From: Gloeothece verrucosa PCC 7822 | GTDB taxonomy: Bacteria; Cyanobacteriota; Cyanobacteriia; Cyanobacteriales; Microcystaceae | Direction: 5' to 3' | DNA: 64,000 nucleotides | NCBI RefSeq assembly: GCF_000147335.1 | Contig: NC_014501.1 | Span: 3,860,001-3,924,000, forward strand | Part shown: positions 1 to 64,000 of the stretch, in pieces | Layout: each line of letters starts with the position of its first letter | Numbering within the stretch: position 1 is the first letter of the stretch | The notes under the pieces: model-generated | Database searches by the model: none | The model's input: the letters and a program-made list of their open reading frames with translations, nothing else | Told to the model about the DNA's origin: nothing | Position numbers and translations under genes: made by a program

Positions 1-365
1 GAAAATTTGCCGGAGTAATTATTGATATTTATTACGATCACTTTTTGGCTAAAAACTGGTTAATCTATTCTGAACAAGATTTAGATGAATTTGTGGCTAA
101 TACCTATCAAATGCTCGAACAGCATCAATTGTTGTTACCTGAAAAGTTACAAAAAGCTTTACCCTGCATGATTCAAGAAGACTGGTTAGGTTCTTACCGT
201 TATTTTGAAGGAATAGACCAAACTTTCTCTCGCCTCTCTCGACGTATTAAGCGAACTAATAATATAGCTTTTGCTTTAGAGGATTTGATTCAGAATTATT
301 CTCAACTCGAAGAAGACTTTTTACAGTTTTTTCCTCAACTGATTGATTATGTTAACTTGGCTTAA
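1..365 (+). CDS. Acyl-carrier-protein phosphodiesterase (AcpH/DUF479), 5' part missing
   Basis: The open frame runs in from the left edge of the window (first full codon at base 3), so the N-terminal part is absent. The visible residues just before base 45 read IIDIYYDHFLAKNW, which matches the DHFL..W signature of the AcpH/DUF479 family. That family hydrolyses the 4'-phosphopantetheine arm from holo-acyl carrier protein. The rest (SYRYFEGIDQTFSRLSRRI, then a C-terminal LEEDFLQFFPQL segment) keeps the helical pattern and the usual family C-terminus. A TTG at 45 is not the real start because family sequence continues upstream of it. A CTTGGC/GCCAAG inverted repeat spans the stop codon (356-374) and may help termination. 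Confidence 0.75.
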   Translation, partial: KFAGVIIDIYYDHFLAKNWLIYSEQDLDEFVANTYQMLEQHQLLLPEKLQKALPCMIQEDWLGSYRYFEGIDQTFSRLSRRIKRTNNIAFALEDLIQNYSQLEEDFLQFFPQLIDYVNLA

Positions 366-749
366 CTTGCCAAGCTTGTCTTTATAAGGGCCACTGACAT
401 CTGTAAAGGCTACCCGTACCCGTGAAATGTAATCTCTCAAATTATTTATTGCTCCGGTCCCTGTTACCGGCTTTCTACTTGTTCATCGGCACTTTATTGA
501 TCCCAGTTGTTTTTTTTAACAGTTCTTTTCTTTTTTGTCTTGTTACTTATCAAATATCATAAACACAAAAGCGGGTTTAAATATTGTTGTTTAGGATACA
601 AAAAATAAAAGTTTAAGATTTATTTATTTTAGCCCAAATGGCGTGTCAGGGCAGGTGCGAAAAAACGTTAAATAAAATTACAGTTTGAGATAAATTGTTG
701 TAGAGCCAAATGAAAACAATTAGAATAGAGAAACAAGGAGGTAAAATTT
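366..749. other. Intergenic region, no gene seen
   Basis: These 384 bases are AT-rich and hold no convincing reading frame or structured RNA. A short CCGGT/ACCGG hairpin (about 453-469) followed by a pyrimidine-rich run could be a weak terminator for the upstream gene. The last 15 bases hold a strong Shine-Dalgarno sequence (AGGAGG) for the next small gene. Confidence 0.5.
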
Positions 750-932
750 ATGAACAATTACGACCTCAAATGTTATGAAAAAACCTATAAAGACCCGAAA
801 TATTGGGACAGGGTAGAACTGAGTTCTCAGGGGGATCGCCAAAAGGTCTGGGCTGATTGTCGAGGACTAACAGATAGTTTCTACAATGAATTAATAGCCC
901 GAGGCTACCTGCTCCCCTTTTCAAAAACCTAA
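750..932 (+). CDS. Small hypothetical protein (60 aa)
   Basis: A 60-residue frame begins with ATG eight bases after a strong AGGAGG ribosome binding site, which is the main evidence that it is translated. The product is soluble and mixed charge, with many aromatic residues, no signal peptide and no membrane segment. I do not recognise a family. A zinc-ribbon-like small gene follows 60 bases later in the same direction, so the two may be co-transcribed. The antisense frame over the same bases has no ribosome binding site and is a shadow. Confidence 0.55.
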   Translation: MNNYDLKCYEKTYKDPKYWDRVELSSQGDRQKVWADCRGLTDSFYNELIARGYLLPFSKT

Positions 933-992
933 TCAACGCACCAAATTTCAAAGCTTAAAAAATTGTTCCTTCAATCAACTGCCTAAAAATCT

Positions 993-1190
993 ATGAGTCT
1001 TTGCCCGATTTGCGCTGTTTCAATGCTACGACACTACAGTCAAGGAAGACTGTATTATTTTTGTGGAAGATGCCGTCAAGAGATGCCCTGTTCCCTAAAT
1101 CAAAAAACATTGAAGTTTGAAAAAAGCCCAAATTTATCGGACTCTCTGGAATCGCTTCCCATCAATACTCGCTCTGTAACGATCCGCTAA
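993..1190 (+). CDS. Small zinc-ribbon-like protein (65 aa)
   Basis: The product has two CxxC knuckles: CPIC at residues 4-7 and CGRC at about 24-27. They are separated by a short aromatic stretch (YSQGRLYYF), the layout of a rubredoxin-like zinc ribbon. The C-terminal half is polar and probably disordered. Binding of zinc is inferred from the cysteine spacing only, and no specific family was recognised. It follows the 60-aa gene on the same strand. Confidence 0.5.
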   Translation: MSLCPICAVSMLRHYSQGRLYYFCGRCRQEMPCSLNQKTLKFEKSPNLSDSLESLPINTRSVTIR

Positions 1191-1263
1191 TCATTGAGTC
1201 TGTTGGCAGGAGATGATCAAGGATTGCTAGTAAAGTTCTTCTCACTCAGATTGTATTGAGTCA

Positions 1264-2175
1264 CTAGCTGAAATTATCCTTTAACCAATCTAAAAGAATT
1301 GGATTAAATCTTTGGGGATCTTCATCATGAGGACAATGCCCCATGTGATCTAGTTCAACCAACTTAATTTGAGGATTTTTTGCCGCTAACAAGGGAGCTA
1401 ACTTAAAAGGAACCATTCTGTCTTGACGGCCCCAAACTAATAACATAGGAAGATCTAAGCGCTCTAAAATCGTTTTAGCAGAAGGAAAAACTTCAGGATT
1501 AGAAACTCTTTGACATAAAAGACAAAACATTCGCTCTGCGCCCTCATCTTGGGGAGGGGCGGCTAAAATAGCTATCAACTCGTCTGTAATAGCCTTATGA
1601 TCATAATAAGCAATGCTGGCCCAACGACGAATGACCCCTGGACGGCGCAAAAATTGAAACAAAGGTTTAATAAAAATCGGAGAAGAAAAAACCCGTTCTA
1701 TATTATCCACAATAGGCTGCACCCATTGGGGGACAACCGCTTGCCGAGCCGAAAAATCCGGTAAACTGAGCATAGCAATGCCTTTAACCATTTCCGGGTG
1801 TTTGGCAGCAGCAACAACACAAACCAATGACCCTAAAGAATTACCAACTAAGACCACAGGTTTTCCTATAAAGGTTCGCCAAAAATCGTAAACTTGCTCT
1901 ACCCACAAATCAACGGTAAGATTAGTATAGACTTTTCTGGAAGCGCCAAAACCCAGTAGATCAATGGCATAAACTCGATGACGTTGACTTAAAACCCCAA
2001 TATTATTGCGCCAATGTTCAATGGCGGCTCCAAAACCATGAATCAAAATTACAGAGGGATATAACTTATCATTTTCAGCTTCGCAACGCTTATAAGAATA
2101 ACGAACTTGCCAACCGCGCCATACCCAATCCCGTTGATAGCCGATTCGCTGTTCCCAATTTTCAGCAATAGTCAC
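1264..2175 (-). CDS. Alpha/beta-fold hydrolase
   Basis: A 303-aa single-domain alpha/beta hydrolase. The oxyanion-hole motif HGFGAAIEHW lies near residue 46 and the nucleophile elbow GNSLGS near 113. An acidic residue follows in VWGRQDRMVP near 250, and the catalytic histidine lies in LDHMGHCPHDEDP near 281. This is the usual order for the epoxide-hydrolase/haloalkane-dehalogenase-like branch common in cyanobacteria and chloroplasts. The substrate cannot be read from the sequence. The start is GTG at 2175. It is transcribed away from infC. Confidence 0.85.
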   Translation of the reverse strand: MTIAENWEQRIGYQRDWVWRGWQVRYSYKRCEAENDKLYPSVILIHGFGAAIEHWRNNIGVLSQRHRVYAIDLLGFGASRKVYTNLTVDLWVEQVYDFWRTFIGKPVVLVGNSLGSLVCVVAAAKHPEMVKGIAMLSLPDFSARQAVVPQWVQPIVDNIERVFSSPIFIKPLFQFLRRPGVIRRWASIAYYDHKAITDELIAILAAPPQDEGAERMFCLLCQRVSNPEVFPSAKTILERLDLPMLLVWGRQDRMVPFKLAPLLAAKNPQIKLVELDHMGHCPHDEDPQRFNPILLDWLKDNFS

Positions 2176-2414
2176 AACTTTCTCAACTCCCCCAATAAAT
2201 CTTTACTTTTCTTTAATTGTAGTAGCCGCTCGGGCTTGGTAGGGGGATAATCGATATAATGTACCACCATTACCTTCTAGGGGTTAAGGTACAATTCTAA
2301 TACACTTATTTACTGAATACAGACACTTGCATTTACAGCTAGTAAAATAGCAAATAAATTATCCATCTAACTCATTTAGCTAATTTCACTGATTGGAGCG
2401 ATAAACAAACACCT

Positions 2415-2948
2415 GTGATAAATAATACTAAACGCCCTCAGCGCGATCAACCCCAAATAAACGAAAGAATCCGTTTTCCACAAATTCGGGTCATCGATAA
2501 TGATGGTTCGCAAATTGGCATCATGACACCAGACGAGGCGTTAAGAATTGCCGAGGAGAAAGAACTGGATTTAGTATTGGTCAGTGAAACGGCCAATCCT
2601 CCAGTTTGCCGAGTCATGGATTACGGTAAATATAAATTTGAACAAGAGAAAAAAGCAAGAGAAGCTAAAAAGAAACAACATACGGCTGATGTCAAAGAAG
2701 TAAAAATGCGTTACAAAATTGACGACCATGACTATAATGTCCGCGTCAATCAAGCGCAACGTTTCTTGAAGTCAGGGGACAAGGTAAAAGCAACGATAAC
2801 CTTCCGAGGCCGAGAAATTCAACACGCTAATTTAGCAGAAGAATTACTCCAACGAATGGCAAACGATTTGCAGGAAATTGCCGAAGTCCAACAAGCTCCC
2901 AAAAAAGAAGGACGTAATATGATGATGTTGCTCTCTCCGAAAAAATAA
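2415..2948 (+). CDS. infC: Translation initiation factor IF-3
   Basis: The 177-aa product matches full-length IF-3. The N-terminal domain holds [14 protein letters not shown] (about 15-28) and the [17 protein letters not shown] signature of the linker region. The C-terminal domain holds [17 protein letters not shown] and [17 protein letters not shown]-3 binds the 30S subunit and enforces start-codon selection. The start is GTG at 2415, which fits the habit of infC genes to avoid ATG. In E. coli the rare AUU start is used for autoregulation, but whether this GTG serves the same role is not visible. Confidence 0.97.
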
Positions 2949-3073
2949 ATCCACTAAGGATCAACAAGCAACTATCATAAGTCATGAGTGATGAGATAAA
3001 ATAACCTATCTACATCATTCTTTTTTTTTGATTCCTTTTTAACCCCCCCGCTCCTCTAGAGGAGTGATAATCG

Positions 3074-4594
3074 ATGAAATCAATTCCTAAACTTAAATTC
3101 AAACTGCCACGCTTCAAGCGTTTACAAGTAAAACGTTTACAAGGTTTTGATTGGGTTGTAATGATCTGTATCCTCAGTTTAGCTGTGGCGATCACTGCAA
3201 TTCTCTGGCGAGGGGATCAAGTTCCCTTCCAAGTCACTCACTTTAGTTGGGATGGAAAACAGATAGGTATAAAAGATCGTTACTTCACCCTCTCATTTAA
3301 TCGTCCTGTAAATCCTCAAACCGTCGAACAAAATTTAGTCACCAATCCCCCTCTTCCCGGAAAAACCAGTTGGTCCGGCCCAAAATTAGTCTATACTTTA
3401 ACTGAACTGCCAATTTATGGCACTAAATATGAAATACAACTGACTGATGCCACCCCTACTTACAGCAATCAAGCCATTGAACCCTTTATCAGTGTAATTA
3501 ATACTCATGATCGAGCTTTTGCTTATATTGGCATAGAAGCACAAGAACGCGGAAGATTAATTTTATGTAATATTATTCAGTCCAATCAAAGCACCACTCA
3601 ATTAAAAAAAGTCATTTTAACGCCAGAAGATTTAGTGGTCACTAATTTTGAAATTTATCCTCAAGGCGATAAAATTCTTTTTGCCGCATTTGATCCCAGT
3701 AAAGGAACAGAAGGGCTCAACCAGCAACAACTCTACACCGTCACCACAGGACTCAATTTTCTACTATCAGAACAAAGAGAACCTAGTGGCAGACTGCAAC
3801 GGATTTTAGATGCCAAAGACTATAAAAACTTACAGTTTGACTTATCTGATAACGGTAAAACCATAGTCATAGAACGAGAAAATCAACGCAACCGAGCCGA
3901 TGCCGGATTATGGGTGATTCCTGAAGATGGAAAACCTAGACCTTTAGGTCTTCAAGCCAATGAATTTATCGTCGCTCCTGATGGTCAAACCGTAGCGGTT
4001 TCTCAAGATCAAGGAGTCGGAATTATTCCCTTAACGCCCGGCTCGGGTTCTCCTCAATTTTTTCAAGGATATGAAAAAGTTGTTGGCTTTTCCAAAGACG
4101 GAACTCAAAAATTATTGGTCAAAAATAACTCAGATTTTACCCGATCTTTATTGCTGGTCAATAAGGACGGAAAAGGCAAACAGCTATTACAAACTCATAA
4201 TCCTATTATTAGCTGTAAATTTGAACCGAGACAAGAAACGACTCTTTATTGCCTTAAAACCGATTTAGTTGAACAGGAAAAAGAAAAATATAGAGAAGAA
4301 CCTTTTCTCTCTATTGTGGATTTAAAAACCGGTAAAGATATTCCTTTTTTAGCCTTACCTAATTATCGAGATGTACAGATGAGTATGTCTCCCGATGGAG
4401 TGGCTTTATTATTTGATCAATTAGTCACAACTCCTTTAAATCTTAAAAATAACTTGGTAACACAAGGAGGACAGGGAATTGCTGATGGCCGTCTTTGGTT
4501 ACTTCCCTTACCAGAAGAGGTGACAGAACAGAACTTAGTAAAAATTCTTCCCGAAGAACTTAATCCAGGTTTTAAGCCGCGTTGGTTACCTTGA
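3074..4594 (+). CDS. Membrane-anchored Ig-like / propeller-like protein
   Basis: A 506-aa protein with a basic N-terminus (KFKLPRFKRLQVKR) followed by a single membrane segment (WVVMICILSLAVAITAIL, about 27-44). It is probably anchored with the rest in the periplasm. Residues about 70-140 (ISFNRPVNP-like stretch, then KTSWSGPKLVYTLTELPIYGTKYEIQLT) resemble a bacterial Ig-like SbsA/Big_5 domain. The remaining 350 residues contain repeated beta-strand units ending in DG or NG turns (EDGKPRPL, PDGQTVAVSQDQ, SPDGVALLFD), as in TolB/WD40-type propellers. No catalytic motif is visible. Function is unknown. A GGAG ribosome binding site precedes the ATG. Confidence 0.65.
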   Translation: MKSIPKLKFKLPRFKRLQVKRLQGFDWVVMICILSLAVAITAILWRGDQVPFQVTHFSWDGKQIGIKDRYFTLSFNRPVNPQTVEQNLVTNPPLPGKTSWSGPKLVYTLTELPIYGTKYEIQLTDATPTYSNQAIEPFISVINTHDRAFAYIGIEAQERGRLILCNIIQSNQSTTQLKKVILTPEDLVVTNFEIYPQGDKILFAAFDPSKGTEGLNQQQLYTVTTGLNFLLSEQREPSGRLQRILDAKDYKNLQFDLSDNGKTIVIERENQRNRADAGLWVIPEDGKPRPLGLQANEFIVAPDGQTVAVSQDQGVGIIPLTPGSGSPQFFQGYEKVVGFSKDGTQKLLVKNNSDFTRSLLLVNKDGKGKQLLQTHNPIISCKFEPRQETTLYCLKTDLVEQEKEKYREEPFLSIVDLKTGKDIPFLALPNYRDVQMSMSPDGVALLFDQLVTTPLNLKNNLVTQGGQGIADGRLWLLPLPEEVTEQNLVKILPEELNPGFKPRWLP

Positions 4595-4747
4595 AGAATA
4601 GTTATTAACTATGAGGAAATAATTTTTTAATTAACCATGACTTATCGTTAGTATCTTGAGCTAATTTAGCTAATTTTTTTCCGGCAAACATCACTAAAAT
4701 AAAATCATACTAATTCAATCAATCATTCTCATCATAGTTAAAGACTG

Positions 4748-5398
4748 ATGCTGTTGCGACCTGAACAACGTACCAAATTAGACCCAACCGAAGACGATCT
4801 ATTTTATTCCTATCCTCGGTTTGTGACCCATGTTGACGATCAGTTTATTGATCAACTGAGTGAACTCTATCGAGAAAAACTCAAACCCCATACTCGTATC
4901 CTCGATCTCATGAGTAGTTGGGTTTCCCATCTTCCCGAGGAAATGGTATTTGCTCACGTTGAAGGACACGGACTAAATGAGGAGGAATTGGCCAAAAATC
5001 CGCGCCTAAATCATTATATTGTCCAAAATATCAACGCAAACCCCAAATTACCCTTTAATGACCAAGAATTTGATGCTGTTCTCAATGCTGTCTCGGTTCA
5101 GTATTTACAGTATCCGGAAGCAGTATTTTCGGAAATTTACCGCATTCTTAAGCCGGGTGGCCTGGCTATCATCAGCTTTTCTAACCGAATGTTCTATCAA
5201 AAAGCCATTGCCGCTTGGCGAGATGGAACAGAAAGCAGCCGCGTACAACTGGTTAAAAGCTATTTCCAAGCTGTCTCAGGTTTTAGTCAACCGGAAGTAG
5301 TGGTGCGTCAGCCATCACTCCCTGCTTTCTTACAAATGTTTGGGTTAGCCGGAGTCGATCCTTTTTATGCGGTAATTGCTGAGCGTTTACCAGCTTAA
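4748..5398 (+). CDS. Class I SAM-dependent methyltransferase
   Basis: The 216-aa product has a degenerate SAM-binding loop (RILDLMSSWVSHLP, about 49-62). It also has an acidic end of strand 2 (HVEGHGLNEEEL) and the post-motif region DQEFDAVLNAVSVQYLQYPE. The RILKPGGLAIISFSN segment is typical of type 11 methyltransferases. The first motif lacks the usual GxGxG glycines, a feature shared by a conserved branch found in cyanobacteria and plants. The substrate is unknown. The gene stands alone between two same-strand genes. Confidence 0.75.
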   Translation: MLLRPEQRTKLDPTEDDLFYSYPRFVTHVDDQFIDQLSELYREKLKPHTRILDLMSSWVSHLPEEMVFAHVEGHGLNEEELAKNPRLNHYIVQNINANPKLPFNDQEFDAVLNAVSVQYLQYPEAVFSEIYRILKPGGLAIISFSNRMFYQKAIAAWRDGTESSRVQLVKSYFQAVSGFSQPEVVVRQPSLPAFLQMFGLAGVDPFYAVIAERLPA

Positions 5399-5548
5399 CC
5401 CATCTATAGCCCATCTAGGGGTAGTGCCGGCGTGCCTATCCCTTACCTTTAGACTTAGTTTAAAATACTTAATATCTTTTGAAGCCCAAGAGTTATTGAA
5501 AATTTTTCTGATAAAATAAAAGCGAATAATTTTCAACTATGGCCAATT

Positions 5549-6553
5549 ATGACATTGTTTTCCGATCTAAAAGAGAGTAAAAACTCCTTTTGGACTCGTC
5601 GCAAGCTATTAATTTCGGGGTTAAGTGGAATCGGCGCAGCTAGTGCCGCTATTGCTGTGAGCTATCAGAAACGTCGTTCCTCCCTAGCCGTCAAAATTCC
5701 CCCCCTCCCAGAAAAAGCCGAAGTAGCAGAGGGATTTAACCCCATCACTGTCTTAAGAGACTTTAACTATGGTACTCTTAAACGAGAAAACGGTAAAACA
5801 GTGCGAGAATTTGAAGTAGTTGCCAAAAGCTCTACCCTACAACTCAATTCCGCCATCTCCTTTGTCAGTTGGAACTTAAATGGACGAGTGCCAGGACCAA
5901 CTCTAAGAGCCATAGAAGGAGAGCGGGTTCGAATTATCTTTCATAACCAAGACGGACATTCTCACAGTATCCACTTTCACGGTATTCATCCTGAAGACAT
6001 GGATGGCGTTAAACCTGTACGGCATGGCAAAAGCACGATTTATGAGTTTAATGTCAGTCCCTATGGTTTATATCCCTATCACTGTCATATAGCACCAGTA
6101 ACTCGTCATATTAGTAAAGGACTATATGGCCTATTAATTGTCGATCCCAAAAAAGGTCGCCCACCTGCTGATGAAATGGTGATGGTGATGGGAGCGTATG
6201 ACATCAACAACGATGAGCAAAATGAACTTTATGCTTTTAATGGCATTCCCAACTATTACCGAGATCATCCCATACCTATTTATCAAAACCAACTGATCCG
6301 CTTATATGTCCTCAATATGGTTGAATATAACCCTGCCCTAACCTTTCATATCCACGCTAATCTATTTCGAGTCTATCGTAGCGGGCGAACATTAACCCCC
6401 AATGAAGAAACCGATGTGATTACTATGGGGACAGCAGAACGTCATATCCTAGAATTTTCCTATCCTTATACTGGCCGCTATATGTTTCATCCTCATCAAG
6501 ATTTCGCCGCAGAACTCGGTTGTATGGGATTTTTTAATGTGCTTCCGACTTAA
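5549..6553 (+). CDS. Two-domain multicopper oxidase (type 1 copper in domain 1)
   Basis: A 334-aa exported cupredoxin-fold oxidase. The N-terminus has RRKLLISG followed by a hydrophobic stretch, consistent with a twin-arginine-type signal, though it is weak. Copper motifs appear in order: HSHSIHFHG near 137, YPYHCHIAPVTRH near 174-186, TFHIHANLF near 266, and FHPHQDFAAELGCMG near 313. Only the first-domain HCH motif keeps the type 1 copper cysteine. In the second domain the equivalent position is HPH. This places it with two-domain laccases or nitrite-reductase-like proteins that hold type 1 copper in domain 1. Leucine replaces the axial methionine. The next gene encodes a His/Gly-rich lipoprotein and then a PKHD dioxygenase, suggesting a metal-handling cluster. 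Confidence 0.82.
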   Translation: MTLFSDLKESKNSFWTRRKLLISGLSGIGAASAAIAVSYQKRRSSLAVKIPPLPEKAEVAEGFNPITVLRDFNYGTLKRENGKTVREFEVVAKSSTLQLNSAISFVSWNLNGRVPGPTLRAIEGERVRIIFHNQDGHSHSIHFHGIHPEDMDGVKPVRHGKSTIYEFNVSPYGLYPYHCHIAPVTRHISKGLYGLLIVDPKKGRPPADEMVMVMGAYDINNDEQNELYAFNGIPNYYRDHPIPIYQNQLIRLYVLNMVEYNPALTFHIHANLFRVYRSGRTLTPNEETDVITMGTAERHILEFSYPYTGRYMFHPHQDFAAELGCMGFFNVLPT

Positions 6554-6651
6554 TGAAAAAATAAACTAATAAGAATCAAGAAAGTATTGACAATTATTTG
6601 CATCAAAACTAATCTATTGTTCTAGTCTTTTTCTCAGGGGGAACTTTGGCA

Positions 6652-7563
6652 ATGACAAAAAAATTAAAGCCAGTACAAATATTTTTAGCACTTGGTTTAG
6701 CGACTACGATGGTCGCCTGTGGAAATCCCTCTAATGATGGAGGACAAACCAAAGAAGAGGTAAATCAACAACCTTCCCCCACTCAAACTCAAGGCGGTGA
6801 AGGTGGTGAAGGCGGCGAAGGCGGCGAAGATCAAGGAGGTCACGGAGGCCATAAAGATGATCAAGGCGGCGAAGGTGGTGAAGGTGGCGAAGGCGGTGAA
6901 GGCGCAAGTACGGGTAGTCCAAATGTGGATTACATAACATCCTTGGGATTAATGAAAGGACATCTGATAGCCGCAGGAGAATTGCTTGAAAAAGGCAAAT
7001 ATGAACAAGCCGTTCCTCACATTGGTCATCCTGTAGAGGAATTATACGGAGGAATAGAACCCCAACTACAAGAGCGTAAAGTCCCCGAGTTTAAATCTAC
7101 CCTAAATCAACTCAATGACTTGATCAAATCGGCTCCCAAAGACCCCAAAGTTAAACAACTGTACCAAGAAGCCTCTCAAAAGATCGACCAAGCGATGGCG
7201 GCTATACCCGAAAAAGAACGTCAGTCTTCAGAATTTGGACTACAAGTGATCAACCAAATGCTCAGAACGGCGGCCGAAGAATATCAAGCCGCGATCGCAG
7301 ATGGCAAAATTGTAGAAATCGTAGAATATCAGGATTCAATGGGCTTTGTGGCCTATGCTCAAACCCTCTATAAAGATATATCGCAAGATATCCAACAAAA
7401 AAGCCCAGAAGAAGCCAAAAAAATAGCGGCTAAATTAGATGAACTCGAGAAAACTTGGCCATCGGTTGAGCCACCTAACAAACCTGTAAAAACCACTGAA
7501 GAAGTTTATGGGTTAGTAGGGCAAATTGAATTAGCATCTTCAAGCATGACCGGGCAAAAATGA
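6652..7563 (+). CDS. GGE-repeat, His-rich lipoprotein with helical domain
   Basis: The N-terminus is a lipoprotein signal ending in MVACGN (lipidated Cys about residue 23), so it should be anchored in a membrane facing the periplasm or outside. Residues about 45-85 are a low-complexity linker of GGE repeats broken by a GGHGGHKDD block that could bind metal. The C-terminal 200 residues are helical and charged, with HIGHPVEELY and a repeated EYQAAIADGKIVEIVEYQDS segment. No assigned family was recognised. A distant likeness to EfeO/imelysin-type helical bundles is possible but unproven. ATG 6652 is preferred over TTG 6646 because the AGGGGG site is then well spaced. Its stop overlaps the next start (ATGA at 7560-7563), indicating translational coupling. 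Confidence 0.7.
   Translation: MTKKLKPVQIFLALGLATTMVACGNPSNDGGQTKEEVNQQPSPTQTQGGEGGEGGEGGEDQGGHGGHKDDQGGEGGEGGEGGEGASTGSPNVDYITSLGLMKGHLIAAGELLEKGKYEQAVPHIGHPVEELYGGIEPQLQERKVPEFKSTLNQLNDLIKSAPKDPKVKQLYQEASQKIDQAMAAIPEKERQSSEFGLQVINQMLRTAAEEYQAAIADGKIVEIVEYQDSMGFVAYAQTLYKDISQDIQQKSPEEAKKIAAKLDELEKTWPSVEPPNKPVKTTEEVYGLVGQIELASSSMTGQK
6793..6903 (+). repeat. In-frame 9-base minisatellite encoding GGE repeats
   Basis: Two runs of nine-base units of the form GGCGGTGAA with third-position variation are separated by a block encoding HGGHKDD. They encode the GGE linker of the lipoprotein. Units differ mostly at synonymous positions, as expected for a tract that expands and then drifts. Confidence 0.8.
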
Positions 7564-8222
7564 TTTTTACCATTCCCGATCTGTTGACAGCATCCGAACT
7601 AGAGGAAATTCGCTCTATCCTCGAAGGAGCAGAATTTGCTGATGGGAAACTAACCGCCGGTTGGCACGCTCAGTTAGTAAAAGATAATCAACAATTAAAA
7701 TCCGGCCAAATTCAAACTCAATTAACACAGAAGGTAAAAGAGGCACTGAACCGAAACGCCCTATTTCAGACAGCCGTGCGTCCGAGAATGATTCATTCCC
7801 TACTATTTAGCCGCTATGATGTGGGAATGTCCTACGGAACTCATACTGATAATGCTTTGATGGGATCAGGTTTTTGGCGTTCTGATGTGTCTTTTACCAT
7901 CTTTTTTAATCCTCCCTCAGACTATGAAGGAGGAGAATTAGTCATTGAATCGGCTGATGATGAAAAAGCCTATAAATTACAAAGCGGCGCGGCTTTAATT
8001 TATCCTTCCTCAACCCTCCATCGAGTTGACCCGGTGACAAAAGGCACTCGACTGGTGGGAGTCGGTTGGGTACAAAGTTTAATTCGCTCTGAAAGTGAGC
8101 GAGAAATTTTATTTGATCTAGAGACTGCTAGGCGATCAATGTTTTCCCAACAGGGTAAAACGGTAGAATTTGACCTGGTTTCTAAAACTATTGCTAATTT
8201 ATTGAGAAAATGGGCCGAGTAA
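7560..8222 (+). CDS. PKHD-type Fe(II)/2-oxoglutarate dioxygenase (PiuC/YbiX family)
   Basis: A 220-aa protein matching the PiuC/YbiX family of Fe(II)- and 2-oxoglutarate-dependent hydroxylases. The iron triad is visible as HTD at 95-97 and His154 in SSTLHRVDPV. The 2-oxoglutarate arginine is in KGTRLVGVGW (Arg164). The motif DVSFTIFFNPPSDYEGGEL is characteristic, and length is normal for the family. In proteobacteria these genes often sit beside siderophore or TonB receptors, and their substrate is unknown. Here it is translationally coupled to the lipoprotein and follows a multicopper oxidase, so a role in iron or copper handling is inferred. Confidence 0.88.
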   Translation: MIFTIPDLLTASELEEIRSILEGAEFADGKLTAGWHAQLVKDNQQLKSGQIQTQLTQKVKEALNRNALFQTAVRPRMIHSLLFSRYDVGMSYGTHTDNALMGSGFWRSDVSFTIFFNPPSDYEGGELVIESADDEKAYKLQSGAALIYPSSTLHRVDPVTKGTRLVGVGWVQSLIRSESEREILFDLETARRSMFSQQGKTVEFDLVSKTIANLLRKWAE

Positions 8223-8501
8223 GTTATTAGTTATTAGTCGTTAGTCATTCGTTGCCCTTGCCTTTTAATTGTTCGGTGTCACCAGGTCAACAAAACTTAG
8301 CACTACGCCCGTAATTCCTAGGGTACGATAAAAGAGGAGACTTAAAATTTAATAAATAAGAAATTGTCAACAAATCTGCTAAGACAATGGACACAAAAGG
8401 GTAGTTTGATTCAAAAAACTACATCTTACCTCAAAAATAGATAACTTAAGCTATCTCCTACTTAATAAAGACCTTGTAATGTAGGGAGAAATAAATAAGG
8501 C
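8223..8501. other. Intergenic region with degenerate TTAGTCA repeats
   Basis: The first 30 bases contain degenerate copies of the TTAGTCA heptamer (TTAGTTATTAGTCGTTAGTCA). The remainder is AT-rich and presumably holds the promoter of the following response-regulator gene. No RNA gene was seen. Confidence 0.5.
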
Positions 8502-10916
8502 GTGAAACTCTTGCTGGTAGAAGATGACCAAAACCTTGCTGAGGTCATCAAAGGGGCACTTAAAAGTCAGCACTACCTTGTAGATCTAGCGACTGACGGA
8601 CAAACAGGCTTAGAATTTGCCGAAATGTTTGAGTATGATTTAATCATGCTCGATCTAATGTTACCAAAACTTGATGGTATTCAATTTTGCCAACAGCGAC
8701 GTAAACAAGGAGACCTTACACCCATTCTTCTGGTAACCGCCCAAGACGATGCCACATACAAAGTCAGGGCACTAGATGCAGGGGCAGACGATTACCTGGT
8801 CAAACCTTTTAATATACAAGAATTGTTAGCCCGAGTTCGTGCGTTATTACGTCGGGGGGGTTTGTCTTCAACTCCCCTTTTACAATGGGGACCGTTAGAC
8901 CTTAATCCTAGTAGTTGTCAAGTGAGCTACCAAGGGCAACTCCTGCATCTAACAGCCAAAGAATATGGAATTTTAGAACTATTTTTAAGGAACCGGAACC
9001 GCATTTTTAGTCAAAGCGCCCTGATTGAACATCTTTGGTCTTTTGATGAATCCCCCACAGAAAATGCCGTTAGAACCCAAATTAAAAGCCTTAGACAAAA
9101 ACTCAGAGGAGCCGGAGCTTCTCCTAATTTGATTGAAACCGTCTATGGACTCGGCTATCGACTCAATGGGACTATCCTTAACGCCGCACAAGCGGCATTA
9201 GAAGAAAACGACAAAGAAAGTGCGGAACTCGTTCGGCACCCCAACCTGATTAACAATTCAGGCACTTCCAATCTAGTTGATCAAACCATTAAATTACTCT
9301 GGAACCAACACCGAGAGGGATATTTTAATCGAGTAAAATTTATTGAACAAGTGGTTAATTCTAACCATCTAACCGATGGGAATGGAGTCAATAGACAACA
9401 AGCCATTACTGAAGCTCACACGCTAGTGGGTGCCCTTGGCAGTTTTGGATTTGAACAAGCTTCAGGAATTGCTCGTGAAATAGAACGAGTTTTAAAAATG
9501 GAGAGGGGGTCTAATCAAATAGACCGAGAAAATCTTTTAAAATTGGTGAAAACATTAAGACAAAAACTAGAGACAGACCAGAACAACGAAGAGACGAATT
9601 TAGATGTAAAAGCCTTAAGTTTTTGTCATCCTTATCAAAGAAAAGATTATCAATTGTTAATTGTCGATAACGATTTTGCCCTAGCTCAAGCCATAGCAAC
9701 TCAGGCAAAAATATGGGGATTAAAATCTGAGATTGCTTGTAACTTATCTCAAGCCAAAAGAGCGATTGCCAGTTTTCAGCCTGATGTAATTTTGTTAGAT
9801 CTGTTCTTTCCTGATACAGGAGAAAATGGGCTAGAACTATTACAAGAACTGAGCCAATTAATTCCTTCTATTCCTACCATTGTGTTGACGGCTCAAAATG
9901 ATTTTTCATTTCGGGTGAAAGTGGCTCGTTTAGGGGGAGTAGGTTTTCTGCAAAAACCTCTTGCTCCTGAGCGCATTGTTGAAGCGATCGTCAAAGTGGT
10001 ACAACCCGGTTGTCTACCCACAGCTAAACTGATGATTGTAGACGATGATCCCAACTTGTTAGAGATCACGCGAACTTATTTGGAACCTTGGGGCTTTACC
10101 CTGACATTACTCCAAGACCCGAAACAATTTTGGGAGACTTTAGAACAAACTAATCCAGACCTCCTAATTCTGGATGTTGAAATGCCAGAAATTAGCGGCA
10201 TAGATTTGTGCCAGGTGGTGCGAAATGATCCCCATTGGCATGAGTTACCGGTGTTATTTCTTTCGGCTCATACTTCGGCTAAGGTAGTGCGTGAAGGATT
10301 TCAAGCCGGTGCAGATGATTATATTTATAAACCGATTGTTGATTCTGATTTGGTTAGCCGCATTCTTAACCGTTTAGAACGAGAACGCCAACGCCGCCAA
10401 TTAGCTGATGTAGATAGTTTAACCGGTGTTGCCAGTCGGCGCAAATCTATTCAAGAAATCACTCGTATGCTGCATTTAGCACAACGCCAAAAACAGCCTT
10501 GTTGTTTTATTATTCTTAATATAGAGAATTTGTCACAGATTAATGAGCTATATGGTCATGCTGTTGGGGATCAGGTTTTGCGAGGTTTAGCAAAAATCTT
10601 ACAGCAGACTTTTAGATATGAGGATATTATTGCCCGTTGGGGAAACGAAGAGTTTGTTCTTGGATTATATAATATTGATCTACAGGGGGGAATTACCCGA
10701 ACCAGAGAGTTTTTAGCTCTTTGCTCAAACTCACTGTTTACTGATGCTTTAGATCACTGTTTTCAAGTTAAACTTACTGTGGGTGTTGCTGAGTATCCTC
10801 TTAATGGCCAGACTTTACAAAATTTATATCAAGCGGCGCAACAGGCGCTATACCAAGGGAAAGTCAAGGGAGGTTATGGCGTTTTTGGTACTGAAGAGTT
10901 TAGCCTGATTCTTTAA
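8502..10916 (+). CDS. Multi-receiver hybrid response regulator: REC-wHTH-Hpt-REC-REC-GGDEF
   Basis: An 804-aa signalling protein. Residues 1-120 form a receiver (phospho-acceptor Asp51 in IMLDLMLPKLDG). An OmpR-type winged helix follows (about 130-225). Residues about 260-370 form an Hpt domain with the likely phospho-histidine in EAHTLVGALGSFGF. Two more receivers follow (VILLDLFFPDTG and LLILDVEMPEISG). The C-terminal GGDEF-like domain (about 640-804) begins DVDSLTGVASRR. The active-site loop reads WGNEEF instead of GG[DE]EF, so diguanylate cyclase activity is doubtful. Such REC-trans_reg-Hpt-REC-REC-GGDEF chains occur in cyanobacteria. The start is GTG after an AAGG site. An in-frame palindromic repeat lies near residue 240. 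Confidence 0.88.
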   Translation: MKLLLVEDDQNLAEVIKGALKSQHYLVDLATDGQTGLEFAEMFEYDLIMLDLMLPKLDGIQFCQQRRKQGDLTPILLVTAQDDATYKVRALDAGADDYLVKPFNIQELLARVRALLRRGGLSSTPLLQWGPLDLNPSSCQVSYQGQLLHLTAKEYGILELFLRNRNRIFSQSALIEHLWSFDESPTENAVRTQIKSLRQKLRGAGASPNLIETVYGLGYRLNGTILNAAQAALEENDKESAELVRHPNLINNSGTSNLVDQTIKLLWNQHREGYFNRVKFIEQVVNSNHLTDGNGVNRQQAITEAHTLVGALGSFGFEQASGIAREIERVLKMERGSNQIDRENLLKLVKTLRQKLETDQNNEETNLDVKALSFCHPYQRKDYQLLIVDNDFALAQAIATQAKIWGLKSEIACNLSQAKRAIASFQPDVILLDLFFPDTGENGLELLQELSQLIPSIPTIVLTAQNDFSFRVKVARLGGVGFLQKPLAPERIVEAIVKVVQPGCLPTAKLMIVDDDPNLLEITRTYLEPWGFTLTLLQDPKQFWETLEQTNPDLLILDVEMPEISGIDLCQVVRNDPHWHELPVLFLSAHTSAKVVREGFQAGADDYIYKPIVDSDLVSRILNRLERERQRRQLADVDSLTGVASRRKSIQEITRMLHLAQRQKQPCCFIILNIENLSQINELYGHAVGDQVLRGLAKILQQTFRYEDIIARWGNEEFVLGLYNIDLQGGITRTREFLALCSNSLFTDALDHCFQVKLTVGVAEYPLNGQTLQNLYQAAQQALYQGKVKGGYGVFGTEEFSLIL

Positions 10917-10962
10917 GAAATATTGGAAAACCAAGCCAAAATAGTATTTTCAGCGCACCTGG

Positions 10963-12003
10963 TTATTTCAACCATTTATAAATCCAAGGTTGTATTTTTA
11001 GCTCTACCACATAAGCTAATCCGATAATTAGCCCAACCTCGAGGATATATCCAAGCCAAACATGAGAAAAATATTGCTCTAAATGACTGTGTTTTAAAAT
11101 CGGATAATGAAAAATATATAGTCCGTAAGAAATCGGTGCAATGAGCGCAAATACGGCTAAAAATTTTTCCATAAACCAAAATTTTTTTTGAAACACAATC
11201 AAGCCAAAACTTAACAATAAGAAAGCCGCAAAAAAATGTCTAAAAATTAAAAAGGGATAGTAGCCAAATCGAATTTCTTTAGTATATAAAACCGGCATCA
11301 ATGACAAACTCAGCATCACCAACAAAGATAAAAAAATTGAGGTACAGTTTTGCCAGGTAAATTTTCCTTGACTCTTATAAATCTCCGCTAATTCTAATCC
11401 TGCCCACCAAATAATAAAGTAAGATAACCAGAGAGCAGGTTGATTAGGAATGAACTGGTAAACCCCTAAACTAATAATTGATAAAATCAATATAAAATAG
11501 ATGCGATTGGAAGTTTTAGGTAACAATTTATAAGCGGGAAAAAAGAGTAAATAAAACCACCACTCATAGGATAAACTCCAAAGGGGATCATTCCCTAAAA
11601 AGGGTTTAACTAAAGTTCCAGGTTTCACTGAAGCAAAATCTTGTAGCATAAAAACATTGCCAAGAAAATTTTTCCAGCTAAATTTATCGGCTAAAGATCC
11701 ATTTAAATAAAAAATCGTTATTGAAACCAGAAGGGCAATAAAAAAAGGTATATATATGCGACGAAATCTTTTAATTAAATAAGATTTAAAGCTTAAATTA
11801 GGACTCTGTTCAACCGACCAATAAATGACAAATCCACTGAGCAAGAAAAAAAGCATAACGGCTTCTTGCCCAAAGGAAAAACACAGGGTTTGGAGAGAAT
11901 GAGGGAAAAACTTTAGCCCATCTATAAAATGAGCTAAAGCTACGTAAAAAGCCGCCGCTCCTCGGAGAGCATCAAGGTTTTTTAAATGGCTTTTGTTCGA
12001 CAT
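10963..12003 (-). CDS. Acyltransferase 3 family membrane protein (OafA-like)
   Basis: A 346-aa integral membrane protein with about ten hydrophobic segments. The N-terminal motif LDALRGAAAFYVALAHF is diagnostic for acyltransferase family 3, which transfers acetyl or other acyl groups to exported carbohydrates. The conserved FFLLSGFVIYW and KRFRRIYIPF segments (about 53-90) support this. There is no SGNH domain fused at the C-terminus, unlike OafA. It starts 24 bases after the stop codon of raf1 on the same strand, so it may be read from the raf1 transcript. The glycan target is unknown. Confidence 0.88.
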   Translation of the reverse strand: MSNKSHLKNLDALRGAAAFYVALAHFIDGLKFFPHSLQTLCFSFGQEAVMLFFLLSGFVIYWSVEQSPNLSFKSYLIKRFRRIYIPFFIALLVSITIFYLNGSLADKFSWKNFLGNVFMLQDFASVKPGTLVKPFLGNDPLWSLSYEWWFYLLFFPAYKLLPKTSNRIYFILILSIISLGVYQFIPNQPALWLSYFIIWWAGLELAEIYKSQGKFTWQNCTSIFLSLLVMLSLSLMPVLYTKEIRFGYYPFLIFRHFFAAFLLLSFGLIVFQKKFWFMEKFLAVFALIAPISYGLYIFHYPILKHSHLEQYFSHVWLGYILEVGLIIGLAYVVELKIQPWIYKWLK

Positions 12004-12027
12004 AAAGAACTACGGATATTTGGCAAT

Positions 12028-13113
12028 TTAATCATCCATTTGCCAAGGTTCTAGAAGATTATTTTCATCAAAGATTTTCTTAGGTTTCATCACTAGAATC
12101 ACTTGACCGAGTAAGGGAATATTTGGGTCTTCTTCAAACCATTGAAAGACTAAATTTCCCTCTTGTTCTATCAGGTAATAATTATTGACATCCCACTCAA
12201 TTAAATTTCGCTCCACCACCACTAAAACCTCTTCGGCTTTTCCGGGTAAAGGTTTAGGCAATTGTTCGCTTGAACAGAGAATGGCTACCGGCTCTTGGGC
12301 TTTTAAAATCACTTGCCAGCCCGGAATAGGAACCATAGTCGCCTGATGATCTAAGCGGACGATTTGAAAAGGTCCTTCAGCCACAATCGGGGTGAGTGCC
12401 GCTAGAGCTTCCACCGTTAGCGGTAAAACTCCCACCAAGGGAATAATACGGGCTAATTCAGTTTCTTGTTCTAACCTATAGACTGGCATCAAAGGCGCAG
12501 TGCGAGTTGAAACCACCGTAAAATCAAGCAAGAGTTTTTCTAAAGCTTCTCTAGCACCCGAAGAGTAAGCAAACTTCAAACCTTTAGCAATTAAACGGGA
12601 ACGAGCTTGAAGGTCTTTTTTTTGTCTAGCGGCTTTCCAACACTGATAAGCCATTGCATCTCCGGGATGTTTTTCAAACCCTGCCGGCAACTGGGGAAAG
12701 CGATCATAAGTTTGTACCGCTTTAGCTAACTCACGAGATTCATCGAGGTCTAATTTTTTTTCTCGGGCTAATTCTGCCACCGATGCTCGTTGTTGTTGGT
12801 TTAGAATACGAAATTCATATAAAATGTCGCTACGAGGGCCTTGATAATAGGTCAAGGTTTCTGCTGATACTTCCTCATTGAGGAGACTCTCATAAACCTG
12901 TGAGGCGACAATAATTAAATTTTGCTGACTGCCTTGAAAGCCAGTTTGTTCAAAAATAGTTTGGGAACTATATCCGGCTTTTTGTAAAGCATAGCAAGCT
13001 TTTCCCCAATCAACCCAGTTTCCTTGCTTATGGAGGAGCGAGCGCAGTAATTCGGCGGCTTCTTCTTCTTTGAGATTAGTGGAAGTTTCTTCAGGTTTTT
13101 CGTTCATTACCAT
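12028..13113 (-). CDS. raf1: Rubisco accumulation factor 1 (Raf1)
   Basis: The 361-aa product matches cyanobacterial Raf1 throughout. An N-terminal helical domain contains GNWVDWGKACYALQKAGY and QTIFEQTGF. A linker helix follows, and a C-terminal beta-rich dimerisation domain contains LIEWDVNNYYLIEQEG. Raf1 is a chaperone that binds folded Rubisco large-subunit dimers and stabilises the L8 core before small subunits join. The gene lies back-to-back with ccmO, 238 bases apart, which links Rubisco assembly to the carboxysome shell. Two in-frame ATGs (13113 and 13107) could serve as start. Confidence 0.92.
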   Translation of the reverse strand: MVMNEKPEETSTNLKEEEAAELLRSLLHKQGNWVDWGKACYALQKAGYSSQTIFEQTGFQGSQQNLIIVASQVYESLLNEEVSAETLTYYQGPRSDILYEFRILNQQQRASVAELAREKKLDLDESRELAKAVQTYDRFPQLPAGFEKHPGDAMAYQCWKAARQKKDLQARSRLIAKGLKFAYSSGAREALEKLLLDFTVVSTRTAPLMPVYRLEQETELARIIPLVGVLPLTVEALAALTPIVAEGPFQIVRLDHQATMVPIPGWQVILKAQEPVAILCSSEQLPKPLPGKAEEVLVVVERNLIEWDVNNYYLIEQEGNLVFQWFEEDPNIPLLGQVILVMKPKKIFDENNLLEPWQMDD

Positions 13114-13350
13114 CTAAAAATACGGTGTGGGGACTCCAGCTAGAGTGGTGAGTCTCATAGCTTTTCCGTTTACTACCTTTCTCAATCTTAGCATGATTGC
13201 CATCGCGCGATTCATCTGTAGAAATTAGGGTAACTTATAAAATTGATGATAAATCTTAAGCATTAATTAAAGGCTACACGATAAACTAGATAATAGCATC
13301 CATAGACTAGACCAGCAGGTTTCTCACAATTAAACTAAAATTATCTTTTA

Positions 13351-14167
13351 ATGGCTAAACTACCGATTCATCATTCGAGTTCAACCCCTGCCCCCTCGCA
13401 ACAACCCATGAAAAAACGAATACAATCTCGAGATAGTGCCCTTGGGTTAGTGTCCACCACAAGCTTTCCCGCTATTGTAGGAACGGCTGATATGATGCTC
13501 AAATCAGCAGAAGTGACCTTAGTGGGCTATGAAAAAATCGGTGGGGGTCACTGTACGGCTATTGTGCGAGGTCCCATTGCTGATGTCCGTTTAGCGGTAG
13601 AAGAAGGGGCAAAAAACCGCCGAACAGTTTGGCCAATTAATCTCTAAATTGGTGATTCCTCGCCCGATGCCCAATTTAGAGGCGATTTTTCCCATCGGAA
13701 CTCGTCTAGCGGAAGTGGCCCAACAACAAAAGGGTTATAGCCGCTTGAGTAACCGGGCCATCGGTTTATTGGAAACACGCGGCTTTCCGGCCATGGTAGG
13801 GGCAGCCGATGCCATGTTAAAATCGGCTGATGTCCAATTAGCCTCTTATGAGACTATTGGGGATGGATTATGTACGGCTATTATTCGAGGGTCTATTGCT
13901 AATGTGGCGGTGGCCATCGAAGTAGGAATGCAGGAAGCTGAACGCATTGGCGAATTACACGCGGTAATGGTGATCCCCAGATTGTTAGAAGATTTAGAAA
14001 ATACCCTACCAGTGGCCAGTTATTGGTTAGAACAACCTGAACCCTTACCGATGTTAATGCCTACCCCAGTTAAGGAAAAACAACGCGAGTTAGTCGCTTT
14101 GCCAGAATTAGAGAAAGTGCAATTTCCTATGAGGAAGAAAATTAAAGGAAAAGAAGAAATCCTATAA
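13351..14167 (+). pseudogene. ccmO: Carboxysome shell protein CcmO, reading frame broken between its two BMC domains
   Basis: The first frame (13351-13647) encodes one bacterial microcompartment domain (SALGLVSTTSFPAIVGTADM to AIVRGPIADVRLAVEEGAK). The second frame, offset +1, encodes the rest of the linker and a second BMC domain (NRAIGLLETRGFPAMVGAAD to AIIRGSIANVAVAIEVG). Together they make the tandem-BMC layout of CcmO, about 271 aa. The break lies in a run of six A at 13611-13616. With five A the frame reads GAKTAEQFGQLISKLVIPRPM without interruption, as in intact relatives. This is a one-base insertion, either real or a homopolymer sequencing error. CcmO is needed for carboxysome assembly in Synechococcus elongatus. 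The ATG and TTG starts inside the second frame lack ribosome binding sites. Confidence 0.85.
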
Positions 14168-14303
14168 ACCCGTGAACCGAGAGTTATGATTGAGCATATA
14201 GCAGAATTCAGGAGATAGTAACTAGATCTCTTTTCATGGAGAATGCCTATATAAATCCCTTAATTTATCTTTCTAACCTAGATGTTAGAAAAATTGTTTA
14301 GAT

Positions 14304-15890
14304 ATGGAAACTTCCCAAGAGAATTCTCCTATAAATGTTTATTGTGAATATCTTCAACAAAATTATCCTGCACTTAATTTAAATTCTTATCCACAATTGT
14401 TGACGGATGTAGAAAAGACCAACTGGGATGAACCCCAATCAGCAACAGATTTAAATAATATTGCTGTTATAACTTTAATTGAAGCAGAACAGGCCCAAGA
14501 TTTATCAATTCGTTCTCTCTATTTAGAGACAGCAATAGAAGTTTTAAGGCAAGGGGTACAAGAAGAGTCTCATCCTCTGTGTGCGGCTCATATTGCTTTG
14601 ATTAACGTGATGATAGGTGAAATTGAACAGGCCCGGAGGATAGCTTTTTCGTCTTTTTTGGAAATTATGCAACCTCTATATCAAGGAGAAAATTTGGGTC
14701 GTGGATTAGTCTATTTACCCAAGAAAAACCCCATTTTTGCTAATCTTTATACAAAAGAAATAGATAATTTATTACAAGCTCACGATGGCTATGCTCAAGC
14801 TTTATTATTGTTAACAGAAGTCCTGGTACAAGCTCAGTTAGTTTTTTATAATCTAAGCGGATTGCGGTTTCTTCAGTTAGGAACTCAAATTGCTCCTAAT
14901 TCGGTGATTCGTAATCTTCAGTTAGGACTTTCTTGTTTAGCGAATAAACAATGGGAAGGATTATTATATTTACAAAGATCTAGGGAATTAAAACCCAATT
15001 ATGCTCAAACCATTCAGTCATTATATTTAGCTTATAAACAATTACAAAAACCCGCAATTAGTCAATTTTGGCATCAGATGGCGGCTGAATATTATCAACA
15101 AACAAATCAATCTTCTGATTGGGCGTGGAGTCAATTGCCGCTAGATAGTCCTTTTACCTATATACCTTTTGATGAAGAGGTTTTACTAGCCGTAGAATCA
15201 AGTCTCCACAGTATCGTTACTCTAGTATTATTAGCTCAACGAGATTGGTTTGAAACCGAAATAGAATTTTGGCACAATCAGCTTCAACCGGGAATGACAA
15301 TTATTGATGTGGGAGCTAATGTCGGCGTTTATACCTTCAGCGCGGCATTAAAAGTCGGTTCTACAGGAAAGGTAATAGCTGTTGAACCTTTTGTTGGCTG
15401 TGTAAAATGTTTAGAAGAAACTGCACGAATCAATCAATTAACTCAGGTAAAAATCTATGCAGCAGCCGCCAGTGAGCGCCAGGGAACGGCTTTTTTAGCT
15501 CTCCATGCAGCTAATGAATTAAATGAAGTAGTGATGAAGGAATCTGTTGCTCCTGAAGGCAAAAACCTTCTTGAAATCCAATGTTTGACTCTTGATAGCT
15601 TAATTGAGCAGGAAAATCTTAGTCAAGTTGATTGGCTTAAACTGGATGCTGAAGGTCATGAAATGCAGGTTTTAGCCGGTTGTGAGCGGCTATTGAGAGA
15701 ATTTTCTCCTAATATTATCTATGAAAATATTGCGGGTAGTCAAAGCAGTAATACACCCGTTGCTGAATATCTTTTATCAAGAGGATACCAGCTATTTCGT
15801 TATCGTTCCTATGTCCAAGACCTAATTGCCATTGAGTCTCTTGAAGAGTTACAAGGAAATCTTAATATTATTGCTTTACCTTCTGCTTAA
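14304..15890 (+). CDS. TPR-like N-terminus fused to FkbM-family methyltransferase
   Basis: A 528-aa protein. Residues about 1-300 are helical, with TPR-like packing (IQSLYLAYKQLQKPAISQFWHQMA). The C-terminal 220 residues are an FkbM-type SAM methyltransferase. It has motif I IIDVGANVGVYTFSAAL, the acidic strand IAVEPF, and motifs SQVDWLKLDAEGHEMQVLAGC and NIIYENIAG. FkbM enzymes usually O-methylate sugars or polyketides. TPR-FkbM fusions in cyanobacteria are often linked to surface glycan synthesis, which is inference here. It ends 11 bases before the convergent permease gene. Confidence 0.85.
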   Translation: METSQENSPINVYCEYLQQNYPALNLNSYPQLLTDVEKTNWDEPQSATDLNNIAVITLIEAEQAQDLSIRSLYLETAIEVLRQGVQEESHPLCAAHIALINVMIGEIEQARRIAFSSFLEIMQPLYQGENLGRGLVYLPKKNPIFANLYTKEIDNLLQAHDGYAQALLLLTEVLVQAQLVFYNLSGLRFLQLGTQIAPNSVIRNLQLGLSCLANKQWEGLLYLQRSRELKPNYAQTIQSLYLAYKQLQKPAISQFWHQMAAEYYQQTNQSSDWAWSQLPLDSPFTYIPFDEEVLLAVESSLHSIVTLVLLAQRDWFETEIEFWHNQLQPGMTIIDVGANVGVYTFSAALKVGSTGKVIAVEPFVGCVKCLEETARINQLTQVKIYAAAASERQGTAFLALHAANELNEVVMKESVAPEGKNLLEIQCLTLDSLIEQENLSQVDWLKLDAEGHEMQVLAGCERLLREFSPNIIYENIAGSQSSNTPVAEYLLSRGYQLFRYRSYVQDLIAIESLEELQGNLNIIALPSA

Positions 15891-15901
15891 TTGAGCGACT
15901 T

Positions 15902-17032
15902 TTATCGTTGTTCTAAACTACGAGGATCAAGCGCATCTCTTAACCCATCTCCTAATAAATTAAACGCTAATACCGTCAAAACAATCAATACAGCCGGTGG
16001 CCAAATTAACCAAGGTTGTAACACTAAAATAGAGGCATTAGTGGCTAAAGATAATAAATTTCCCCAACTGGGATCGGGTTGCTGAATGCCTAACCCAATT
16101 AAACTTAAAACCGATTCAGCAATAATAAAACCCGGCACCGCTAACGTGGCAGAAATAATAATATAACTGGCCGTTTGCGGAAGCACATGACGGATAATAA
16201 TATAAAAAGGTTTAGCCCCCATCGCTCGCGCGGCTTGTACAAACTCCTGTTCTTTGAGAGAAAGTACCTGACCTCGAATCACCCGAGCGAGTCCAGACCA
16301 ACTAATAAAAGAGGTAATTAAAACAATTAATAAAAAGCGTTGAGCGCTCGATAAACTCGGGGGTAAAACAGCCGCTAAAGCCACTAATAAATAAATCCCC
16401 GGAATCGTCATTAGCACTTCAACAAAACGCATCAAAATCATATCAATCCAGCCGCCGAAATAGCCAGATATGCCACCAATAATCATACCTAACGGGAAAG
16501 AAATGATAATTCCCACTAAGCCAATAAATAAGCTAATTCTGCCGCCAAATAATAAGCGGCTAAATTCATCTCTGCCTTGTTCATCGGTTCCGAGTAAATT
16601 AATTTTGCCAGGACCTACTGCACCAAATAAATGTCGGTCCACTGTCAAACCTGGAAAAATATCCACTTCTTGAAACGAGGGGGGAAGAGGAAGACGAATT
16701 TGAAACAGTTGGTAAGGGGTTCCTTTGACGAACAAACGAATGGGAGAGGGTTGACTAAAGTCTTCTTTAATGGTACGTTCGCCGGTTTTGAGATCAGTAG
16801 GACTTTGGGTAGTGGGATAAACGTGGGGTCCTATCCATTTTCCCTGATCAGGGCCTTGTTGCACTCGCCAGTAAATCGGGGTAGGTGGTAGGAGGGAACC
16901 ATCGTCTTGCCCATCATAAGGACTATAAGGCGCAACAAAGTCAGCCGCAATGACTATAACATAAAACAGGATCAGTAAGATGGCTCCAAAACGAGCTAGA
17001 GAGTTATGTTTTAGCCTTTGCCACCAGTTCAT
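15902..17032 (-). CDS. ABC transporter permease, DppC/OppC family
   Basis: A 376-aa permease with an N-terminal membrane helix (FGAILLILFYVIVIAADFVAPY). A long periplasmic segment of about 100 residues follows, then five more membrane helices. The EAA-type cytoplasmic loop reads EQEFVQAARAMGAKPFYIIIRHVLPQ. The end LLGDGLRDALDPR is typical of DppC/OppC inner-membrane subunits of peptide or nickel importers. The long first periplasmic segment resembles the YejE branch. No binding protein, second permease or ATPase lies next to it, so it is an orphan subunit in this window, a common arrangement in cyanobacteria. Confidence 0.9.
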   Translation of the reverse strand: MNWWQRLKHNSLARFGAILLILFYVIVIAADFVAPYSPYDGQDDGSLLPPTPIYWRVQQGPDQGKWIGPHVYPTTQSPTDLKTGERTIKEDFSQPSPIRLFVKGTPYQLFQIRLPLPPSFQEVDIFPGLTVDRHLFGAVGPGKINLLGTDEQGRDEFSRLLFGGRISLFIGLVGIIISFPLGMIIGGISGYFGGWIDMILMRFVEVLMTIPGIYLLVALAAVLPPSLSSAQRFLLIVLITSFISWSGLARVIRGQVLSLKEQEFVQAARAMGAKPFYIIIRHVLPQTASYIIISATLAVPGFIIAESVLSLIGLGIQQPDPSWGNLLSLATNASILVLQPWLIWPPAVLIVLTVLAFNLLGDGLRDALDPRSLEQR

Positions 17033-17110
17033 TTTTATCTCCCAAAGTTTGGTTCTATTTTAGCATGAATTACCTCTGCACTACGCTGTATATCAGGTTG
17101 ACGCGACGTT

Positions 17111-17142
17111 GCTAACATCCACTTTGTTAGCAGAACCTTTTT
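17111..17142 (+). terminator. GCTAACA/TGTTAGC hairpin with T-rich tail
   Basis: A perfect 7-base inverted repeat (17111-17117 and 17125-17131) is followed by AGAACCTTTTT. It looks like an intrinsic terminator on the + strand, but no intact + strand gene ends before it. It may be left from a deleted gene or act as an operator for the divergent permease. Confidence 0.3.
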
Positions 17143-17198
17143 GGCTTGATTAGTATAAAAATTCTACTTTTGCTGAGGAAACAGGGGAATAGAGTTGA

Positions 17199-17447
17199 GG
17201 AGATGCTAGGGCGAGTAAAAGATGGTGGGAAGCGGCTTGTAAAGGATGTCAGCAATTGAAAGCGTTTAATCCGGTTGCGGCTGATTACTGGTTAGGGATA
17301 GCTTTGGTAGGGTTGGGAGATAAGTTGGGAGTAATACAAGCATATCAAAGCGCTTTAATTCAGCAATTATTGTATCCGGCTCGTGGGGAAGTGGAGAAGA
17401 ATTTGCAACGCCTCAAAGGTAAGAAGGGTAATGGTTATAGGGGATGA
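17199..17447 (+). pseudogene. Remnant of a TPR-containing protein
   Basis: An open frame with no credible start codon encodes a fragment with TPR character: WWEAACKGCQQLKAFNP, DYWLGIALVGLGDKLGVIQ and AYQSALIQQ, in which the A-helix and B-helix pattern of a TPR is recognisable. The frame opens just after a stop at 17196 and has no ribosome binding site. I read it as the decayed end of a larger TPR gene, possibly glycosyltransferase-linked. It marks the left edge of the accessory cassette. Confidence 0.45.
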
Positions 17448-17587
17448 GGGGAGATTTTTGGGGAGAAAATTGGCTCGTAACTTGAAAAATTCCTCAATAG
17501 GGGTGGAGAAACGTCTAATAGATGTGGGAAAAACCAAATCCCCTAAAACAGTATATCTTCAGAGGTATAGCCAAAATAGGGGTTTTT

Positions 17588-18148
17588 ATGACGACAGAAT
17601 TAAAGCAAACGCCCAATAAATTCAATGTTATTGCAGTAATTGACACTAAGCGCATTCGAGCAACTTATCCAAAACCTAGCCAGGATAAGACTAAGCCGAC
17701 TCGCATTAATTCCAATGACCTGTTTCTCATCGTTTCTGGCTCGACAAGGGTTATAGAAACTTCCGAAGAGATTTTCAAGCTTGAGTTAATCGCCAAACCT
17801 GGCGATCAGCTATCTTTTAAATCTACTTCGATCTATGCCAATTCCCAAGATGCGACGATTATTTACGGAATTTTTCAAAAAAATAGTACTTTTAAATCTT
17901 TTCAACCCAATTTCGTCACTATAAATCGCGCATTCTACAACTCAGAAAACCCAGATGGTCTGCCTCCAAAATACGAAAGCATTACTTCGGTTAGTTATGA
18001 AGCTAAAGTAAGCAGAGCAGGAACGGAAAATTTGAGCGTTTACATAGCTCTCTATAAGTTGGCTAAGGATGGAAACACACAAGAGTTATTCGGTTACTTC
18101 TCTTGGGACTTTACCATTGAAATTTCACGAAACACTAACCAATCTTAG
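17588..18148 (+). CDS. AidA/PixA-family inclusion-body protein
   Basis: A 186-aa protein from the ATG at 17588. The in-frame upstream extension to 17522 lacks a ribosome binding site. It matches the AidA/PixA family: FNVIAVIDTKRIRATYPKPS near the start, then the proline-lysine-rich PTRIN segment. LELIAKPGDQLSFKSTSIY and NSQDATIIYGI follow in mid-protein, and the C-terminus carries the beta-strand SWDFTIEIS. Family members include PixA, a methionine-rich crystalline inclusion protein of Xenorhabdus, and AidA, a quorum-regulated virulence-linked protein of Burkholderia. Their function is unclear. It lies nine bases upstream of a protease gene, so the two are surely co-transcribed. Confidence 0.78.
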   Translation: MTTELKQTPNKFNVIAVIDTKRIRATYPKPSQDKTKPTRINSNDLFLIVSGSTRVIETSEEIFKLELIAKPGDQLSFKSTSIYANSQDATIIYGIFQKNSTFKSFQPNFVTINRAFYNSENPDGLPPKYESITSVSYEAKVSRAGTENLSVYIALYKLAKDGNTQELFGYFSWDFTIEISRNTNQS

Positions 18149-18156
18149 GAGGACTA

Positions 18157-19137
18157 ATGGACTCATTAATAGAATCGCTATTACAAGACATACTTGATGG
18201 AACAAGTAAGATTAATCTCGCCGACGAGGTAGAAAAAGTTCTTAAAGACGAAACAGTTAAAAAATATCTGCAAGATTTAATTAACAATCCAGATATTAAT
18301 CTGAATGACTTGCTTCCTCCTTCTGAGAAGAAAACACCAGAGGAAGAATTAAAGATAAATCTAGAGGCTATAATCCTAACAGCTAATAGAACTCCGATCT
18401 TAATCGAAGATGACACTTTTAAAGAGGCAGTAGATCCCCTATGGAAAGACCCTTTGGAGAACGCAAGAAAACATATCGAGTTTGCAATTAAGGCATCTGG
18501 AAGAGTTCAATATAGTTTTAGTGATCGTTTTATAACAATCGGAACAGCTTGGCTTGTTACTTCTGATATTGTGATAACCAACCGCCATGTAGCAGATGAA
18601 TTGGCTAATAGGGATTCTAGTATTGATTTTAGAGGAGAACATTTCTCTTTCGATACATCTCTGTTTAAAGTAGAACGAATCCTTCACATTGAGAAAACAT
18701 CAGGACCAGATATTGCTTTTTTAAAGCTATCTACAACAGAAAATACTGACGGTCTAAATAGACAACCAACTTCTTTACTAGATAGACAACCAATTCCTTT
18801 ATCAGAATCAACAAAATTCACACCGACCCAAAATGTAGCGATAATAGGTTATCCAGGAAGACCTGACAGCAAAGACGAAGATGCGTCTCTTATAGCTCGG
18901 ATATTGGAGTATAAATACGACGTGAAGAGGCTACAACCTGGTAATATTATTGGGGTAACTAATAATTCTATCAAGCATGATTGTTCTACAGTTACAGGAA
19001 ATTCTGGTTCTGTTCTACTGGATTTAGAGACAGGAAAGGCTTTGGGGATTCACTACGGAGGAAACGCCAGAATCACTAACCATGCAGTTCCGGCATCAGT
19101 TATAAAACAACGTCTTCAAGAGTTAGAGCTTTGCTGA
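18157..19137 (+). CDS. Trypsin-like serine protease with N-terminal helical domain
   Basis: A 326-aa protein. The first 115 residues are helical and acidic (ESLLQDILDGTSKINLADEV, ENARKHIEFAIKASG) and match no family I can name. Residues about 120-326 are a chymotrypsin-fold protease with the full triad: His144 in TNRHVADEL, Asp185 in GPDIAFLKL and Ser283 in TVTGNSGSVLLD. Nothing resembles a signal peptide, so it is probably cytoplasmic. The N-terminal domain could be an adaptor or effector-associated domain of the type that accompanies trypsin-like proteases in bacterial conflict systems, which is inference. A perfect AGGAGG precedes the ATG. Confidence 0.85.
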   Translation: MDSLIESLLQDILDGTSKINLADEVEKVLKDETVKKYLQDLINNPDINLNDLLPPSEKKTPEEELKINLEAIILTANRTPILIEDDTFKEAVDPLWKDPLENARKHIEFAIKASGRVQYSFSDRFITIGTAWLVTSDIVITNRHVADELANRDSSIDFRGEHFSFDTSLFKVERILHIEKTSGPDIAFLKLSTTENTDGLNRQPTSLLDRQPIPLSESTKFTPTQNVAIIGYPGRPDSKDEDASLIARILEYKYDVKRLQPGNIIGVTNNSIKHDCSTVTGNSGSVLLDLETGKALGIHYGGNARITNHAVPASVIKQRLQELELC

Positions 19138-19279
19138 GTTTTAAAACAGTCCTGCAAGGCTTATGCAAATTAATGGTCAATAGTCTACCTGTAGGAATAA
19201 AGAGACTGTCTCTTGCTATGGGTAGAATTTAGGTGTAAGTCCTATTTCATTTATTGATCGAGTTTGGAGATCGGTTACT

Positions 19280-20245
19280 ATGCTAGATATTACTGTCGAA
19301 GACTTTAGAATACTTATCGGAGAAAGATTTTCCATTGAATTTCAACGGACACTCAAAATTCCTGATGATGGTAAAATTTATCCACTCCCACCAGGATTAG
19401 GTGTGTTTCCAGTTTACCGAGTTGCTGACTATCTAAACCGCGTCCCCGACCATTGGAAGAAGCCTAATAGCTTCTTCATTCCCATGTATCAGCGAGAAGC
19501 ACTATGGCTTGGCTTTAACGGGAGATACTGGAAGCCAAACGCAGTTAAAATAGGAGTTGGCCAAATCAATGCAGTCTCTGGTGAAGCATGGGACGAATAT
19601 CTGCAAGATAATCCACAAGACTATCTTGTTTGTCCTAATCAACCTTGGTTAGATGGGATCAATGTGGGTGAAGGTTTCATCCGTCAATTTGTTGCTGTAC
19701 CGCTAGGTTTAGGTGATACGATTGAAGCTCAAGTAACTGGGGTAGAGGAATTTGGTGGCATCCAAATTTTAGTCTATGAACCCAAACTTGGTAAATTTCC
19801 CGACCAGCCACCACCTATCTCAGATAATTATGATGATATAATATTGGAGAGTACCTCTATGACACCCGCAGTCGATAGTGAAATGGGACTTGGGGCAGGA
19901 GGGAAGATGAAACAAAAAATCTATCCTGACGAATATGGTATAGACACTTGGGATCTAGAGAACTACGGGTCGATTTCTGTATATATTGTCAACAGTGAAA
20001 AGTATCAAGAGATAACCGGTCTTGAACCACCTCCAACACCAATTGATGTGCAGACTTACACCCAATATGGATTACCCTGGTTTAGTCTGTACGATGAAGA
20101 AAAAGGTGATCTTCCAGCATCTGCGAGATTGGCAGAAGTTAAAACAATCGGAAAAAGAGAGGCGGAAAGAGGAGTTAAACTTGATACAGATGATCTATCA
20201 GTTGATGTGTCTGAATTTAACATCAAAAATATAGATTTATTTTAG
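19280..20245 (+). CDS. Conserved protein of unknown function (321 aa) in the AidA/protease cassette
   Basis: A soluble 321-aa protein without signal or membrane segments. Conspicuous conserved-looking blocks are PLPPGLGVFPVYRVADY, FFIPMYQREALWLGF, NAVKIGVGQINAVSGE, PQDYLVCPNQPWLDGIN, FIRQFVAVPLGLGDTIEAQV and GAGGKMKQKIYPDEYG. Similar unnamed proteins are, from memory, widespread in actinobacteria and other multicellular bacteria. No catalytic function is assigned. It is the third same-strand gene after the AidA/PixA-like and protease genes, with a 142-base gap and a GGAG site. It overlaps tail-to-tail with the ATPase remnant on the other strand. Confidence 0.7.
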   Translation: MLDITVEDFRILIGERFSIEFQRTLKIPDDGKIYPLPPGLGVFPVYRVADYLNRVPDHWKKPNSFFIPMYQREALWLGFNGRYWKPNAVKIGVGQINAVSGEAWDEYLQDNPQDYLVCPNQPWLDGINVGEGFIRQFVAVPLGLGDTIEAQVTGVEEFGGIQILVYEPKLGKFPDQPPPISDNYDDIILESTSMTPAVDSEMGLGAGGKMKQKIYPDEYGIDTWDLENYGSISVYIVNSEKYQEITGLEPPPTPIDVQTYTQYGLPWFSLYDEEKGDLPASARLAEVKTIGKREAERGVKLDTDDLSVDVSEFNIKNIDLF

Positions 20246-20474
20246 TTAGGATTTACATTTGTTTGGTTTTCAATCAGATCACTAAAATAACTCCATACAA
20301 TTGACAACGCGGCGCGACTTGATTACCCGCAAGCTTGACTAAACCCATACTCTGTAACTGATAAGCGGATGTCCCAAATCCCTCTTCATCCCAATATTCA
20401 TTGAATTTATTCGGTAACTTAAGCTCTCGGCCTAGATTGAAGCAGTGTACTCGCTGCTCTTGTAGGGCTATCAC
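20242..20474 (-). pseudogene. C-terminal remnant of an AAA-like/STAND ATPase gene
   Basis: On the minus strand a broken frame encodes EQRVHCFNLGRELKLPNKFN, then SAYQLQSMGLVKLAGNQVAPRCQLY. This is the winged-helix end typical of cyanobacterial AAA-like domain proteins, where the pattern YQLxSMGLVKLxGNxVxxxCxLYRxYF recurs. After QLY the frame shifts by one base. The shifted frame reads SYFSDLIENQ, the expected family ending, before stopping at 20242. Upstream of 20474 the frame is closed. This is a decayed fragment, not a functional gene. Confidence 0.55.
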
Positions 20475-20749
20475 TCCTCTAGCTGTAAGCTATTGCCTGA
20501 GCGGCTTGCGCGTAGCACCATAAATCTACTTCTCTAACAGGTAGCACAAAAGCGGGCAGTCTGGTAAATTATCTCTTAGATCGGATGTCATAACTCTGTA
20601 GGCTAGAAAAAGTTCTTGTTTTAATTCTCAGCTTGAATAAGAGTTATTTTCCGACATTTCCCGCTTTGGCTCCTTCCAAACGAGAGCCATCTTAATCTAA
20701 TCTCAAATTTGAACTAAAGTTAATAATCAAGGCTCTTGGAGTTGTATCT
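20475..20749. other. Intergenic region, nothing recognised
   Basis: No credible gene is present. The sequence upstream of the ATPase remnant no longer matches that family in any frame. It presumably carries the promoter of the following secreted-protein gene. Confidence 0.4.
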
Positions 20750-21109
20750 ATGAATAAGCAATCATTAATCCTTATTTTTCCGATTTTTGGGGCAATTTTT
20801 GGCTTGTGGATTAGTCCAAGCACAGCCGACGAAGTTCGACAGATTCCTGTCGAAGAAGTTAAAAACCCTGAAGTTTCCACCGGCACAGTACAAGATTTAA
20901 GAGAACTTCCCTCAAAAGATCTTTCCGAGTGGTTTTCTAATCAATCATCCTCGAATCGTGGAGTAGATTCTAACTTATATCAGATTGATAATGGCTCTTA
21001 CAAAGCCGCGCCTTCTGTGGATTTCCTCGAGGAACAAAATCAATGGAAAAATACGAATCATGGGGATGTACAACCCGTCAGTGGTTCGATTGATTTAACC
21101 AAATTTTAA
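20750..21109 (+). CDS. Small secreted hypothetical protein (119 aa)
   Basis: The N-terminus (MNKQSLILIFPIFGAIFGLW followed by ISPSTADEV) looks like a Sec signal peptide with cleavage near STA-DE. The mature part of about 90 residues is polar and acidic, with no cysteines and no recognised fold (PVEEVKNPEVSTGTVQDLRE). It probably resides in the periplasm. The next same-strand gene also encodes an exported protein, but a 98-base gap with its own hairpin separates them. Confidence 0.6.
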   Translation: MNKQSLILIFPIFGAIFGLWISPSTADEVRQIPVEEVKNPEVSTGTVQDLRELPSKDLSEWFSNQSSSNRGVDSNLYQIDNGSYKAAPSVDFLEEQNQWKNTNHGDVQPVSGSIDLTKF

Positions 21110-21179
21110 AGGTTAGGAGTTTCTACACCTTAAAGCATAGACCATGATCTTTCTCTTTTGAGAGGAGATTGAACCCTGA

Positions 21180-21208
21180 CTACCGCTAATCTAAAACTAA
21201 AGCGGTAG
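21180..21208 (+). promoter_or_regulatory. 8-base inverted repeat upstream of the SH3 protein gene
   Basis: CTACCGCT (21180-21187) and AGCGGTAG (21201-21208) form a perfect inverted repeat with a 13-base loop, about 18-22 bases before the ATG codons at 21226/21229. It could be an operator or a leader hairpin affecting translation. No T-run follows. Confidence 0.35.
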
Positions 21209-21225
21209 TGAAAAGGGTTAAAAAG

Positions 21226-21849
21226 ATGATGGGTGTTAATAGACTTGATCGGCTGATAAGTTTGTCTTTAGGATTACTCAGTTTAGGGGCAGTTGTAGGC
21301 TTTCCCTCTACAGCCAAGGCACAACCTCCAGCTTGCTATATGGTAACTCAAGCCGGACAGCTAATCGATTTGTCCTCCATCTGTGGAGTAGAGGCAACAC
21401 CGAATAGACCTCAAAGTAACGAATTCAATGGGCAACAAGCTCCCTCTAACTCTCAAAATTCTTCCTTACAAAATTACAACCAACAAACACTAACTCAACA
21501 GTCACCTCCAGGGCAGCCAGGAAACTTTGCAGGACAACAAACCTTCGCTCTCCCTGGCACTGTGGCAACACCAACAGGAGGAAACGGATATAGAGATTTT
21601 ACAGGATTTACAGGGTTTACAGGAGCGAGTGGCTATAATAATGCCCAATGGCAACCCATTAATGATTCTACCGACTTACGTTCAGAACCTAATGGAGGTT
21701 CTTTAATTACCCAATTGCGGGATGGTCAGCCTGTACGTCCCTATAACGGATTACGTAGCGGCAACTTTGTTATGGTTGAAACCCAAAGCGGTCAGAGAGG
21801 TTGGATCAACCTGTGGCAGTTACCCAATGGCTTCGGGATTTCTCCTTAG
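21226..21849 (+). CDS. Exported SH3-domain protein
   Basis: An exported protein with a signal peptide (RLISLSLGLLSLGAVVGFPS, cleavage near AKA-QP) and a Gln/Ser/Gly-rich disordered middle. The C-terminal domain is SH3b-like (STDLRSEPNGGSLITQLRDG, then NFVMVETQSGQRGWINLWQL), about residues 145-205. Bacterial SH3b domains usually bind cell-wall peptides. I prefer the ATG at 21226 or 21229, which follow AAAAGGG, over an in-frame GTG at 21208 that lies inside an inverted repeat. It may have a periplasmic or wall-associated role. Confidence 0.7.
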   Translation: MMGVNRLDRLISLSLGLLSLGAVVGFPSTAKAQPPACYMVTQAGQLIDLSSICGVEATPNRPQSNEFNGQQAPSNSQNSSLQNYNQQTLTQQSPPGQPGNFAGQQTFALPGTVATPTGGNGYRDFTGFTGFTGASGYNNAQWQPINDSTDLRSEPNGGSLITQLRDGQPVRPYNGLRSGNFVMVETQSGQRGWINLWQLPNGFGISP

Positions 21850-21958
21850 TAGCGAGTAGGGGAAGGGTTTGTTTTATTTGCATCCATGCAGAAAACACTG
21901 GGAATGAGGCAGCGATTTATGGTAAGCTTTGCGTGTTTGATGACCACAAGTGCGCGTA

Positions 21959-22993
21959 ATGAACCAAATCACTGATATTGAAAGCAGAAAAGCCGAACAC
22001 CTGCGAGTTTGTCTAGAAGAAGACGTACAATTTAGAGAAGTCACCAGTGGCTTAGAGCAATATCGCTTTACCCATTGTTGTCTTCCGGAAATTGATCGCC
22101 GCGACATCGATCTCCGTACCACCTTCCTCGGCAAATCTCTTGGCGCACCTCTGTTAATTTCCTCTATGACTGGAGGAACAGAATTAGCTCGCCTAGTCAA
22201 TACACGACTAGCAACAGTTGCCCAACACTATCGGTTAGCGATGGGGGTAGGTTCCCAACGAATTGCCCTCGAACAACCCCATTTAGCACCGACTTTTGCT
22301 GTGCGTTCCCTTGCGCCTGACATTCTGTTGTTGGCGAATTTGGGGGCTGTGCAGTTGAATTATGGATGCGGTTTAGAGGAGTGCTTACATCTGGTAGATT
22401 TGCTCGAGGCTGATGTTCTCATTCTACATCTTAATCCTCTACAAGAGTGCGTGCAAACGAAAGGAGACACGAATTTTCGAGGACTATTGAGCAAAATTGC
22501 CGAACTCTGTCAAAAGTTACCCGTGCCGGTCATGGTCAAAGAAGTGGGAAATGGGATTTCTGCACCAATGGCTAAACAATTAATCGAGGCGGGTGTAGCC
22601 GCCATTGACGTAGCCGGAGCCGGTGGAACCTCCTGGGCGAAAGTGGAAAGTCAACGAGCTAAAGACAAAAAGCAACGCCGTCTAGGGCAAACTTTTGCGG
22701 ATTGGGGTATTCCTACCGCCGAGTGTATCACCTCGATTCGTGAGATTGCTCCGAGTATTCCTTTGATTGCTTCTGGTGGGATTAAAAACGGTTTAGATGC
22801 GGCTAAGGCACTGGCTTTAGGAGCAGATTTAGCCGGATTGGCGCGACCTTTTTTAGAAGCCGCCGTAGAATCAGAATCGGCTGTTGAGCAGTTAGTAGAA
22901 TTTTTAATTGCTGAACTGGAAACCGCGTTATTATGCACTGGTAATACTACCCTGTCACAATTGAAAAGTTCTGGGGCACTGCAACGCATTTGA
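21959..22993 (+). CDS. fni: Type 2 isopentenyl-diphosphate delta-isomerase
   Basis: The product (344 aa from ATG 21959; a GTG at 21950 is also in frame) matches FMN- and NADPH-dependent type 2 IPP isomerase. Motifs in order are [16 protein letters not shown] at the N-terminus, [11 protein letters not shown] near 65, and [11 protein letters not shown] near 97. [18 protein letters not shown] lies near 155, [13 protein letters not shown] and [19 protein letters not shown] in mid-protein, and [19 protein letters not shown] near the end. It interconverts isopentenyl and dimethylallyl diphosphate in isoprenoid synthesis for carotenoids, chlorophyll tails and quinones. Cyanobacteria use this type instead of Idi-1. 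Confidence 0.96.
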
Positions 22994-23075
22994 CTCTCTA
23001 AAATTTAAATAGCTTTTGTATTTCATCTTTAAAACCATTTTTTTTAAAGGGTAATTTTTACTGGTCAAGAAAGGG

Positions 23076-23729
23076 TTATTCGGAATAATTTTTATTTTTC
23101 GATTCTTTTATTCTCAAAGCGATTCCTAAATTAACTTGTTTCACTAACCAGTATAAAACGGTGATCACAACAAAGGTAATTACAGTCACTAGAATCGGTT
23201 GCTTTTTGACAAAAGTTTCAAAAATACTACTCAATAAAATTTTAGGTTGGGTGACAAAATCCCAAGTATTAAAGCGCTGAAAACGTCCTAAGTAAATGCC
23301 GATGGCAGAAAGCGCGTGTATGATGATCTCAGTGGCTAGGATATAGCGGCTGAGATTTTGTCGATGGAGATAGTAACCCACATTAATCACAGAGATGGTG
23401 TATGCTTCAAAAGCGGATAAGATAAATAGGGTATATTGGGGAATGAGTACCAAAGCCACAATCCAAGCTGAAAACCCATAACGAATTAAATCAATCAGAT
23501 GAATAACATCTGTTAAGACATAGGGCGCATTGGGTAAAAAACCCATAAAACTTAAAACACCGATCCACCACAGTAGAGAACGTTTTTGCGCTCGACGGAA
23601 TAACCAAAAGCTTAAGACGAGAGGAATAAAGGCTAAAAAGAGATTCCAAGCGATCAGCTTATGGCTATAACTTAACACCTGCCAAGCAATGTTGAACCAG
23701 ATCTGTAGTTGGGTGAGCATAGATATCAC
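23076..23729 (-). CDS. DUF1361 integral membrane protein
   Basis: A 217-aa protein with six hydrophobic helices. The blocks FLPNAPYVLTDVIHLIDL and ALSAIGIYLGRFQRFNTWDF are characteristic of DUF1361, a family of bacterial membrane proteins with no known function. Length is normal. It is transcribed toward fni (convergent) and stands alone. Confidence 0.85.
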   Translation of the reverse strand: MISMLTQLQIWFNIAWQVLSYSHKLIAWNLFLAFIPLVLSFWLFRRAQKRSLLWWIGVLSFMGFLPNAPYVLTDVIHLIDLIRYGFSAWIVALVLIPQYTLFILSAFEAYTISVINVGYYLHRQNLSRYILATEIIIHALSAIGIYLGRFQRFNTWDFVTQPKILLSSIFETFVKKQPILVTVITFVVITVLYWLVKQVNLGIALRIKESKNKNYSE

Positions 23730-23970
23730 AAGTTGACTTCTACTTTTATGCAGTTTAACCCAGAGAGCGGCTAATTTTGTCTATTGTTGCTTAACTCTTG
23801 GAGGTAAAGAAGATATTTTTTGAGTGAGAAGAGATTAATATAATAGTTCATAAAAAAGAAAATTCTGAACCTGCTCTGCCGCAAGAGTTGTTAAAAGAAT
23901 ACACGGAAATGGCCGTAAATATGTTTAATTGTAGTGTTTAATTGCTGATTTATTGAGGTTAAGTAAGATT

Positions 23971-24543
23971 ATGTCTTTTGTGAATGCTAAAAACCTGTCT
24001 AGTCCTTTGATTCTTTTTTATAAGGGTGAAAGCAGCACTATTACCTCTCATCCTGGCAAAAAAGGCTATCTAATTGATGAAATTTATAATTGGGACTTTG
24101 AGCGGCTTGAATATGTACATGATTATATTCAATGGCTCTTTCCTCTGGCTGAAAGAAGTGCTTTTAATCTAGATGCTCCGGTATTAACCGATGAAGATAT
24201 AGAATGCTTTAAGAATGATGAAGATTTAAAAACAAATGTCCTTAAATCTTTTAAGTTAATGATGAAATTTTATGGGTTTGACTGTGACGATTCTCGGGGG
24301 TCAGTTTCTCTCAAAAAATCGAATAATTTTCAGGAAAGAAGCAAAAATTGGTTGACCATAAAAAATCATAATCATTTACGAATTACTCGTATATTAAAAA
24401 GCTTAACTCTATTGGGACTAAATAGATATGCTTTAGCGTTTTTCAACATTTTAAATGAATTGTATCAAGATTACAAACAAGAAATTTCAACTTGTAGCTA
24501 CAATTACTGGAAAGAGGCGGCTCAGATCAGTATTGATCGGTAA
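23971..24543 (+). CDS. Opioid-growth-factor-receptor (OGFr)-like domain protein
   Basis: The product of about 190 aa is essentially one OGFr conserved domain: LILFYKGES, YLIDEIYNWDFERLEYVHDY then IQWLFPLAERSAFNLDAPVL, MMKFYGFDCD, and NHNHLRITRILKSLTLLGL. The domain was first named in an animal receptor but is widespread in bacteria, with unknown function. ATG 23971 follows GAGGTTAAG and is preferred to an upstream TTG at 23953. It has no signal peptide and is presumably cytoplasmic. Confidence 0.82.
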   Translation: MSFVNAKNLSSPLILFYKGESSTITSHPGKKGYLIDEIYNWDFERLEYVHDYIQWLFPLAERSAFNLDAPVLTDEDIECFKNDEDLKTNVLKSFKLMMKFYGFDCDDSRGSVSLKKSNNFQERSKNWLTIKNHNHLRITRILKSLTLLGLNRYALAFFNILNELYQDYKQEISTCSYNYWKEAAQISIDR

Positions 24544-24549
24544 TCTAGT

Positions 24550-24653
24550 TGTAGGTTGAGTTGAACGGCAGTAAAACCCAACATTATCTTAACCGGCGTT
24601 GGGTTTCGTTTCCTTCGACTATCACTCAAGACATCGCCTGAACCTAACCTACA
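24550..24653. repeat. Nested palindromic repeat element
   Basis: The outer arms TGTAGGTT (24550-24557) and AACCTACA (24646-24653) are perfectly complementary. Inside, AAACCCAAC (24574-24582) and GTTGGGTTT (24598-24606) form a second perfect hairpin. Elements of this GTTGGG..CCCAAC type are dispersed in many cyanobacterial genomes. Its right arm supplies the last codons and stop of the ATP-grasp gene. It could also terminate the converging transcripts. Confidence 0.6.
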
Positions 24654-25486
24654 TATCCTTTTAAATAGCTTTTTAAGATTTTTTTAAACATATCTATGAT
24701 AATATTTTCATCATTATCTCTAATAAAAATCTCGAAATTGGGATGAGAATTGATTTCAATTAACCAGTATTGGCCATTTTTATCGATGGCTATATCTAAG
24801 CCGCCGTAAGGGATTTTCATTTCTTCAAACATGGGGGCGATAAATTGATTGATCTCAGCAATAATCTTTGAGTCGGTTATGTGTATTGCTTTTGAACCTT
24901 CCCAGTGAAGCGGCGATAAATTGCCAGTAAAGATAGCATCAACTATACTTTTTTCATAAACTAGAAGGATTTCATTTTTAAAAATAATAACTCTATATTC
25001 CCGCAAAATATCTATCTGTTCTTGAGCGATGGCTACATAATCATATTCTTTACTGTTCACATTAAAAATGATATCCAGGGAGGATTTAACCTGGTCAATA
25101 TCCTGACAAAGAAATACATTATTACCGGCTGAACCGGTATTTCTTTTAATAATTATAGGCAGCAAAAAATTTTTTTGTATTTCTTCGACTATTGCGTCAA
25201 TATTTTTATAGTGTAAATACTTAGAATATTTTTCTGGGCAATAAGGAGATAAAAATGATTCGCTTCTCGGCACATTTACTCGGTCTTTAAAGACATAATA
25301 GACATAATCTTTATCTTTAAAAAGTTTACCCACAGAATTAGAAAGAAAAGGCGTAGTATAATTGGTAAAATAATAATCTTCTTGACCGATTTTAAATCTA
25401 ACTAGATTTTGACTGGGATGAAGAATTTCATAATGAATATTTAAGGCTTTGCAAGCTTCAGTCAAAAGTCTTATGTTTGTCAGCAT
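24644..25486 (-). CDS. ATP-grasp ligase-like protein
   Basis: A 280-aa protein with an ATP-grasp fold like RimK or cyanophycin-synthetase-type amide ligases. It has a lysine-glycine ATP loop (PIIIKRNTGSAGNNVFLC, about 131-148) and a central EQ-I-REYRVIIFKNEI strand. The metal-binding end reads GLDIAIDKNGQYWLIEINSH (about 228-247, Asp and Glu/Asn ligands). The substrate is unknown, and such enzymes ligate amino acids to peptides or proteins. The C-terminal residues GYVG and the stop lie inside a dispersed palindrome, so the original end may have been replaced. Confidence 0.82.
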   Translation of the reverse strand: MLTNIRLLTEACKALNIHYEILHPSQNLVRFKIGQEDYYFTNYTTPFLSNSVGKLFKDKDYVYYVFKDRVNVPRSESFLSPYCPEKYSKYLHYKNIDAIVEEIQKNFLLPIIIKRNTGSAGNNVFLCQDIDQVKSSLDIIFNVNSKEYDYVAIAQEQIDILREYRVIIFKNEILLVYEKSIVDAIFTGNLSPLHWEGSKAIHITDSKIIAEINQFIAPMFEEMKIPYGGLDIAIDKNGQYWLIEINSHPNFEIFIRDNDENIIIDMFKKILKSYLKGYVG

Positions 25487-25550
25487 TATTTAACTCTAAT
25501 AGATTTTTTACGAAGACTGATACTAGCATAGATAGTCAACCTCGTCAAGA

Positions 25551-26021
25551 TTAAATAGATAAAAATCGACTTAAATCAAATTCTTCATCAGTAGAATCTT
25601 CTTGAAAACGTTCATTACTTAAAATTAATAATAATCGATCTGAATAGTCTACCGCTCCTCGTAACTCATCCCTTAACATTTCTAACCCTCCATTAGCATA
25701 CTCTTCAAAAATTTCTACTCGTTGGGCTTCAGCTTCAAGACGATAAGCTGAAAGAATTTTTGGGTCTTTAGTTTCAGCAATGGCTAAAAGTTTAATCAGG
25801 GCATCATAGCCGCGTGAAATAAAAATTTCTAAACTAATAGGCGCGGGTTCTTTAGAGATAATGCCTAAAGGCACTCGCTTTTGAAATTTTGCCCCTAAAG
25901 CCGCCGCAAAAACCATCACATCTGCATAGGTTTGAAAGGGACCCGTTGCGCCATTAAAATCCACTAATGCCTGTACTAATTCGGCTTTATCTTTAGCAAT
26001 TCTAATTCTTGGTATAGCCAT
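25551..26021 (-). CDS. DNA phosphorothioation-associated protein 4 (orphan)
   Basis: A 156-aa soluble protein that I recognise as the Dnd-system-associated protein 4 family (TIGR04062 type), from memory of family sequences. Blocks are IPRIRIAKDKAELVQALVDF, GPFQTYADVMVFAAALGAK, ISLEIFISRGYDALIKLLAI, then EEYANGGLEMLRDELRGAVD and FDLSRFL. Such proteins accompany dndBCDE sulfur-modification genes or their restriction partners. No dnd gene lies in this window, so it is an orphan here. It is followed downstream by the ATP-grasp gene and preceded by the flv operon terminator. Confidence 0.68.
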   Translation of the reverse strand: MAIPRIRIAKDKAELVQALVDFNGATGPFQTYADVMVFAAALGAKFQKRVPLGIISKEPAPISLEIFISRGYDALIKLLAIAETKDPKILSAYRLEAEAQRVEIFEEYANGGLEMLRDELRGAVDYSDRLLLILSNERFQEDSTDEEFDLSRFLSI

Positions 26022-26061
26022 AATTTTAAGCTTAACTATTTCAAGTTTTTTTATTATCTCA

Positions 26062-26093
26062 TAAAAATAGAGACGTTACAGACAACGCCTCTA
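26062..26093 (-). terminator. Terminator of the flv4-2 operon
   Basis: On the minus strand TAGAGGCGTT and AACGTCTCTA (26093-26084 and 26077-26068) pair with one internal mismatch, around a 6-base loop, and are followed by TTTTT. This is a good intrinsic terminator just beyond flv2. The stem is a version of the dispersed cyanobacterial TAGAGACGTT palindrome. Confidence 0.6.
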
Positions 26094-26149
26094 CACAGTA
26101 GGAAATGGATTGGGGTGCAACGCTCGTGTTCCGCACTGCTCACCTAAAC

Positions 26150-27880
26150 TTAATAACAACTTCCCGACTTACGATGCCAAATAGCAGTTACTCCATCGGC
26201 TTCGAGAACTTCGCCCTTATTAACTTCAGCATAAATTAACCAACGATCACCAGTGGCGATCCGTTGTTGTACCGTACATTCTAAATAAGCTAATGCCTCA
26301 CTTAAGATTAAACAATTATTAGAAGCCGCACGAGTTTCTAGTTCAGGAAAAGAATTATTTTCACCGGCAATAGAGAAAGCAAAATTCCGTCTTAGCGTGC
26401 GCCCTTCCTTTAAAATATTGAGAACAAATTGAGTTCCAGGTTCAATTAAACTCTCAGCACCCTGGTCTTCTCCCAGTGCTATCATTAAGCCCGGAGGATT
26501 AAAACTCGCTTGAGACACCCAAGAAGTCAGAAAAGCTTGATCACTGTCGCCTCCTGGGGTAGTTAGCACACACAAAGAACCAATAATTCGACCTACCGCT
26601 TGTGCAGTACGATCAGCTTGCCCATCTGTGCCGCCTGCACGGGGAACGCGCAATTTTTGCCGGTTTTTCAGGGTTTGGGCAAAAGTGGCCCCCGCCTCTT
26701 GACATTGCTGTAAGGTCTTCTCATCGGGCGTAAATTTAACTCGAATACTGTCAAACCCAAAACGATAATTAGCATCTCTTAATTTACTTTCTAGCAGATC
26801 GATCGCTTCTCCACTCCAACCATAAGACCCAAAGACACCGGCTAACTTGGTTTTGGCGGCTGACGCTAAAATAATACCCAATGCTGTTTGAATTTGTACC
26901 GGCGCATGACCCCCTAACGTGGGAGAACCAATTAAAAACCCGTCACAACTGTCTACCGCTTGATTAATTTGGGCCGGTTCAGCTAATTCACAGTTAATTG
27001 ATTCTACCGCTATTCCATTATCGATTAAACCTTGAGCGATGGCATTAGCGAGAGTGGTGGTATTCCCATAAGCAGAGGCATAAAATAAAGCGACTTTTAA
27101 TTCCTGGGTTTTCTGCAACTGACACCATTGGCGATAATCATAAGTTAAGCGGCTAAGGCTATAACGCACAATGGGACCATGACCGGGGGCGTAATATTTG
27201 GCTGTAAAGGTTCCTAATTTATCTAAAGCCGCCTCCACCTGTTTCGCTTGTGCTGCATGGATACAGTCAAAATAGTAGCGGCGATCACTATCTAATTGTT
27301 TCCAGTCTTCATCATAAAGCACATCATCACACACATGAACCCCAAATAACTTATCGGTGTATAAAATACGGGTTTGGGAGTCATAAGTACAGAGTCCATC
27401 AGCCCATCGGGGTGTAGGAACAAAGATAAATTGTAGAAGATGACCGCCGCCAAGGTCTAAAGTATCCTCGGAACGCACCACCTGAATTTGAGATTCTAAT
27501 GAGGGAAAGGCATTTTTGAGGATGTTAGCCCCCGGTTTTGAACAAATTAGCTTTACTTGGGGTGCTTGTTCTATCAATAATTTTAGGGTTGCCATGCGGT
27601 TAGGATTTACATGACCTAAAATGATGTAGTCTAATTGGTTTATGTTGATCTGTTGCCGTAATTGCAGTAAAAATATTTGGGTGAATGACTCGCCGGGTGG
27701 ATCGATGAGGGCTGTTCGTTCGCTTGTGATTAAATAAGAGTTAGCGGTTGTTCCTTTTTGACGGGCATATTCTATCTCAAATTTGAGTCGGTCCCAGGTG
27801 CGAGAACGGAATATTGTGGTGTTTGTAGCTAGGGTGGCTACTTGTACATCTCTTTTAAGGTTTGGTGTTAAGGTTTGCAT
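26150..27880 (-). CDS. flv2: Flavodiiron protein Flv2
   Basis: A 576-aa cyanobacterial flavodiiron protein with three parts. These are a metallo-beta-lactamase-like domain (about 20-260), a flavodoxin domain (VALFYASAYGNTTTLANAIA near 265) and a C-terminal flavin-reductase domain (LTSWVSQASFNPPGLMIALG near 470). The iron-ligand motif is HVNPNR at 90-95 instead of HxExDH. Loss of the acidic and second His ligands is the mark of Flv1/Flv2-type subunits, which work as heterodimers with a canonical partner. As third gene of the operon behind a canonical homologue and a PsiE-like gene, it is Flv2. Confidence 0.93.
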   Translation of the reverse strand: MQTLTPNLKRDVQVATLATNTTIFRSRTWDRLKFEIEYARQKGTTANSYLITSERTALIDPPGESFTQIFLLQLRQQININQLDYIILGHVNPNRMATLKLLIEQAPQVKLICSKPGANILKNAFPSLESQIQVVRSEDTLDLGGGHLLQFIFVPTPRWADGLCTYDSQTRILYTDKLFGVHVCDDVLYDEDWKQLDSDRRYYFDCIHAAQAKQVEAALDKLGTFTAKYYAPGHGPIVRYSLSRLTYDYRQWCQLQKTQELKVALFYASAYGNTTTLANAIAQGLIDNGIAVESINCELAEPAQINQAVDSCDGFLIGSPTLGGHAPVQIQTALGIILASAAKTKLAGVFGSYGWSGEAIDLLESKLRDANYRFGFDSIRVKFTPDEKTLQQCQEAGATFAQTLKNRQKLRVPRAGGTDGQADRTAQAVGRIIGSLCVLTTPGGDSDQAFLTSWVSQASFNPPGLMIALGEDQGAESLIEPGTQFVLNILKEGRTLRRNFAFSIAGENNSFPELETRAASNNCLILSEALAYLECTVQQRIATGDRWLIYAEVNKGEVLEADGVTAIWHRKSGSCY

Positions 27881-27951
27881 TTTTGTTTTTATTTATAAGG
27901 GTTTTTTAGATGCAGCCTGTAGCAGATGAATACAGATGATTTTGTTGGTAG

Positions 27952-27970
27952 GGTGGGTACTTGACCCACC
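27952..27970. other. GGTGGGT/ACCCACC hairpin between sll0218-like and flv2
   Basis: A perfect 7-base inverted repeat with a 5-base loop lies just below the stop codon of the PsiE-like gene, inside the operon. It may stabilise or attenuate the transcript, or be a dispersed repeat. Confidence 0.45.
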
Positions 27971-27975
27971 TTGTT

Positions 27976-28527
27976 TTAACTATGTTTTTCTGAGGGTGTG
28001 AGAGAAACGGGATTAATATGATTGTTGATGTCGGGATCGGGTACGGTAACTCGACTCCTATGTCGTTTAGATACTTGTTGTTCGGGGTCGATATTATCAA
28101 AGGTGGGGGGTAGCCAAACTCTCACCACCATTAGCACTCCTAAGACTAGCAAAAACGCACAGGCGGCTAAGACTTGTGTCCAACTGGTTTCGAGTACCCC
28201 TCTAACAATGATTTCTCTTAAAATAGAAACAATCGCGACTTCTACGGCTACTCCAATAGAGACTCGTTGTTCTTTCAGGTAAATAATTAATAGGCGGAAT
28301 AATTCTACCCAAATTAATAATGAGAGAATGTCTGCCGTTACTGCCTCAAATTGAACCGGTGGCAGTAAGGAGAGATACATTTCTCGGATCTGTAGTACCA
28401 TGAAACTAAACAGACCGAAACACAGACAGATGACGATAAAATCTTGGATTAGTTCTAAAACTAAAACAATACTTTTTAGACTTAACCAATTAAAGTTTTG
28501 CTGAGAATTATTGAAAGATTGAGACAC
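27976..28527 (-). CDS. PsiE-like membrane protein of the flv4-2 operon (Sll0218 type)
   Basis: A 183-aa protein with four membrane helices (SIVLVLELIQDFIVICLCFG, LLIWVELFRLLIIYL, VAIVSILREIIVRGVL, VLAACAFLLVLGVLMVV) and a polar C-terminal tail. It belongs to the PsiE superfamily. In Synechocystis the gene sll0218 occupies this place between flv4 and flv2, and its product acts in photosystem II assembly or stabilisation. The matching position and topology support the same role. The start is GTG at 28527. Confidence 0.85.
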   Translation of the reverse strand: MSQSFNNSQQNFNWLSLKSIVLVLELIQDFIVICLCFGLFSFMVLQIREMYLSLLPPVQFEAVTADILSLLIWVELFRLLIIYLKEQRVSIGVAVEVAIVSILREIIVRGVLETSWTQVLAACAFLLVLGVLMVVRVWLPPTFDNIDPEQQVSKRHRSRVTVPDPDINNHINPVSLTPSEKHS

Positions 28528-28558
28528 TTGATTAAAACTCCAATTTTAAGTTATGGGT

Positions 28559-28580
28559 GGTTGGGTTTTATTCCCCAACC
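28559..28580. other. GGTTGGG/CCCAACC hairpin between flv4 and sll0218-like gene
   Basis: A perfect 7-base inverted repeat (28559-28565 and 28574-28580) lies in the 94-base gap inside the operon. It belongs to the GTTGGG-type dispersed palindromes and may modulate read-through or mRNA stability. Confidence 0.45.
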
Positions 28581-28621
28581 CTACAAATCTTATGACTAAT
28601 TAACTGTTCACGGTTAACTAA

Positions 28622-30352
28622 TTAATAGTGATTTCCTACCTTACGATGGTGAATTGCGGTTAAGCCATCGAGTTTGGCCACTCGTCCTGTCTGTACTGTG
28701 CTATAAACAATCCAGTGATCGCTGCATTCCATACGTGTTGTGACAACACATTCCATATAGGCTAAAGCGTCCCCTAAAATTGGACAGCCGTTATTTCCTT
28801 GATAGGTTTTCACTCCTTCAAAACGATCCGCCCCAGGGGCAAAACGTTTGAGGAAATGTTTCATCAGTTTTTGATAGTTTCCTTCTTCTAAAACATTGAG
28901 AATAAAATGATCTCCTACCTGCATTAAAGATTCAATGGCCCGATCTTTGGCAACGGCGATCGCTATGCCTAGAGGTTCTAGACTCGCTTGCGTTACCCAA
29001 GAGGCTAACATTGCCCCTGTAACATTGTCTTTAGCGGCTGTGATCATATACAGTCCCCCACTGAGTCGCCCTAAAGCCCGATCAAGGTCGCTATCCATAG
29101 ATTTCATCTGCTTAATGGTACGTTCTCGAGTTAACCATTGTCCGAGATCGGTGCCGGCTTCATCACAGATTTTTTCTAGGGTGGCTGTAGGGGGTTCTTT
29201 GACTAAAATAGGCGGAAAGGCTTCTGTTAAACCAATTTCTTGAAATTTATTACGTAGCGGATAAATAGGTTCATCTTCGCCCCCGCCAGATTCTAATAAT
29301 CCGATACTTTGTTTGCGGTTGACTGAGGCTAAAATGGTACTTAGGGCTGTATGGGCAATAGCATCACTTTGAGGCGGCATGGCAATAATTATTCCTGCGG
29401 CTTGATAGACCCATTCCCGAATTTCATGCGGTTCACTGGTGCTTAAGTCGATCAATTCTACCGCTACTTCAGTTTTATGAATTCCTAGGGCGATGGACCT
29501 GATCAGTTGGTCACTCCAACCATAATCTTGACTGTAAAATAGAGCCACTAATTTCTCGGTTTTTGTCTGTTCTTGACTCCAACTGCGATAACGTTCTACC
29601 CACTCAGTTAAATGATGTTGTAGTAGGGGTCCGTGTCCTGTGGCGATCATCCCGATGTCTAATTTTTCAATACGTTTGAGTCCGGCTAGCACTGAACGGG
29701 CATTAGGACCCATCAAACAGTCATAATAATATTTAAAATCATCTTCGAGTAAATCGGGTTCTTCATCAAAGGTGTGGTCATCACAGTAGTGCATCCCAAA
29801 AGCGTCGCAGGTGTAAAGGATGCGGGTTTTTTCATCATAAGTAAAAATGGTATCGGGCCAATGAAGATTCGGTGCAAAGACAAATTCTAAGTGATGTCCG
29901 TTCCCTAAATCTAGGCGATCGCCACTTTTGACCATCTGGTGTTGAAAAGGTTCATGCACCATGTTTTCTAAAAATTGTATGGCCACTTTGGCTCCCACCA
30001 CTGTGACATGAGGCGCTCTTTTTAAGACTTCTTTGACTAAACCACTATGATCCGGTTCGGTATGGCTAATAATTAAATAATCTAGTTGGGATAAATCAAT
30101 TAATTCTGTTAATGCTTCTAAATATAATTGCTCAAATTTTCGGTGAGAGGTGTCGATCAGAGCGGTTTTTTCGCCTTTAATTAAGAAAGAATTATAGGTT
30201 GTTCCATTTCTCAAACCAAATTCTATATCGAAGCGCTCCCGATCCCAGTCCAGCGAGCGTATAGCCGTTGTTTGCTCTCCTATTTCAAGGGTTTGGATGG
30301 TCAAACGACCTGAATAATTAACTTGTTGAGCGACTGTTGTGGATGCAATCAT
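28622..30352 (-). CDS. flv4: Flavodiiron protein Flv4
   Basis: A 576-aa flavodiiron protein with beta-lactamase-like, flavodoxin (VALFYSQDYGWSDQLIRSIA) and flavin-reductase (SWVTQASLEPLGIAIAV) domains. The diiron ligands are canonical: HTEPDH at 97-102, then further His and Asp residues in CDAFGMHYCDDH and ATGHGPLL. It is the first gene of the flv4-sll0218-flv2 operon. In Synechocystis the Flv2/Flv4 heterodimer takes electrons from the photosystem II acceptor side and protects it at low CO2, with expression controlled by carbon status and an antisense RNA. A GGAGG site precedes the ATG. Confidence 0.93.
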   Translation of the reverse strand: MIASTTVAQQVNYSGRLTIQTLEIGEQTTAIRSLDWDRERFDIEFGLRNGTTYNSFLIKGEKTALIDTSHRKFEQLYLEALTELIDLSQLDYLIISHTEPDHSGLVKEVLKRAPHVTVVGAKVAIQFLENMVHEPFQHQMVKSGDRLDLGNGHHLEFVFAPNLHWPDTIFTYDEKTRILYTCDAFGMHYCDDHTFDEEPDLLEDDFKYYYDCLMGPNARSVLAGLKRIEKLDIGMIATGHGPLLQHHLTEWVERYRSWSQEQTKTEKLVALFYSQDYGWSDQLIRSIALGIHKTEVAVELIDLSTSEPHEIREWVYQAAGIIIAMPPQSDAIAHTALSTILASVNRKQSIGLLESGGGEDEPIYPLRNKFQEIGLTEAFPPILVKEPPTATLEKICDEAGTDLGQWLTRERTIKQMKSMDSDLDRALGRLSGGLYMITAAKDNVTGAMLASWVTQASLEPLGIAIAVAKDRAIESLMQVGDHFILNVLEEGNYQKLMKHFLKRFAPGADRFEGVKTYQGNNGCPILGDALAYMECVVTTRMECSDHWIVYSTVQTGRVAKLDGLTAIHHRKVGNHY

Positions 30353-30633
30353 AAAGGGCTACCTCCGATCTATTGATCATCTTCGTTAAGATTCTTGTAT
30401 TTATAGTGACTTATAAGTATTGATTTTGTAAAATGCCAATTTTTTAAGTTATCTATTAGTTTTTTCTATAATTAAAAATTAGAAGATAGACTAAAGTATA
30501 TGGTTAGGGCACAGGAAGCGGACTGTAGTCTTTTTTGACCATCTTCTCTAGCTAGATTGGATCAAATCATTACTTTAGGAGTAGTAAAATGAGACAGTTG
30601 TCTTATAAATTTGCTCTTTTAAGCATCCTCTGA
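30353..30633. promoter_or_regulatory. Divergent promoter region of flv4 and purN
   Basis: This 281-base AT-rich interval separates two divergent genes. It contains a perfect ACTTATAAGT palindrome at 30409-30418, about 60 bases from the flv4 start, which could be an operator. No RNA gene could be shown. An antisense RNA to flv4, as in Synechocystis, cannot be judged from sequence alone. Confidence 0.4.
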
Positions 30634-31272
30634 ATGACCAACCAACTACCTAGCTTTATTTCGCCTCAGTGTTCCCCCGAAGAACTCCAGTTAGATCAAA
30701 CGTTAAAACTAGGGGTAATGGCTTCTGGAAGTGGGACAAATTTTGAAGCCTTGGCACAAGCGATCGCAGATAAGCGCTTAAATGCCCAAATTCAAGTCGT
30801 CATTTATAATAATCCTGATGCTAAAGTTCAACAAAGGGCACAACGATGGAATATTCCCACCGTATTAATTAACCATCGACACTACAAAAAAAATCGAGAA
30901 GGACTGGATCAAAAAATTGTCGAGGTCTTAAAACAGCACGAGGTAGAATGGGTGATTATGGCCGGTTGGATGCGGATTATTACCCCTGTCCTGCTAAATG
31001 CTTTCCCCAATCATGTTTTAAATATTCATCCCAGTCTATTACCCAGTTTTAAAGGCGTTAACGGTGTAGAACAAGCTTTAGCCGCCGGTGTCAAGGTGAC
31101 AGGTTGTACCGTTCATATTGCCAGTTTAGAAGTCGATAGCGGACCCATCGTCATGCAAGCGGCTGTCCCCATTCTTCCTGATGATACACCAGACACCCTC
31201 CACGCCCGTATTCAAGTCCAAGAACATCTCATTTTTCCAATGGCGATCGCTTTAGCGGCTAAAAAATATTAG
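30634..31272 (+). CDS. purN: Phosphoribosylglycinamide formyltransferase
   Basis: A 212-aa PurN that transfers a formyl group from 10-formyl-tetrahydrofolate to GAR in purine synthesis. Conserved elements are the N-terminal KLGVMASGSGTNFEALAQAI and IPTVLINHRHYKK. The catalytic region follows: AGWMRIITPVLLNAFPNHVL, then NIHPSLLPSFKG, TGCTVHIASLEVDSGPIVMQ and the terminal segment. Asn/His/Asp active-site residues are present. Its stop codon TAG is the first part of a TTAGTCA heptamer array. Two HIP1 octamers lie in the gene. Confidence 0.96.
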   Translation: MTNQLPSFISPQCSPEELQLDQTLKLGVMASGSGTNFEALAQAIADKRLNAQIQVVIYNNPDAKVQQRAQRWNIPTVLINHRHYKKNREGLDQKIVEVLKQHEVEWVIMAGWMRIITPVLLNAFPNHVLNIHPSLLPSFKGVNGVEQALAAGVKVTGCTVHIASLEVDSGPIVMQAAVPILPDDTPDTLHARIQVQEHLIFPMAIALAAKKY

Positions 31273-31365
31273 TCATTAGTCATTAGTCATTAGTCATTAG
31301 TCATTAGTCATTAGTCATTAGTCATTAGTCATTAGTCTGTTCCCTGTTCCCTGTTCCCTGTTCCC
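31269..31365 (+). repeat. Heptamer tandem arrays TTAGTCA and TGTTCCC
   Basis: About 9.9 units of TTAGTCA (31269-31337) are followed directly by four units of TGTTCCC (31338-31365). These match the short tandemly repeated heptamers known from cyanobacteria. The first unit forms the stop codon of purN and the array ends 15 bases before the GTG of the glycosyltransferase gene. Confidence 0.95.
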
Positions 31366-31380
31366 TAAAATCAAAAAACG

Positions 31381-32472
31381 GTGAGTGAAATTTTAATCAA
31401 TTTATCTGTGGTTTTTGATAAACCGACTGGGATTAGTAATTATATTTTAAATCTTCTGCCCTATTTAAAACCACTCAATCCGACTTTACTAACAGCGAAA
31501 CCGATTGACGATTTTAAAAATTACTCGATTCCGGGCAATTTAACCCCAGAACAAGGCATTAAAGGACACTTAAATCGTTTATGGTGGACTCAATTTAAAC
31601 TCGATAAAATCTGTAAAAAACTTCAACCATCTCTATTATTTTCTCCCTTGCCTGAAGCGCCGCTATATAGAAATCATCGCTTTGTGGTCATGGTTCATGA
31701 TTTAATTCCCCTACGTTTTTCTAACCCTTACTCTCCTTTAACCCCCTACTTTCGCTATTATATTCCCCAAGTCCTTCAACAAGCCGGTCATATCGTCTGT
31801 AATTCTCAAGCAACAGCCCAAGATATTATCGACTTTTTCGGCATTTCAGCCCAAAAGATTACCCCTATTCCTCTAGCTTATGACGCTACCCATTTCCGTC
31901 CTTTAAATCTGCCTAAACCATCTCAACCCTATTTTATCTATCTAGGTCGCCCCAATCCTTATAAAAATTTACCTCGTTTGCTGCAAGCTTTTGCCCAACT
32001 GAAAAACCGCAACGACTATCAATTGTGGATTGCCGGACCAAGCGATCGCCGTTATACCCCTAAGCTACAAACAGCCGTAGAGGAATTAGGATTAACTCAT
32101 CAGGTGAAATTTCTCGATTATGTGAGTTATGGCCAATTACCCGTTATTCTTAATAGAGCTTTAGCCTTGGTGTTTCCTTCTTTATGGGAAGGGTTCGGCT
32201 TGCCAGTCTTAGAAGCAATGGCTTGTGGAGTGCCGGTGATTACGTCTAATTTGTCGTCTTTGCCTGAAGTGGCCGGCGATGCCGCCATTTTAATTAATCC
32301 TGATCAAACCCATGAAATTACAGCAGCCATGACAGCTATTGCCAACGATAGTCAATTACAATCGCATCTCAGTAAGCTTAGTTTACAAAGGGCAAGCCAG
32401 TTTAGTTGGGCAAAAACCGGACAAGCCACCTTAAATATACTCCGCCATCAGATAGATCACTCTTCAACATAA
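31381..32472 (+). CDS. Glycosyltransferase family 4 (GT-B)
   Basis: A 363-aa GT-B glycosyltransferase. The C-terminal domain has [34 protein letters not shown] and the nucleotide-sugar motif [19 protein letters not shown] with the E-x7-E pair. The N-terminal domain contains [12 protein letters not shown] and [13 protein letters not shown]. This pattern is typical of mannosyl- or glucosyltransferases that build surface polysaccharides. The acceptor is unknown. The start is GTG at 31381, with no clear Shine-Dalgarno because the heptamer arrays end just before it. Confidence 0.9.
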
Positions 32473-32696
32473 AAAAATTTTTTTTTCAGGAATCTGACTC
32501 AATGATGATGTATCTTAATCATGACTGTTCACCTCTAATCTTCCCCTAGCTCAACGAGAAAGATAATTTCTCCCTTGGAGTAAATTAGCTTTATTTAAGC
32601 ATGAATTCCTCAAAAAAATAGGCTTTTCTATTTTTAAGCAATAATATTGCTGATTTTTGAGAAATGTAAATTTAAAGCAAAAAGGAGATTATTGAG

Positions 32697-34559
32697 ATGA
32701 GTTCCACGAATTCTATTTCTGTTGTTGATCTAAATGTCGCCAATCCTCTAGCAGAACAAAACCTTTCTAGTTTGGCAAAAAACTTAAATTTAGATGTTGA
32801 GTCAGATGAAATAGACAAGATTTATAAGGCGGCTTCTTCAAGCCCTGATTCCATTATCGAGAGTCAGGGCAATTCTGTTTCTAATAACACAGCAAACAAT
32901 TCCTCTCCTCAACCTGCCAACAACAGCAATATTGCTAGTAACCAAACTTTGACTGGACAGGGACCGGACTTAATCGCTCAATTTACCAAAATCAAGCTAC
33001 CCGATACAGTGGAATTTGGCGATCAAGGCCAAGTCAAGATAAAAATAACTAATCAGGGTAATACCACTGCCACAGGTCCAATTAACCTGGAACTATGGAG
33101 TTCAACCGATAACAATATTGATAAAAACGATGTTCTTTTGGCGAATCAAACGAAAAACATTAACTTAAAACCTTTTCAAAGTATTACCCTAACGATTAAT
33201 TATGACAATAATACTTCAGCTATCGCTCCTGGAGCTTACAATCTGATTGCCAGAGTAGACAGCCAAAACCAAGTAGCAGAACTTGAGGAAAACAACAACA
33301 CCGTTAGTCGTCTCGTGTCTGCTCCCAATACCGATGTGGTGATCGATTGGAATGCAACGGCTTTAAATGCCATTCAAGCCGAAGGAGAAGCCGGACGAGG
33401 CATTCCCCCAACAGTAGGCTCTCGGCTATTAGCACTGGTTTCTACGGCCGTTTATGACACAGTTAATGCTTTTAAACATAACTATACTGCTTATGCAGTG
33501 GATGTTAATGCCCCGAAGGGTGCGTCATTACAAGCGGCGGCGGTGGGTGCAGCCTACCGGGTTCTAACTCAATTGATTCCTCAGCAAACCACTTTATTTA
33601 ATCAACAATTGGTTAAATCTTTGGCAGAAATTACCGATCTGCCCGTTGCTGAGACAGCAGGGACTTTATTTGGCTATTCTGTTGCTGACCAAATTCTCGC
33701 TCTGCGAGCAAACGATGGCTCCAACAACAACGCCCCCTATGTACCCCCTACGGGTGATTATGTTTGGCAGCCCGATGCACCGGACTTTATAGCACTTAGC
33801 CCTAATTGGGGTCAAGTTACCCCCTGGGCTATCCCGAGTGAGGAGGCTTTTGCTCCTAATGGGCTTGATGGTACACCTACCCATAACCCCACACTCTATG
33901 CTGAAAACATCGAAGAAGTACGAAAAATCGGTGGAAGGTTTAACACTGATATAACTACTCTTACTCGTACTCCTGACCAAACCCAAGTCGCTCATTTTTG
34001 GTCTTATGACCGGGCTGATACTTTCCGTCCCTACGGGCAATTAAATCAAATCGCTGAAGAAGTTGCTGTGCGTGAGGGCACCTCTTTAGCGGAAAATGCC
34101 CGTTTATTTGCTTCGTTAAACGTCGCTTTGGCTGATGCGGCGATCGTGGCTTGGGCGGCTAAGTATAAATATACTCAACCCCGTCCCGATGACGTGATAG
34201 CCGGTGGCATTGCCGCCAATGATGGAATTGATGCAACTGTGGCTGATCCCAATTGGAAACCTTTACTAGATACTCCTCCTTTCCCGGACTATATTTCGGG
34301 TCATTCAACTTTTGCAGGAGCTTTTGCAGGGGTTTTAAAGAACTTTTTTGGGGATAATTATGAATTTAGTGTAGTTTCCCAAGAGTTACCCGGTATCGTT
34401 CGTAATTACAATAGTTTCTCGGATTTAGCTACCGAAGATGCTATCAGCCGCGTTTATGGAGGGGTTCATGTGCGAGAGTCCACCATTACCGATGCCCTGC
34501 CTACAGGTTTAAACATAGGTAATTATGTCGCTGAGAATTTGTTCCAACCTGTAGCATAA
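32697..34559 (+). CDS. CARDB domain fused to vanadium-dependent haloperoxidase-like PAP2 domain
   Basis: A 620-aa protein. Residues about 90-205 form a CARDB/Ig-like domain (VKIKITNQGNTTATGPINLE, GAYNLIARVDSQNQVAELEE). Residues about 215-620 match the vanadium-haloperoxidase-like PAP2 superfamily. The vanadate pocket motifs are KYKYTQPRPDDV (Lys and Arg), FPDYISGHSTFAGAF (Ser-Gly-His) and SRVYGGVHVRES (Arg and His). The enzyme may oxidise halides with peroxide or act as a phosphatase. Start choice is supported by AAGGAG. There is no signal peptide although CARDB domains are usually extracellular, so export by another route is possible. Confidence 0.82.
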   Translation: MSSTNSISVVDLNVANPLAEQNLSSLAKNLNLDVESDEIDKIYKAASSSPDSIIESQGNSVSNNTANNSSPQPANNSNIASNQTLTGQGPDLIAQFTKIKLPDTVEFGDQGQVKIKITNQGNTTATGPINLELWSSTDNNIDKNDVLLANQTKNINLKPFQSITLTINYDNNTSAIAPGAYNLIARVDSQNQVAELEENNNTVSRLVSAPNTDVVIDWNATALNAIQAEGEAGRGIPPTVGSRLLALVSTAVYDTVNAFKHNYTAYAVDVNAPKGASLQAAAVGAAYRVLTQLIPQQTTLFNQQLVKSLAEITDLPVAETAGTLFGYSVADQILALRANDGSNNNAPYVPPTGDYVWQPDAPDFIALSPNWGQVTPWAIPSEEAFAPNGLDGTPTHNPTLYAENIEEVRKIGGRFNTDITTLTRTPDQTQVAHFWSYDRADTFRPYGQLNQIAEEVAVREGTSLAENARLFASLNVALADAAIVAWAAKYKYTQPRPDDVIAGGIAANDGIDATVADPNWKPLLDTPPFPDYISGHSTFAGAFAGVLKNFFGDNYEFSVVSQELPGIVRNYNSFSDLATEDAISRVYGGVHVRESTITDALPTGLNIGNYVAENLFQPVA

Positions 34560-34601
34560 AATGAATCAGGGGAATGACTTTACTCTCCATTACTGAATCC
34601 C

Positions 34602-35633
34602 ATGTTAACTATTCATAGCCGCGATCACCAATATCAGAACCCCAAATTTGAACTCATTGACGGTCAACTCCGCCCACCTGTAGAGAATGCTCAACGAGTG
34701 GAGACGGTGTTAAGCCGCATTCGCTCGGTCGGGTTAGGTTCTGTTTTGCCGGCTCTTGAAAGGGGTCTCGCGCCCATTTTACGGGTTCATGAGCAGGCTT
34801 TTGTTGACTTTCTACAAAACGCTTGGTCAGAGTGGGTTAAAGTATACGGAGAAAGGGAAGCCCTTCCCCTGATTTGGCCAACCCGAACTTTAGGCTATGA
34901 CCGGCTTCCAGAAGCCATTGATGGTCAGTTAGGCTATTATTCCTTTGATGCCGGCACTCCCATTACAGCAGGGACTTGGCGAGCCGCTAGAGCTTCAGCT
35001 AATGTAGCTCTAACAGCACAACAGTTATTAGCCGCAGGAGAACAGGCGGTTTTTGCTCTGTGTCGCCCTCCTGGTCATCATGCGGCAACTAATCTTTACG
35101 GGGGTTACTGTTTTCTCAATAATGCCGCCATCGCCGCTCAAGCTTTGCTGGATGGAGGGGCAACCCGGGTAGCTATTTTGGATGTAGACTATCATCACGG
35201 GAATGGTACTCAGGAGATTTTTTACCATCGTCGTGATGTTTTGTTCGTCTCGTTGCACGCTGATCCTCGAGTAGAATATCCCTATTTTTTAGGTTATGAA
35301 GATGAAAAAGGAGCGGCTGATGGAGTGGGTTTTAATCTTAATTATCCTCTGCCTTGGGGCACTGATTGGCAGCAGTATCGTCAAACCCTTAAAATCGCGC
35401 TTGATTTTATTAAAAATTATCATCCTGATGTGTTAGTGGTTTCTCTGGGGGTTGATACCTTTGAATATGACCCTATTTCTAAATTTTGTTTGAAAACCGA
35501 AGATTATTTAACTTTGGGTAAGGACATTGCCAGCATTCATAAGCCGACTTTGTTTGTTATGGAAGGCGGCTACGCTGTAGAAGATATCGGTAATAATATC
35601 GTTAATGTTTTGAGCGGATTTGAGGATAATTAA
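34602..35633 (+). CDS. Histone-deacetylase-like amidohydrolase (acetylpolyamine type)
   Basis: A 343-aa zinc hydrolase of the histone deacetylase superfamily. The catalytic motifs are RPPGHHAATNLYGGYCFLNN (His-His dyad), AILDVDYHHGNGTQEIF (zinc-binding Asp and His) and VVSLGVDTFEYDP (second zinc Asp). The sequence fits the acetylpolyamine amidohydrolase group that removes acetyl groups from polyamines. No histones exist here, so small molecules or proteins are the likely substrates. It starts 42 bases after the haloperoxidase gene on the same strand. Confidence 0.9.
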   Translation: MLTIHSRDHQYQNPKFELIDGQLRPPVENAQRVETVLSRIRSVGLGSVLPALERGLAPILRVHEQAFVDFLQNAWSEWVKVYGEREALPLIWPTRTLGYDRLPEAIDGQLGYYSFDAGTPITAGTWRAARASANVALTAQQLLAAGEQAVFALCRPPGHHAATNLYGGYCFLNNAAIAAQALLDGGATRVAILDVDYHHGNGTQEIFYHRRDVLFVSLHADPRVEYPYFLGYEDEKGAADGVGFNLNYPLPWGTDWQQYRQTLKIALDFIKNYHPDVLVVSLGVDTFEYDPISKFCLKTEDYLTLGKDIASIHKPTLFVMEGGYAVEDIGNNIVNVLSGFEDN

Positions 35634-35653
35634 TTAAGGTTCAACCAGCTAGA

Positions 35654-36115
35654 TTACTTTTCCACTAGATGGTAAAGAGGAAGCTCAAGAAATTGGCAAA
35701 TCAAAGCGGCTGAATGGCTAATTCCTATAAAATTGGCATATTTCCAGCGAGTTAAATAAAATTTTTCCCGAGAATTTACATAAAAATATATCAAATAAAT
35801 ATAATCATTTTTGATGGGTAGTTTCTCAATATAAACTCCTGAAATTTCCGACAGATTCAGCCGCTTTACTCGCATTCCTCGAAGACCGATTTTTTGCTGA
35901 ATTAATTGTCCTTTGCTTTTATCAAAATAACAGTTAACCGAGTCAGCAAAGAAGAGAATGATAAGATTAATTATTGTTGAGGGAATAAACCAGAATAAAC
36001 ACCCGGGTAAAGGGAGCAAAATCGCGCCAATTAAGCTTGTTACACAGGCAAGCCAGGCAGAAATCGGTAGGAAAGTTAAAATTAATTGCTGTTCAGTTTG
36101 CTTAACAGATTTCAT
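35654..36115 (-). CDS. Small membrane protein with PH-like tail
   Basis: The product of about 153 aa has two hydrophobic segments near the N-terminus (ISAWLACVTSLIGAILLPLP and FWFIPSTIINLIILFFA). A beta-rich cytoplasmic part follows (CYFDKSKGQLIQQKIGLRG, RLNLSEISGVYIEK), reminiscent of bacterial PH-like domains. No family is assigned. The ATG at 36115 is preferred over TTG at 36127. It is convergent with the deacetylase gene. Confidence 0.6.
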   Translation of the reverse strand: MKSVKQTEQQLILTFLPISAWLACVTSLIGAILLPLPGCLFWFIPSTIINLIILFFADSVNCYFDKSKGQLIQQKIGLRGMRVKRLNLSEISGVYIEKLPIKNDYIYLIYFYVNSREKFYLTRWKYANFIGISHSAALICQFLELPLYHLVEK

Positions 36116-36251
36116 TTTACTACACAAGTTGGGAGTAAATGCTTACTTGTATAGTTCCCAAAACGGGTTAAAAAATTATCATCTAGTCTAAACTTTTACA
36201 ATACTTATTTACTATTCTTGTCGCTTTGGGGTTATAGATTAAAATGAAGGT

Positions 36252-36818
36252 TTACTGCTTTTTAAGTTGGCGTTTGAAATAAGCGCCGAAGCTTAGGGCT
36301 GTTCCTACGCCGAGGAGGGTGAGGGGTTCGGGGACGTGTGCTGCTTTTATTTGTATTCCTCCACCGCTAGGAAATCCGCCTATTATACCCCGGTTAGTGT
36401 CTATAGTAACTGTCCATACATCTTGATGAAGATTACCGTGTTTTGAAGAAAAAGTTTTTGTATTAGATTTGTTTCGTTCTCTTGGGACATCTATAGAAAC
36501 CCCAAGAACTCCAGATGTATCATTAAAGCGTTCTTCATTAAAAGGATTTTCTGGATGTGGAGCTACAATATGAGAGAGTAAAGTGAAATCAAAAGTTTGT
36601 GCCGGAATATTAAGCTTCCCTCGTATTGTCCAATTGTCTGCATTAAAAACAATTGTGTCTATATTATCTGTCCAAGTAGCCAAATTTGTTTCTAGAATAA
36701 GAGGTTTATCTGTTTTGGCTGTTAAATTTATGTTAGCCGCTTGAACCGCTAAACAATTTATTGTTCCAAAAATAGTAGATAAACTAGCTACACTAATGTT
36801 TATTATTAAGGTTTTCAT
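36252..36818 (-). CDS. PEP-CTERM sorted secreted protein
   Basis: A 188-aa exported protein with an N-terminal signal (INISVASLSTIFGTINCLAV). The C-terminal PEP-CTERM tripartite tail has VPEPLTLLG, a hydrophobic helix and the basic end KRQLKKQ. PEP-CTERM proteins are processed by exosortase and are often part of extracellular matrix. The mature region is beta-rich with no recognised domain. Confidence 0.8.
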   Translation of the reverse strand: MKTLIINISVASLSTIFGTINCLAVQAANINLTAKTDKPLILETNLATWTDNIDTIVFNADNWTIRGKLNIPAQTFDFTLLSHIVAPHPENPFNEERFNDTSGVLGVSIDVPRERNKSNTKTFSSKHGNLHQDVWTVTIDTNRGIIGGFPSGGGIQIKAAHVPEPLTLLGVGTALSFGAYFKRQLKKQ

Positions 36819-36896
36819 GTTCCTTATTTAGCTCCTAGTGGTTTTAATTAAGATAAATGTTTGGCAACCCACTTCGCAAATTTTAACTCTATTCCT

Positions 36897-38000
36897 CTAC
36901 CCCTTCCCCTTTTTTTTCAATAACTTATTAACCTTATCTACTCCTTCTTGATCATTTCTACTCTGATAAAGTTGGCGGGCTTTTTCTAAAGCTTCTTTTG
37001 CTTCCTGTTTACGCTCTCTTTGTTTTAAAGCGAACCCTAAATTATAGTAAATATCAGGATTATTAGGTGCTACTTCTGCCAGTTCTTTATAAACCACAAT
37101 GGCTCCTAAATAATCTTTTTGAGCCAAGTACACCCTTCCAATACCAGCATTAGCTTCAATAGATTTAGGTGCCAGATAAGAGGCTCTGCGGTAAGCAGTA
37201 AGCGCCTCGTCGTAACGCTCTTTCTTTTCTAGCAGAATCCCTATTTTTAATTGAATTTTATAATTATTTGGGTCTAAGCGCTGTACATCTTGTAATAAAC
37301 TTAATCCTTGATCGAGATTTCCTTGAGCAAGAGAAGCACTAGCTAACTGTAATTTTAATTCGGTACTACTGGGAAATTTTTCAGTGGCATTTTGTAGAAA
37401 ACTCATGGCTTCAGAGGTACGTTTTTGCTCTAATAAAGCGACCCCCATAATTTCATGTGCTTCTTGATTATTCGGGTCTAAAGCTAATACCCATTGATAC
37501 ACTTCAATAGCTTTATCATAGTTTTTTTGTCGTAGCAGAACTACGCCTAAACCGATGTAGTGTTTGACATTTTTCGGCTCAAGCTGCATGGCATAATAAT
37601 AAGCTGTGGCCGCATTGCTGTAGTCACCGGCATAAGCGAGATTGTAACCGAGCGCATAGTAAAATTCAGGGTTAGAAGGCTCTAGCGTCAAGGCTTGTTG
37701 GTAAGCGCGGACGGCGGCTTGATAATTGCCCTGTAAGGAGTAGAGATAGCCTATGCCCGAAAAAATTTTCGGGTTATCTTGAGCGAGGGTAGCCGCTTGT
37801 TGATAGAGGTTGAGAGCCTCAGTATAGTTTCCGTTATCGACGTACTGACGGCCTTGTCGTAGTAAGTCCCCCAATTGTTCATTATGTTGCTTGGTGGATA
37901 AAGGCGGCTCGGTTTGGGCTAGAGTAGGAGTAATTTTTAAAACTCCACTGATCACTAAGCTAACCAATAGGGTAAAAGTTGCTTTTGGCAGATTGATCAT
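36897..38000 (-). CDS. Exported TPR-repeat protein
   Basis: A 367-aa protein with a signal peptide (FTLLVSLVISGVLKITPTLA). About nine consecutive tetratricopeptide repeats follow: YTEALNLYQQAATLAQDNPK, YQAAVRAYQQALTLEPSNPE, YDKAIEVYQWVLALDPNNQE and so on. The end is lysine-rich. TPR solenoids act as protein-interaction scaffolds, and the partner here is unknown. It likely acts in the periplasm. Confidence 0.87.
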   Translation of the reverse strand: MINLPKATFTLLVSLVISGVLKITPTLAQTEPPLSTKQHNEQLGDLLRQGRQYVDNGNYTEALNLYQQAATLAQDNPKIFSGIGYLYSLQGNYQAAVRAYQQALTLEPSNPEFYYALGYNLAYAGDYSNAATAYYYAMQLEPKNVKHYIGLGVVLLRQKNYDKAIEVYQWVLALDPNNQEAHEIMGVALLEQKRTSEAMSFLQNATEKFPSSTELKLQLASASLAQGNLDQGLSLLQDVQRLDPNNYKIQLKIGILLEKKERYDEALTAYRRASYLAPKSIEANAGIGRVYLAQKDYLGAIVVYKELAEVAPNNPDIYYNLGFALKQRERKQEAKEALEKARQLYQSRNDQEGVDKVNKLLKKKGKG

Positions 38001-38116
38001 AGCAAGATGCTCTCAGGGCGTTAATGCTTAGTTTTGTTGATTATCTTACCCTAAGTTGATGGTTAGTAATAACTAGGCAATAGGCTATAGGGTAGCGGGA
38101 ACAATTGCTCTACTGA

Positions 38117-38160
38117 CGAGCGTGACTAATAACTAATGACTAATGACTAATAACTAATGA
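38117..38160. repeat. Degenerate TGACTAA/TAACTAA heptamer array overlapping nblB stop
   Basis: Four to five tandem units of the TTAGTCA family (complementary orientation), one variant having TAACTAA. The array supplies the last residues SH and the stop codon of nblB on the minus strand. Confidence 0.85.
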
Positions 38161-38816
38161 CTAAGAAGTGTTTGAGCCGCCACAGCCACTTGTTCCACTG
38201 GATCGCCAGACAATTGTTCTAAAGCGGTCTTAGCTTGTTCTCCCTCTAAATTTCCGAAGGCCTGGACTAAACGATAGCGAACTTGCCAATCTGGATCATT
38301 TATAAAAGGAAGTAATAACTCAATCGCCCGGGAATCGCCTAATTCTCCTAAAGCACTGATGGCGGCTGTAGCCACCAAGCTATTTTCATTTTGGAGGGCA
38401 ATTTTAAGAAGATCAAAGCCTCTGGGGTCACCAAACTCTCCTAAACAAGCAATAATGCTCATTTGGATCAGCCATTCCGAGGTTTGATGATATAACTGTT
38501 GTAGGTCTTCAAAGGCGGCGGTCAGTTTTAAGCCGCCAATGACATCAGCCGCCACTGCTTTAACATCGGCTTCCGGGTCAAAGCGTAGGCGTTCGCGCAA
38601 TAATTCTAAGGCTTTTTCTAAATCTTGTTTTCCTAAAGGATCTAACTGACTAACTGCCGCGTAGCGTACCCGAACATTTTGATCGCTCACGAGGGGTTGA
38701 ATCATTTCAAAAGCTATTTTCGGGTCTAATTGACGTAATTGATTAATCCCTCGGATGCGATCACCAAAATCGCTGGAGTCAATTAATGCTTGAACTGATT
38801 CTGGGGTTACACTCAT
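38154..38816 (-). CDS. nblB: HEAT-repeat protein NblB
   Basis: A 220-aa protein built of five to six HEAT/PBS-lyase repeats (VRVRYAAVSQLDPLG, DVKAVAADVIGGLKL, SLVATAAISALGELG, WQVRYRLVQAFGNLE). The N-terminus MSVTPESVQALIDSSDFGDR and the total length match cyanobacterial NblB, which is related to phycobilin lyases. NblB is required for phycobilisome degradation under nutrient or high-light stress and acts on chromophore detachment. An IsrB element ends directly upstream of the start, and no Shine-Dalgarno sequence is visible before this ATG. Confidence 0.78.
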   Translation of the reverse strand: MSVTPESVQALIDSSDFGDRIRGINQLRQLDPKIAFEMIQPLVSDQNVRVRYAAVSQLDPLGKQDLEKALELLRERLRFDPEADVKAVAADVIGGLKLTAAFEDLQQLYHQTSEWLIQMSIIACLGEFGDPRGFDLLKIALQNENSLVATAAISALGELGDSRAIELLLPFINDPDWQVRYRLVQAFGNLEGEQAKTALEQLSGDPVEQVAVAAQTLLSH

Positions 38817-38838
38817 CGAAAATTTTGGGTTTGAAACC

Positions 38839-38865
38839 CCGTCCTTTAGCGACAGCGAAGGACGG
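38839..38865 (-). terminator. Right-end hairpin of the IsrB element
   Basis: A perfect 8-base stem (CCGTCCTT/AAGGACGG) lies 12 bases beyond the isrB stop codon. IS200/IS605-group elements carry such end hairpins for transposase recognition. It may also slow read-through into nblB, though no T-run follows. Confidence 0.55.
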
Positions 38866-38876
38866 CTTTACATTTT

Positions 38877-39998
38877 TTAGCAATTGACAATCAATCCGTT
38901 TGAACGTCTAATCAAAGTCACTTTGCTAACAGCTATCTGCCCTAACCGTTTCCAATTAGCATCGCTAACAGATATTTGTTTTTTAGTTTGACCTGAGACA
39001 TAGTCAATTCCTTTAGGGCAATTAACTAAATCCCCTTTTCTTAAATCAAAGTCGGTTATTGTTCCTCCATACTGTCGTCTTATACCTCCCTTGCTCTTGA
39101 GCATAAGATGAAGTTGACGACGACTAAACGGAGGTCTTTTAATAACAGCGAATGGACAATTTGTTATTGTTACTGAACCTACCCAGTGATGACCTTGACT
39201 ATTAACAGTCTGAAAAGATTTATAATCTAAAAACTGAAAACAAGCTAAAGTTAAACCATCTAAGCCATGACTCTCTTTAGATTGTTTGGCTTTGTCTTTA
39301 GACTTTTCTAATCCTAAATGTTGTCTTAAGTTAGAGGTCTGCCATCCATAACGGGTATCAACATTTCCCAACTGCCTTAGTTGCTCTAACATCCATTTTT
39401 GACCAACCATCACAGGAGAGAACCCTTTTCCTGAACAGGCTTTTTTCCTGCCTGAAGTTAAATCTACATCGGCTTTTACATACTCAAAGTAAATATCAGT
39501 TATCGGAAAAACTTTACACAGTTCTTTGACGACCCTCAATTCTAGTTGTCTGTTAGCGCGAATTGATGGAGTGCGGAACTCGTTCCGCACCCCAGGTAAT
39601 TTGCCCTGTTTGCGGTTGTTAAAACGCTTTTGACGGTGCGCTCTTAGTTCAAAAGGCAGGTGGCGATTAATTCGCCTTCCTCTCCTTGTACGACGCATCA
39701 TTCGGCGATCTTCCATTCGCTTTTTTATTGTTTTAAAAGGTAATTCTAAATGTCCAGCCCATAAAGAATATGACGAAGACTGAACACCTATACCTGAAAA
39801 CAGCTTACCTGGGTCAATTCCTATAGAGATAGTTTGAGTTTTGTTGTCAGATGAATTGACAATTAGTTGAACATAAAATTGATTTAAGTCGTTGAACTTG
39901 CCAACAGCTTTACCGTCTTTTATCCATTTTCTTGCCCTACTAGGTTTAGTGGGCATTAAGGGTTTTCCTTCTTTTGAGATAACAGGTACTCTTAGCAT
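38877..39998 (-). CDS. isrB: IsrB, RNA-guided RuvC nickase (IscB relative lacking HNH)
   Basis: A 373-aa protein. It begins with the PLMP domain (GKPLMPTKPSRARKWIKDGK). RuvC-I follows (ISIGIDPGKLFSGIGV, Asp62), then an arginine-rich bridge helix (RRMMRRTRRGRRINRH). RuvC-II has ITDIYFEYVKAD (Glu172) and RuvC-III has ESHGLDGLTLA (His244, Asp247). Only about 70 residues separate RuvC-II and III and they hold no HNH motif, so this is IsrB rather than IscB. All RuvC catalytic residues are present. Known IsrB proteins nick DNA under guidance of an omegaRNA encoded just upstream. Residues about 137-144 are an in-frame palindromic insertion. The ATG follows AAGGA. Confidence 0.9.
   Translation of the reverse strand: MLRVPVISKEGKPLMPTKPSRARKWIKDGKAVGKFNDLNQFYVQLIVNSSDNKTQTISIGIDPGKLFSGIGVQSSSYSLWAGHLELPFKTIKKRMEDRRMMRRTRRGRRINRHLPFELRAHRQKRFNNRKQGKLPGVRNEFRTPSIRANRQLELRVVKELCKVFPITDIYFEYVKADVDLTSGRKKACSGKGFSPVMVGQKWMLEQLRQLGNVDTRYGWQTSNLRQHLGLEKSKDKAKQSKESHGLDGLTLACFQFLDYKSFQTVNSQGHHWVGSVTITNCPFAVIKRPPFSRRQLHLMLKSKGGIRRQYGGTITDFDLRKGDLVNCPKGIDYVSGQTKKQISVSDANWKRLGQIAVSKVTLIRRSNGLIVNC
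39571..39590. repeat. Palindromic repeat inserted within isrB
   Basis: A perfect palindrome of two 9-base arms (GTGCGGAAC/GTTCCGCAC) around TC. It encodes VRNEFRT inside a loop where relatives usually read PPSI. Related copies lie at 9220-9239, 43955-43966 and about 26114-26136. Confidence 0.75.
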
Positions 39999-40009
39999 GG
40001 AGATAATCC

Positions 40010-40315
40010 TTAAAGAGTTAAGTTTAAGTTCCTTTGCCCACCTAACAAACCATGTCTTGTCTTTAGCAACACTCGTACCAATCGAGTTTAGAGAGAATCC
40101 GAACTAGGGAAGCATTCGGAAGTCTGTGAGATTGTTAGGCTAAAATGGGCTATTCACTTCTTGCGTTGACCAAATTGGTTTGGACAATCCTCGCACTTGA
40201 CCGGCGAGGTTAGTGAATTTTTCTTAATTTTCTTCACCTTGAATTTTGTCGCCCAAAAAATTTAACCATGTAGCTTAATCAAGAGCTACTCCCAAAACGA
40301 AGCGAGTGGGAGACT
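40010..40315 (-). ncRNA. Probable omegaRNA of the IsrB element
   Basis: The interval between the CBS gene and isrB is packed with perfect stems on the minus strand. These are CTCCCA/TGGGAG (40289-40312), GTAGCT/AGCTAC (40270-40289), and ATTCACT/AGTGAAT (40152-40158 with 40212-40218). The last encloses CCTCGC/GCGAGG (40189-40209) and CCAAA/TTTGG (40170-40183). A 13-pair long-range helix joins 40036-40048 to 40132-40150 with a six-base bulge and encloses TCCGAA/TTCGGA (40098-40120). Position and length (about 300 nt, ending at the isrB start) fit omegaRNAs. The guide would come from the sequence outside the left end, the tail of the CBS gene. Confidence 0.75.
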
Positions 40316-40777
40316 TCAATTACTGGCCATGGCGCGGATAATATCGCCACGAGTAATAATACCGATTACTTTTGCCTCTGTTTCGTCAATCACAGGTAAG
40401 CGTCGGATTTTTTTGTCGTGCATGAGTTGAGCGGCTTCTCGTAATGGTTGATAGGCTTTAATGCTAATGGGCTTATCGCTCATTACCTCTCCTACCGTTT
40501 GCCCTAGTGCCTTGTGAATTTCCTTTTCATAGCGAGCCGGATTTTGGAGATAGATCACGCTATCGAGGATCATGATATAAGGTGGGGGTTCCACGCCGGT
40601 TTCTTGCCACATCAAGTCGGTTTCTGAGATTACCCCGACTAAATTGCCTATTTCATTGACCACAGGCAATCCACTGATTTTTTTTTCTGCCATGAGTTTA
40701 ATCGCCTCAGAGAGTGGAGTTTGAGGCGTTACCGTATAGGGATTGTGGGTCATGACATCGCCAACCGTTTTGGTCAT
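40316..40777 (-). CDS. CBS-domain pair protein
   Basis: A 153-aa protein made of two CBS motifs: VMTHNPYTVTPQTPLSEAIK with GLPVVNEIGNLVGVISETDL, and VMSDKPISIKAYQPLREAAQ with RLPVIDETEAKVIGIITRGD. Paired CBS domains bind adenosine nucleotides and act as energy or redox sensors, sometimes on thioredoxins or kinases. As a stand-alone protein its partner is unknown. The stop codon TGA lies exactly at the left end of the IsrB element, so the native C-terminus may have been altered by the insertion. Confidence 0.9.
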   Translation of the reverse strand: MTKTVGDVMTHNPYTVTPQTPLSEAIKLMAEKKISGLPVVNEIGNLVGVISETDLMWQETGVEPPPYIMILDSVIYLQNPARYEKEIHKALGQTVGEVMSDKPISIKAYQPLREAAQLMHDKKIRRLPVIDETEAKVIGIITRGDIIRAMASN

Positions 40778-40849
40778 GCTTTACCTTGAGACAATAATAA
40801 TCATCAATGTATTCATTTTAGGCAATTCGGGGGCCATAAATATTAATTT

Positions 40850-41626
40850 TCAAAATACTTCTTTGGTCATGGTTTCCTTAAGCAGATCCAGACCCTTTTT
40901 AACGCGGCGAGAAACGGTCACCACACTGATTCCTAATTGTTCTGCTGTTTCTCGTTGAGTTAAATCATACAAAAATACAAACTCTAAAACTCGCCGGGTT
41001 CGTTCTTCGAGTTGAGCGAGTGCTTGTTGTAAACGAATGCGGTCATCTTCAGACAACTGAAAACTGCGATACTTGGGATCGGGAACCAAGTCTCCTAAAC
41101 TCGTTTGTCCATCATCATCGTGATTGATGGAAACATCTAAACTGAGCGGCTCACGATTTTGGAAAGCTAGTTTTATTTCTTGCCATTCTTTGGCAGAAAT
41201 TTCTAAAATCTCGGCAATTTCTTCATCGCTGGGTTGACGGTTCAATCGAGTTTGGAAGTCCCGCCGAATAGTCATGGCTTGGCGGCCTAAGTCTAACCAA
41301 CGCCGAGGAATTCTGACCGAGTAACCCTTATCGCGCAGATAGTGTTGAATTTCCCCTCGGATATAGGGAATAGCAAAAGAACTAAAAGCGTGACCTTTGC
41401 CGGTTTCAAATCGTTCAATAGCTCGAATTAATCCTAAACACCCCACTTGCAGCAAGTCTTCATAATTCTCGTTACATTGACTCACCCAATGATAAGCTTC
41501 TCTTCTTACTAACCCGAAGTTGAGTTCCAAAATTTGGTTGCGAAGTTCAGTTGATGGGGATTTTTGGTAATCTTGGAACAAGCGCAAGCTTTCCAGTTTG
41601 AGATTTTCTTTGACGGGAATATACAT
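40850..41626 (-). CDS. sigF: RNA polymerase sigma factor SigF (group 3)
   Basis: A 258-aa alternative sigma factor of the SigB/SigF/SigG family. Region 2 has LVRREAYHWVSQCNENYEDL and LLQVGCLGLIRAIERFE plus GHAFSSFAIPYIRGEIQHYL. Region 3 has LNRQPSDEEIAEIL, and region 4 has YDLTQRETAEQLGISVVTVS with RRVKKGL. It matches cyanobacterial SigF, which in Synechocystis controls pilus genes and motility. Partner-switching regulators that could act on such a sigma factor are encoded in the same window (60.2-62.4 kb). Confidence 0.92.
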   Translation of the reverse strand: MYIPVKENLKLESLRLFQDYQKSPSTELRNQILELNFGLVRREAYHWVSQCNENYEDLLQVGCLGLIRAIERFETGKGHAFSSFAIPYIRGEIQHYLRDKGYSVRIPRRWLDLGRQAMTIRRDFQTRLNRQPSDEEIAEILEISAKEWQEIKLAFQNREPLSLDVSINHDDDGQTSLGDLVPDPKYRSFQLSEDDRIRLQQALAQLEERTRRVLEFVFLYDLTQRETAEQLGISVVTVSRRVKKGLDLLKETMTKEVF

Positions 41627-41998
41627 AGCGCACTTAACCTATTTCTGCTATTTGCTGCAAGATTTTTTTGTAACTTTATTTCAAGGGAAAATAAGTTTTT
41701 AGGGTTTTATTTAAAACGGTCTAACTCGAGTTAGTCAAAAGCTAACTTTTTTCGTCAAGTAATAGTTTTTATTGACGGGTTGTAGTCTTTGACTGTATCT
41801 AGATTAGGCTAGTCACTGGCTTAGTGCAACCGAGTAAATACCAGGTTTCTGTTCAATTTTCAAATGAGGCTTGCGCTAATTTACTGAGCAGAAAAAGGGT
41901 CCGGTTTGCCCGGGGTTTCCTACTCAAAAGCCATCAAATTCATTTAAACTTTTTCAAGGTAAATTCTTCAGTTAGTTTTGACGGTCTTTAAAAAACTC
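41627..41998. promoter_or_regulatory. Upstream region of sigF with a 14-base palindrome
   Basis: This AT-rich interval holds the perfect palindrome CTAACTCGAGTTAG at 41721-41734, about 95 bases from the sigF start. It is followed closely by GCTAAC, a partial half-site repeat. It is a plausible operator. No reading frame of note was seen. Confidence 0.4.
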
Positions 41999-42018
41999 AA
42001 AAAGGGGCGAAACGCCCC
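41999..42018 (-). terminator. Intrinsic terminator of psbO
   Basis: On the minus strand GGGGCG-TTT-CGCCCC (42018-42004) is followed immediately by TTTTT (42003-41999). The strong GC stem with a T-run about 70 bases after the psbO stop is a textbook rho-independent terminator. Confidence 0.85.
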
Positions 42019-42089
42019 TCACCGTGATTTCCTCTATTCCATCGTTAATTTAACAAAGTGTTTTAAACCGTTTAAGGGCAGGGTTTATA

Positions 42090-42916
42090 TTAAACGGTTG
42101 GTTCAATGCGGGCATAGAAGATGCCTCGGATCTTCACACCTACTGGCTCTTTAGCGCCTAAATCGGTATCGGAAGGCTGTTCACTTTCAAACACGCCAGC
42201 AATTTCTCCGGTAGCTCCATCAACTTTGGTGATTTGTAGAGAAATTGCTCCTTTACCGGTATCAGTTGATTTAACATTAGCAAAGTCTTCTGCATCAGCA
42301 GAAGCGGGTAGAGCAACCGCGTTATCATACCCAGTCACTACACCCCGACCTTTGGGATCTAAGAAACCAGCACCTCGATAGGAAGGCACTTTAAAACCTC
42401 CTTCAAAGTCCACTGAACTGTTGATGGAGTTAAAACCTGCCTCGGTTTGACCCACTAAGCTTTTAATGGTAAAAAAGAAAGGCACTTGTTCACCGCCGGG
42501 TAATTGAACCGTGATGGGTTGGAAGTCAATCCCTTCTTCTTCGGTAAAAGTTAGTACGCCGTCATCACTAACGCTAATGGTTCCGGAAATTTGTTCAAGG
42601 CTAGTGGTAGAACGGGTTAATAGTTTACCGGGTACGTATTCAGCCTCTTGTCGTTTGTTAACGGGTTCTTCCTTAACAAAATATTGTTGGGGTTCTAAAC
42701 ACAAATCTGTCACTAAATAAGTTTGTCCACGTTCAACGGGAATATTACCTCGGGTAAATTCGGAAACTTGAGGACACTTGTTAGCCAGTCCTGTGTTCAA
42801 AATTTCGTCATAAGTGAGTTGTTCCCGACTAACATCGGTGGGCGCTTCACTACAAGCAACTGTGAATAAGCCCAGACATAAAGCCAGAAAGGCAACAATT
42901 AAAGCACGAAACCTCA
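42090..42916 (-). CDS. psbO: Photosystem II manganese-stabilising protein PsbO
   Basis: A 275-aa PsbO. The N-terminal signal ends with FTVACSEAP, a lipobox-like site, then the mature protein starts near LTYDEILNTGLANKCPQV. Conserved blocks are RGQTYLVTDLCLEPQQYFVK, EGIDFQPITVQLPGGEQVPF with FFTIKSLVGQT, and SYRGAGFLDPKGRGVVTGYD. Both cysteines of the conserved disulfide are present. PsbO sits on the lumenal side of photosystem II and stabilises the Mn4CaO5 cluster. ATG 42916 follows GAGGTTG and is preferred to a TTG at 42923. Confidence 0.97.
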
Positions 42917-42995
42917 TGATCAACCTCGCTTTGTCAATCTCTAATTAATAATTCTTGTCCAAATAAGTATTACTTATCAAAAAGCCATCAATAGA

Positions 42996-43427
42996 TTGTG
43001 GACAACGCTCACTATTGAGACATATCGGGATCTACTCTACCAAATTTGGTTACTTCAACTACCCAGAATCTTTTATGATGAGGGTGATTTTCTCAATGGA
43101 TGCCTTTACATGAATCACGATCCAAATGGGGATACTCAAACAGATAACAAGCAACTCGCTCGAATTACCACCGAAATCCGAACGCTGGCGCAGCAATGCT
43201 CTGGCGATCTCGACGCATTATTATCTCTGCTGCGAACTCTAGAACAACTCCATCGAGAAATCCGAGAACAGTTTTTTGAACCTTCTTTACCGGATACTCG
43301 TAAAGATTTATATCATTTGCTCAGAGAGATTGAAGAAACAGGAGGTTGGCCTTACATAGAACGCATGAAACTTCAAATTTTACTCAAAACCCTCACCCCC
43401 GACTCGGAGTTGCCGCCCGAAAGATAG
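42996..43427 (+). CDS. Conserved cyanobacterial hypothetical protein (143 aa)
   Basis: A soluble helical protein: YRDLLYQIWLLQLPRIFYDE, then NGCLYMNHDPNGDTQTDNK, LRTLEQLHREIREQFFEP and ETGGWPYIERMKLQ. It has the look of a strongly conserved cyanobacterial family, but I cannot name it. The start is uncertain: the frame opens with TTG at 42996 and the first ATG is 38 codons in, which would remove the conserved N-terminus. It precedes the phosphomutase gene by 58 bases on the same strand. Confidence 0.6.
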   Translation: MWTTLTIETYRDLLYQIWLLQLPRIFYDEGDFLNGCLYMNHDPNGDTQTDNKQLARITTEIRTLAQQCSGDLDALLSLLRTLEQLHREIREQFFEPSLPDTRKDLYHLLREIEETGGWPYIERMKLQILLKTLTPDSELPPER

Positions 43428-43485
43428 AAAATTCAGTTCCCAAAATGCTCTGTGTCGGCTACTCTGGGATCAGACTGGTTTATTA

Positions 43486-44955
43486 ATGAGCGATTTCATG
43501 TCTTTTACAGTCAACCCGATTAAATTTGGTACTGATGGCTGGCGGGGAATTATCGCCGCCGACTTTACTTTTGAGCGAGTCTGGCGGCTTGCTCCTCTGG
43601 CGGCTCAGGTTTTAGCAGATAATTATGGCTCTAATGTCGATCACCGTCTGATTGTGGTCGGTTATGATCGCCGCTTTATGGCCGAGGATTTCGCTAGAAC
43701 GGCAGCCCAGGCAATTACCGAGGCCGGATTTGATGTGTTGTTATCCGAGAGTTATGCCCCAACGCCGGCTTTTAGTTGGGCGGCTAAAGCTCACAAGGCT
43801 CTCGGAGCCATCGTTATGACGGCTAGTCATAATCCCCCAAATTACCTCGGTTTGAAAGTTAAAGGACCGTTTGGCGGTTCGGTTTCTCCTGAGATTACTC
43901 AGCAAATTGAAGCCCGCTTATCCTCAACGGTTTCCCCAAGTTCCCCAAGCGGCAGTGCGGAACTCGCATTCTCCCCCAGTTTAAGTTATTTTGACCCTTG
44001 GTCAAGTTACTGCGATCGCCTGCGAACTCAGGTCAAAGTTGAACCCATTCGCGCAGCGATTAATTCTGGACGTTTGCGGGTGTTTGCGGATGTGATGCAC
44101 GGCGCGGCGGCTGGTGGGTTGGGTCGAATTCTTGAATGTGAGGTACAAGAACTTCATAGTGCGCGAGACCCCCTATTTGGCGGTTATCCCCCTGAACCTC
44201 TACCCCGTTATTTATCGGAATTGTTAGAAACGGTTAAAACGGCCCCGGGTGAGGGGTTAAAGGTGGGTTTGGTGTTTGATGGTGATAGTGATCGCATTGC
44301 GGCAGTAGATGCTAAGGGAAATTTTCTCTCTACTCAGATTTTAATTCCGATTTTAATGGACCATTTGGTTGATAAGAAGGGATTAAGTGGAGAGGTGGTT
44401 AAAACCGTTAGCGGTTCTGATATTATTCCTCGTCTGGCTAAACTTTATAATTTACCGATCTTTGAAACTCCTATTGGTTATAAATATATTGCTGACCGTA
44501 TGTTAACCAGTCAGGTGTTAATTGGTGGGGAAGAATCCGGTGGTGTGGGTTATGGGACTCATATCCCTGAACGCGATGCTTTATTATCAGCTTTATATGT
44601 TTTAGAGGCGGTGGTTGAATCGGGTGTCGATTTATCAGATCGCTATACTCAATTACAAGAAAAAGCCGCCTTTATTTCGGCTTATGATCGCATTGATTTG
44701 CCTTTGGCTAGTATGGAGGTACGATCTAAATTATTAACTCGTTTGGAAACTGACCCCCCTAAAACGATCGCCGGCCAGTCTGTGATCGATTGTCTAGCTA
44801 TAGATGGTTATAAGTTCCGTCTCCAAGATGGAAGTTGGTTGTTGATTCGTTTTAGCGGCACTGAGCCGATTTTACGTCTTTATTGTGAAGCGGCTAATTT
44901 AGATCAAGTTCATCTTACTTTGAATTGGGCTAAGGATTGGGCGAATTCTGTTTAG
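43486..44955 (+). CDS. Phosphoglucomutase/phosphomannomutase family enzyme
   Basis: A 489-aa alpha-D-phosphohexomutase. Motifs in order are IKFGTDGWRGIIAADFT at the N-terminus and the catalytic phosphoserine loop VMTASHNPPNYLG (Ser114). The Mg-binding loop VFDGDSDRIAAVD, the sugar-specificity loop GGEESGGVG and the phosphate-binding end IRFSGTEPILRLYCEA follow. It interconverts hexose 1- and 6-phosphates for glycogen, sucrose or cell-wall precursors. GEESGG suggests glucose/mannose specificity. A Ser/Pro-rich insertion near residues 148-165 contains part of the palindromic GTGCGGAACTCG repeat. Confidence 0.92.
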   Translation: MSDFMSFTVNPIKFGTDGWRGIIAADFTFERVWRLAPLAAQVLADNYGSNVDHRLIVVGYDRRFMAEDFARTAAQAITEAGFDVLLSESYAPTPAFSWAAKAHKALGAIVMTASHNPPNYLGLKVKGPFGGSVSPEITQQIEARLSSTVSPSSPSGSAELAFSPSLSYFDPWSSYCDRLRTQVKVEPIRAAINSGRLRVFADVMHGAAAGGLGRILECEVQELHSARDPLFGGYPPEPLPRYLSELLETVKTAPGEGLKVGLVFDGDSDRIAAVDAKGNFLSTQILIPILMDHLVDKKGLSGEVVKTVSGSDIIPRLAKLYNLPIFETPIGYKYIADRMLTSQVLIGGEESGGVGYGTHIPERDALLSALYVLEAVVESGVDLSDRYTQLQEKAAFISAYDRIDLPLASMEVRSKLLTRLETDPPKTIAGQSVIDCLAIDGYKFRLQDGSWLLIRFSGTEPILRLYCEAANLDQVHLTLNWAKDWANSV

Positions 44956-44995
44956 TTTATAGGTAACTAAATATAAAATTTTTCTTTTCCTTCCT

Positions 44996-45016
44996 GGGGC
45001 GCAAACCTTGCGCCTC
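44996..45016 (+). terminator. GC-rich hairpin after the phosphomutase gene
   Basis: GGGGCGCAA and TTGCGCCTC pair over nine positions (one G-T) around an ACC loop, 41 bases after the stop codon. The T-run is weak, so it may be a dispersed repeat as well as a terminator. Confidence 0.5.
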
Positions 45017-45040
45017 TATAGCAATTTGATGATTAAATCT

Positions 45041-45078
45041 AAGAACAAACCCCACACTATATAGATATAAGTGTGAGG
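45041..45078 (-). terminator. Terminator of the ferredoxin-like gene
   Basis: On the minus strand CCTCACACT (45078-45070) pairs with AGTGTGGGG (45058-45050) with one mismatch, and the AT-rich loop can extend the stem. TTTGTTCTT follows. It lies 26 bases beyond the stop of the minus-strand gene. Confidence 0.55.
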
Positions 45079-45103
45079 CTGATTAAAATAAATAAGCACT
45101 AGA

Positions 45104-45688
45104 CTAATCCTTTGCCGCCACAAAATGCTTTTCCAATAAAACCGGAATTTCTTGGGGTTTAACACGAGTATAATTGGCCTTATCGGGTAAAATAATCATG
45201 TTGGGGCCTTTACTACATCTTTTTAAACAACCTGTCCGCTTGACCTGAACTTGGTCTTCTAGACCATTATCTTTTAGGCAACTTTCGATCGCTTGACACA
45301 TATCTTTGCCGCCTTTTTTCCAACAGTCAGATTTCTGACACACCAGGATACTCGCTGCCGGTTTTCTGCATTTACTGGTTTGGGTTGGCTGTTGTTGAGG
45401 GTAGCTTTCTCTGTCTGATAAGGGTACAGTCGGCCGAATTGTTTCGGCTTTTAGCTTCAGTTTACCCGTTTTGGCACATAATTTACTGTTCCCATTCACT
45501 TCTATCCAGCAACCCGGCGCAATGAGCGGATCTAGTCCTTGCCGCATTTCTTTGGGCAGTTTGATCCAATATTCGCGCTCTGAAACATTAATCCTCAAGT
45601 ATTTGATTTTGTCCCCGTCTTTAATAACAAAATCTAGCAATTGTCCGACGGCATTAAAGGGTGTGTATTCCGGCTTACAGTTTGACAT
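45104..45688 (-). CDS. Thioredoxin-like [2Fe-2S] ferredoxin domain protein
   Basis: A 194-aa protein in two parts. Residues 1-85 are beta-rich (KYLRINVSEREYWIKLPKEM, PGCWIEVNGNSKLCAKTGKL), possibly an OB-like fold. Residues about 112-190 form a thioredoxin-like 2Fe-2S ferredoxin: ILVCQKSDCWKKGGKDMCQA supplies cysteines, and KRTGCLKRCSKGPNMII supplies the last pair. Such domains resemble the NuoE/HoxE cluster-binding fold. The electron partner is unknown. A Fur-box-like sequence lies about 20-40 bases upstream of the ATG, hinting at iron control. Confidence 0.83.
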   Translation of the reverse strand: MSNCKPEYTPFNAVGQLLDFVIKDGDKIKYLRINVSEREYWIKLPKEMRQGLDPLIAPGCWIEVNGNSKLCAKTGKLKLKAETIRPTVPLSDRESYPQQQPTQTSKCRKPAASILVCQKSDCWKKGGKDMCQAIESCLKDNGLEDQVQVKRTGCLKRCSKGPNMIILPDKANYTRVKPQEIPVLLEKHFVAAKD

Positions 45689-45709
45689 ATATTTTCAATA
45701 AGTGTACAG

Positions 45710-45728
45710 TTTAATGATTCTCATTATC
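45710..45728 (-). promoter_or_regulatory. Fur-box-like site upstream of the ferredoxin-like gene
   Basis: On the minus strand GATAATGAGAATCATTAAA matches 16 of 19 positions of the classical Fur box GATAATGATAATCATTATC. It starts about 40 bases before the ferredoxin-like start and overlaps the last codons (DNENH and stop) of the upstream gene. The match could be partly coincidental because it is also coding. Confidence 0.45.
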
Positions 45729-45974
45729 AATGTCTAGCACCCAGCATCGATCTAACCAGAGAATTAATTCCTGGCGGGGTGCTTTAATTCTTCTCACTAC
45801 GCTCCATAGCTGAATCGCCTGAATATGAGTATCCAGTTCTATCTGTAAAGGCTGATTGAGATGACATTGGCAAGGGATGTCTAACTCCTGTAAGCGGTGA
45901 TAAACTTCCCAACGGTCGGTACCTTGAACCTGAATAACTTGATTTGAAGATGATGACGGGTTGGCTGAACTCAT
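45711..45974 (-). CDS. Small conserved hypothetical protein (87 aa)
   Basis: An 87-aa soluble protein with a Ser/Asn-rich start and a compact domain of about 70 residues (VIQVQGTDRWEVYHRLQELD, PCQCHLNQPLQIELDT, RQELILWLDRCWVL). Four cysteine or histidine residues cluster in PCQCH. It does not match a family I can name. It is 22 bases upstream of the ferredoxin-like gene on the same strand, so the pair may form an operon unless the Fur-like site marks a separate promoter. Confidence 0.6.
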   Translation of the reverse strand: MSSANPSSSSNQVIQVQGTDRWEVYHRLQELDIPCQCHLNQPLQIELDTHIQAIQLWSVVRRIKAPRQELILWLDRCWVLDIDNENH

Positions 45975-46196
45975 GTTTGGGCGTAATTGAGTGTGAGTGG
46001 CTAGAGTCTTACTGGGAAAATCTTCTATTTGTAGACTACCATATAAACGCTAATTATTCTCAACTATTTTTTAAGTTGGAGAAATTGTCAGTAAATCTTG
46101 AGATGCCTAGTGCAATTTGTCCGTTCTCCAGGTAAAGTGTGATAAGGTAGATACCCTATACAAGTAATTCCCCAACAACAACAGGAGAAAAATCAA

Positions 46197-46751
46197 ATGG
46201 CTACAACTCAGGGCTTAGTACGTGCCTTCGGTGAAGTAGGCGAGAATTCCGTATTACTAGATAAAAGCGTAACCACGCCCGTGTGTGAGGGGTTAAATAG
46301 TGCCTTAGCAAGTTTTCAAGCGTTGTATTTGCAGTATCAAAAACATCATTTTGTCGTAGAGGGGTCAGAATTTTACTCCTTACATGAATTTTTCCAAGAA
46401 GGGTACGAAGCCGCTCAAAATCATGTTCATGATTTGGGTGAGCGCTTAAATGGATTAGGTGGCATTCCTGTCGCTAGTTTTACTAAACTGGCTGAGTTAT
46501 GCTGCTTTGAACCTGAAGAAGATGGCTCTTATGATAGCCGCTCTATGGTAGAACACGATTTATCAGCAGAACAAGCGATTATTCAACTGTTACGTCGTTT
46601 AGCTTCTCAAGCTGAAAGTTTAGGCGATCGTGCTACCCGTTATCTATTAGAAAAAATTCTTTTAGCAACGGAAGAAAGAGCTTATCATCTCGATCACTTC
46701 TTGGCTCACGATAGCTTGACTATTGCTTTTGTGGGTAATGGAAAAAACTAG
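46197..46751 (+). CDS. Dps-family ferritin-like protein with altered ferroxidase site
   Basis: A 184-aa Dps/MrgA-like protein that stores iron and detoxifies peroxide as a 12-mer. The helix-A/B region [18 protein letters not shown] and the following helix contain the intersubunit site. In the common Dps numbering His51, His63 and Glu82 are present, but the two acidic ligands are replaced by Gln67 and His78. His at the latter position recalls the His-type ferroxidase centres described for Thermosynechococcus DpsA and a Nostoc Dps. An AGGAG site precedes the ATG. Its neighbours include a gene with a Fur-box-like site. Confidence 0.88.
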
Positions 46752-46798
46752 CTTTAGTTGCCCCAAAATTTATTGAAATTTAGGATAACTAGAAGTAA

Positions 46799-46850
46799 GG
46801 GTACGGATTGAATAACATTTAGTTGAGACTAGAATGTTACAGCCGTGCCC
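46799..46850 (+). other. Long perfect hairpin downstream of the Dps gene
   Basis: GGGTACGG (46799-46806) pairs with CCGTGCCC (46843-46850; one G-T). Inside, TAACATT (46813-46819) pairs with AATGTTA (46833-46839) and TAGT with ACTA around a TGAG tetraloop. GATTTTCC follows. It may be a terminator for dps or a processed 3' small RNA. Confidence 0.55.
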
Positions 46851-46963
46851 GATTTTCCTACTGGCTTGACAGTCAATCCCAAAAAGCGATGAAATTTTAA
46901 TAAATTAGTAATTAATTCATTCTAAGGAAATTTGTTGAAGAGAACTGTTCACTCATAACTTTT

Positions 46964-48127
46964 ATGAAACCCCGCTCAGGATATACTTTACCTGTCTTTG
47001 CAACGGCTGCGGCTATAGCGGCATTGCGTCATTTACATCAACAGGAGGAAAATAAAAAAGTTTGGGTCAACTTAATTGAAGCGGCGCAAACAGTAGAAAT
47101 TGAAATAGAACAAGTAGCACAGATCGGCGTAAATCAGGCTTTAGCCATTACTCGTAGTGATCCTGGGGATAATTTAGACATTACTCGTAATACTCCCGTT
47201 TGGGCGATAGTGGAGTCAACAGTTAGGTCAGAAAATCTTCAATCTTTATCGGCTAGGATTAAAACAGAAAACGAGTGGCTAGAAGAAAATATTCTGATCC
47301 GAGGCGGTGAAGGCGTGGGTAAATTGAGCAATGAACTGGGGAAATCAGCCATTTATCAGTATGCTCGACGACTGCTACAGGAAAATCTCCAATCTCTACT
47401 GCAAAACGATGAACAGATAACTGTAACCATTATCTTACCGGAAGGGCGAAAATTAGCTCAAAGAACCTCTAATGAGGCTTTTGGGGTAGTTGAAGGACTT
47501 TCTTTGTTAGGAACAACGGGAATTTCTCAGCCGCTCAGTGCCAGTGAACAATTAGAAGTTTATCAGCAAGCATTAATCGAGAAAGCTCAACAGTTTGAGA
47601 CTTTAGTGTTTTGTGTCGGGGAAAACGGGTTACAATTGGCGCAACAAATGGGTATTAATCCGGCACAACTGCTTAAAACGGCTAATTGGTTAGGTCCGAT
47701 GTTGGTGACGGCAGCACTTCAAAAGGTAAAGGGAATAGTTTTATTTGGCTATCATGGAAAGCTGATTAAATTAGCCGGCGGAATTTTTCATACTCATCAT
47801 TATCTCGCGGATGGACGCTTAGAAATTTTGACCGCTCATTTAGCTCAATTAGGTTTACCGACTTCTAATTTACAACAAGTGTTTAATTGTCCTACGACAG
47901 AAGCGGCGTTATCTTATTTACGAAAGTTAGATCAGGAAAATCATACTCATTGGGTAAAAGCAGTATATGAGTCTATAGCGGCTAAAATTGATCAACGCTC
48001 TCAAGAGTATATCCGAAAACAAGCCGAGCAATCGGTGTGTGTGGGTTCAGTGTTATTTGAGCGTGACCGCAGTATTATTGTTAAAAGTGAGAAGGGGATT
48101 AATTTGTTAGAAAAGTTGTTGGGGTAG
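46964..48127 (+). CDS. cbiD: Cobalt-precorrin-5B C1-methyltransferase
   Basis: A 387-aa CbiD. The N-terminal MKPRSGYTLPVFATAAAIAA segment, the GDNLDITRNTPVWA strand and the region IRGGEGVGKLSNELGKSAIY match CbiD. So do the C-terminal blocks (FGYHGKLIKLAGGIFHTHHY then LADGRLEIL). CbiD methylates C1 of cobalt-precorrin-5B in the anaerobic branch of cobalamin synthesis. I looked for a cobalamin riboswitch in the leader and did not find its conserved B12 box. The gene stands apart from other cobalamin genes here. Confidence 0.93.
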   Translation: MKPRSGYTLPVFATAAAIAALRHLHQQEENKKVWVNLIEAAQTVEIEIEQVAQIGVNQALAITRSDPGDNLDITRNTPVWAIVESTVRSENLQSLSARIKTENEWLEENILIRGGEGVGKLSNELGKSAIYQYARRLLQENLQSLLQNDEQITVTIILPEGRKLAQRTSNEAFGVVEGLSLLGTTGISQPLSASEQLEVYQQALIEKAQQFETLVFCVGENGLQLAQQMGINPAQLLKTANWLGPMLVTAALQKVKGIVLFGYHGKLIKLAGGIFHTHHYLADGRLEILTAHLAQLGLPTSNLQQVFNCPTTEAALSYLRKLDQENHTHWVKAVYESIAAKIDQRSQEYIRKQAEQSVCVGSVLFERDRSIIVKSEKGINLLEKLLG

Positions 48128-48148
48128 AAGTTACGCATCGTACAAATT

Positions 48149-48673
48149 TTATGGGTTTTGGGGAAGACTCGCTAATAGTTGCTGAAGACTATGGGGAGTT
48201 AGCGTAATTTTCACTTGTAGTTGCTGTTGTTTGTCTCGTAGCAGAAGAACGTAGTTATCCCCTACAGAATTACCAACGATGAGAGGGTCATTCACTTCTA
48301 CAGTTTGAAAGACTATTTGAGGTTTATTGATGCGAATAACTAACTGAGTTTGCGACTGAGGATAAATGTAGAGGTCGCCCTTAGTCATGTCTAGGGTAAG
48401 CTGTCTAGGAGTGGTGCTGCGTTCATCTTTGAAGGAAGGACTATACCAATAGAGCGTAATTCCCCGCATTTGCGGTTTCTGTAAGCTAATTTTTTCGTCA
48501 AAGCGCTGCGAACTCCAGTCAAGCTCATCAATATCCCCATTAGAAGGAAGGATGCGCTGTTGCCACGAGACTTCTTGTGAATCGAGTTTTTCCCACCATT
48601 GACCAATTAGAGAGAGGTTTTGAGCGTTGTCTGGGTTATCGCTGTCTTGCTGCCAAGTAATCGGGGAGGCCAT
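48149..48673 (-). CDS. Hypothetical protein (174 aa)
   Basis: A soluble 174-aa protein rich in Gln, Ser and beta-strands (QMRGITLYWYSPSFKDE, KGDLYIYPQSQTQLVIRINK, NYVLLLRDKQQQLQVKI). It has no signal peptide, membrane segment or known motif. The frame is well supported by codon use compared with neighbours. It is convergent with cbiD. Function is unknown. Confidence 0.55.
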   Translation of the reverse strand: MASPITWQQDSDNPDNAQNLSLIGQWWEKLDSQEVSWQQRILPSNGDIDELDWSSQRFDEKISLQKPQMRGITLYWYSPSFKDERSTTPRQLTLDMTKGDLYIYPQSQTQLVIRINKPQIVFQTVEVNDPLIVGNSVGDNYVLLLRDKQQQLQVKITLTPHSLQQLLASLPQNP

Positions 48674-48969
48674 AATTAAGTCACTTAAGTTGAAGGGCTA
48701 AATCCGCGAAAAGCGAAAAGGCAATTTTTTTCCTTAAATAAATCATAACCTGAAATTCTTGTGATGCGGCTGATCTTTGACCAGCAAATTCTCTTGTTAC
48801 TTGCTCGAGTTGATCGGATTAGAGGCTCTTGAATGGTAATAAACTGATGAGCTTATGAATAATTCTAGATTATTCTGTTAATAAACCTACTTTGTTAGCC
48901 TTCCCCTAGAGACCCTAAAATCGTCAAGGGATCTAGTGGATTTAAGATAAAATAACCATTTTGGAAAAA

Positions 48970-49000
48970 TTTAAGATTTCTCTTAACCTACTCTTTACTA
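48970..49000 (+). promoter_or_regulatory. Pho-box-like direct repeats upstream of pstS1
   Basis: The octamers TTTAAGAT (48970), CTTAACCT (48982-48989) and CTTTACTA (48993-49000) lie at about 11-base spacing, 60-90 bases before the pstS1 ATG. They resemble the cyanobacterial SphR/PhoB site with PyTTAAPyPy octamers three bases apart. The other 350 bases of the gap (48674-49059) show nothing else. Confidence 0.55.
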
Positions 49001-49059
49001 TTAAATGATAGCCTGTATCATGAAAATGATAAACTCAAGTAAGTAGCCTTGCCTTAAAT

Positions 49060-50244
49060 ATGCTTAATCAAAAGAATTTAAGAACCTCACCTAGAGACCT
49101 AATAAATTTTATATCTATACTTGCTTTAAGCATCAGTTTAGGCGCTTGTGGCAGTGCCAATAATACAGCAGACACAGGACAAGGACAAGGACAAAGCGGT
49201 ACAGCCGAACAAACTCCTGCTGCTGCCGGAGGAGACTCTCTAGCCAAAGCCTTAGCCTTAGCTCAACCGGTTAGACTAACCGGTGCCGGGGCATCTTTTC
49301 CCTATCCCCTCTATTCCAACTGGTTTGTACAGCTAAACCAAGAAGTGCCTGATTTACAGGTGAATTATCAATCAGTGGGAAGTGGTGCAGGCGTTGAACA
49401 GTTCATCCAAGGAACCATCAACTTTGGGGCGAGTGACGTGGCCATGAAAGATGAAGAAATTGCCAAAGTGCAGCGAGGCGTGTTAACCTTACCCATGACC
49501 GCCGGGGCGATCGTGCTGGCTTATAATATTCCCGGGGTTCAAGGAGAACTAAAATTAAGTCGAGATACTTATGTGGGCATCTTTTTAGGAGAGATCACTA
49601 ACTGGAACGATCCGAAAATTGCTAAAGATAACCCGGATGTAAAATTACCCGATTTACCCATTACCGTAGTGCATCGGGCTGATGGAAGCGGCACAACAGC
49701 CGTATTTACTCAACATTTAAGTGCTATCAGTGACAATTGGAAATCCAAAATAGGGGCAGGTAAAACCGTACAATGGCCCAAAACCGGTAAATTTATCGGC
49801 GCAAAAGGAAATGAAGGCATAACCGCATCAATTCAACAAAATCAAGGCTCCATTGGCTATGTAGAAGCTGGCTATGCCAAGAACAATAAATTAAGCGTGG
49901 CTTCCTTACAAAATAAAGCCGGACAATTTGTTGCCCCCACCGAAGAATCAGAAGCCGCTACCTTAGCATCTGTAACTCTGCCTGAAAATTTACGAGCATT
50001 TATTACCGATCCTGAAGGAGAAAAATCTTATCCCATTGTTACCTACACTTGGATGCTAGTCTACAAAAAATATGACGATCCCAATATTGCCAAAGGCATA
50101 GAAGGGATGATTCAATATGGATTGACTCAAGGACAAAAATCGAGTGCAGAACTCGGTTATATTCCCCTACCTCAAAACGTCGTGGAAAAAGTAGCGGCGG
50201 CGGCTGATCAAATTAGCCCCGATTTTCAAATTAAGGTCAAATAA
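49060..50244 (+). CDS. pstS: Phosphate ABC transporter binding lipoprotein PstS1
   Basis: A 394-aa PstS with a lipoprotein signal (ISILALSISLGAC, lipidated Cys30) and a Gly/Gln/Ala-rich spacer. Phosphate-site motifs follow: LTGAGASFPYPLYSNWF, NYQSVGSGAGVEQFIQGTIN, FGASDVAMKDEE and VVHRADGSGTTAVFTQHLS. It captures periplasmic phosphate for the PstCAB channel. It heads the first of two adjacent pst sets and is preceded by Pho-box-like repeats. Confidence 0.96.
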   Translation: MLNQKNLRTSPRDLINFISILALSISLGACGSANNTADTGQGQGQSGTAEQTPAAAGGDSLAKALALAQPVRLTGAGASFPYPLYSNWFVQLNQEVPDLQVNYQSVGSGAGVEQFIQGTINFGASDVAMKDEEIAKVQRGVLTLPMTAGAIVLAYNIPGVQGELKLSRDTYVGIFLGEITNWNDPKIAKDNPDVKLPDLPITVVHRADGSGTTAVFTQHLSAISDNWKSKIGAGKTVQWPKTGKFIGAKGNEGITASIQQNQGSIGYVEAGYAKNNKLSVASLQNKAGQFVAPTEESEAATLASVTLPENLRAFITDPEGEKSYPIVTYTWMLVYKKYDDPNIAKGIEGMIQYGLTQGQKSSAELGYIPLPQNVVEKVAAAADQISPDFQIKVK

Positions 50245-50333
50245 AACTTGTCGGGTAGCCATCTGCTACCCCTTAAATTAACCCCTGAAACCTTCTCTAA
50301 AAGAAGCACCTCTATTAACTCTTAAACGCTATT

Positions 50334-51296
50334 ATGAGCGCACCAACATTTTCAGAACAAGACTCTTCTGAACGTACCCCCAGGTCCCCGTTAGAAAAAT
50401 CTTTAGATCAAGGGTTTATTTGGCTAACGTTAGCCTTTGCCATTGGCATAGGATTAATTTTATTATCGATTTCTCTAATTGTTTTAATACGCTCTTGGCC
50501 AGCGATTCAACAATATGGATTAGGATTTCTTTTCTCTAGTTCTTGGAACCCGGTTACCAATGATTACGGGGCGTTACCGGTTATATATGGGACAATTGTT
50601 AGTTCGCTCATCTCTCTGATCATCGCTATTCCTTTAGGAGTAGGAACAGCACTTTTTTTGAGTGAAGACTTTATTTCCCTCAAGATTCGCACAGTTTTGG
50701 TGTTTTTAGTCGAACTGTTAGCGGCTATCCCCAGTGTAGTTTATGGATTATGGGGCATTTTTGTATTAATTCCCCTTGTGACTCCTATTGGTAGCTGGTT
50801 ACATAATCATTTGGGTTGGATTCCTTTATTTTCGACTCCACCCGCCGGTCCTGGAATGCTGCCGGCAGGGATGGTTTTAGCGATTATGATTTTACCGATT
50901 ATTACCGCCATTTCCCGAGATTCATTAGCCTCCTTACCGCCAGAATTACGTCAAGCCTCTTTAGGCTTAGGAGCAACCCGTTGGGAAACTATATTTAGAG
51001 TGTTAATTCCTGCGGCTTTTTCAGGTATTGTGGGGGGAGTTATGTTAGCGTTAGGTCGCGCGATGGGAGAAACAATGGCGGTAACCATGATTATCGGTAA
51101 CTCGAACCAGCTAAATCCCTCTGTATTAGCACCCGCTAACACCATCGCTTCTTTATTAGCTAACCAATTTGCAGAAGCTTCAGGAATGCAGGTAGCCGCC
51201 TTAATGTATGCCGGCTTTGTCTTGTTGGTATTGACTTTAGTCGTTAATATCATCGCCGAATACATCGTTAACCAAGTCAAGGCCAAATATCAGTAA
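50334..51296 (+). CDS. pstC: Phosphate ABC transporter permease PstC1
   Basis: A 320-aa permease with six membrane helices and the PstC hallmarks FLVELLAAIPSVVYGLWGIF, MILPIITAISRDSLASLPPE and LGLGATRWETIFRVLIPAAF with GRAMGETMAV. It forms the membrane channel with PstA1. It begins 89 bases after pstS1 and is followed 76 bases later by pstA1. Confidence 0.96.
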   Translation: MSAPTFSEQDSSERTPRSPLEKSLDQGFIWLTLAFAIGIGLILLSISLIVLIRSWPAIQQYGLGFLFSSSWNPVTNDYGALPVIYGTIVSSLISLIIAIPLGVGTALFLSEDFISLKIRTVLVFLVELLAAIPSVVYGLWGIFVLIPLVTPIGSWLHNHLGWIPLFSTPPAGPGMLPAGMVLAIMILPIITAISRDSLASLPPELRQASLGLGATRWETIFRVLIPAAFSGIVGGVMLALGRAMGETMAVTMIIGNSNQLNPSVLAPANTIASLLANQFAEASGMQVAALMYAGFVLLVLTLVVNIIAEYIVNQVKAKYQ

Positions 51297-51372
51297 GAGC
51301 ATTATTTATCCTTAACCAATACCAGGTTAAATATCAATAGCCATTGTGTTTGTTTGGTAAAGCTATTAAAGT

Positions 51373-52269
51373 ATGTCTAATTTGAGTGAGTCGACAGACT
51401 CTAGATTATTAGGAGAGGGACTGAAGAGGAAACCGAAAAGCCCGCGAAATCTGTTTGGACTGTTAATGACTGTTTTAGCGACGGCTTGTATTATTCTGAC
51501 ACTGATTCCCCTATTTGCCCTACTGTTTTATGTAGCGATTCAAGGATTAAGCCGCATTAATTTCGATCTATTTACTAAGCTCCCCCCACCGCCAGGATTA
51601 CAAGGAGGAGGGGTTGCTAATGCCATTATTGGGACTTTAATGGTAGTGGCCTTGGCGACAGCCATTGCGGTTCCCATTGGCGTTTTAGCCGCCATTTACC
51701 TATCAGAATTTAGTAAAGGCAACCAAGTAGCTCGTTGGATTCGTTTTGCCACTAACGTGCTAAGTGGTGTACCCTCAATTATTGCCGGGATTTTTGCTTA
51801 TGGGTTGTTAGTACAAACCGGCGTGGTGGGTTTTTCAGCAATTGCGGGGGGAGTCGCCTTAGCGGTGTTAATGTTACCCACTATTATTCGAACGACAGAT
51901 GAAGCCCTACAAATTGTTCCCCAAGATATTCGTTGGGCTGCCCTAGGGATAGGTGCTTATAACTATCAAACGGTTCTTAAGATTGTGCTGCCGGCGGCTA
52001 TCCCCGCCATTTTAACCGGTGTTACCCTAGCTATTGCTCGCGCAGCCGGAGAGACTGCCCCTCTGATTTTTACGGCGTTGTATTCCAATTTTTGGCCCAG
52101 AGGTGTAGCAGAACCTATTGCTACTCTATCAGTGCTAGTCTATAACTTTGCCATTGTCCCTTTTAAAGCTCAACAAGAATTAGCTTGGGCAGGTTCTTTG
52201 ATTTTAGTCTTTCTGGTATTAACCACCAGTGTCTTAGCCCGTTGGGCAACTCGTCAGAAAACATATTAG
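51373..52269 (+). CDS. pstA: Phosphate ABC transporter permease PstA1
   Basis: A 298-aa permease with six membrane helices: FATNVLSGVPSIIAGIFAYG, VLMLPTIIRTTDEALQIVPQ, ALGIGAYNYQTVLKIVLPAA and [16 protein letters not shown] are PstA signatures. It pairs with PstC1. A GA-rich repeat block and a TGACTAA heptamer array separate it from the ATPase gene. Confidence 0.96.
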   Translation: MSNLSESTDSRLLGEGLKRKPKSPRNLFGLLMTVLATACIILTLIPLFALLFYVAIQGLSRINFDLFTKLPPPPGLQGGGVANAIIGTLMVVALATAIAVPIGVLAAIYLSEFSKGNQVARWIRFATNVLSGVPSIIAGIFAYGLLVQTGVVGFSAIAGGVALAVLMLPTIIRTTDEALQIVPQDIRWAALGIGAYNYQTVLKIVLPAAIPAILTGVTLAIARAAGETAPLIFTALYSNFWPRGVAEPIATLSVLVYNFAIVPFKAQQELAWAGSLILVFLVLTTSVLARWATRQKTY

Positions 52270-52279
52270 AGGGAACACC

Positions 52280-52402
52280 TCGGCTCTGCGAGGGGGAAAG
52301 GGCAAGGGGGAACACTTCGACAAGCTCAGTGCAAGGGGGGAAAGGGCAAGGGGGAAGGGGGAAAGTACCAATGACTAATGACTAATGACTAATGACTAAT
52401 GA
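52280..52402 (+). repeat. Purine-rich repeat block and TGACTAA heptamer array between pstA1 and pstB1
   Basis: GGGGGAAAGGGCAAGGGGGA-type repeats flank the short sequence CACTTCGACAAGCTCAGTGC, and then about four TGACTAA units follow (52375-52402). The array contributes three overlapping ATG triplets just before the true pstB1 start. Confidence 0.85.
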
Positions 52403-52418
52403 CAAGGAAAAAAAGATC

Positions 52419-53225
52419 ATGGAAGAAGTAATCAACACAATAACCCAAACCGAGACAGTTTTAAAGACTGAAAACATAGATATCTATTATGGAGATTATC
52501 GAGCAGTTAAAGAAGTTAATCTAGAAATTTATCGAAATAAAATAACCGCATTTATCGGCCCTTCTGGCTGTGGTAAAAGTACAATTTTGCGTTGTTTTAA
52601 CCGTCTGAATGATTTGATTCAGGGGTTTAAAGTAAATGGGAAAATCACTTATCATGGACAAAATCTTTATGAGTCTGATGTTGATGCTGTAGAAGTCAGA
52701 AAACGCATCGGCATGGTTTTTCAAAAACCTAACCCTTTCCCTAAAAGCATCTATGATAATGTGGCCTATGGAGCAAGAATTAATAATTACCAAGGAGATT
52801 TAGATGAACTGGTAGAAAACTCCTTACGTCGTGCCGTGTTGTGGGATGAAGTCAAAGATAAGTTAAAAGAAAGTGGGTTTTCTCTATCGGGAGGACAACA
52901 ACAACGTCTCTGTATTGCTCGCACCATAGCGGCTCAACCGGAAGTAGTTTTAATGGATGAACCTTGTTCGGCACTCGATCCAATTTCGACTTTAAAAGTT
53001 GAAGAATTGATGCACGAATTAAAGGAAAATTACACGATTATTATTGTTACTCATAATATGCAGCAAGCAACGCGGGTAGCTGATATGACAGCCTTTTTTA
53101 ATGCAGAAGCAGTGGGCAAAGGCAGTAAAATTGGCTACCTGGTGGAATATGACAAAACCGAAAATATTTTTGGCAATCCTCGAGAACAAGCCACCAAAGA
53201 TTATGTAAGCGGACGTTTTGGCTAA
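52419..53225 (+). CDS. pstB: Phosphate ABC transporter ATPase PstB1
   Basis: A PstB ATPase (268 aa from ATG 52419). Walker A is GPSGCGKST, the Q-loop is in [11 protein letters not shown], the ABC signature is LSGGQQQRL and Walker B is [13 protein letters not shown]. The H-loop is [12 protein letters not shown]. The end DYVSGRFG is typical of PstB. I prefer ATG 52419 because AAGGAAA lies at proper distance. The upstream ATG at 52392 lies inside the heptamer array. It powers PstCA. Confidence 0.95.
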
Positions 53226-53276
53226 AGGCTAAATATTGTATTTTTAAAACTGAGTATGAAAACTTGAGAGGAAATT

Positions 53277-54074
53277 ATGACAACGACAACAGATGTAATC
53301 ACAGAAGCCGTTTTGCGGACAAAAAATTTAAATGTTTATTACGGCTCTCATTTAGCCGTTAAAAATGTTTCTCTAGATATTCCTGAAAAACAAGTGGTGG
53401 CTTTTATTGGTCCTTCGGGATGCGGGAAAAGTACCGTGCTAAGATGCTTTAATCGCATGAATGATTTAGTATCCTCGGCAAAAATTGAAGGAAAAGTCAC
53501 CTTTAAAGGACGGGATATTTATGACAGTAAAATCGATCCGGTGAGATTGCGCTGTCGCATTGGCATGGTATTTCAAAAAGCAAATCCTTTCCCGAAATCA
53601 ATTTATGATAATATTGCTTGGGGAGCGCGTCTCAATGGCATCACACAGGACATGGATCAAGTGGTAGAAGAATCCCTCAAAAAAGCGGCGTTATGGGAAG
53701 AGGTAAAAGATAAACTGAGACAAAGTGGGTTAGCACTCTCCGGCGGACAACAGCAGAGACTTTGTATTGCTAGAGCTATTGCTATTAAACCTGAAGTAAT
53801 TTTAATGGATGAACCTTGTTCAGCTTTAGACCCTATTTCTACCATTAAAGTAGAAGAAACTCTTCACGAATTAAAACAGCAATACACCATTGTCATCGTC
53901 ACCCACAATATGCAGCAAGCTTCACGGGTTTCTGATTTTACTGCTTTCTTTAATGCTGAAGCGGCAAAGGGGGGTAAAGTCGGTTACCTAGTAGAATATG
54001 ATAAGACACCAATCATTTTTCAAAACCCTGCCCAAGAAGCAACTAAAGATTACGTGAGTGGACGATTTGGTTAA
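53277..54074 (+). CDS. pstB: Phosphate ABC transporter ATPase PstB (second copy)
   Basis: A 265-aa PstB directly after the first, with the same Walker A (GPSGCGKST), signature (LSGGQQQRL), Walker B ([13 protein letters not shown]) and DYVSGRFG end. It is closely similar to PstB1 and looks like a tandem duplication. GAGAGGAAA precedes the ATG. Two ATPase genes for one permease pair also occur in other cyanobacteria. They might form a heterodimer or respond to different conditions. Confidence 0.95.
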
Positions 54075-54274
54075 AGTGATCTAGGGGTTTCCCTTGAGAA
54101 TAACTGTTTTTGCCTAGCAGTTACGGCAACGGGATTGACTAAAATCAATAGGTTTCATGGAGACGTTGCCAGCCAACTCTCTAAAAATTCCTGTGACTTT
54201 ACATCTCTATCAAAGAAGATTTTCTAATGGGATCTTCCAGAAAATATTTAATCAAACTGCTCTTTTAAGCAAAA

Positions 54275-54304
54275 TATTAGCCAAACTTAACCAAACCTTA
54301 ACTC
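54275..54304 (+). promoter_or_regulatory. Pho-box-like direct repeats upstream of pstS2
   Basis: Octamers TATTAGCC (54275-54282), CTTAACCA (54286-54293) and CTTAACTC (54297-54304) recur with exact three-base spacers, giving the 11-base period of SphR/PhoB binding sites. They lie about 120-145 bases before the pstS2 ATG. The rest of the 54075-54421 gap shows no gene. Confidence 0.6.
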
Positions 54305-54421
54305 TGATAAAATTGAGCTAAAAATTGTTGAAAAAGTGGCAATATTATTTATGATTTAATACAGAAACTCATTTGCTCATTAACCATTACTAAGGGTTTA
54401 TCAACTCAGATCGAAACAACA

Positions 54422-55426
54422 ATGGTGTTTTCAACAACCACAATTAATCGTATTGTTATGGGTTCGATGACTACCGTTGTCATCGCAATGGGAACCGCAG
54501 GGCAAGCCATCGCCCAAAGTCTTAACGGTGCCGGGGCAACCTTTCCTGCTCCGTTATATCAACGTTATTTTGCTGACTACAAAAAAGCGACGGGAGTCAC
54601 CGTTAACTACAACTCTATCGGTAGTGGTGCAGGAATTCGCCAGTTTATCGGGGAAACTGTAGATTTTGGTGCCAGTGACGTGCCTCCCTCCCAATCAGAA
54701 AAAGGCCAGATGAAACGGGGAGTATTAATGGTTCCCACAGCAGGAGGAGCCGTAGCCGTCATTTATAATCTTGCTGGAGTCAACAATCTAAAAATCTCTC
54801 GTCAAGTTCTCGGGAAAATTTTTAGCGGACAAATTAACAACTGGAAACAAGTAGACCCAAAACTTCCCAGTAAACCGATTAAAGTCGTGGTGCGGGCTGA
54901 CGGAAGTGGAACCACAGAAATCTTTACCAGTCACCTGAGTGCTATCGATGCAAGCTTTAAAAGTAAAGTAGGAGCCAGTAAAGAGCCTAACTGGGGTTTT
55001 ACCGTCCTCAAAGGACCTAAAAATGATGGGGTAGCCGCTCTCGTCAAACAAACAGACGGGGCAATTGGCTATGTTCAAGATACTTATGCCCGTAGTAACA
55101 AGCTTCAGACAGCTTTGATTCAAAACAAAGCCGGTAGATATGTAGAACCGACCCTAGCTGAAGCTAACAAAGCCATGCAAGGTGTCACTTTTAACAGCGA
55201 TTTTACAGCTAATGTAGATGACCCCAAAGATGGTTATCCCATTATGGGCGTTACCTGGTTACTCCTCTACACTGACTACAAAGATGATAAAAAAGCCGCC
55301 GAGGTGAAAAAATTAGTCAAGTGGATTCTCGGCGCTGGCCAAAATATCAATGGACAGTTAGAATTCACGAGAATTCCGGCTTCAGTTGCTCAAAAAGCGA
55401 GTGCGGCAGTAGATAAAATTAAGTAA
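54422..55426 (+). CDS. pstS: Phosphate ABC transporter binding protein PstS2
   Basis: A 334-aa PstS with a Sec signal peptide (IVMGSMTTVVIAMGTAGQAI, cleavage near AQS) and no lipobox, so it is free in the periplasm, unlike PstS1. Motifs are LNGAGATFPAPLYQRYFADY, NYNSIGSGAGIRQFI, FGASDVPPSQ and VVVRADGSGTTEIFTSHLS. It heads the second pst set. Two PstS types with different affinity are known in Synechocystis; which is which here cannot be told. Confidence 0.96.
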   Translation: MVFSTTTINRIVMGSMTTVVIAMGTAGQAIAQSLNGAGATFPAPLYQRYFADYKKATGVTVNYNSIGSGAGIRQFIGETVDFGASDVPPSQSEKGQMKRGVLMVPTAGGAVAVIYNLAGVNNLKISRQVLGKIFSGQINNWKQVDPKLPSKPIKVVVRADGSGTTEIFTSHLSAIDASFKSKVGASKEPNWGFTVLKGPKNDGVAALVKQTDGAIGYVQDTYARSNKLQTALIQNKAGRYVEPTLAEANKAMQGVTFNSDFTANVDDPKDGYPIMGVTWLLLYTDYKDDKKAAEVKKLVKWILGAGQNINGQLEFTRIPASVAQKASAAVDKIK

Positions 55427-55566
55427 ATAAGAGATTAGTCATGGGTTATTAGTCTTTAGTCATGAGTCATCAGTTCTGAGTAAACAGTTAGTCGATGACC
55501 ATCGGCGTAAGTAAAAGCTACTGACCTAATGACTAATGACCCATGACCAACCACCCATAACTCATG
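55427..55566 (+). repeat. Degenerate TTAGTCA/TGACTAA repeats between pstS2 and pstC2
   Basis: Scattered heptamer-family units (AGATTAGTCATGGG, GTCTTTAGTCATGAGTCAT, then CCTAATGACTAATGACCCAT) occur in both orientations and can pair with each other. The last unit contains the pstC2 ATG. Confidence 0.7.
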
Positions 55567-56547
55567 ACTAATTTTTCTGATCCCATTCAATCTGACCCTC
55601 AAACCCCTGATTTACAGGTAAATATTACCAGTCAACAAACTGTTGCTGAATGGCTAGATAAACTGTTTAGCGGCTTGGTGTGGTTATGTGCCTTTTCAGG
55701 GGTTGTGATTTTGCTGTGGATAGCGTGGATTGTTTTTAATGATGCTGAACCCGCGCTGAAAGATATGGGGCTAAAATTTCTCTGGTCTGTAGACTGGAAT
55801 GTCGGAGAGCAAAAATTTGGTGGGCTTCCCTATATTTACGGCACCATAGTCAGTTCTTTTTTGGCTTTGTTGATCGCTGTTCCTTTAAGTTTGGCTGTGG
55901 CCATTACCACCAGTGAGAATTTTCTGCCTCTGTGGGTGCGCTCACCAGTGGGTTTTATGGTGGAGTTGATCGCCTCTATTCCCAGTGTGATTGTGGGATT
56001 ATGGGGGATTTTTGTCTTAATTCCTCTGTCGAAACCTTTACAAGAGTGGTTACATAGCGCATTGGGTTGGATTCCCCTATTTAATACCCCTCCCTACGGA
56101 CCGAGTATGTTAATTGCCGGGGTAGTTTTAGCGATCATGATTCTGCCCACAATTGCGGCCATTAGTCGAGATGTTCTGTTAGCCGTTCCTCCCGAATTAC
56201 GCAGTGCTTCGATGGCTTTAGGGGCAACCCGTTGGGAAACAATCTGGCGCACGATTTTACCGACGGCTAGTTCTGGAATTATCGGCGGCGTGATTTTAGG
56301 CTTAGGACGGGCATTAGGGGAAACGATGGCGGTGACAATGGTGATTGGTAATTCTAATATCATTAGTGCTTCTTTGTTAGACCCGGGCTATACGATTCCG
56401 GCAGTTTTGGCTAATCAGTTTGCCGAAGCTTTTGAGCCTTTACATATTGGCGCTTTAATGTATTTGGCTTTGATTCTTTTTGTGATTACTTTATTTGTTA
56501 ATAGTATTGCTGTTCTATTAGTTCAGTTTATTCAAAGAAATATTTAA
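55564..56547 (+). CDS. pstC: Phosphate ABC transporter permease PstC2
   Basis: A 327-aa PstC with FMVELIASIPSVIVGLWGIF, MILPTIAAISRDVLLAVPPE, MALGATRWETIWRTILPTAS and GRALGETMAV motifs and six membrane helices. Its ATG lies within a heptamer-repeat unit (ACTCATGACTAA) and has no clear Shine-Dalgarno sequence, so translation may be weak or coupled. Confidence 0.95.
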   Translation: MTNFSDPIQSDPQTPDLQVNITSQQTVAEWLDKLFSGLVWLCAFSGVVILLWIAWIVFNDAEPALKDMGLKFLWSVDWNVGEQKFGGLPYIYGTIVSSFLALLIAVPLSLAVAITTSENFLPLWVRSPVGFMVELIASIPSVIVGLWGIFVLIPLSKPLQEWLHSALGWIPLFNTPPYGPSMLIAGVVLAIMILPTIAAISRDVLLAVPPELRSASMALGATRWETIWRTILPTASSGIIGGVILGLGRALGETMAVTMVIGNSNIISASLLDPGYTIPAVLANQFAEAFEPLHIGALMYLALILFVITLFVNSIAVLLVQFIQRNI

Positions 56548-56638
56548 TCACTTTGATTCATGGGATTTTCTGAGCGGCTAGAATTTTAGATTTAATTTAG
56601 TTATTCCCTCTCCCCCTACTCCCCGTTCCCTACTATTT

Positions 56639-57520
56639 ATGACCAACGAATTGCCATTAAATAAAGAATTACATCGCCCACTATCGCCGTTTAGGTCTAG
56701 CTTTGATCTGGGCATGACGGTGATAGCTTTTGCCCTTACTTTGGTGGCTTTAGCACCGCTATTTGCAATTCTCTTAGCCATTGCCTATCAAGGACTACCC
56801 CAATTTAGATGGGAAGTTTTTACTTCTTTACCGGCTCCTCCTGGGGTGGAAGATCAACCCAATGGTTTTGCTAATGCTATTGTCGGAACTTTAACGATGG
56901 TGGGAATTGGCGCTATTTTTAGTATCCCCCTAGGCATTATGACGGGCATCTTTTTATCAGAGTTTACTAAAGGATCAACTATTGCTAATGTTATCCGCTT
57001 TGTAATTGTTATTTTGAGCAGTGTTCCTTCAATTATTGTCGGCGTTTTTGCTTATGGAGTTTTGGTCTTAACCACTAAGCAATTTTCGGCTGTAGCTGGC
57101 GGCTTTGCCCTTGGGGTGATTATGTTGCCCATTGTTTCTCTGACCACAGAAGAAGCCTTAAAATTAGTTCCTATGCCTTATCGTCTCGGTTCAGCCGCTT
57201 TAGGTGGGAATAAATTTACGACAATTTTTCACATCGTGATTCCGGCGGCACTTCCGGCTATTACCACAGGGGTTTTACTGGCAGTGGCCCGGGCAGCCGG
57301 AGAAACGGCCCCCCTGATGTTTACCGCCCTATTTAGTCAATTTTGGCAGGAAAGTCTTTTCAGTCCCACCCCTTCGCTACCGGTTCTCATTTATAACTAT
57401 GCCAGTTCGCCTTTTATCGATCAAAATGCTATTGCTTGGACGGCTTCTTTAGTGTTAGTTATTTTAGTTTTGGCTACCAGTATTATTTCTCGTGTTGTTA
57501 TTCGTAAAAGAAAGGTTTAA
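56639..57520 (+). CDS. pstA: Phosphate ABC transporter permease PstA2
   Basis: A 293-aa PstA with [60 protein letters not shown] and [17 protein letters not shown]. It pairs with PstC2. Its stop is two bases before the pstB2 ATG, so the two genes are translationally linked. Confidence 0.95.
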
Positions 57521-57522
57521 CT

Positions 57523-58344
57523 ATGACTATTGATCTCAATCTTAATGAGCCAGAAATTGCCAATTCCAAACCGATTATACCGGCTATTGATATTGAAAAT
57601 GTTAGCTTTTGGTATGGAACGAAAAAAGCCTTAGAGGGAGTCACCTTTAAAATTCCTCAGCATCATGTGACGGCGATGATAGGGTCTTCCGGCTGTGGTA
57701 AATCCACTTTACTGAAATCCCTTAACCGCATCGGGGAATTAGAAGGACAAATTAAGGTCACGGGGAAAGTAGAATTTTTTGGACAGAATATTTACGCTAA
57801 AGGCATTAATATCAATAGTTTACGGCGGCAAATAGGCATGGTTTTTCAACGGCCAAACCCTTTTCCTGCTAGTATTTATGACAATATTGCTTATGGTGTC
57901 AGAATTTTTGGCCATACCAGCCACTCTAAATTAGATGAAATTGTAGAATCTGCCTTGCAAGAGGCGGCTTTATGGGATGAAGTCAAAGATAATCTTCGTA
58001 AATCGGCTTTAGGGCTTTCTGGAGGACAACAGCAACGACTTTGTATTGCTCGCGCACTGGCGGTTAAACCCAAAGTGCTTTTAATGGATGAACCTTGTTC
58101 GGCGCTTGATCCTCTTTCTACGCTAAAAGTTGAAGAATTAATTCACAAATTTAAAAAACAATTGACCATTGTTATTGTCACTCACAATATGCAGCAAGCT
58201 TCCAGAGTTTCTGATTATACAGCCTTTTTTAATACCGATGAAACTCGCATAGGGCGGCTGATTGAATTTGATACCACCCAAAAGATCTTTACTGATGCGA
58301 GTCAACCCGCCACTCGAGATTATGTAGCGGGAAGGTTCGGTTAA
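57523..58344 (+). CDS. pstB: Phosphate ABC transporter ATPase PstB2
   Basis: A 273-aa PstB with Walker [21 protein letters not shown], signature LSGGQQQRL, Walker [14 protein letters not shown] and the end DYVAGRFG. It differs more from the two upstream PstB copies than they do from each other. It follows pstA2 with a two-base gap and closes the second pst set. Confidence 0.95.
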
Positions 58345-58527
58345 AAATAGTTGTTTGTCATTCGTCAATTACTGTAACTAAATGTAAATAAAGGGCAACA
58401 GACCCAGAGGCTATTATCCCCATCAAAAAAACCATAATTGAGGGGTAAATGCTTGGCGGGCGGGTTGCAATTGACTTGACTCCACTGGGGTTATGCCATC
58501 TTGATCAAAATAAACATCTATTGAGTT

Positions 58528-59070
58528 TTAAAAATCGGTTTTCTCAATAAAAGTACGAATATCGTTTAAATCGATATAGCGATCAGTGGCATTTCTTAAC
58601 TCTCTGGCAATCATTCCTTCTGTAGAAACAACTGTAATATGAGTATTTTTAGACCTTAATAATTCGATGGCTCGTTCAAAATCTCCATCGCCGCTAAATA
58701 AAATAACTCTGTCATATTGATCAACAGTATTAAACATATCCACGACAATTTCTATATCTAAATTAGCCTTTTGAGAATATCGACCCGAACTATCATCATA
58801 ATATTCTTTAAGTATTTTAGTTCTTACTGTATATCCTAAACTAATTAAAGCATCTCTAAAGCCTCGTTGATCTTGAGAATCTTTTAAGCCTGTGTACCAA
58901 AACGCATTAATTAAAGTTACGGTTGGATCATTAGTAAAATGGTCTAAAACTCTGCGCGGATCAAAGAACCATCCATTTTTTTGTTGTGCATAAAACATAT
59001 TATTTCCGTCAACAAAAATCGATAGACGGTCTTTCGGATAGGGACAAGTACAGTTTTGAGCAGCCGTCAT
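58528..59070 (-). CDS. LabA-like NYN-domain protein
   Basis: A 180-aa NYN-domain protein of the LabA/DUF88 group. PIN-like acidic residues are visible in RLSIFVDGNNMFYAQQ, the KANLDIEIVVDMF segment and RVILFSGDGDFERAIELL, and VVSTEGMIARELRNATDRY closes the domain. In Synechococcus elongatus LabA takes part in KaiC-dependent negative feedback of circadian gene expression. NYN domains are predicted RNases. Whether this copy acts in the clock is inferred only from family membership. Confidence 0.85.
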   Translation of the reverse strand: MTAAQNCTCPYPKDRLSIFVDGNNMFYAQQKNGWFFDPRRVLDHFTNDPTVTLINAFWYTGLKDSQDQRGFRDALISLGYTVRTKILKEYYDDSSGRYSQKANLDIEIVVDMFNTVDQYDRVILFSGDGDFERAIELLRSKNTHITVVSTEGMIARELRNATDRYIDLNDIRTFIEKTDF

Positions 59071-59386
59071 AGAATTTAACGCCTAATTTTATTTAGATAA
59101 AAAATAAGCTAAATAGTTAGATTAATTGTCTAGTTTAGCAATTGGGACTGAATAGAGTAATCTGTCTAAATAAAGAGGAAGATCCTCTAATAAAAAAGAA
59201 CATTGACTAAGTGAAATAGAATTAACGATAGTGTTTTAGCTAGAATTAAGGCTATAGTATCTGAATTTTACAGGATCATTGGCCAAGTTAGTTAAAACAT
59301 TTAGGAAAGAAATAACCTTAATGAACATTTCCCCCTTAAAAAAGGACTAGATAAACCATTAGACAGTTAAATAGAGTTAAATAGAG
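59071..59386. other. Intergenic region with a minus-strand hairpin and short tandem repeat
   Basis: AGAGGA/TCCTCT (59174-59179 and 59183-59188) forms a 6-base stem. On the minus strand TTATTT follows it, so it could terminate the rhodanese transcript. A direct repeat of AGTTAAATAG (about 59365-59386) touches the rhodanese stop. No gene was seen. Confidence 0.45.
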
Positions 59387-60220
59387 TTATGAACTTTGAT
59401 CAGAACACCAATCACTCCATCCTCCCGGATAAAGCTTAGTATTTTTGTAGCCTAACTGGTCTAAAGAGAAAAGATTAACACAAGCGGTCACGCCTGAGCC
59501 ACAATAAAGAATCAGTTCCTCAGCATCCTGATAAGGAGTCCACAATTGTTGTTGTGTTTGTTTTGGCAGGAAAAATCCCTGTTCATCAAGCACCAGACCC
59601 CAAAAAGAATTGACGGCTCCTGGAATATGGCCAGCAATGGGATCAGTGGGTTCTGTTTCTCCCCGATAGCGATCGCCGGCTCTCGAGTCAATTAAGGCTA
59701 CTGAGGGTAAATCTCTCTTAGCCTTAACGGTTTCGATGCCTACGATCCAATCAGACTGGACTTGAGGACTAAATTTACCCGGTTGACGAGTGGGTAATTG
59801 GGAGCTTTGCGGATAACCGCCCCGGGTCCAAGCGGGCCATCCCCCGTCTAACAAAGCTACTTGATCATGACCGAAATAACGCAATAGCCACCATAAACGG
59901 GCCGCAAAAGCGCCTTTAAAGTCATCATAAGCTACGACCAAAGTTTCTCCTCTAGTGATGCCGATCACTTCCAATTTAGCAGCTAGAGCGTTAGGATCGG
60001 GTAGAGGATGACGACCTCCGTATTTTTTGGGGTGTAGAGGGGAAGATAAATCTTGATCTAAATCAAGGTAAAATGCTCCTGTGATATGACTCACTAAATA
60101 TTGTTGGTATCCCCATTGTGGATCAGCCAGACGAAAGCGGCAATCAACAATGACTAAATTGGGATTATTCAAGTTATCAGCGAGCCACTGAGCAGATACA
60201 ATTGACTGAAATTCATTCAT
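59387..60220 (-). CDS. Thiosulfate/3-mercaptopyruvate sulfurtransferase (two rhodanese domains)
   Basis: A 277-aa tandem-rhodanese enzyme. The N-terminal inactive domain carries LVIVDCRFRLADPQWGYQQY and the linker WPAWTRGGYP. The C-terminal catalytic domain has ALIDSRAGDRYRGETEP, GHIPGAVNSFW and the active-site loop YCGSGVTAC (Cys240). The CGSGVTA loop favours mercaptopyruvate- or thiosulfate-type activity in sulfur transfer and cyanide detoxification. It overlaps the 3' end of the anti-sigma kinase gene by eight bases. Confidence 0.9.
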   Translation of the reverse strand: MNEFQSIVSAQWLADNLNNPNLVIVDCRFRLADPQWGYQQYLVSHITGAFYLDLDQDLSSPLHPKKYGGRHPLPDPNALAAKLEVIGITRGETLVVAYDDFKGAFAARLWWLLRYFGHDQVALLDGGWPAWTRGGYPQSSQLPTRQPGKFSPQVQSDWIVGIETVKAKRDLPSVALIDSRAGDRYRGETEPTDPIAGHIPGAVNSFWGLVLDEQGFFLPKQTQQQLWTPYQDAEELILYCGSGVTACVNLFSLDQLGYKNTKLYPGGWSDWCSDQSS

Positions 60221-60659
60221 AATTTTTTTGTACTTCGCTAACTAAAAATTGCTTTGTGATGATCAAACAATTGCGATTTTGCTCAGTTCGGATATAACTT
60301 AAGCGATCAGCAATTTGTTGTAAAATACGGAGTCCTTGTCCATGCCCAGACCAGCGATTATCTTGGGTCAAATTTTTCTCGATAAATCCTTCTAAGTCAA
60401 AAGGTTTTCCCGAATCCCAAATTCGGATCTCGATCTCCTGTTGAGTTAAAGTAATCTCAATGTCGATCAAAATATTAGAAGATAATCCTTTATGGGCATG
60501 GCGTACAGCATTAGTAAAGCCTTCAGCTAGAGCGAGTTGACACTGTAACCAATCTTTTCTGGGAATCCAAGGTTGATTAATTTGCTCGAAATCAGATAAG
60601 ACTTGATCTAACGCTTTGAGGTCGCTTTTCACCTTAAAAGAAACTTTCAACTGTTTCAA
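60213..60659 (-). CDS. RsbW-like anti-sigma factor kinase
   Basis: A 148-aa HATPase_c protein of the RsbW/SpoIIAB type. The N-box is in LALAEGFTNAVRHAHKG, the G1 region is IRIWDSGKPFDLEGF and the G2 region is WSGHGQGLRILQQIADRLSY. Such kinases phosphorylate a STAS antagonist and sequester a sigma factor or other target. Nearby genes encode a PP2C phosphatase and a STAS protein, giving a full partner-switching set. It lies back-to-back with the phosphatase gene. Confidence 0.87.
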   Translation of the reverse strand: MKQLKVSFKVKSDLKALDQVLSDFEQINQPWIPRKDWLQCQLALAEGFTNAVRHAHKGLSSNILIDIEITLTQQEIEIRIWDSGKPFDLEGFIEKNLTQDNRWSGHGQGLRILQQIADRLSYIRTEQNRNCLIITKQFLVSEVQKNYE

Positions 60660-60923
60660 GCCTCTTAAATTTCTTCGAGACCGCCTCGATCGGTTCTAGA
60701 AGAACTATTTTTGGCGGTTTGGTGTTGACATCAGGCGGGGCTGCCTTAACATTAGGATAAGGACCCGGTCAGGTCTTGGATGACGAAGATCCGCACTCGA
60801 CGGGTTCCGCGCTGAACGGCTTATAGTCATTATCTCATTGTCTTTGAAGATTTCTAACGGCACTCATCTACACAAACAACAAGACTAACTACACTACACA
60901 GGCAACTAAAATTTTAATGGGTT
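60660..60923 (+). promoter_or_regulatory. GC-rich leader of the PP2C gene with possible promoter
   Basis: A TTGACA hexamer near 60724 has a TAACAT about 16 bases downstream. Beyond it, a relatively GC-rich stretch (60768-60830) contains short stems such as GACC/GGTC and GGAT/ATCC. It could be a structured 5' leader or a small RNA. No known RNA family was recognised. Confidence 0.35.
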
Positions 60924-62069
60924 ATGGCTCAAATCTTAATTATTGACGACGATCTGGCAATTCAAAAACTCCTCAGCAAATCGCTCATGCGTAGTCAGTA
61001 CCAAGTGATTGTGGCCAGTAATGGTAATGAAGGCTTAGAAAAAGCTCTACAATATTGTCCGGCTTTGATTATCTGTGACTGGCTGATGCCTGGCCTCGAT
61101 GGACTTGAAGTCTGTCGTCAGATTAAAGCGACTCCTAAATTATCGACGACTTTTTTTATTTTGCTTACGGCACAGGGATCACTGAATGATCGAATTATGG
61201 GGTTAGATGCCGGAGCCGATGATTTTTTGTGTAAACCGATTGAAATTAATGAGTTACAAGCACGTGTTAGAGCCGGCTTAAGATTACATCAACTCAGCCA
61301 TGACCTACAACAGCAAAAACAGTTGCTAGAAGATGAACTCACTGAAGCGGCTAACTATGTTTGTTCTATTTTACCTGAACCCATAACCACCCCCAACTTG
61401 AGCATTGATTTTCGGTTTATTCCTTCTCTTCAACTCGGTGGAGATAGTTTAGATTTTTTTTGGCTCGATGAGGAGCATTTGGTTATTTATTTACTTGATG
61501 TGTCCGGTCATGGGTTGCGAGCGGCTTTACCTTCTTTATCGGTGATTAATTTAATCCGATATCAAGGCTTAAATCAGGTTGATTATTATCAGCCTATTCA
61601 GGTTTTAACTGCCTTAAATAAAACTTTTCAAATGAACCAACGTAATGATAAATATTTGACAATTTGGTATGGGGTTTATCATCAAACTAGCGGTTATTTG
61701 ACTTATGCTAGTGCGGGACATCCTCCGGCTATTTTGCTATCCTATTCTTCTCAGGGGAAGGTTTGTAAGCAACACCTGAGAACCACCGGACTCCCTATTG
61801 GGATGTTTGCTGAGAGTCGCTATGAACAATCAGTATGTCAAATTCCTTCAGGTTCTAGCCTGTATCTTTTTAGTGATGGAATTTATGAAATACAACAAAA
61901 AGACGGTCAGATCTGGGGGCTGGAAAATTTTCTGCAATTTTTAAATAATTTTCATACCTATTCTCTCCCAAGTTTAGATCAGCTTATCAAAGCCATTCAA
62001 TATTTTCATCAAAATACTCATTTTCAAGATGATTTTTCTATTATACAAATTAATTTTTTCAAGGATTAA
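60924..62069 (+). CDS. Receiver-PP2C phosphatase response regulator (RsbU-like)
   Basis: A 381-aa protein. Residues 1-120 form a receiver (ILIIDDDLAIQK, phospho-Asp in ALIICDWLMPGLDG, KPIEINEL end). A coiled-coil linker follows (LSHDLQQQKQLLEDELTEAA). A SpoIIE/RsbU-type PP2C domain occupies about 170-380: LQLGGDSLDFFWLDE, VIYLLDVSGHGLRAAL, LTYASAGHPPAIL and SSLYLFSDGIYE with metal-binding aspartates. It would dephosphorylate a STAS protein when its receiver is modified. The STAS gene lies just downstream on the other strand. Confidence 0.92.
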   Translation: MAQILIIDDDLAIQKLLSKSLMRSQYQVIVASNGNEGLEKALQYCPALIICDWLMPGLDGLEVCRQIKATPKLSTTFFILLTAQGSLNDRIMGLDAGADDFLCKPIEINELQARVRAGLRLHQLSHDLQQQKQLLEDELTEAANYVCSILPEPITTPNLSIDFRFIPSLQLGGDSLDFFWLDEEHLVIYLLDVSGHGLRAALPSLSVINLIRYQGLNQVDYYQPIQVLTALNKTFQMNQRNDKYLTIWYGVYHQTSGYLTYASAGHPPAILLSYSSQGKVCKQHLRTTGLPIGMFAESRYEQSVCQIPSGSSLYLFSDGIYEIQQKDGQIWGLENFLQFLNNFHTYSLPSLDQLIKAIQYFHQNTHFQDDFSIIQINFFKD

Positions 62070-62103
62070 AATGCCAGCTTTTTACCGAGAGATTAATTAA
62101 TGA

Positions 62104-62427
62104 TTATTTTCCTAAAATTTTTTGTTCTAACTCTTCGCGGCTAGAAAAAATTTCAAAGACCCGATCCATACTGGTTAATTTAAATAACATTTGGATTTGC
62201 TCATTGATCGAGCAAAGAAAAAGTTTAGATCCGGCTGAATGAGCCGTTCTTAAAGATAAAACTAATGCTCCTAAACCGGAACTATCCATAAAAGTAACAT
62301 CTCTAAAATCAATCACAATGATATCAATCTTTTCTTTGACAAGCTGGCTAATTTCTTGGCGGAAATCGGGGGCTTGCGTAGCATCTAGAATTCCCGAAGG
62401 TTTAACCACTTTTATCATACTGCTCAT
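62104..62427 (-). CDS. STAS-domain anti-sigma factor antagonist
   Basis: A 107-aa single STAS domain of the SpoIIAA/RsbV type. The phospho-acceptor serine lies in RDVTFMDSSGLGALVLSLRT (about 44-63). The N-terminal strand is VVKPSGILDATQAPDF. It is the expected substrate of the RsbW-like kinase and the PP2C phosphatase encoded next to it. Unphosphorylated, such proteins bind the kinase and release its target. It converges with the phosphatase gene. Confidence 0.92.
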   Translation of the reverse strand: MSSMIKVVKPSGILDATQAPDFRQEISQLVKEKIDIIVIDFRDVTFMDSSGLGALVLSLRTAHSAGSKLFLCSINEQIQMLFKLTSMDRVFEIFSSREELEQKILGK

Positions 62428-62832
62428 AATACTCTCTACTTGGTTTTCAAGAAAAACCTAAAAGGGGATAGCTTTTGAAGTTTAAATTCAAAAAATTGTT
62501 CCATCGGTTCGGTATTTAAGGATTAAAATAATTAAGATAACACTCATCCCTCAGAAAATTTCGGGCACAATTCATCACTTCACTGGTCAAAAAGCCGCTC
62601 ATACACTCTTAAACTCTTGCAAGAGAATTGAAGAAAAATTTAATGATCTAAGAGGTTTATGGTATAATAGCTCAACTCAGAAGTTTAACTAGATGTTAGG
62701 CGTTGGCATTTTAAATTTGGCATGAAACAATTTTTATCTGGGTTCATTATACCATTTTAGGTAAGAGAGAGAGAAGGAAAAATTGCTGATGTGTTAAGTT
62801 AAAAAAATGTTTTGTAGCAGGACTCAAAATGA
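62428..62832. promoter_or_regulatory. Divergent upstream region of the STAS gene and crtO
   Basis: The interval holds an extended -10 element (TGGTATAAT, 62660-62668) and a perfect 12-base palindrome CTCTTGCAAGAG (62614-62625). A 10-base inverted repeat ATGGTATAAT/ATTATACCAT (62659-62668 and 62746-62755) encloses about 77 bases. The first arm contains the probable -10 of crtO. No reading frame was seen. Confidence 0.45.
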
Positions 62833-64000
62833 ATGGAAAGCTATGATGTAATTATTATTGGTGCTGGCCATAATGGCTTAGTTTGTGCGGCTTACTTACT
62901 GAAAGCTGGTTATAAAGTTTTGTTACTAGAGAAGCGCTCAGTACCCGGAGGGGCAGCAACCACAGAAGAGGTGATCCCCAAAGATGCACCGGGTTTTAAA
63001 TTTAACCTCTGTGCCATCGATCATGAGTTTATTTTTCTCGGGCCTGTGATAGAAGAGTTGCAACTAAGTAAATACGGATTAGAATATCTATTTTGTGACC
63101 CTACCGTTTTTTGTCCTCATCCCGATGGCAAATATTTTTTATCCTATCGTTCTGTAGAAAAAACCTGTGCAGAAATTGCCCGTTACAGTGAGAGAGATGC
63201 CGAAAAATATGGCGAGTTTGTGGACTATTGGTCTAAGTTAATGAATGCCATCGCTCCTTTATTTAATATACCTCCTCAATCGGTCTTAGATTTACTCTCT
63301 AGCTATGATTTTAATAGCCTTAAACAGGTGTTTAGTCTTGTGGGAACTCCTCAAAAAGCCTTAGATTGGTTGCGAACGATGCTGAGTTCGCCGGATGATA
63401 TTCTGCAAGAGTGGTTTGACAGCGAAATTGTTAAGGCCCCTTTAGCACGACTCGCCGCCGAAATTGGGGCCCCCCCTTCTCAAAAAGGCATTACTGCCGG
63501 CATGATCATGATGGCGATGCGTCATCAACCCGGCATTGCCCGGCCCCGAGGGGGTACAGGTGCATTAACCGCCGCTTTAGTCAAGTTAGTGCAAAGTGAA
63601 GGAGGGGTAATTTTAACGGATCAAGCGGTTAAAGGGGTAATAGTTGATAATGGTTGTGCTGTAGGGGTTCGAGTCGTTAGTGGCCTTGAATACCGCGCCA
63701 GCAAAGGAGTGATTTCTAATATAGATGCTCGAAGATTGTTTCTGCAATTAATCGATGCTGGCGATATAGATGCGGCTGCCCCGAAGTTGCGAAACCGATT
63801 AGAGCGTAGAATAACTAATAATAATGAAACCATTTTAAAAATTGACTGTGCGTTATCTGAGCCGCCTCGTTTTGAAGCCTATCAGCATAAAGATGAGTAT
63901 TTAATGGGAACGGTGCTAATTGCTGACTCAGTTGCTCATGTAGAAAAGGCACACGCTACCACCATTATAGGAGAAATTCCTGATGAGAACCCCTCGATTT
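62833..64000 (+). CDS. crtO: Beta-carotene ketolase CrtO, 3' part outside window
   Basis: The frame begins at ATG 62833 and runs off the right edge after 389 codons. The N-terminal FAD site is YDVIIIGAGHNGLVCAAYLL, then LLEKRSVPGGAATTEE. Further blocks are CAIDHEFIFLGPVIEEL, YGLEYLFCDPTVFCPH, EWFDSEIVKAPLARLAAEIG, GIARPRGGTGALTAALVKL and ISNIDARRLFLQL. These match CrtO of Synechocystis (Slr0088), a phytoene-desaturase-like ketolase that makes echinenone from beta-carotene. Echinenone also serves orange carotenoid protein. A closely related carotene isomerase is the main alternative, but the details favour CrtO. Confidence 0.9.
   Translation, partial: MESYDVIIIGAGHNGLVCAAYLLKAGYKVLLLEKRSVPGGAATTEEVIPKDAPGFKFNLCAIDHEFIFLGPVIEELQLSKYGLEYLFCDPTVFCPHPDGKYFLSYRSVEKTCAEIARYSERDAEKYGEFVDYWSKLMNAIAPLFNIPPQSVLDLLSSYDFNSLKQVFSLVGTPQKALDWLRTMLSSPDDILQEWFDSEIVKAPLARLAAEIGAPPSQKGITAGMIMMAMRHQPGIARPRGGTGALTAALVKLVQSEGGVILTDQAVKGVIVDNGCAVGVRVVSGLEYRASKGVISNIDARRLFLQLIDAGDIDAAAPKLRNRLERRITNNNETILKIDCALSEPPRFEAYQHKDEYLMGTVLIADSVAHVEKAHATTIIGEIPDENPSI

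Follow-up and report, generated by a model that had tools for sequence, protein, structure and literature searches.

The locus raises the question of whether a stem-rich stretch of DNA immediately upstream of a gene for an HNH-less relative of IscB (IsrB) encodes an omegaRNA for that protein, and of what kind of genetic element the two would form. Comparison of copies indicates that positions 38817 to 40217 of the window (the whole 64,000-nt stretch of Gloeothece verrucosa PCC 7822 DNA analyzed here, whose numbering is used throughout) are very probably a 1,401-bp non-autonomous mobile element of the IS200/IS605 type and the IsrB kind, which runs on the minus strand, lies between the CBS gene and nblB, and sits flush to the nblB start codon. 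The features are as follows:

38154-38816, minus strand: nblB, the flanking host gene directly behind the element (NF045915)
38813-38816, minus strand: ATGA, predicted target-adjacent motif (TAM) and nblB start codon (from the reading of homologues and known IsrB TAMs)
38817-40217, minus strand: IsrB element, ends set by comparing copies
38817-38876, minus strand: right end of the element, hairpin-forming repeats, ending ..GGGGTTTCAAACCCAAAATTTTCG (conserved in own-genome copies and relatives)
38877-39998, minus strand: isrB, 373 aa, candidate HNH-less RuvC nickase (PF14239, DtIsrB 8dmb, AlphaFold model)
39571-39590, minus strand: 20-nt palindromic repeat GTGCGGAACGAGTTCCGCAC inside the isrB insertion, a dispersed small repeat
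39999-40217, minus strand: omegaRNA scaffold with S1, SL1, SL2, a long-range S2/S3-S4 helix, SL4, SL5 and a terminal hairpin (covariation)
40106-40110, minus strand: nexus pseudoknot, 5' side (partner 40029-40033); paired in 99.3% of cells, with double changes in 2 of 5 pairs
40174-40179, minus strand: adaptor pseudoknot, 5' side (partner 40077-40082); paired in 100% of cells, with double changes in 5 of 6 pairs
40218-40237, minus strand: predicted 20-nt guide, from flanking DNA (copies share nothing 5' of 40217)

The omegaRNA scaffold and the IsrB protein

An earlier note had proposed an omegaRNA candidate across 39999-40315, and the perfect stems that it described are present where it had placed them. 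The long-range helix comprises 13 pairs (40036-40039 with 40147-40150 and 40040-40048 with 40132-40140), leaves six bases of one strand unpaired, and surrounds the TCCGAA/TTCGGA hairpin (40114-40120 with 40098-40104). Two hairpins lie within the ATTCACT/AGTGAAT stem (40212-40217 with 40153-40158, and one more pair outside these), and the terminal hairpin reaches the last base ahead of the isrB ATG. Helix names are borrowed from DtIsrB by analogy. The same note had called these 317 bases strongly structured, a description that folding does not bear out: their fold is no better than that of shuffled sequences (z = -0.77; 23 of 100 shuffles equally good), and the scaffold at 39999-40217 gives z = -1.52, with 17 of 200 shuffles equally good. 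On these two values, thermodynamic folding was rejected as evidence for an RNA, and the case for one is a comparative case of covariation among relatives, not of folding stability. The proposed extent of the RNA also had to be shortened, because conservation stops at 40217 and the last 98 bases (40218-40315), outside the conserved block, fold at chance level (z = 0.21; 107 of 200 shuffles).

Covariation was assessed in 28 aligned sequences, namely, the window, its three sister copies in the same genome, and 24 of 36 loci from relatives; five Pleurocapsa/Xenococcaceae loci, one locus with an insertion in the RNA (L044), and six truncated or contig-end loci were omitted. The block shared by the 28 sequences runs from 40217 to the base preceding the isrB ATG. 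A 59-pair structure that includes both pseudoknots is paired in 96.3% of cells, with 46 of the 59 pairs changed on both sides, so that the conserved structure that the earlier note had expected among homologous elements was indeed found. None of 500 shuffles reached any of the five measures, and sliding the partners by 1 to 3 columns as a control lowered pairing to 31-53%; since the structure was drawn from the same alignment, part of the excess over these slid controls is expected, but the double changes are not. The terminal hairpin is the weakest helix (83.3% of cells paired).

The scaffold resembles the group B IsrB omegaRNAs, with an adaptor pseudoknot between SL2 and SL5 and a nexus pseudoknot between SL4 and the segment preceding SL7; PMC9581776 gives this plan both for DtIsrB and for CwIsrB, the latter under group B2. 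An upstream omegaRNA with both pseudoknots, as expected of an IsrB, is thus found across the family, one of the five nexus pairs being broken in the window. Our own covariance model, built partly from the window sequence, scores 212.3 bits at 39999-40217. The Rfam model HEARO (RF02033), the omegaRNA of IscB, shares the overall helix plan and aligns over all of its 211 positions (1-211) to 40217-40022. Its score of 39.1 bits (E = 3.9e-6), however, is below the gathering cut-off of 83, whereas the HEARO RNAs at three other places in this genome where iscB occurs (C1:5933639, C1:4110799, and C6:144512) exceed that cut-off, at 160-170 bits. Elsewhere in the genome, a further sub-threshold HEARO match (57.8 bits; C1:2866349-2866547, L016 and L091) is followed by a frame that resembles the middle of IscB by eye, and is probably a truncated copy.

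PF14239 (RRXRR; E = 4e-50) was the sole Pfam domain found in the protein, whose best match among solved structures is DtIsrB (8dmb; E = 1.2e-37, residues 2-369, full length), the best IscB match reaching only 3e-14. Consistently, for an AlphaFold model made from 23 sequences (mean pLDDT of 72), Foldseek placed 8dmb at the top (E = 9e-28; TM of 0.72 by target length). The protein thus has full-length homology to a characterized IsrB. The protein shares with IscB a RuvC domain, the RRXRR/PLMP N-terminal part, and a partial match to the IscB model NF040563 (117 bits, below the cut-off of 175; best stretch, residues 6-179), but it lacks the HNH domain that is inserted in the RuvC domain of IscB, as is typical of IsrB. 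Its PLMP motif (L14 M15 P16 T17), also an IsrB trait, is invariant in alignments of 16 and 23 sequences. The RuvC residues that the earlier note had called intact (Asp62, Glu172, His244, and Asp247) indeed occur in the window protein, and neither of the two alignments that include it shows any variation at them (16 of 16 and 23 of 23 proteins). In the 23-sequence alignment, R351 is invariant and Q354 is at least 90% conserved; both fall in the KRxGQ segment, where, by alignment and with an inferred numbering offset, DtIsrB carries R323 and Q326, by which its TAM is recognized according to PMC9581776.

The covariation in 28 sequences and the full-length 8dmb match together support an omegaRNA candidate directly upstream of an HNH-less IsrB, the same arrangement of RNA and RuvC protein that PMC9581776 describes for CwIsrB, DsIsrB, and DtIsrB. 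The characterized proteins come from other species and differ in sequence, Crocosphaera relatives of the window IsrB being 67-72% identical in protein, and the window copy has an eight-residue insertion and a broken nexus pair. The same source reports that the IsrB of Crocosphaera watsonii (CwIsrB) is active with an NTG TAM, and the window pair would therefore add one more member to an established group of nickases. Judged by sequence comparison, the IsrB and omegaRNA element is real and belongs to a known enzyme type.

Element ends, guide, and empty sites

The genome carries four isrB copies (the window and three sisters) with unrelated 5' flanks. Because the sequence 5' of 40217 is unrelated among copies, the guide is predicted at 40218-40237, its 20-nt length being taken from DtIsrB (PMC9581776). 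This segment is intergenic, lying approximately 80 nt past the stop codon of CBS. The earlier note had placed the origin of the guide in the CBS gene tail, which was rejected since nothing 5' of 40217 is common to the copies; comparing the flanks of genome copies, as that note had suggested, gave both this guide and ATGA as the predicted target-adjacent motif. A crude scan of the minus strand from the guide to 40900 found no promoter-like site; the total for the region was 3 sites versus 4.9 expected.

At the other end, 60 nt of conserved right end separate the isrB stop from ATGA, where nblB begins (NF045915 NblB, 348.7 bits against a cut-off of 300; residues 3-215 on profile positions 1-213). 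ATGA stands at the start position in 21 of 29 homologues from related genomes, another ATG stands there in 2, and 6 were not readable at that offset. The characterized CwIsrB, DsIsrB, and DtIsrB have NTG or NTGA TAMs (PMC9581776), with which ATGA agrees. RNA-guided nicking at an NTG(A) TAM fits both the residues and the motif, and is predicted for the window pair.

CBS and nblB matches lie on one contig in 12 of 39 genomes with approximately 30-110 nt between match ends (coordinates read by eye), and in two further genomes they are more widely spaced. The short spacing in the 12 genomes indicates that the window element occupies an old intergenic gap; its own empty site was not found, and we infer its existence from the CBS-nblB synteny.

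Empty sites were sought directly by searching 12 genomes with the joined flanks of four sister elements from a related genus (L116, L114, L119, and L115). Uninterrupted junctions were present in 10 genomes for L116, 8 for L114 (G408 and G409 being ambiguous), 10 for L119, and 11 for L115, the last at a place without a long ORF. Donor genomes were split at the junction, as were G332 at two sites and G406 at one. At all 30 of these empty sites that were inspected, the guide flank joins the motif without a gap (ATGA in 29, TTGA in 1), and hence an empty allele shows the guide target next to NTGA, whereas a filled allele does not. These four elements have thus been inserted exactly beside a fixed short motif, with no duplication of the target; for the window element, this is indicated by synteny only. 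Such insertion beside a short motif is shared with the peel-and-paste IS200/IS605 elements that carry TnpB, from which the window element differs in lacking tnpA and in having its guide at the 5' rather than the 3' end. Two sister species (G006 and G332) have elements at the same two sites (L113/L116 and L114/L121), where 8 to 10 of the 12 genomes have no insertion. One of these isrB copies (G332:C1:4484803) contains two in-frame TGA codons.

Start codons and relatives without a protein

Placement directly before a start codon, seen here with nblB, recurs among relatives of the element. From 74 elements (the window, its three sisters, 30 of 36 relative loci, and 40 further places), three duplicates (L108-L110) and 12 without a right-end signature were dropped, leaving 59 with a recognizable right end, a sample that is not phylogenetically independent. 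In 41 of the 59, window included, the ATG at the right end opens at least 60 codons, and three of the four own-genome copies abut such an ATG. Since the signatures were composed by eye from the inspected tails and all close with ATGA by design, this count tests the ORF behind the element and not the ATGA itself. A stricter count, in which the left end had to be found by pattern (n = 43; 14 fail, including the own-genome sister L090), added the demand for an upstream stop in the joined flanks and gave 29 of 43 versus 72 of 707 control ATGA sites that lie in these same flanks but outside ORFs (Fisher P = 2e-17). Without this demand, cut-offs from 60 to 200 codons gave 68-47% versus 20-12% in the control, and leaving out L113 and L121, whose sites are common with L116 and L114, gave 39 of 57 versus 166 of 827, likewise with no upstream-stop criterion. 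In L024, L126, L137, L121, and L032, the signature is located within the ORF or at a distance from its end, and the left end of L044 is uncertain.

The downstream host genes include nblB, galK, ccmN, trxA, nifE, and dapB, with family profiles that begin at residues 1-7; two of the 10 downstream proteins scanned had no family match. A Shine-Dalgarno core in the guide region was rejected as an independent sign of a gene start at the empty site, because it occurs in the last 20 nt of that region in 6 of 31 start-codon elements and in windows further upstream in 1, 2, 6, 2, and 6 of 31, which is no enrichment. Also rejected was the idea that the right end regularly supplies its own core, found in only 11 of 59 elements, 9 of these in two subfamilies. 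In the subfamily of L138, L139, L140, and L143, the right end has AAGGAG or AAGGAA six bases before the ATG, as if a ribosome-binding site had been restored to the gene behind it.

Among 292 genomes sampled from the phylum, 28 contained matches to the covariance model, and we chose 20 of the matching loci that had no isrB listed adjacent. In 16 of them, there was no similarity to the window IsrB in the stretch examined (L230 stops at a contig end), and the other 4 contain fragments. Ten of the 16 are compact elements of 283-378 bp that consist of a scaffold and a right end flush to ATGA; in the remaining six, no right end was recognized. With one from the own genome, the set is:

L217, L218, L219, L221, L224, L226, L229, L231, L232, L234, and own-genome C5:382885-383182: ORF-less elements, 11 in total

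Scaffold pairs are kept in these 11, with double changes in 33 of 48 pairs, a figure biased towards the model to which the sequences were aligned. The 11 also have in common a 3' extension with an additional helix, which was not seen in the isrB-bearing copies of the 28-sequence set. Its arms read GCTGGTT/AACCAGC or, in variants, GCTGATT/AATCAGC and GCTAGTT/AACTAGC, with imperfect pairing in L224 and L232. Six of the 10 compact elements adjoin ORFs of more than 200 codons. Genome G027 has three ORF-less copies that are 97-100% identical, and no IsrB match at the stringent threshold of E = 1e-70.

One possible reading, which we put forward at less than even confidence, is that IsrB elements home to start codons and that their ORF-less relatives exploit the same niche with a guide RNA alone, in trans. 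If so, an ATGA motif would place the element in the 5' untranslated region, co-directional with a gene that stays intact; a guide outside the element, at its 5' end, could be transcribed only from the host promoter, which would then make guide, omegaRNA, and IsrB together; and the TAM of empty alleles, being the start codon, would not easily be lost. The placement pattern would thus link maintenance of an RNA-guided transposon to host gene starts and offer a reason why a guide located outside the element is expressed, and the relatives without an ORF would provide a compact nickase with natural guide RNAs that act in trans. Among the titles and abstracts listed by the literature searches, we found no description of start-codon insertion of IsrB or HEARO, nor of the ORF-less family. 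The ATGA-motif side of the habit is probably not new, and a 2009 paper on HEARO elements reportedly places them 5' of ATGA or GTGA. The trans-acting idea is not new either, since standalone omegaRNAs working with IscB are mentioned in PMC9581776, where the main text does not use the wording "start codon."

Proposed mechanism and condition of the window copy

Sequence comparison establishes the boundaries, RNA structure, protein family, and motif of the element, and the precise insertion of sister elements. In the mechanism that we propose, transcription from an upstream host promoter would yield the guide (40218-40237), the scaffold, and the isrB mRNA; IsrB would bind the omegaRNA and nick the empty site, where the guide target adjoins ATGA, which would help the element to be copied in again. 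A filled site would be spared because the guide match there precedes TTCA, not NTGA. Nicking of empty sites and the resulting retention are suggested by analogy with TnpB homing (PMC11870625); as IsrB only nicks, the way in which it would aid retention is hypothetical. Movement itself would require TnpA from elsewhere.

As the earlier note had suggested, the window pair may be active, its catalytic residues being intact, but two of the 59 RNA pairs are broken in this copy, versus none in the three sisters, and it alone among the 28 sequences breaks nexus pair 40109-40030, which is C-A; in DtIsrB, mutations that break pseudoknot pairs abolished nicking (PMC9581776). In addition, its isrB carries a 24-nt in-frame insertion (eight residues, at about 135-142) that is absent from 15 aligned relatives and contains the dispersed palindrome at 39571-39590, of which the genome has 50 exact and 29 one-mismatch matches (self-complementary variants counted on both strands). 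The copy may accordingly be weakened, and these same features favor a history in which it moved and worked formerly and is now a fossil, damaged in omegaRNA and protein, or an RNA used in trans by sister proteins. We lean somewhat against such decay, in view of a frame open over 373 codons, intact catalytic and TAM residues, and a score in our own model (212.3 bits) like those of the sisters (210-214). HEARO scores are uninformative here (39.1 bits for the window, 49.7 and 49.3 for two sisters; the third sister, C1:440371, is not among the matches listed).

It is improbable that the element is instead kept because a structured leader or an RNA-guided protein controls nblB expression. Abutment to start codons far above control would suit such a regulator, as would the identity of downstream genes with family matches as host genes, but 8 to 11 of 12 species have nothing inserted at the four sister sites examined, so that the element is not conserved as a host function there, and the RuvC residues are intact. 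Less probable still is a cis-regulatory isrB leader or a CBS terminator with no guide RNA: the terminal hairpin does lie right at the isrB start, yet the scaffold follows the omegaRNA plan with both pseudoknots, is retained in elements that have no ORF, and is preceded directly, in the aligned copies, by unrelated sequence, as expected of a guide.

A one-mismatch match to the core of the isrB palindrome is also present at 9221-9238 of the window. As for the transposase, short BLAST and pattern searches found no TnpA with matching ends among the seven PF01797 loci of the own genome. A tnpB-like element at C1:2445241-2445270 (L211 and L212), which ends at an lpxD-like start (names assigned by eye), has the same terminus as the IsrB elements, and this common terminus suggests a shared TnpA.
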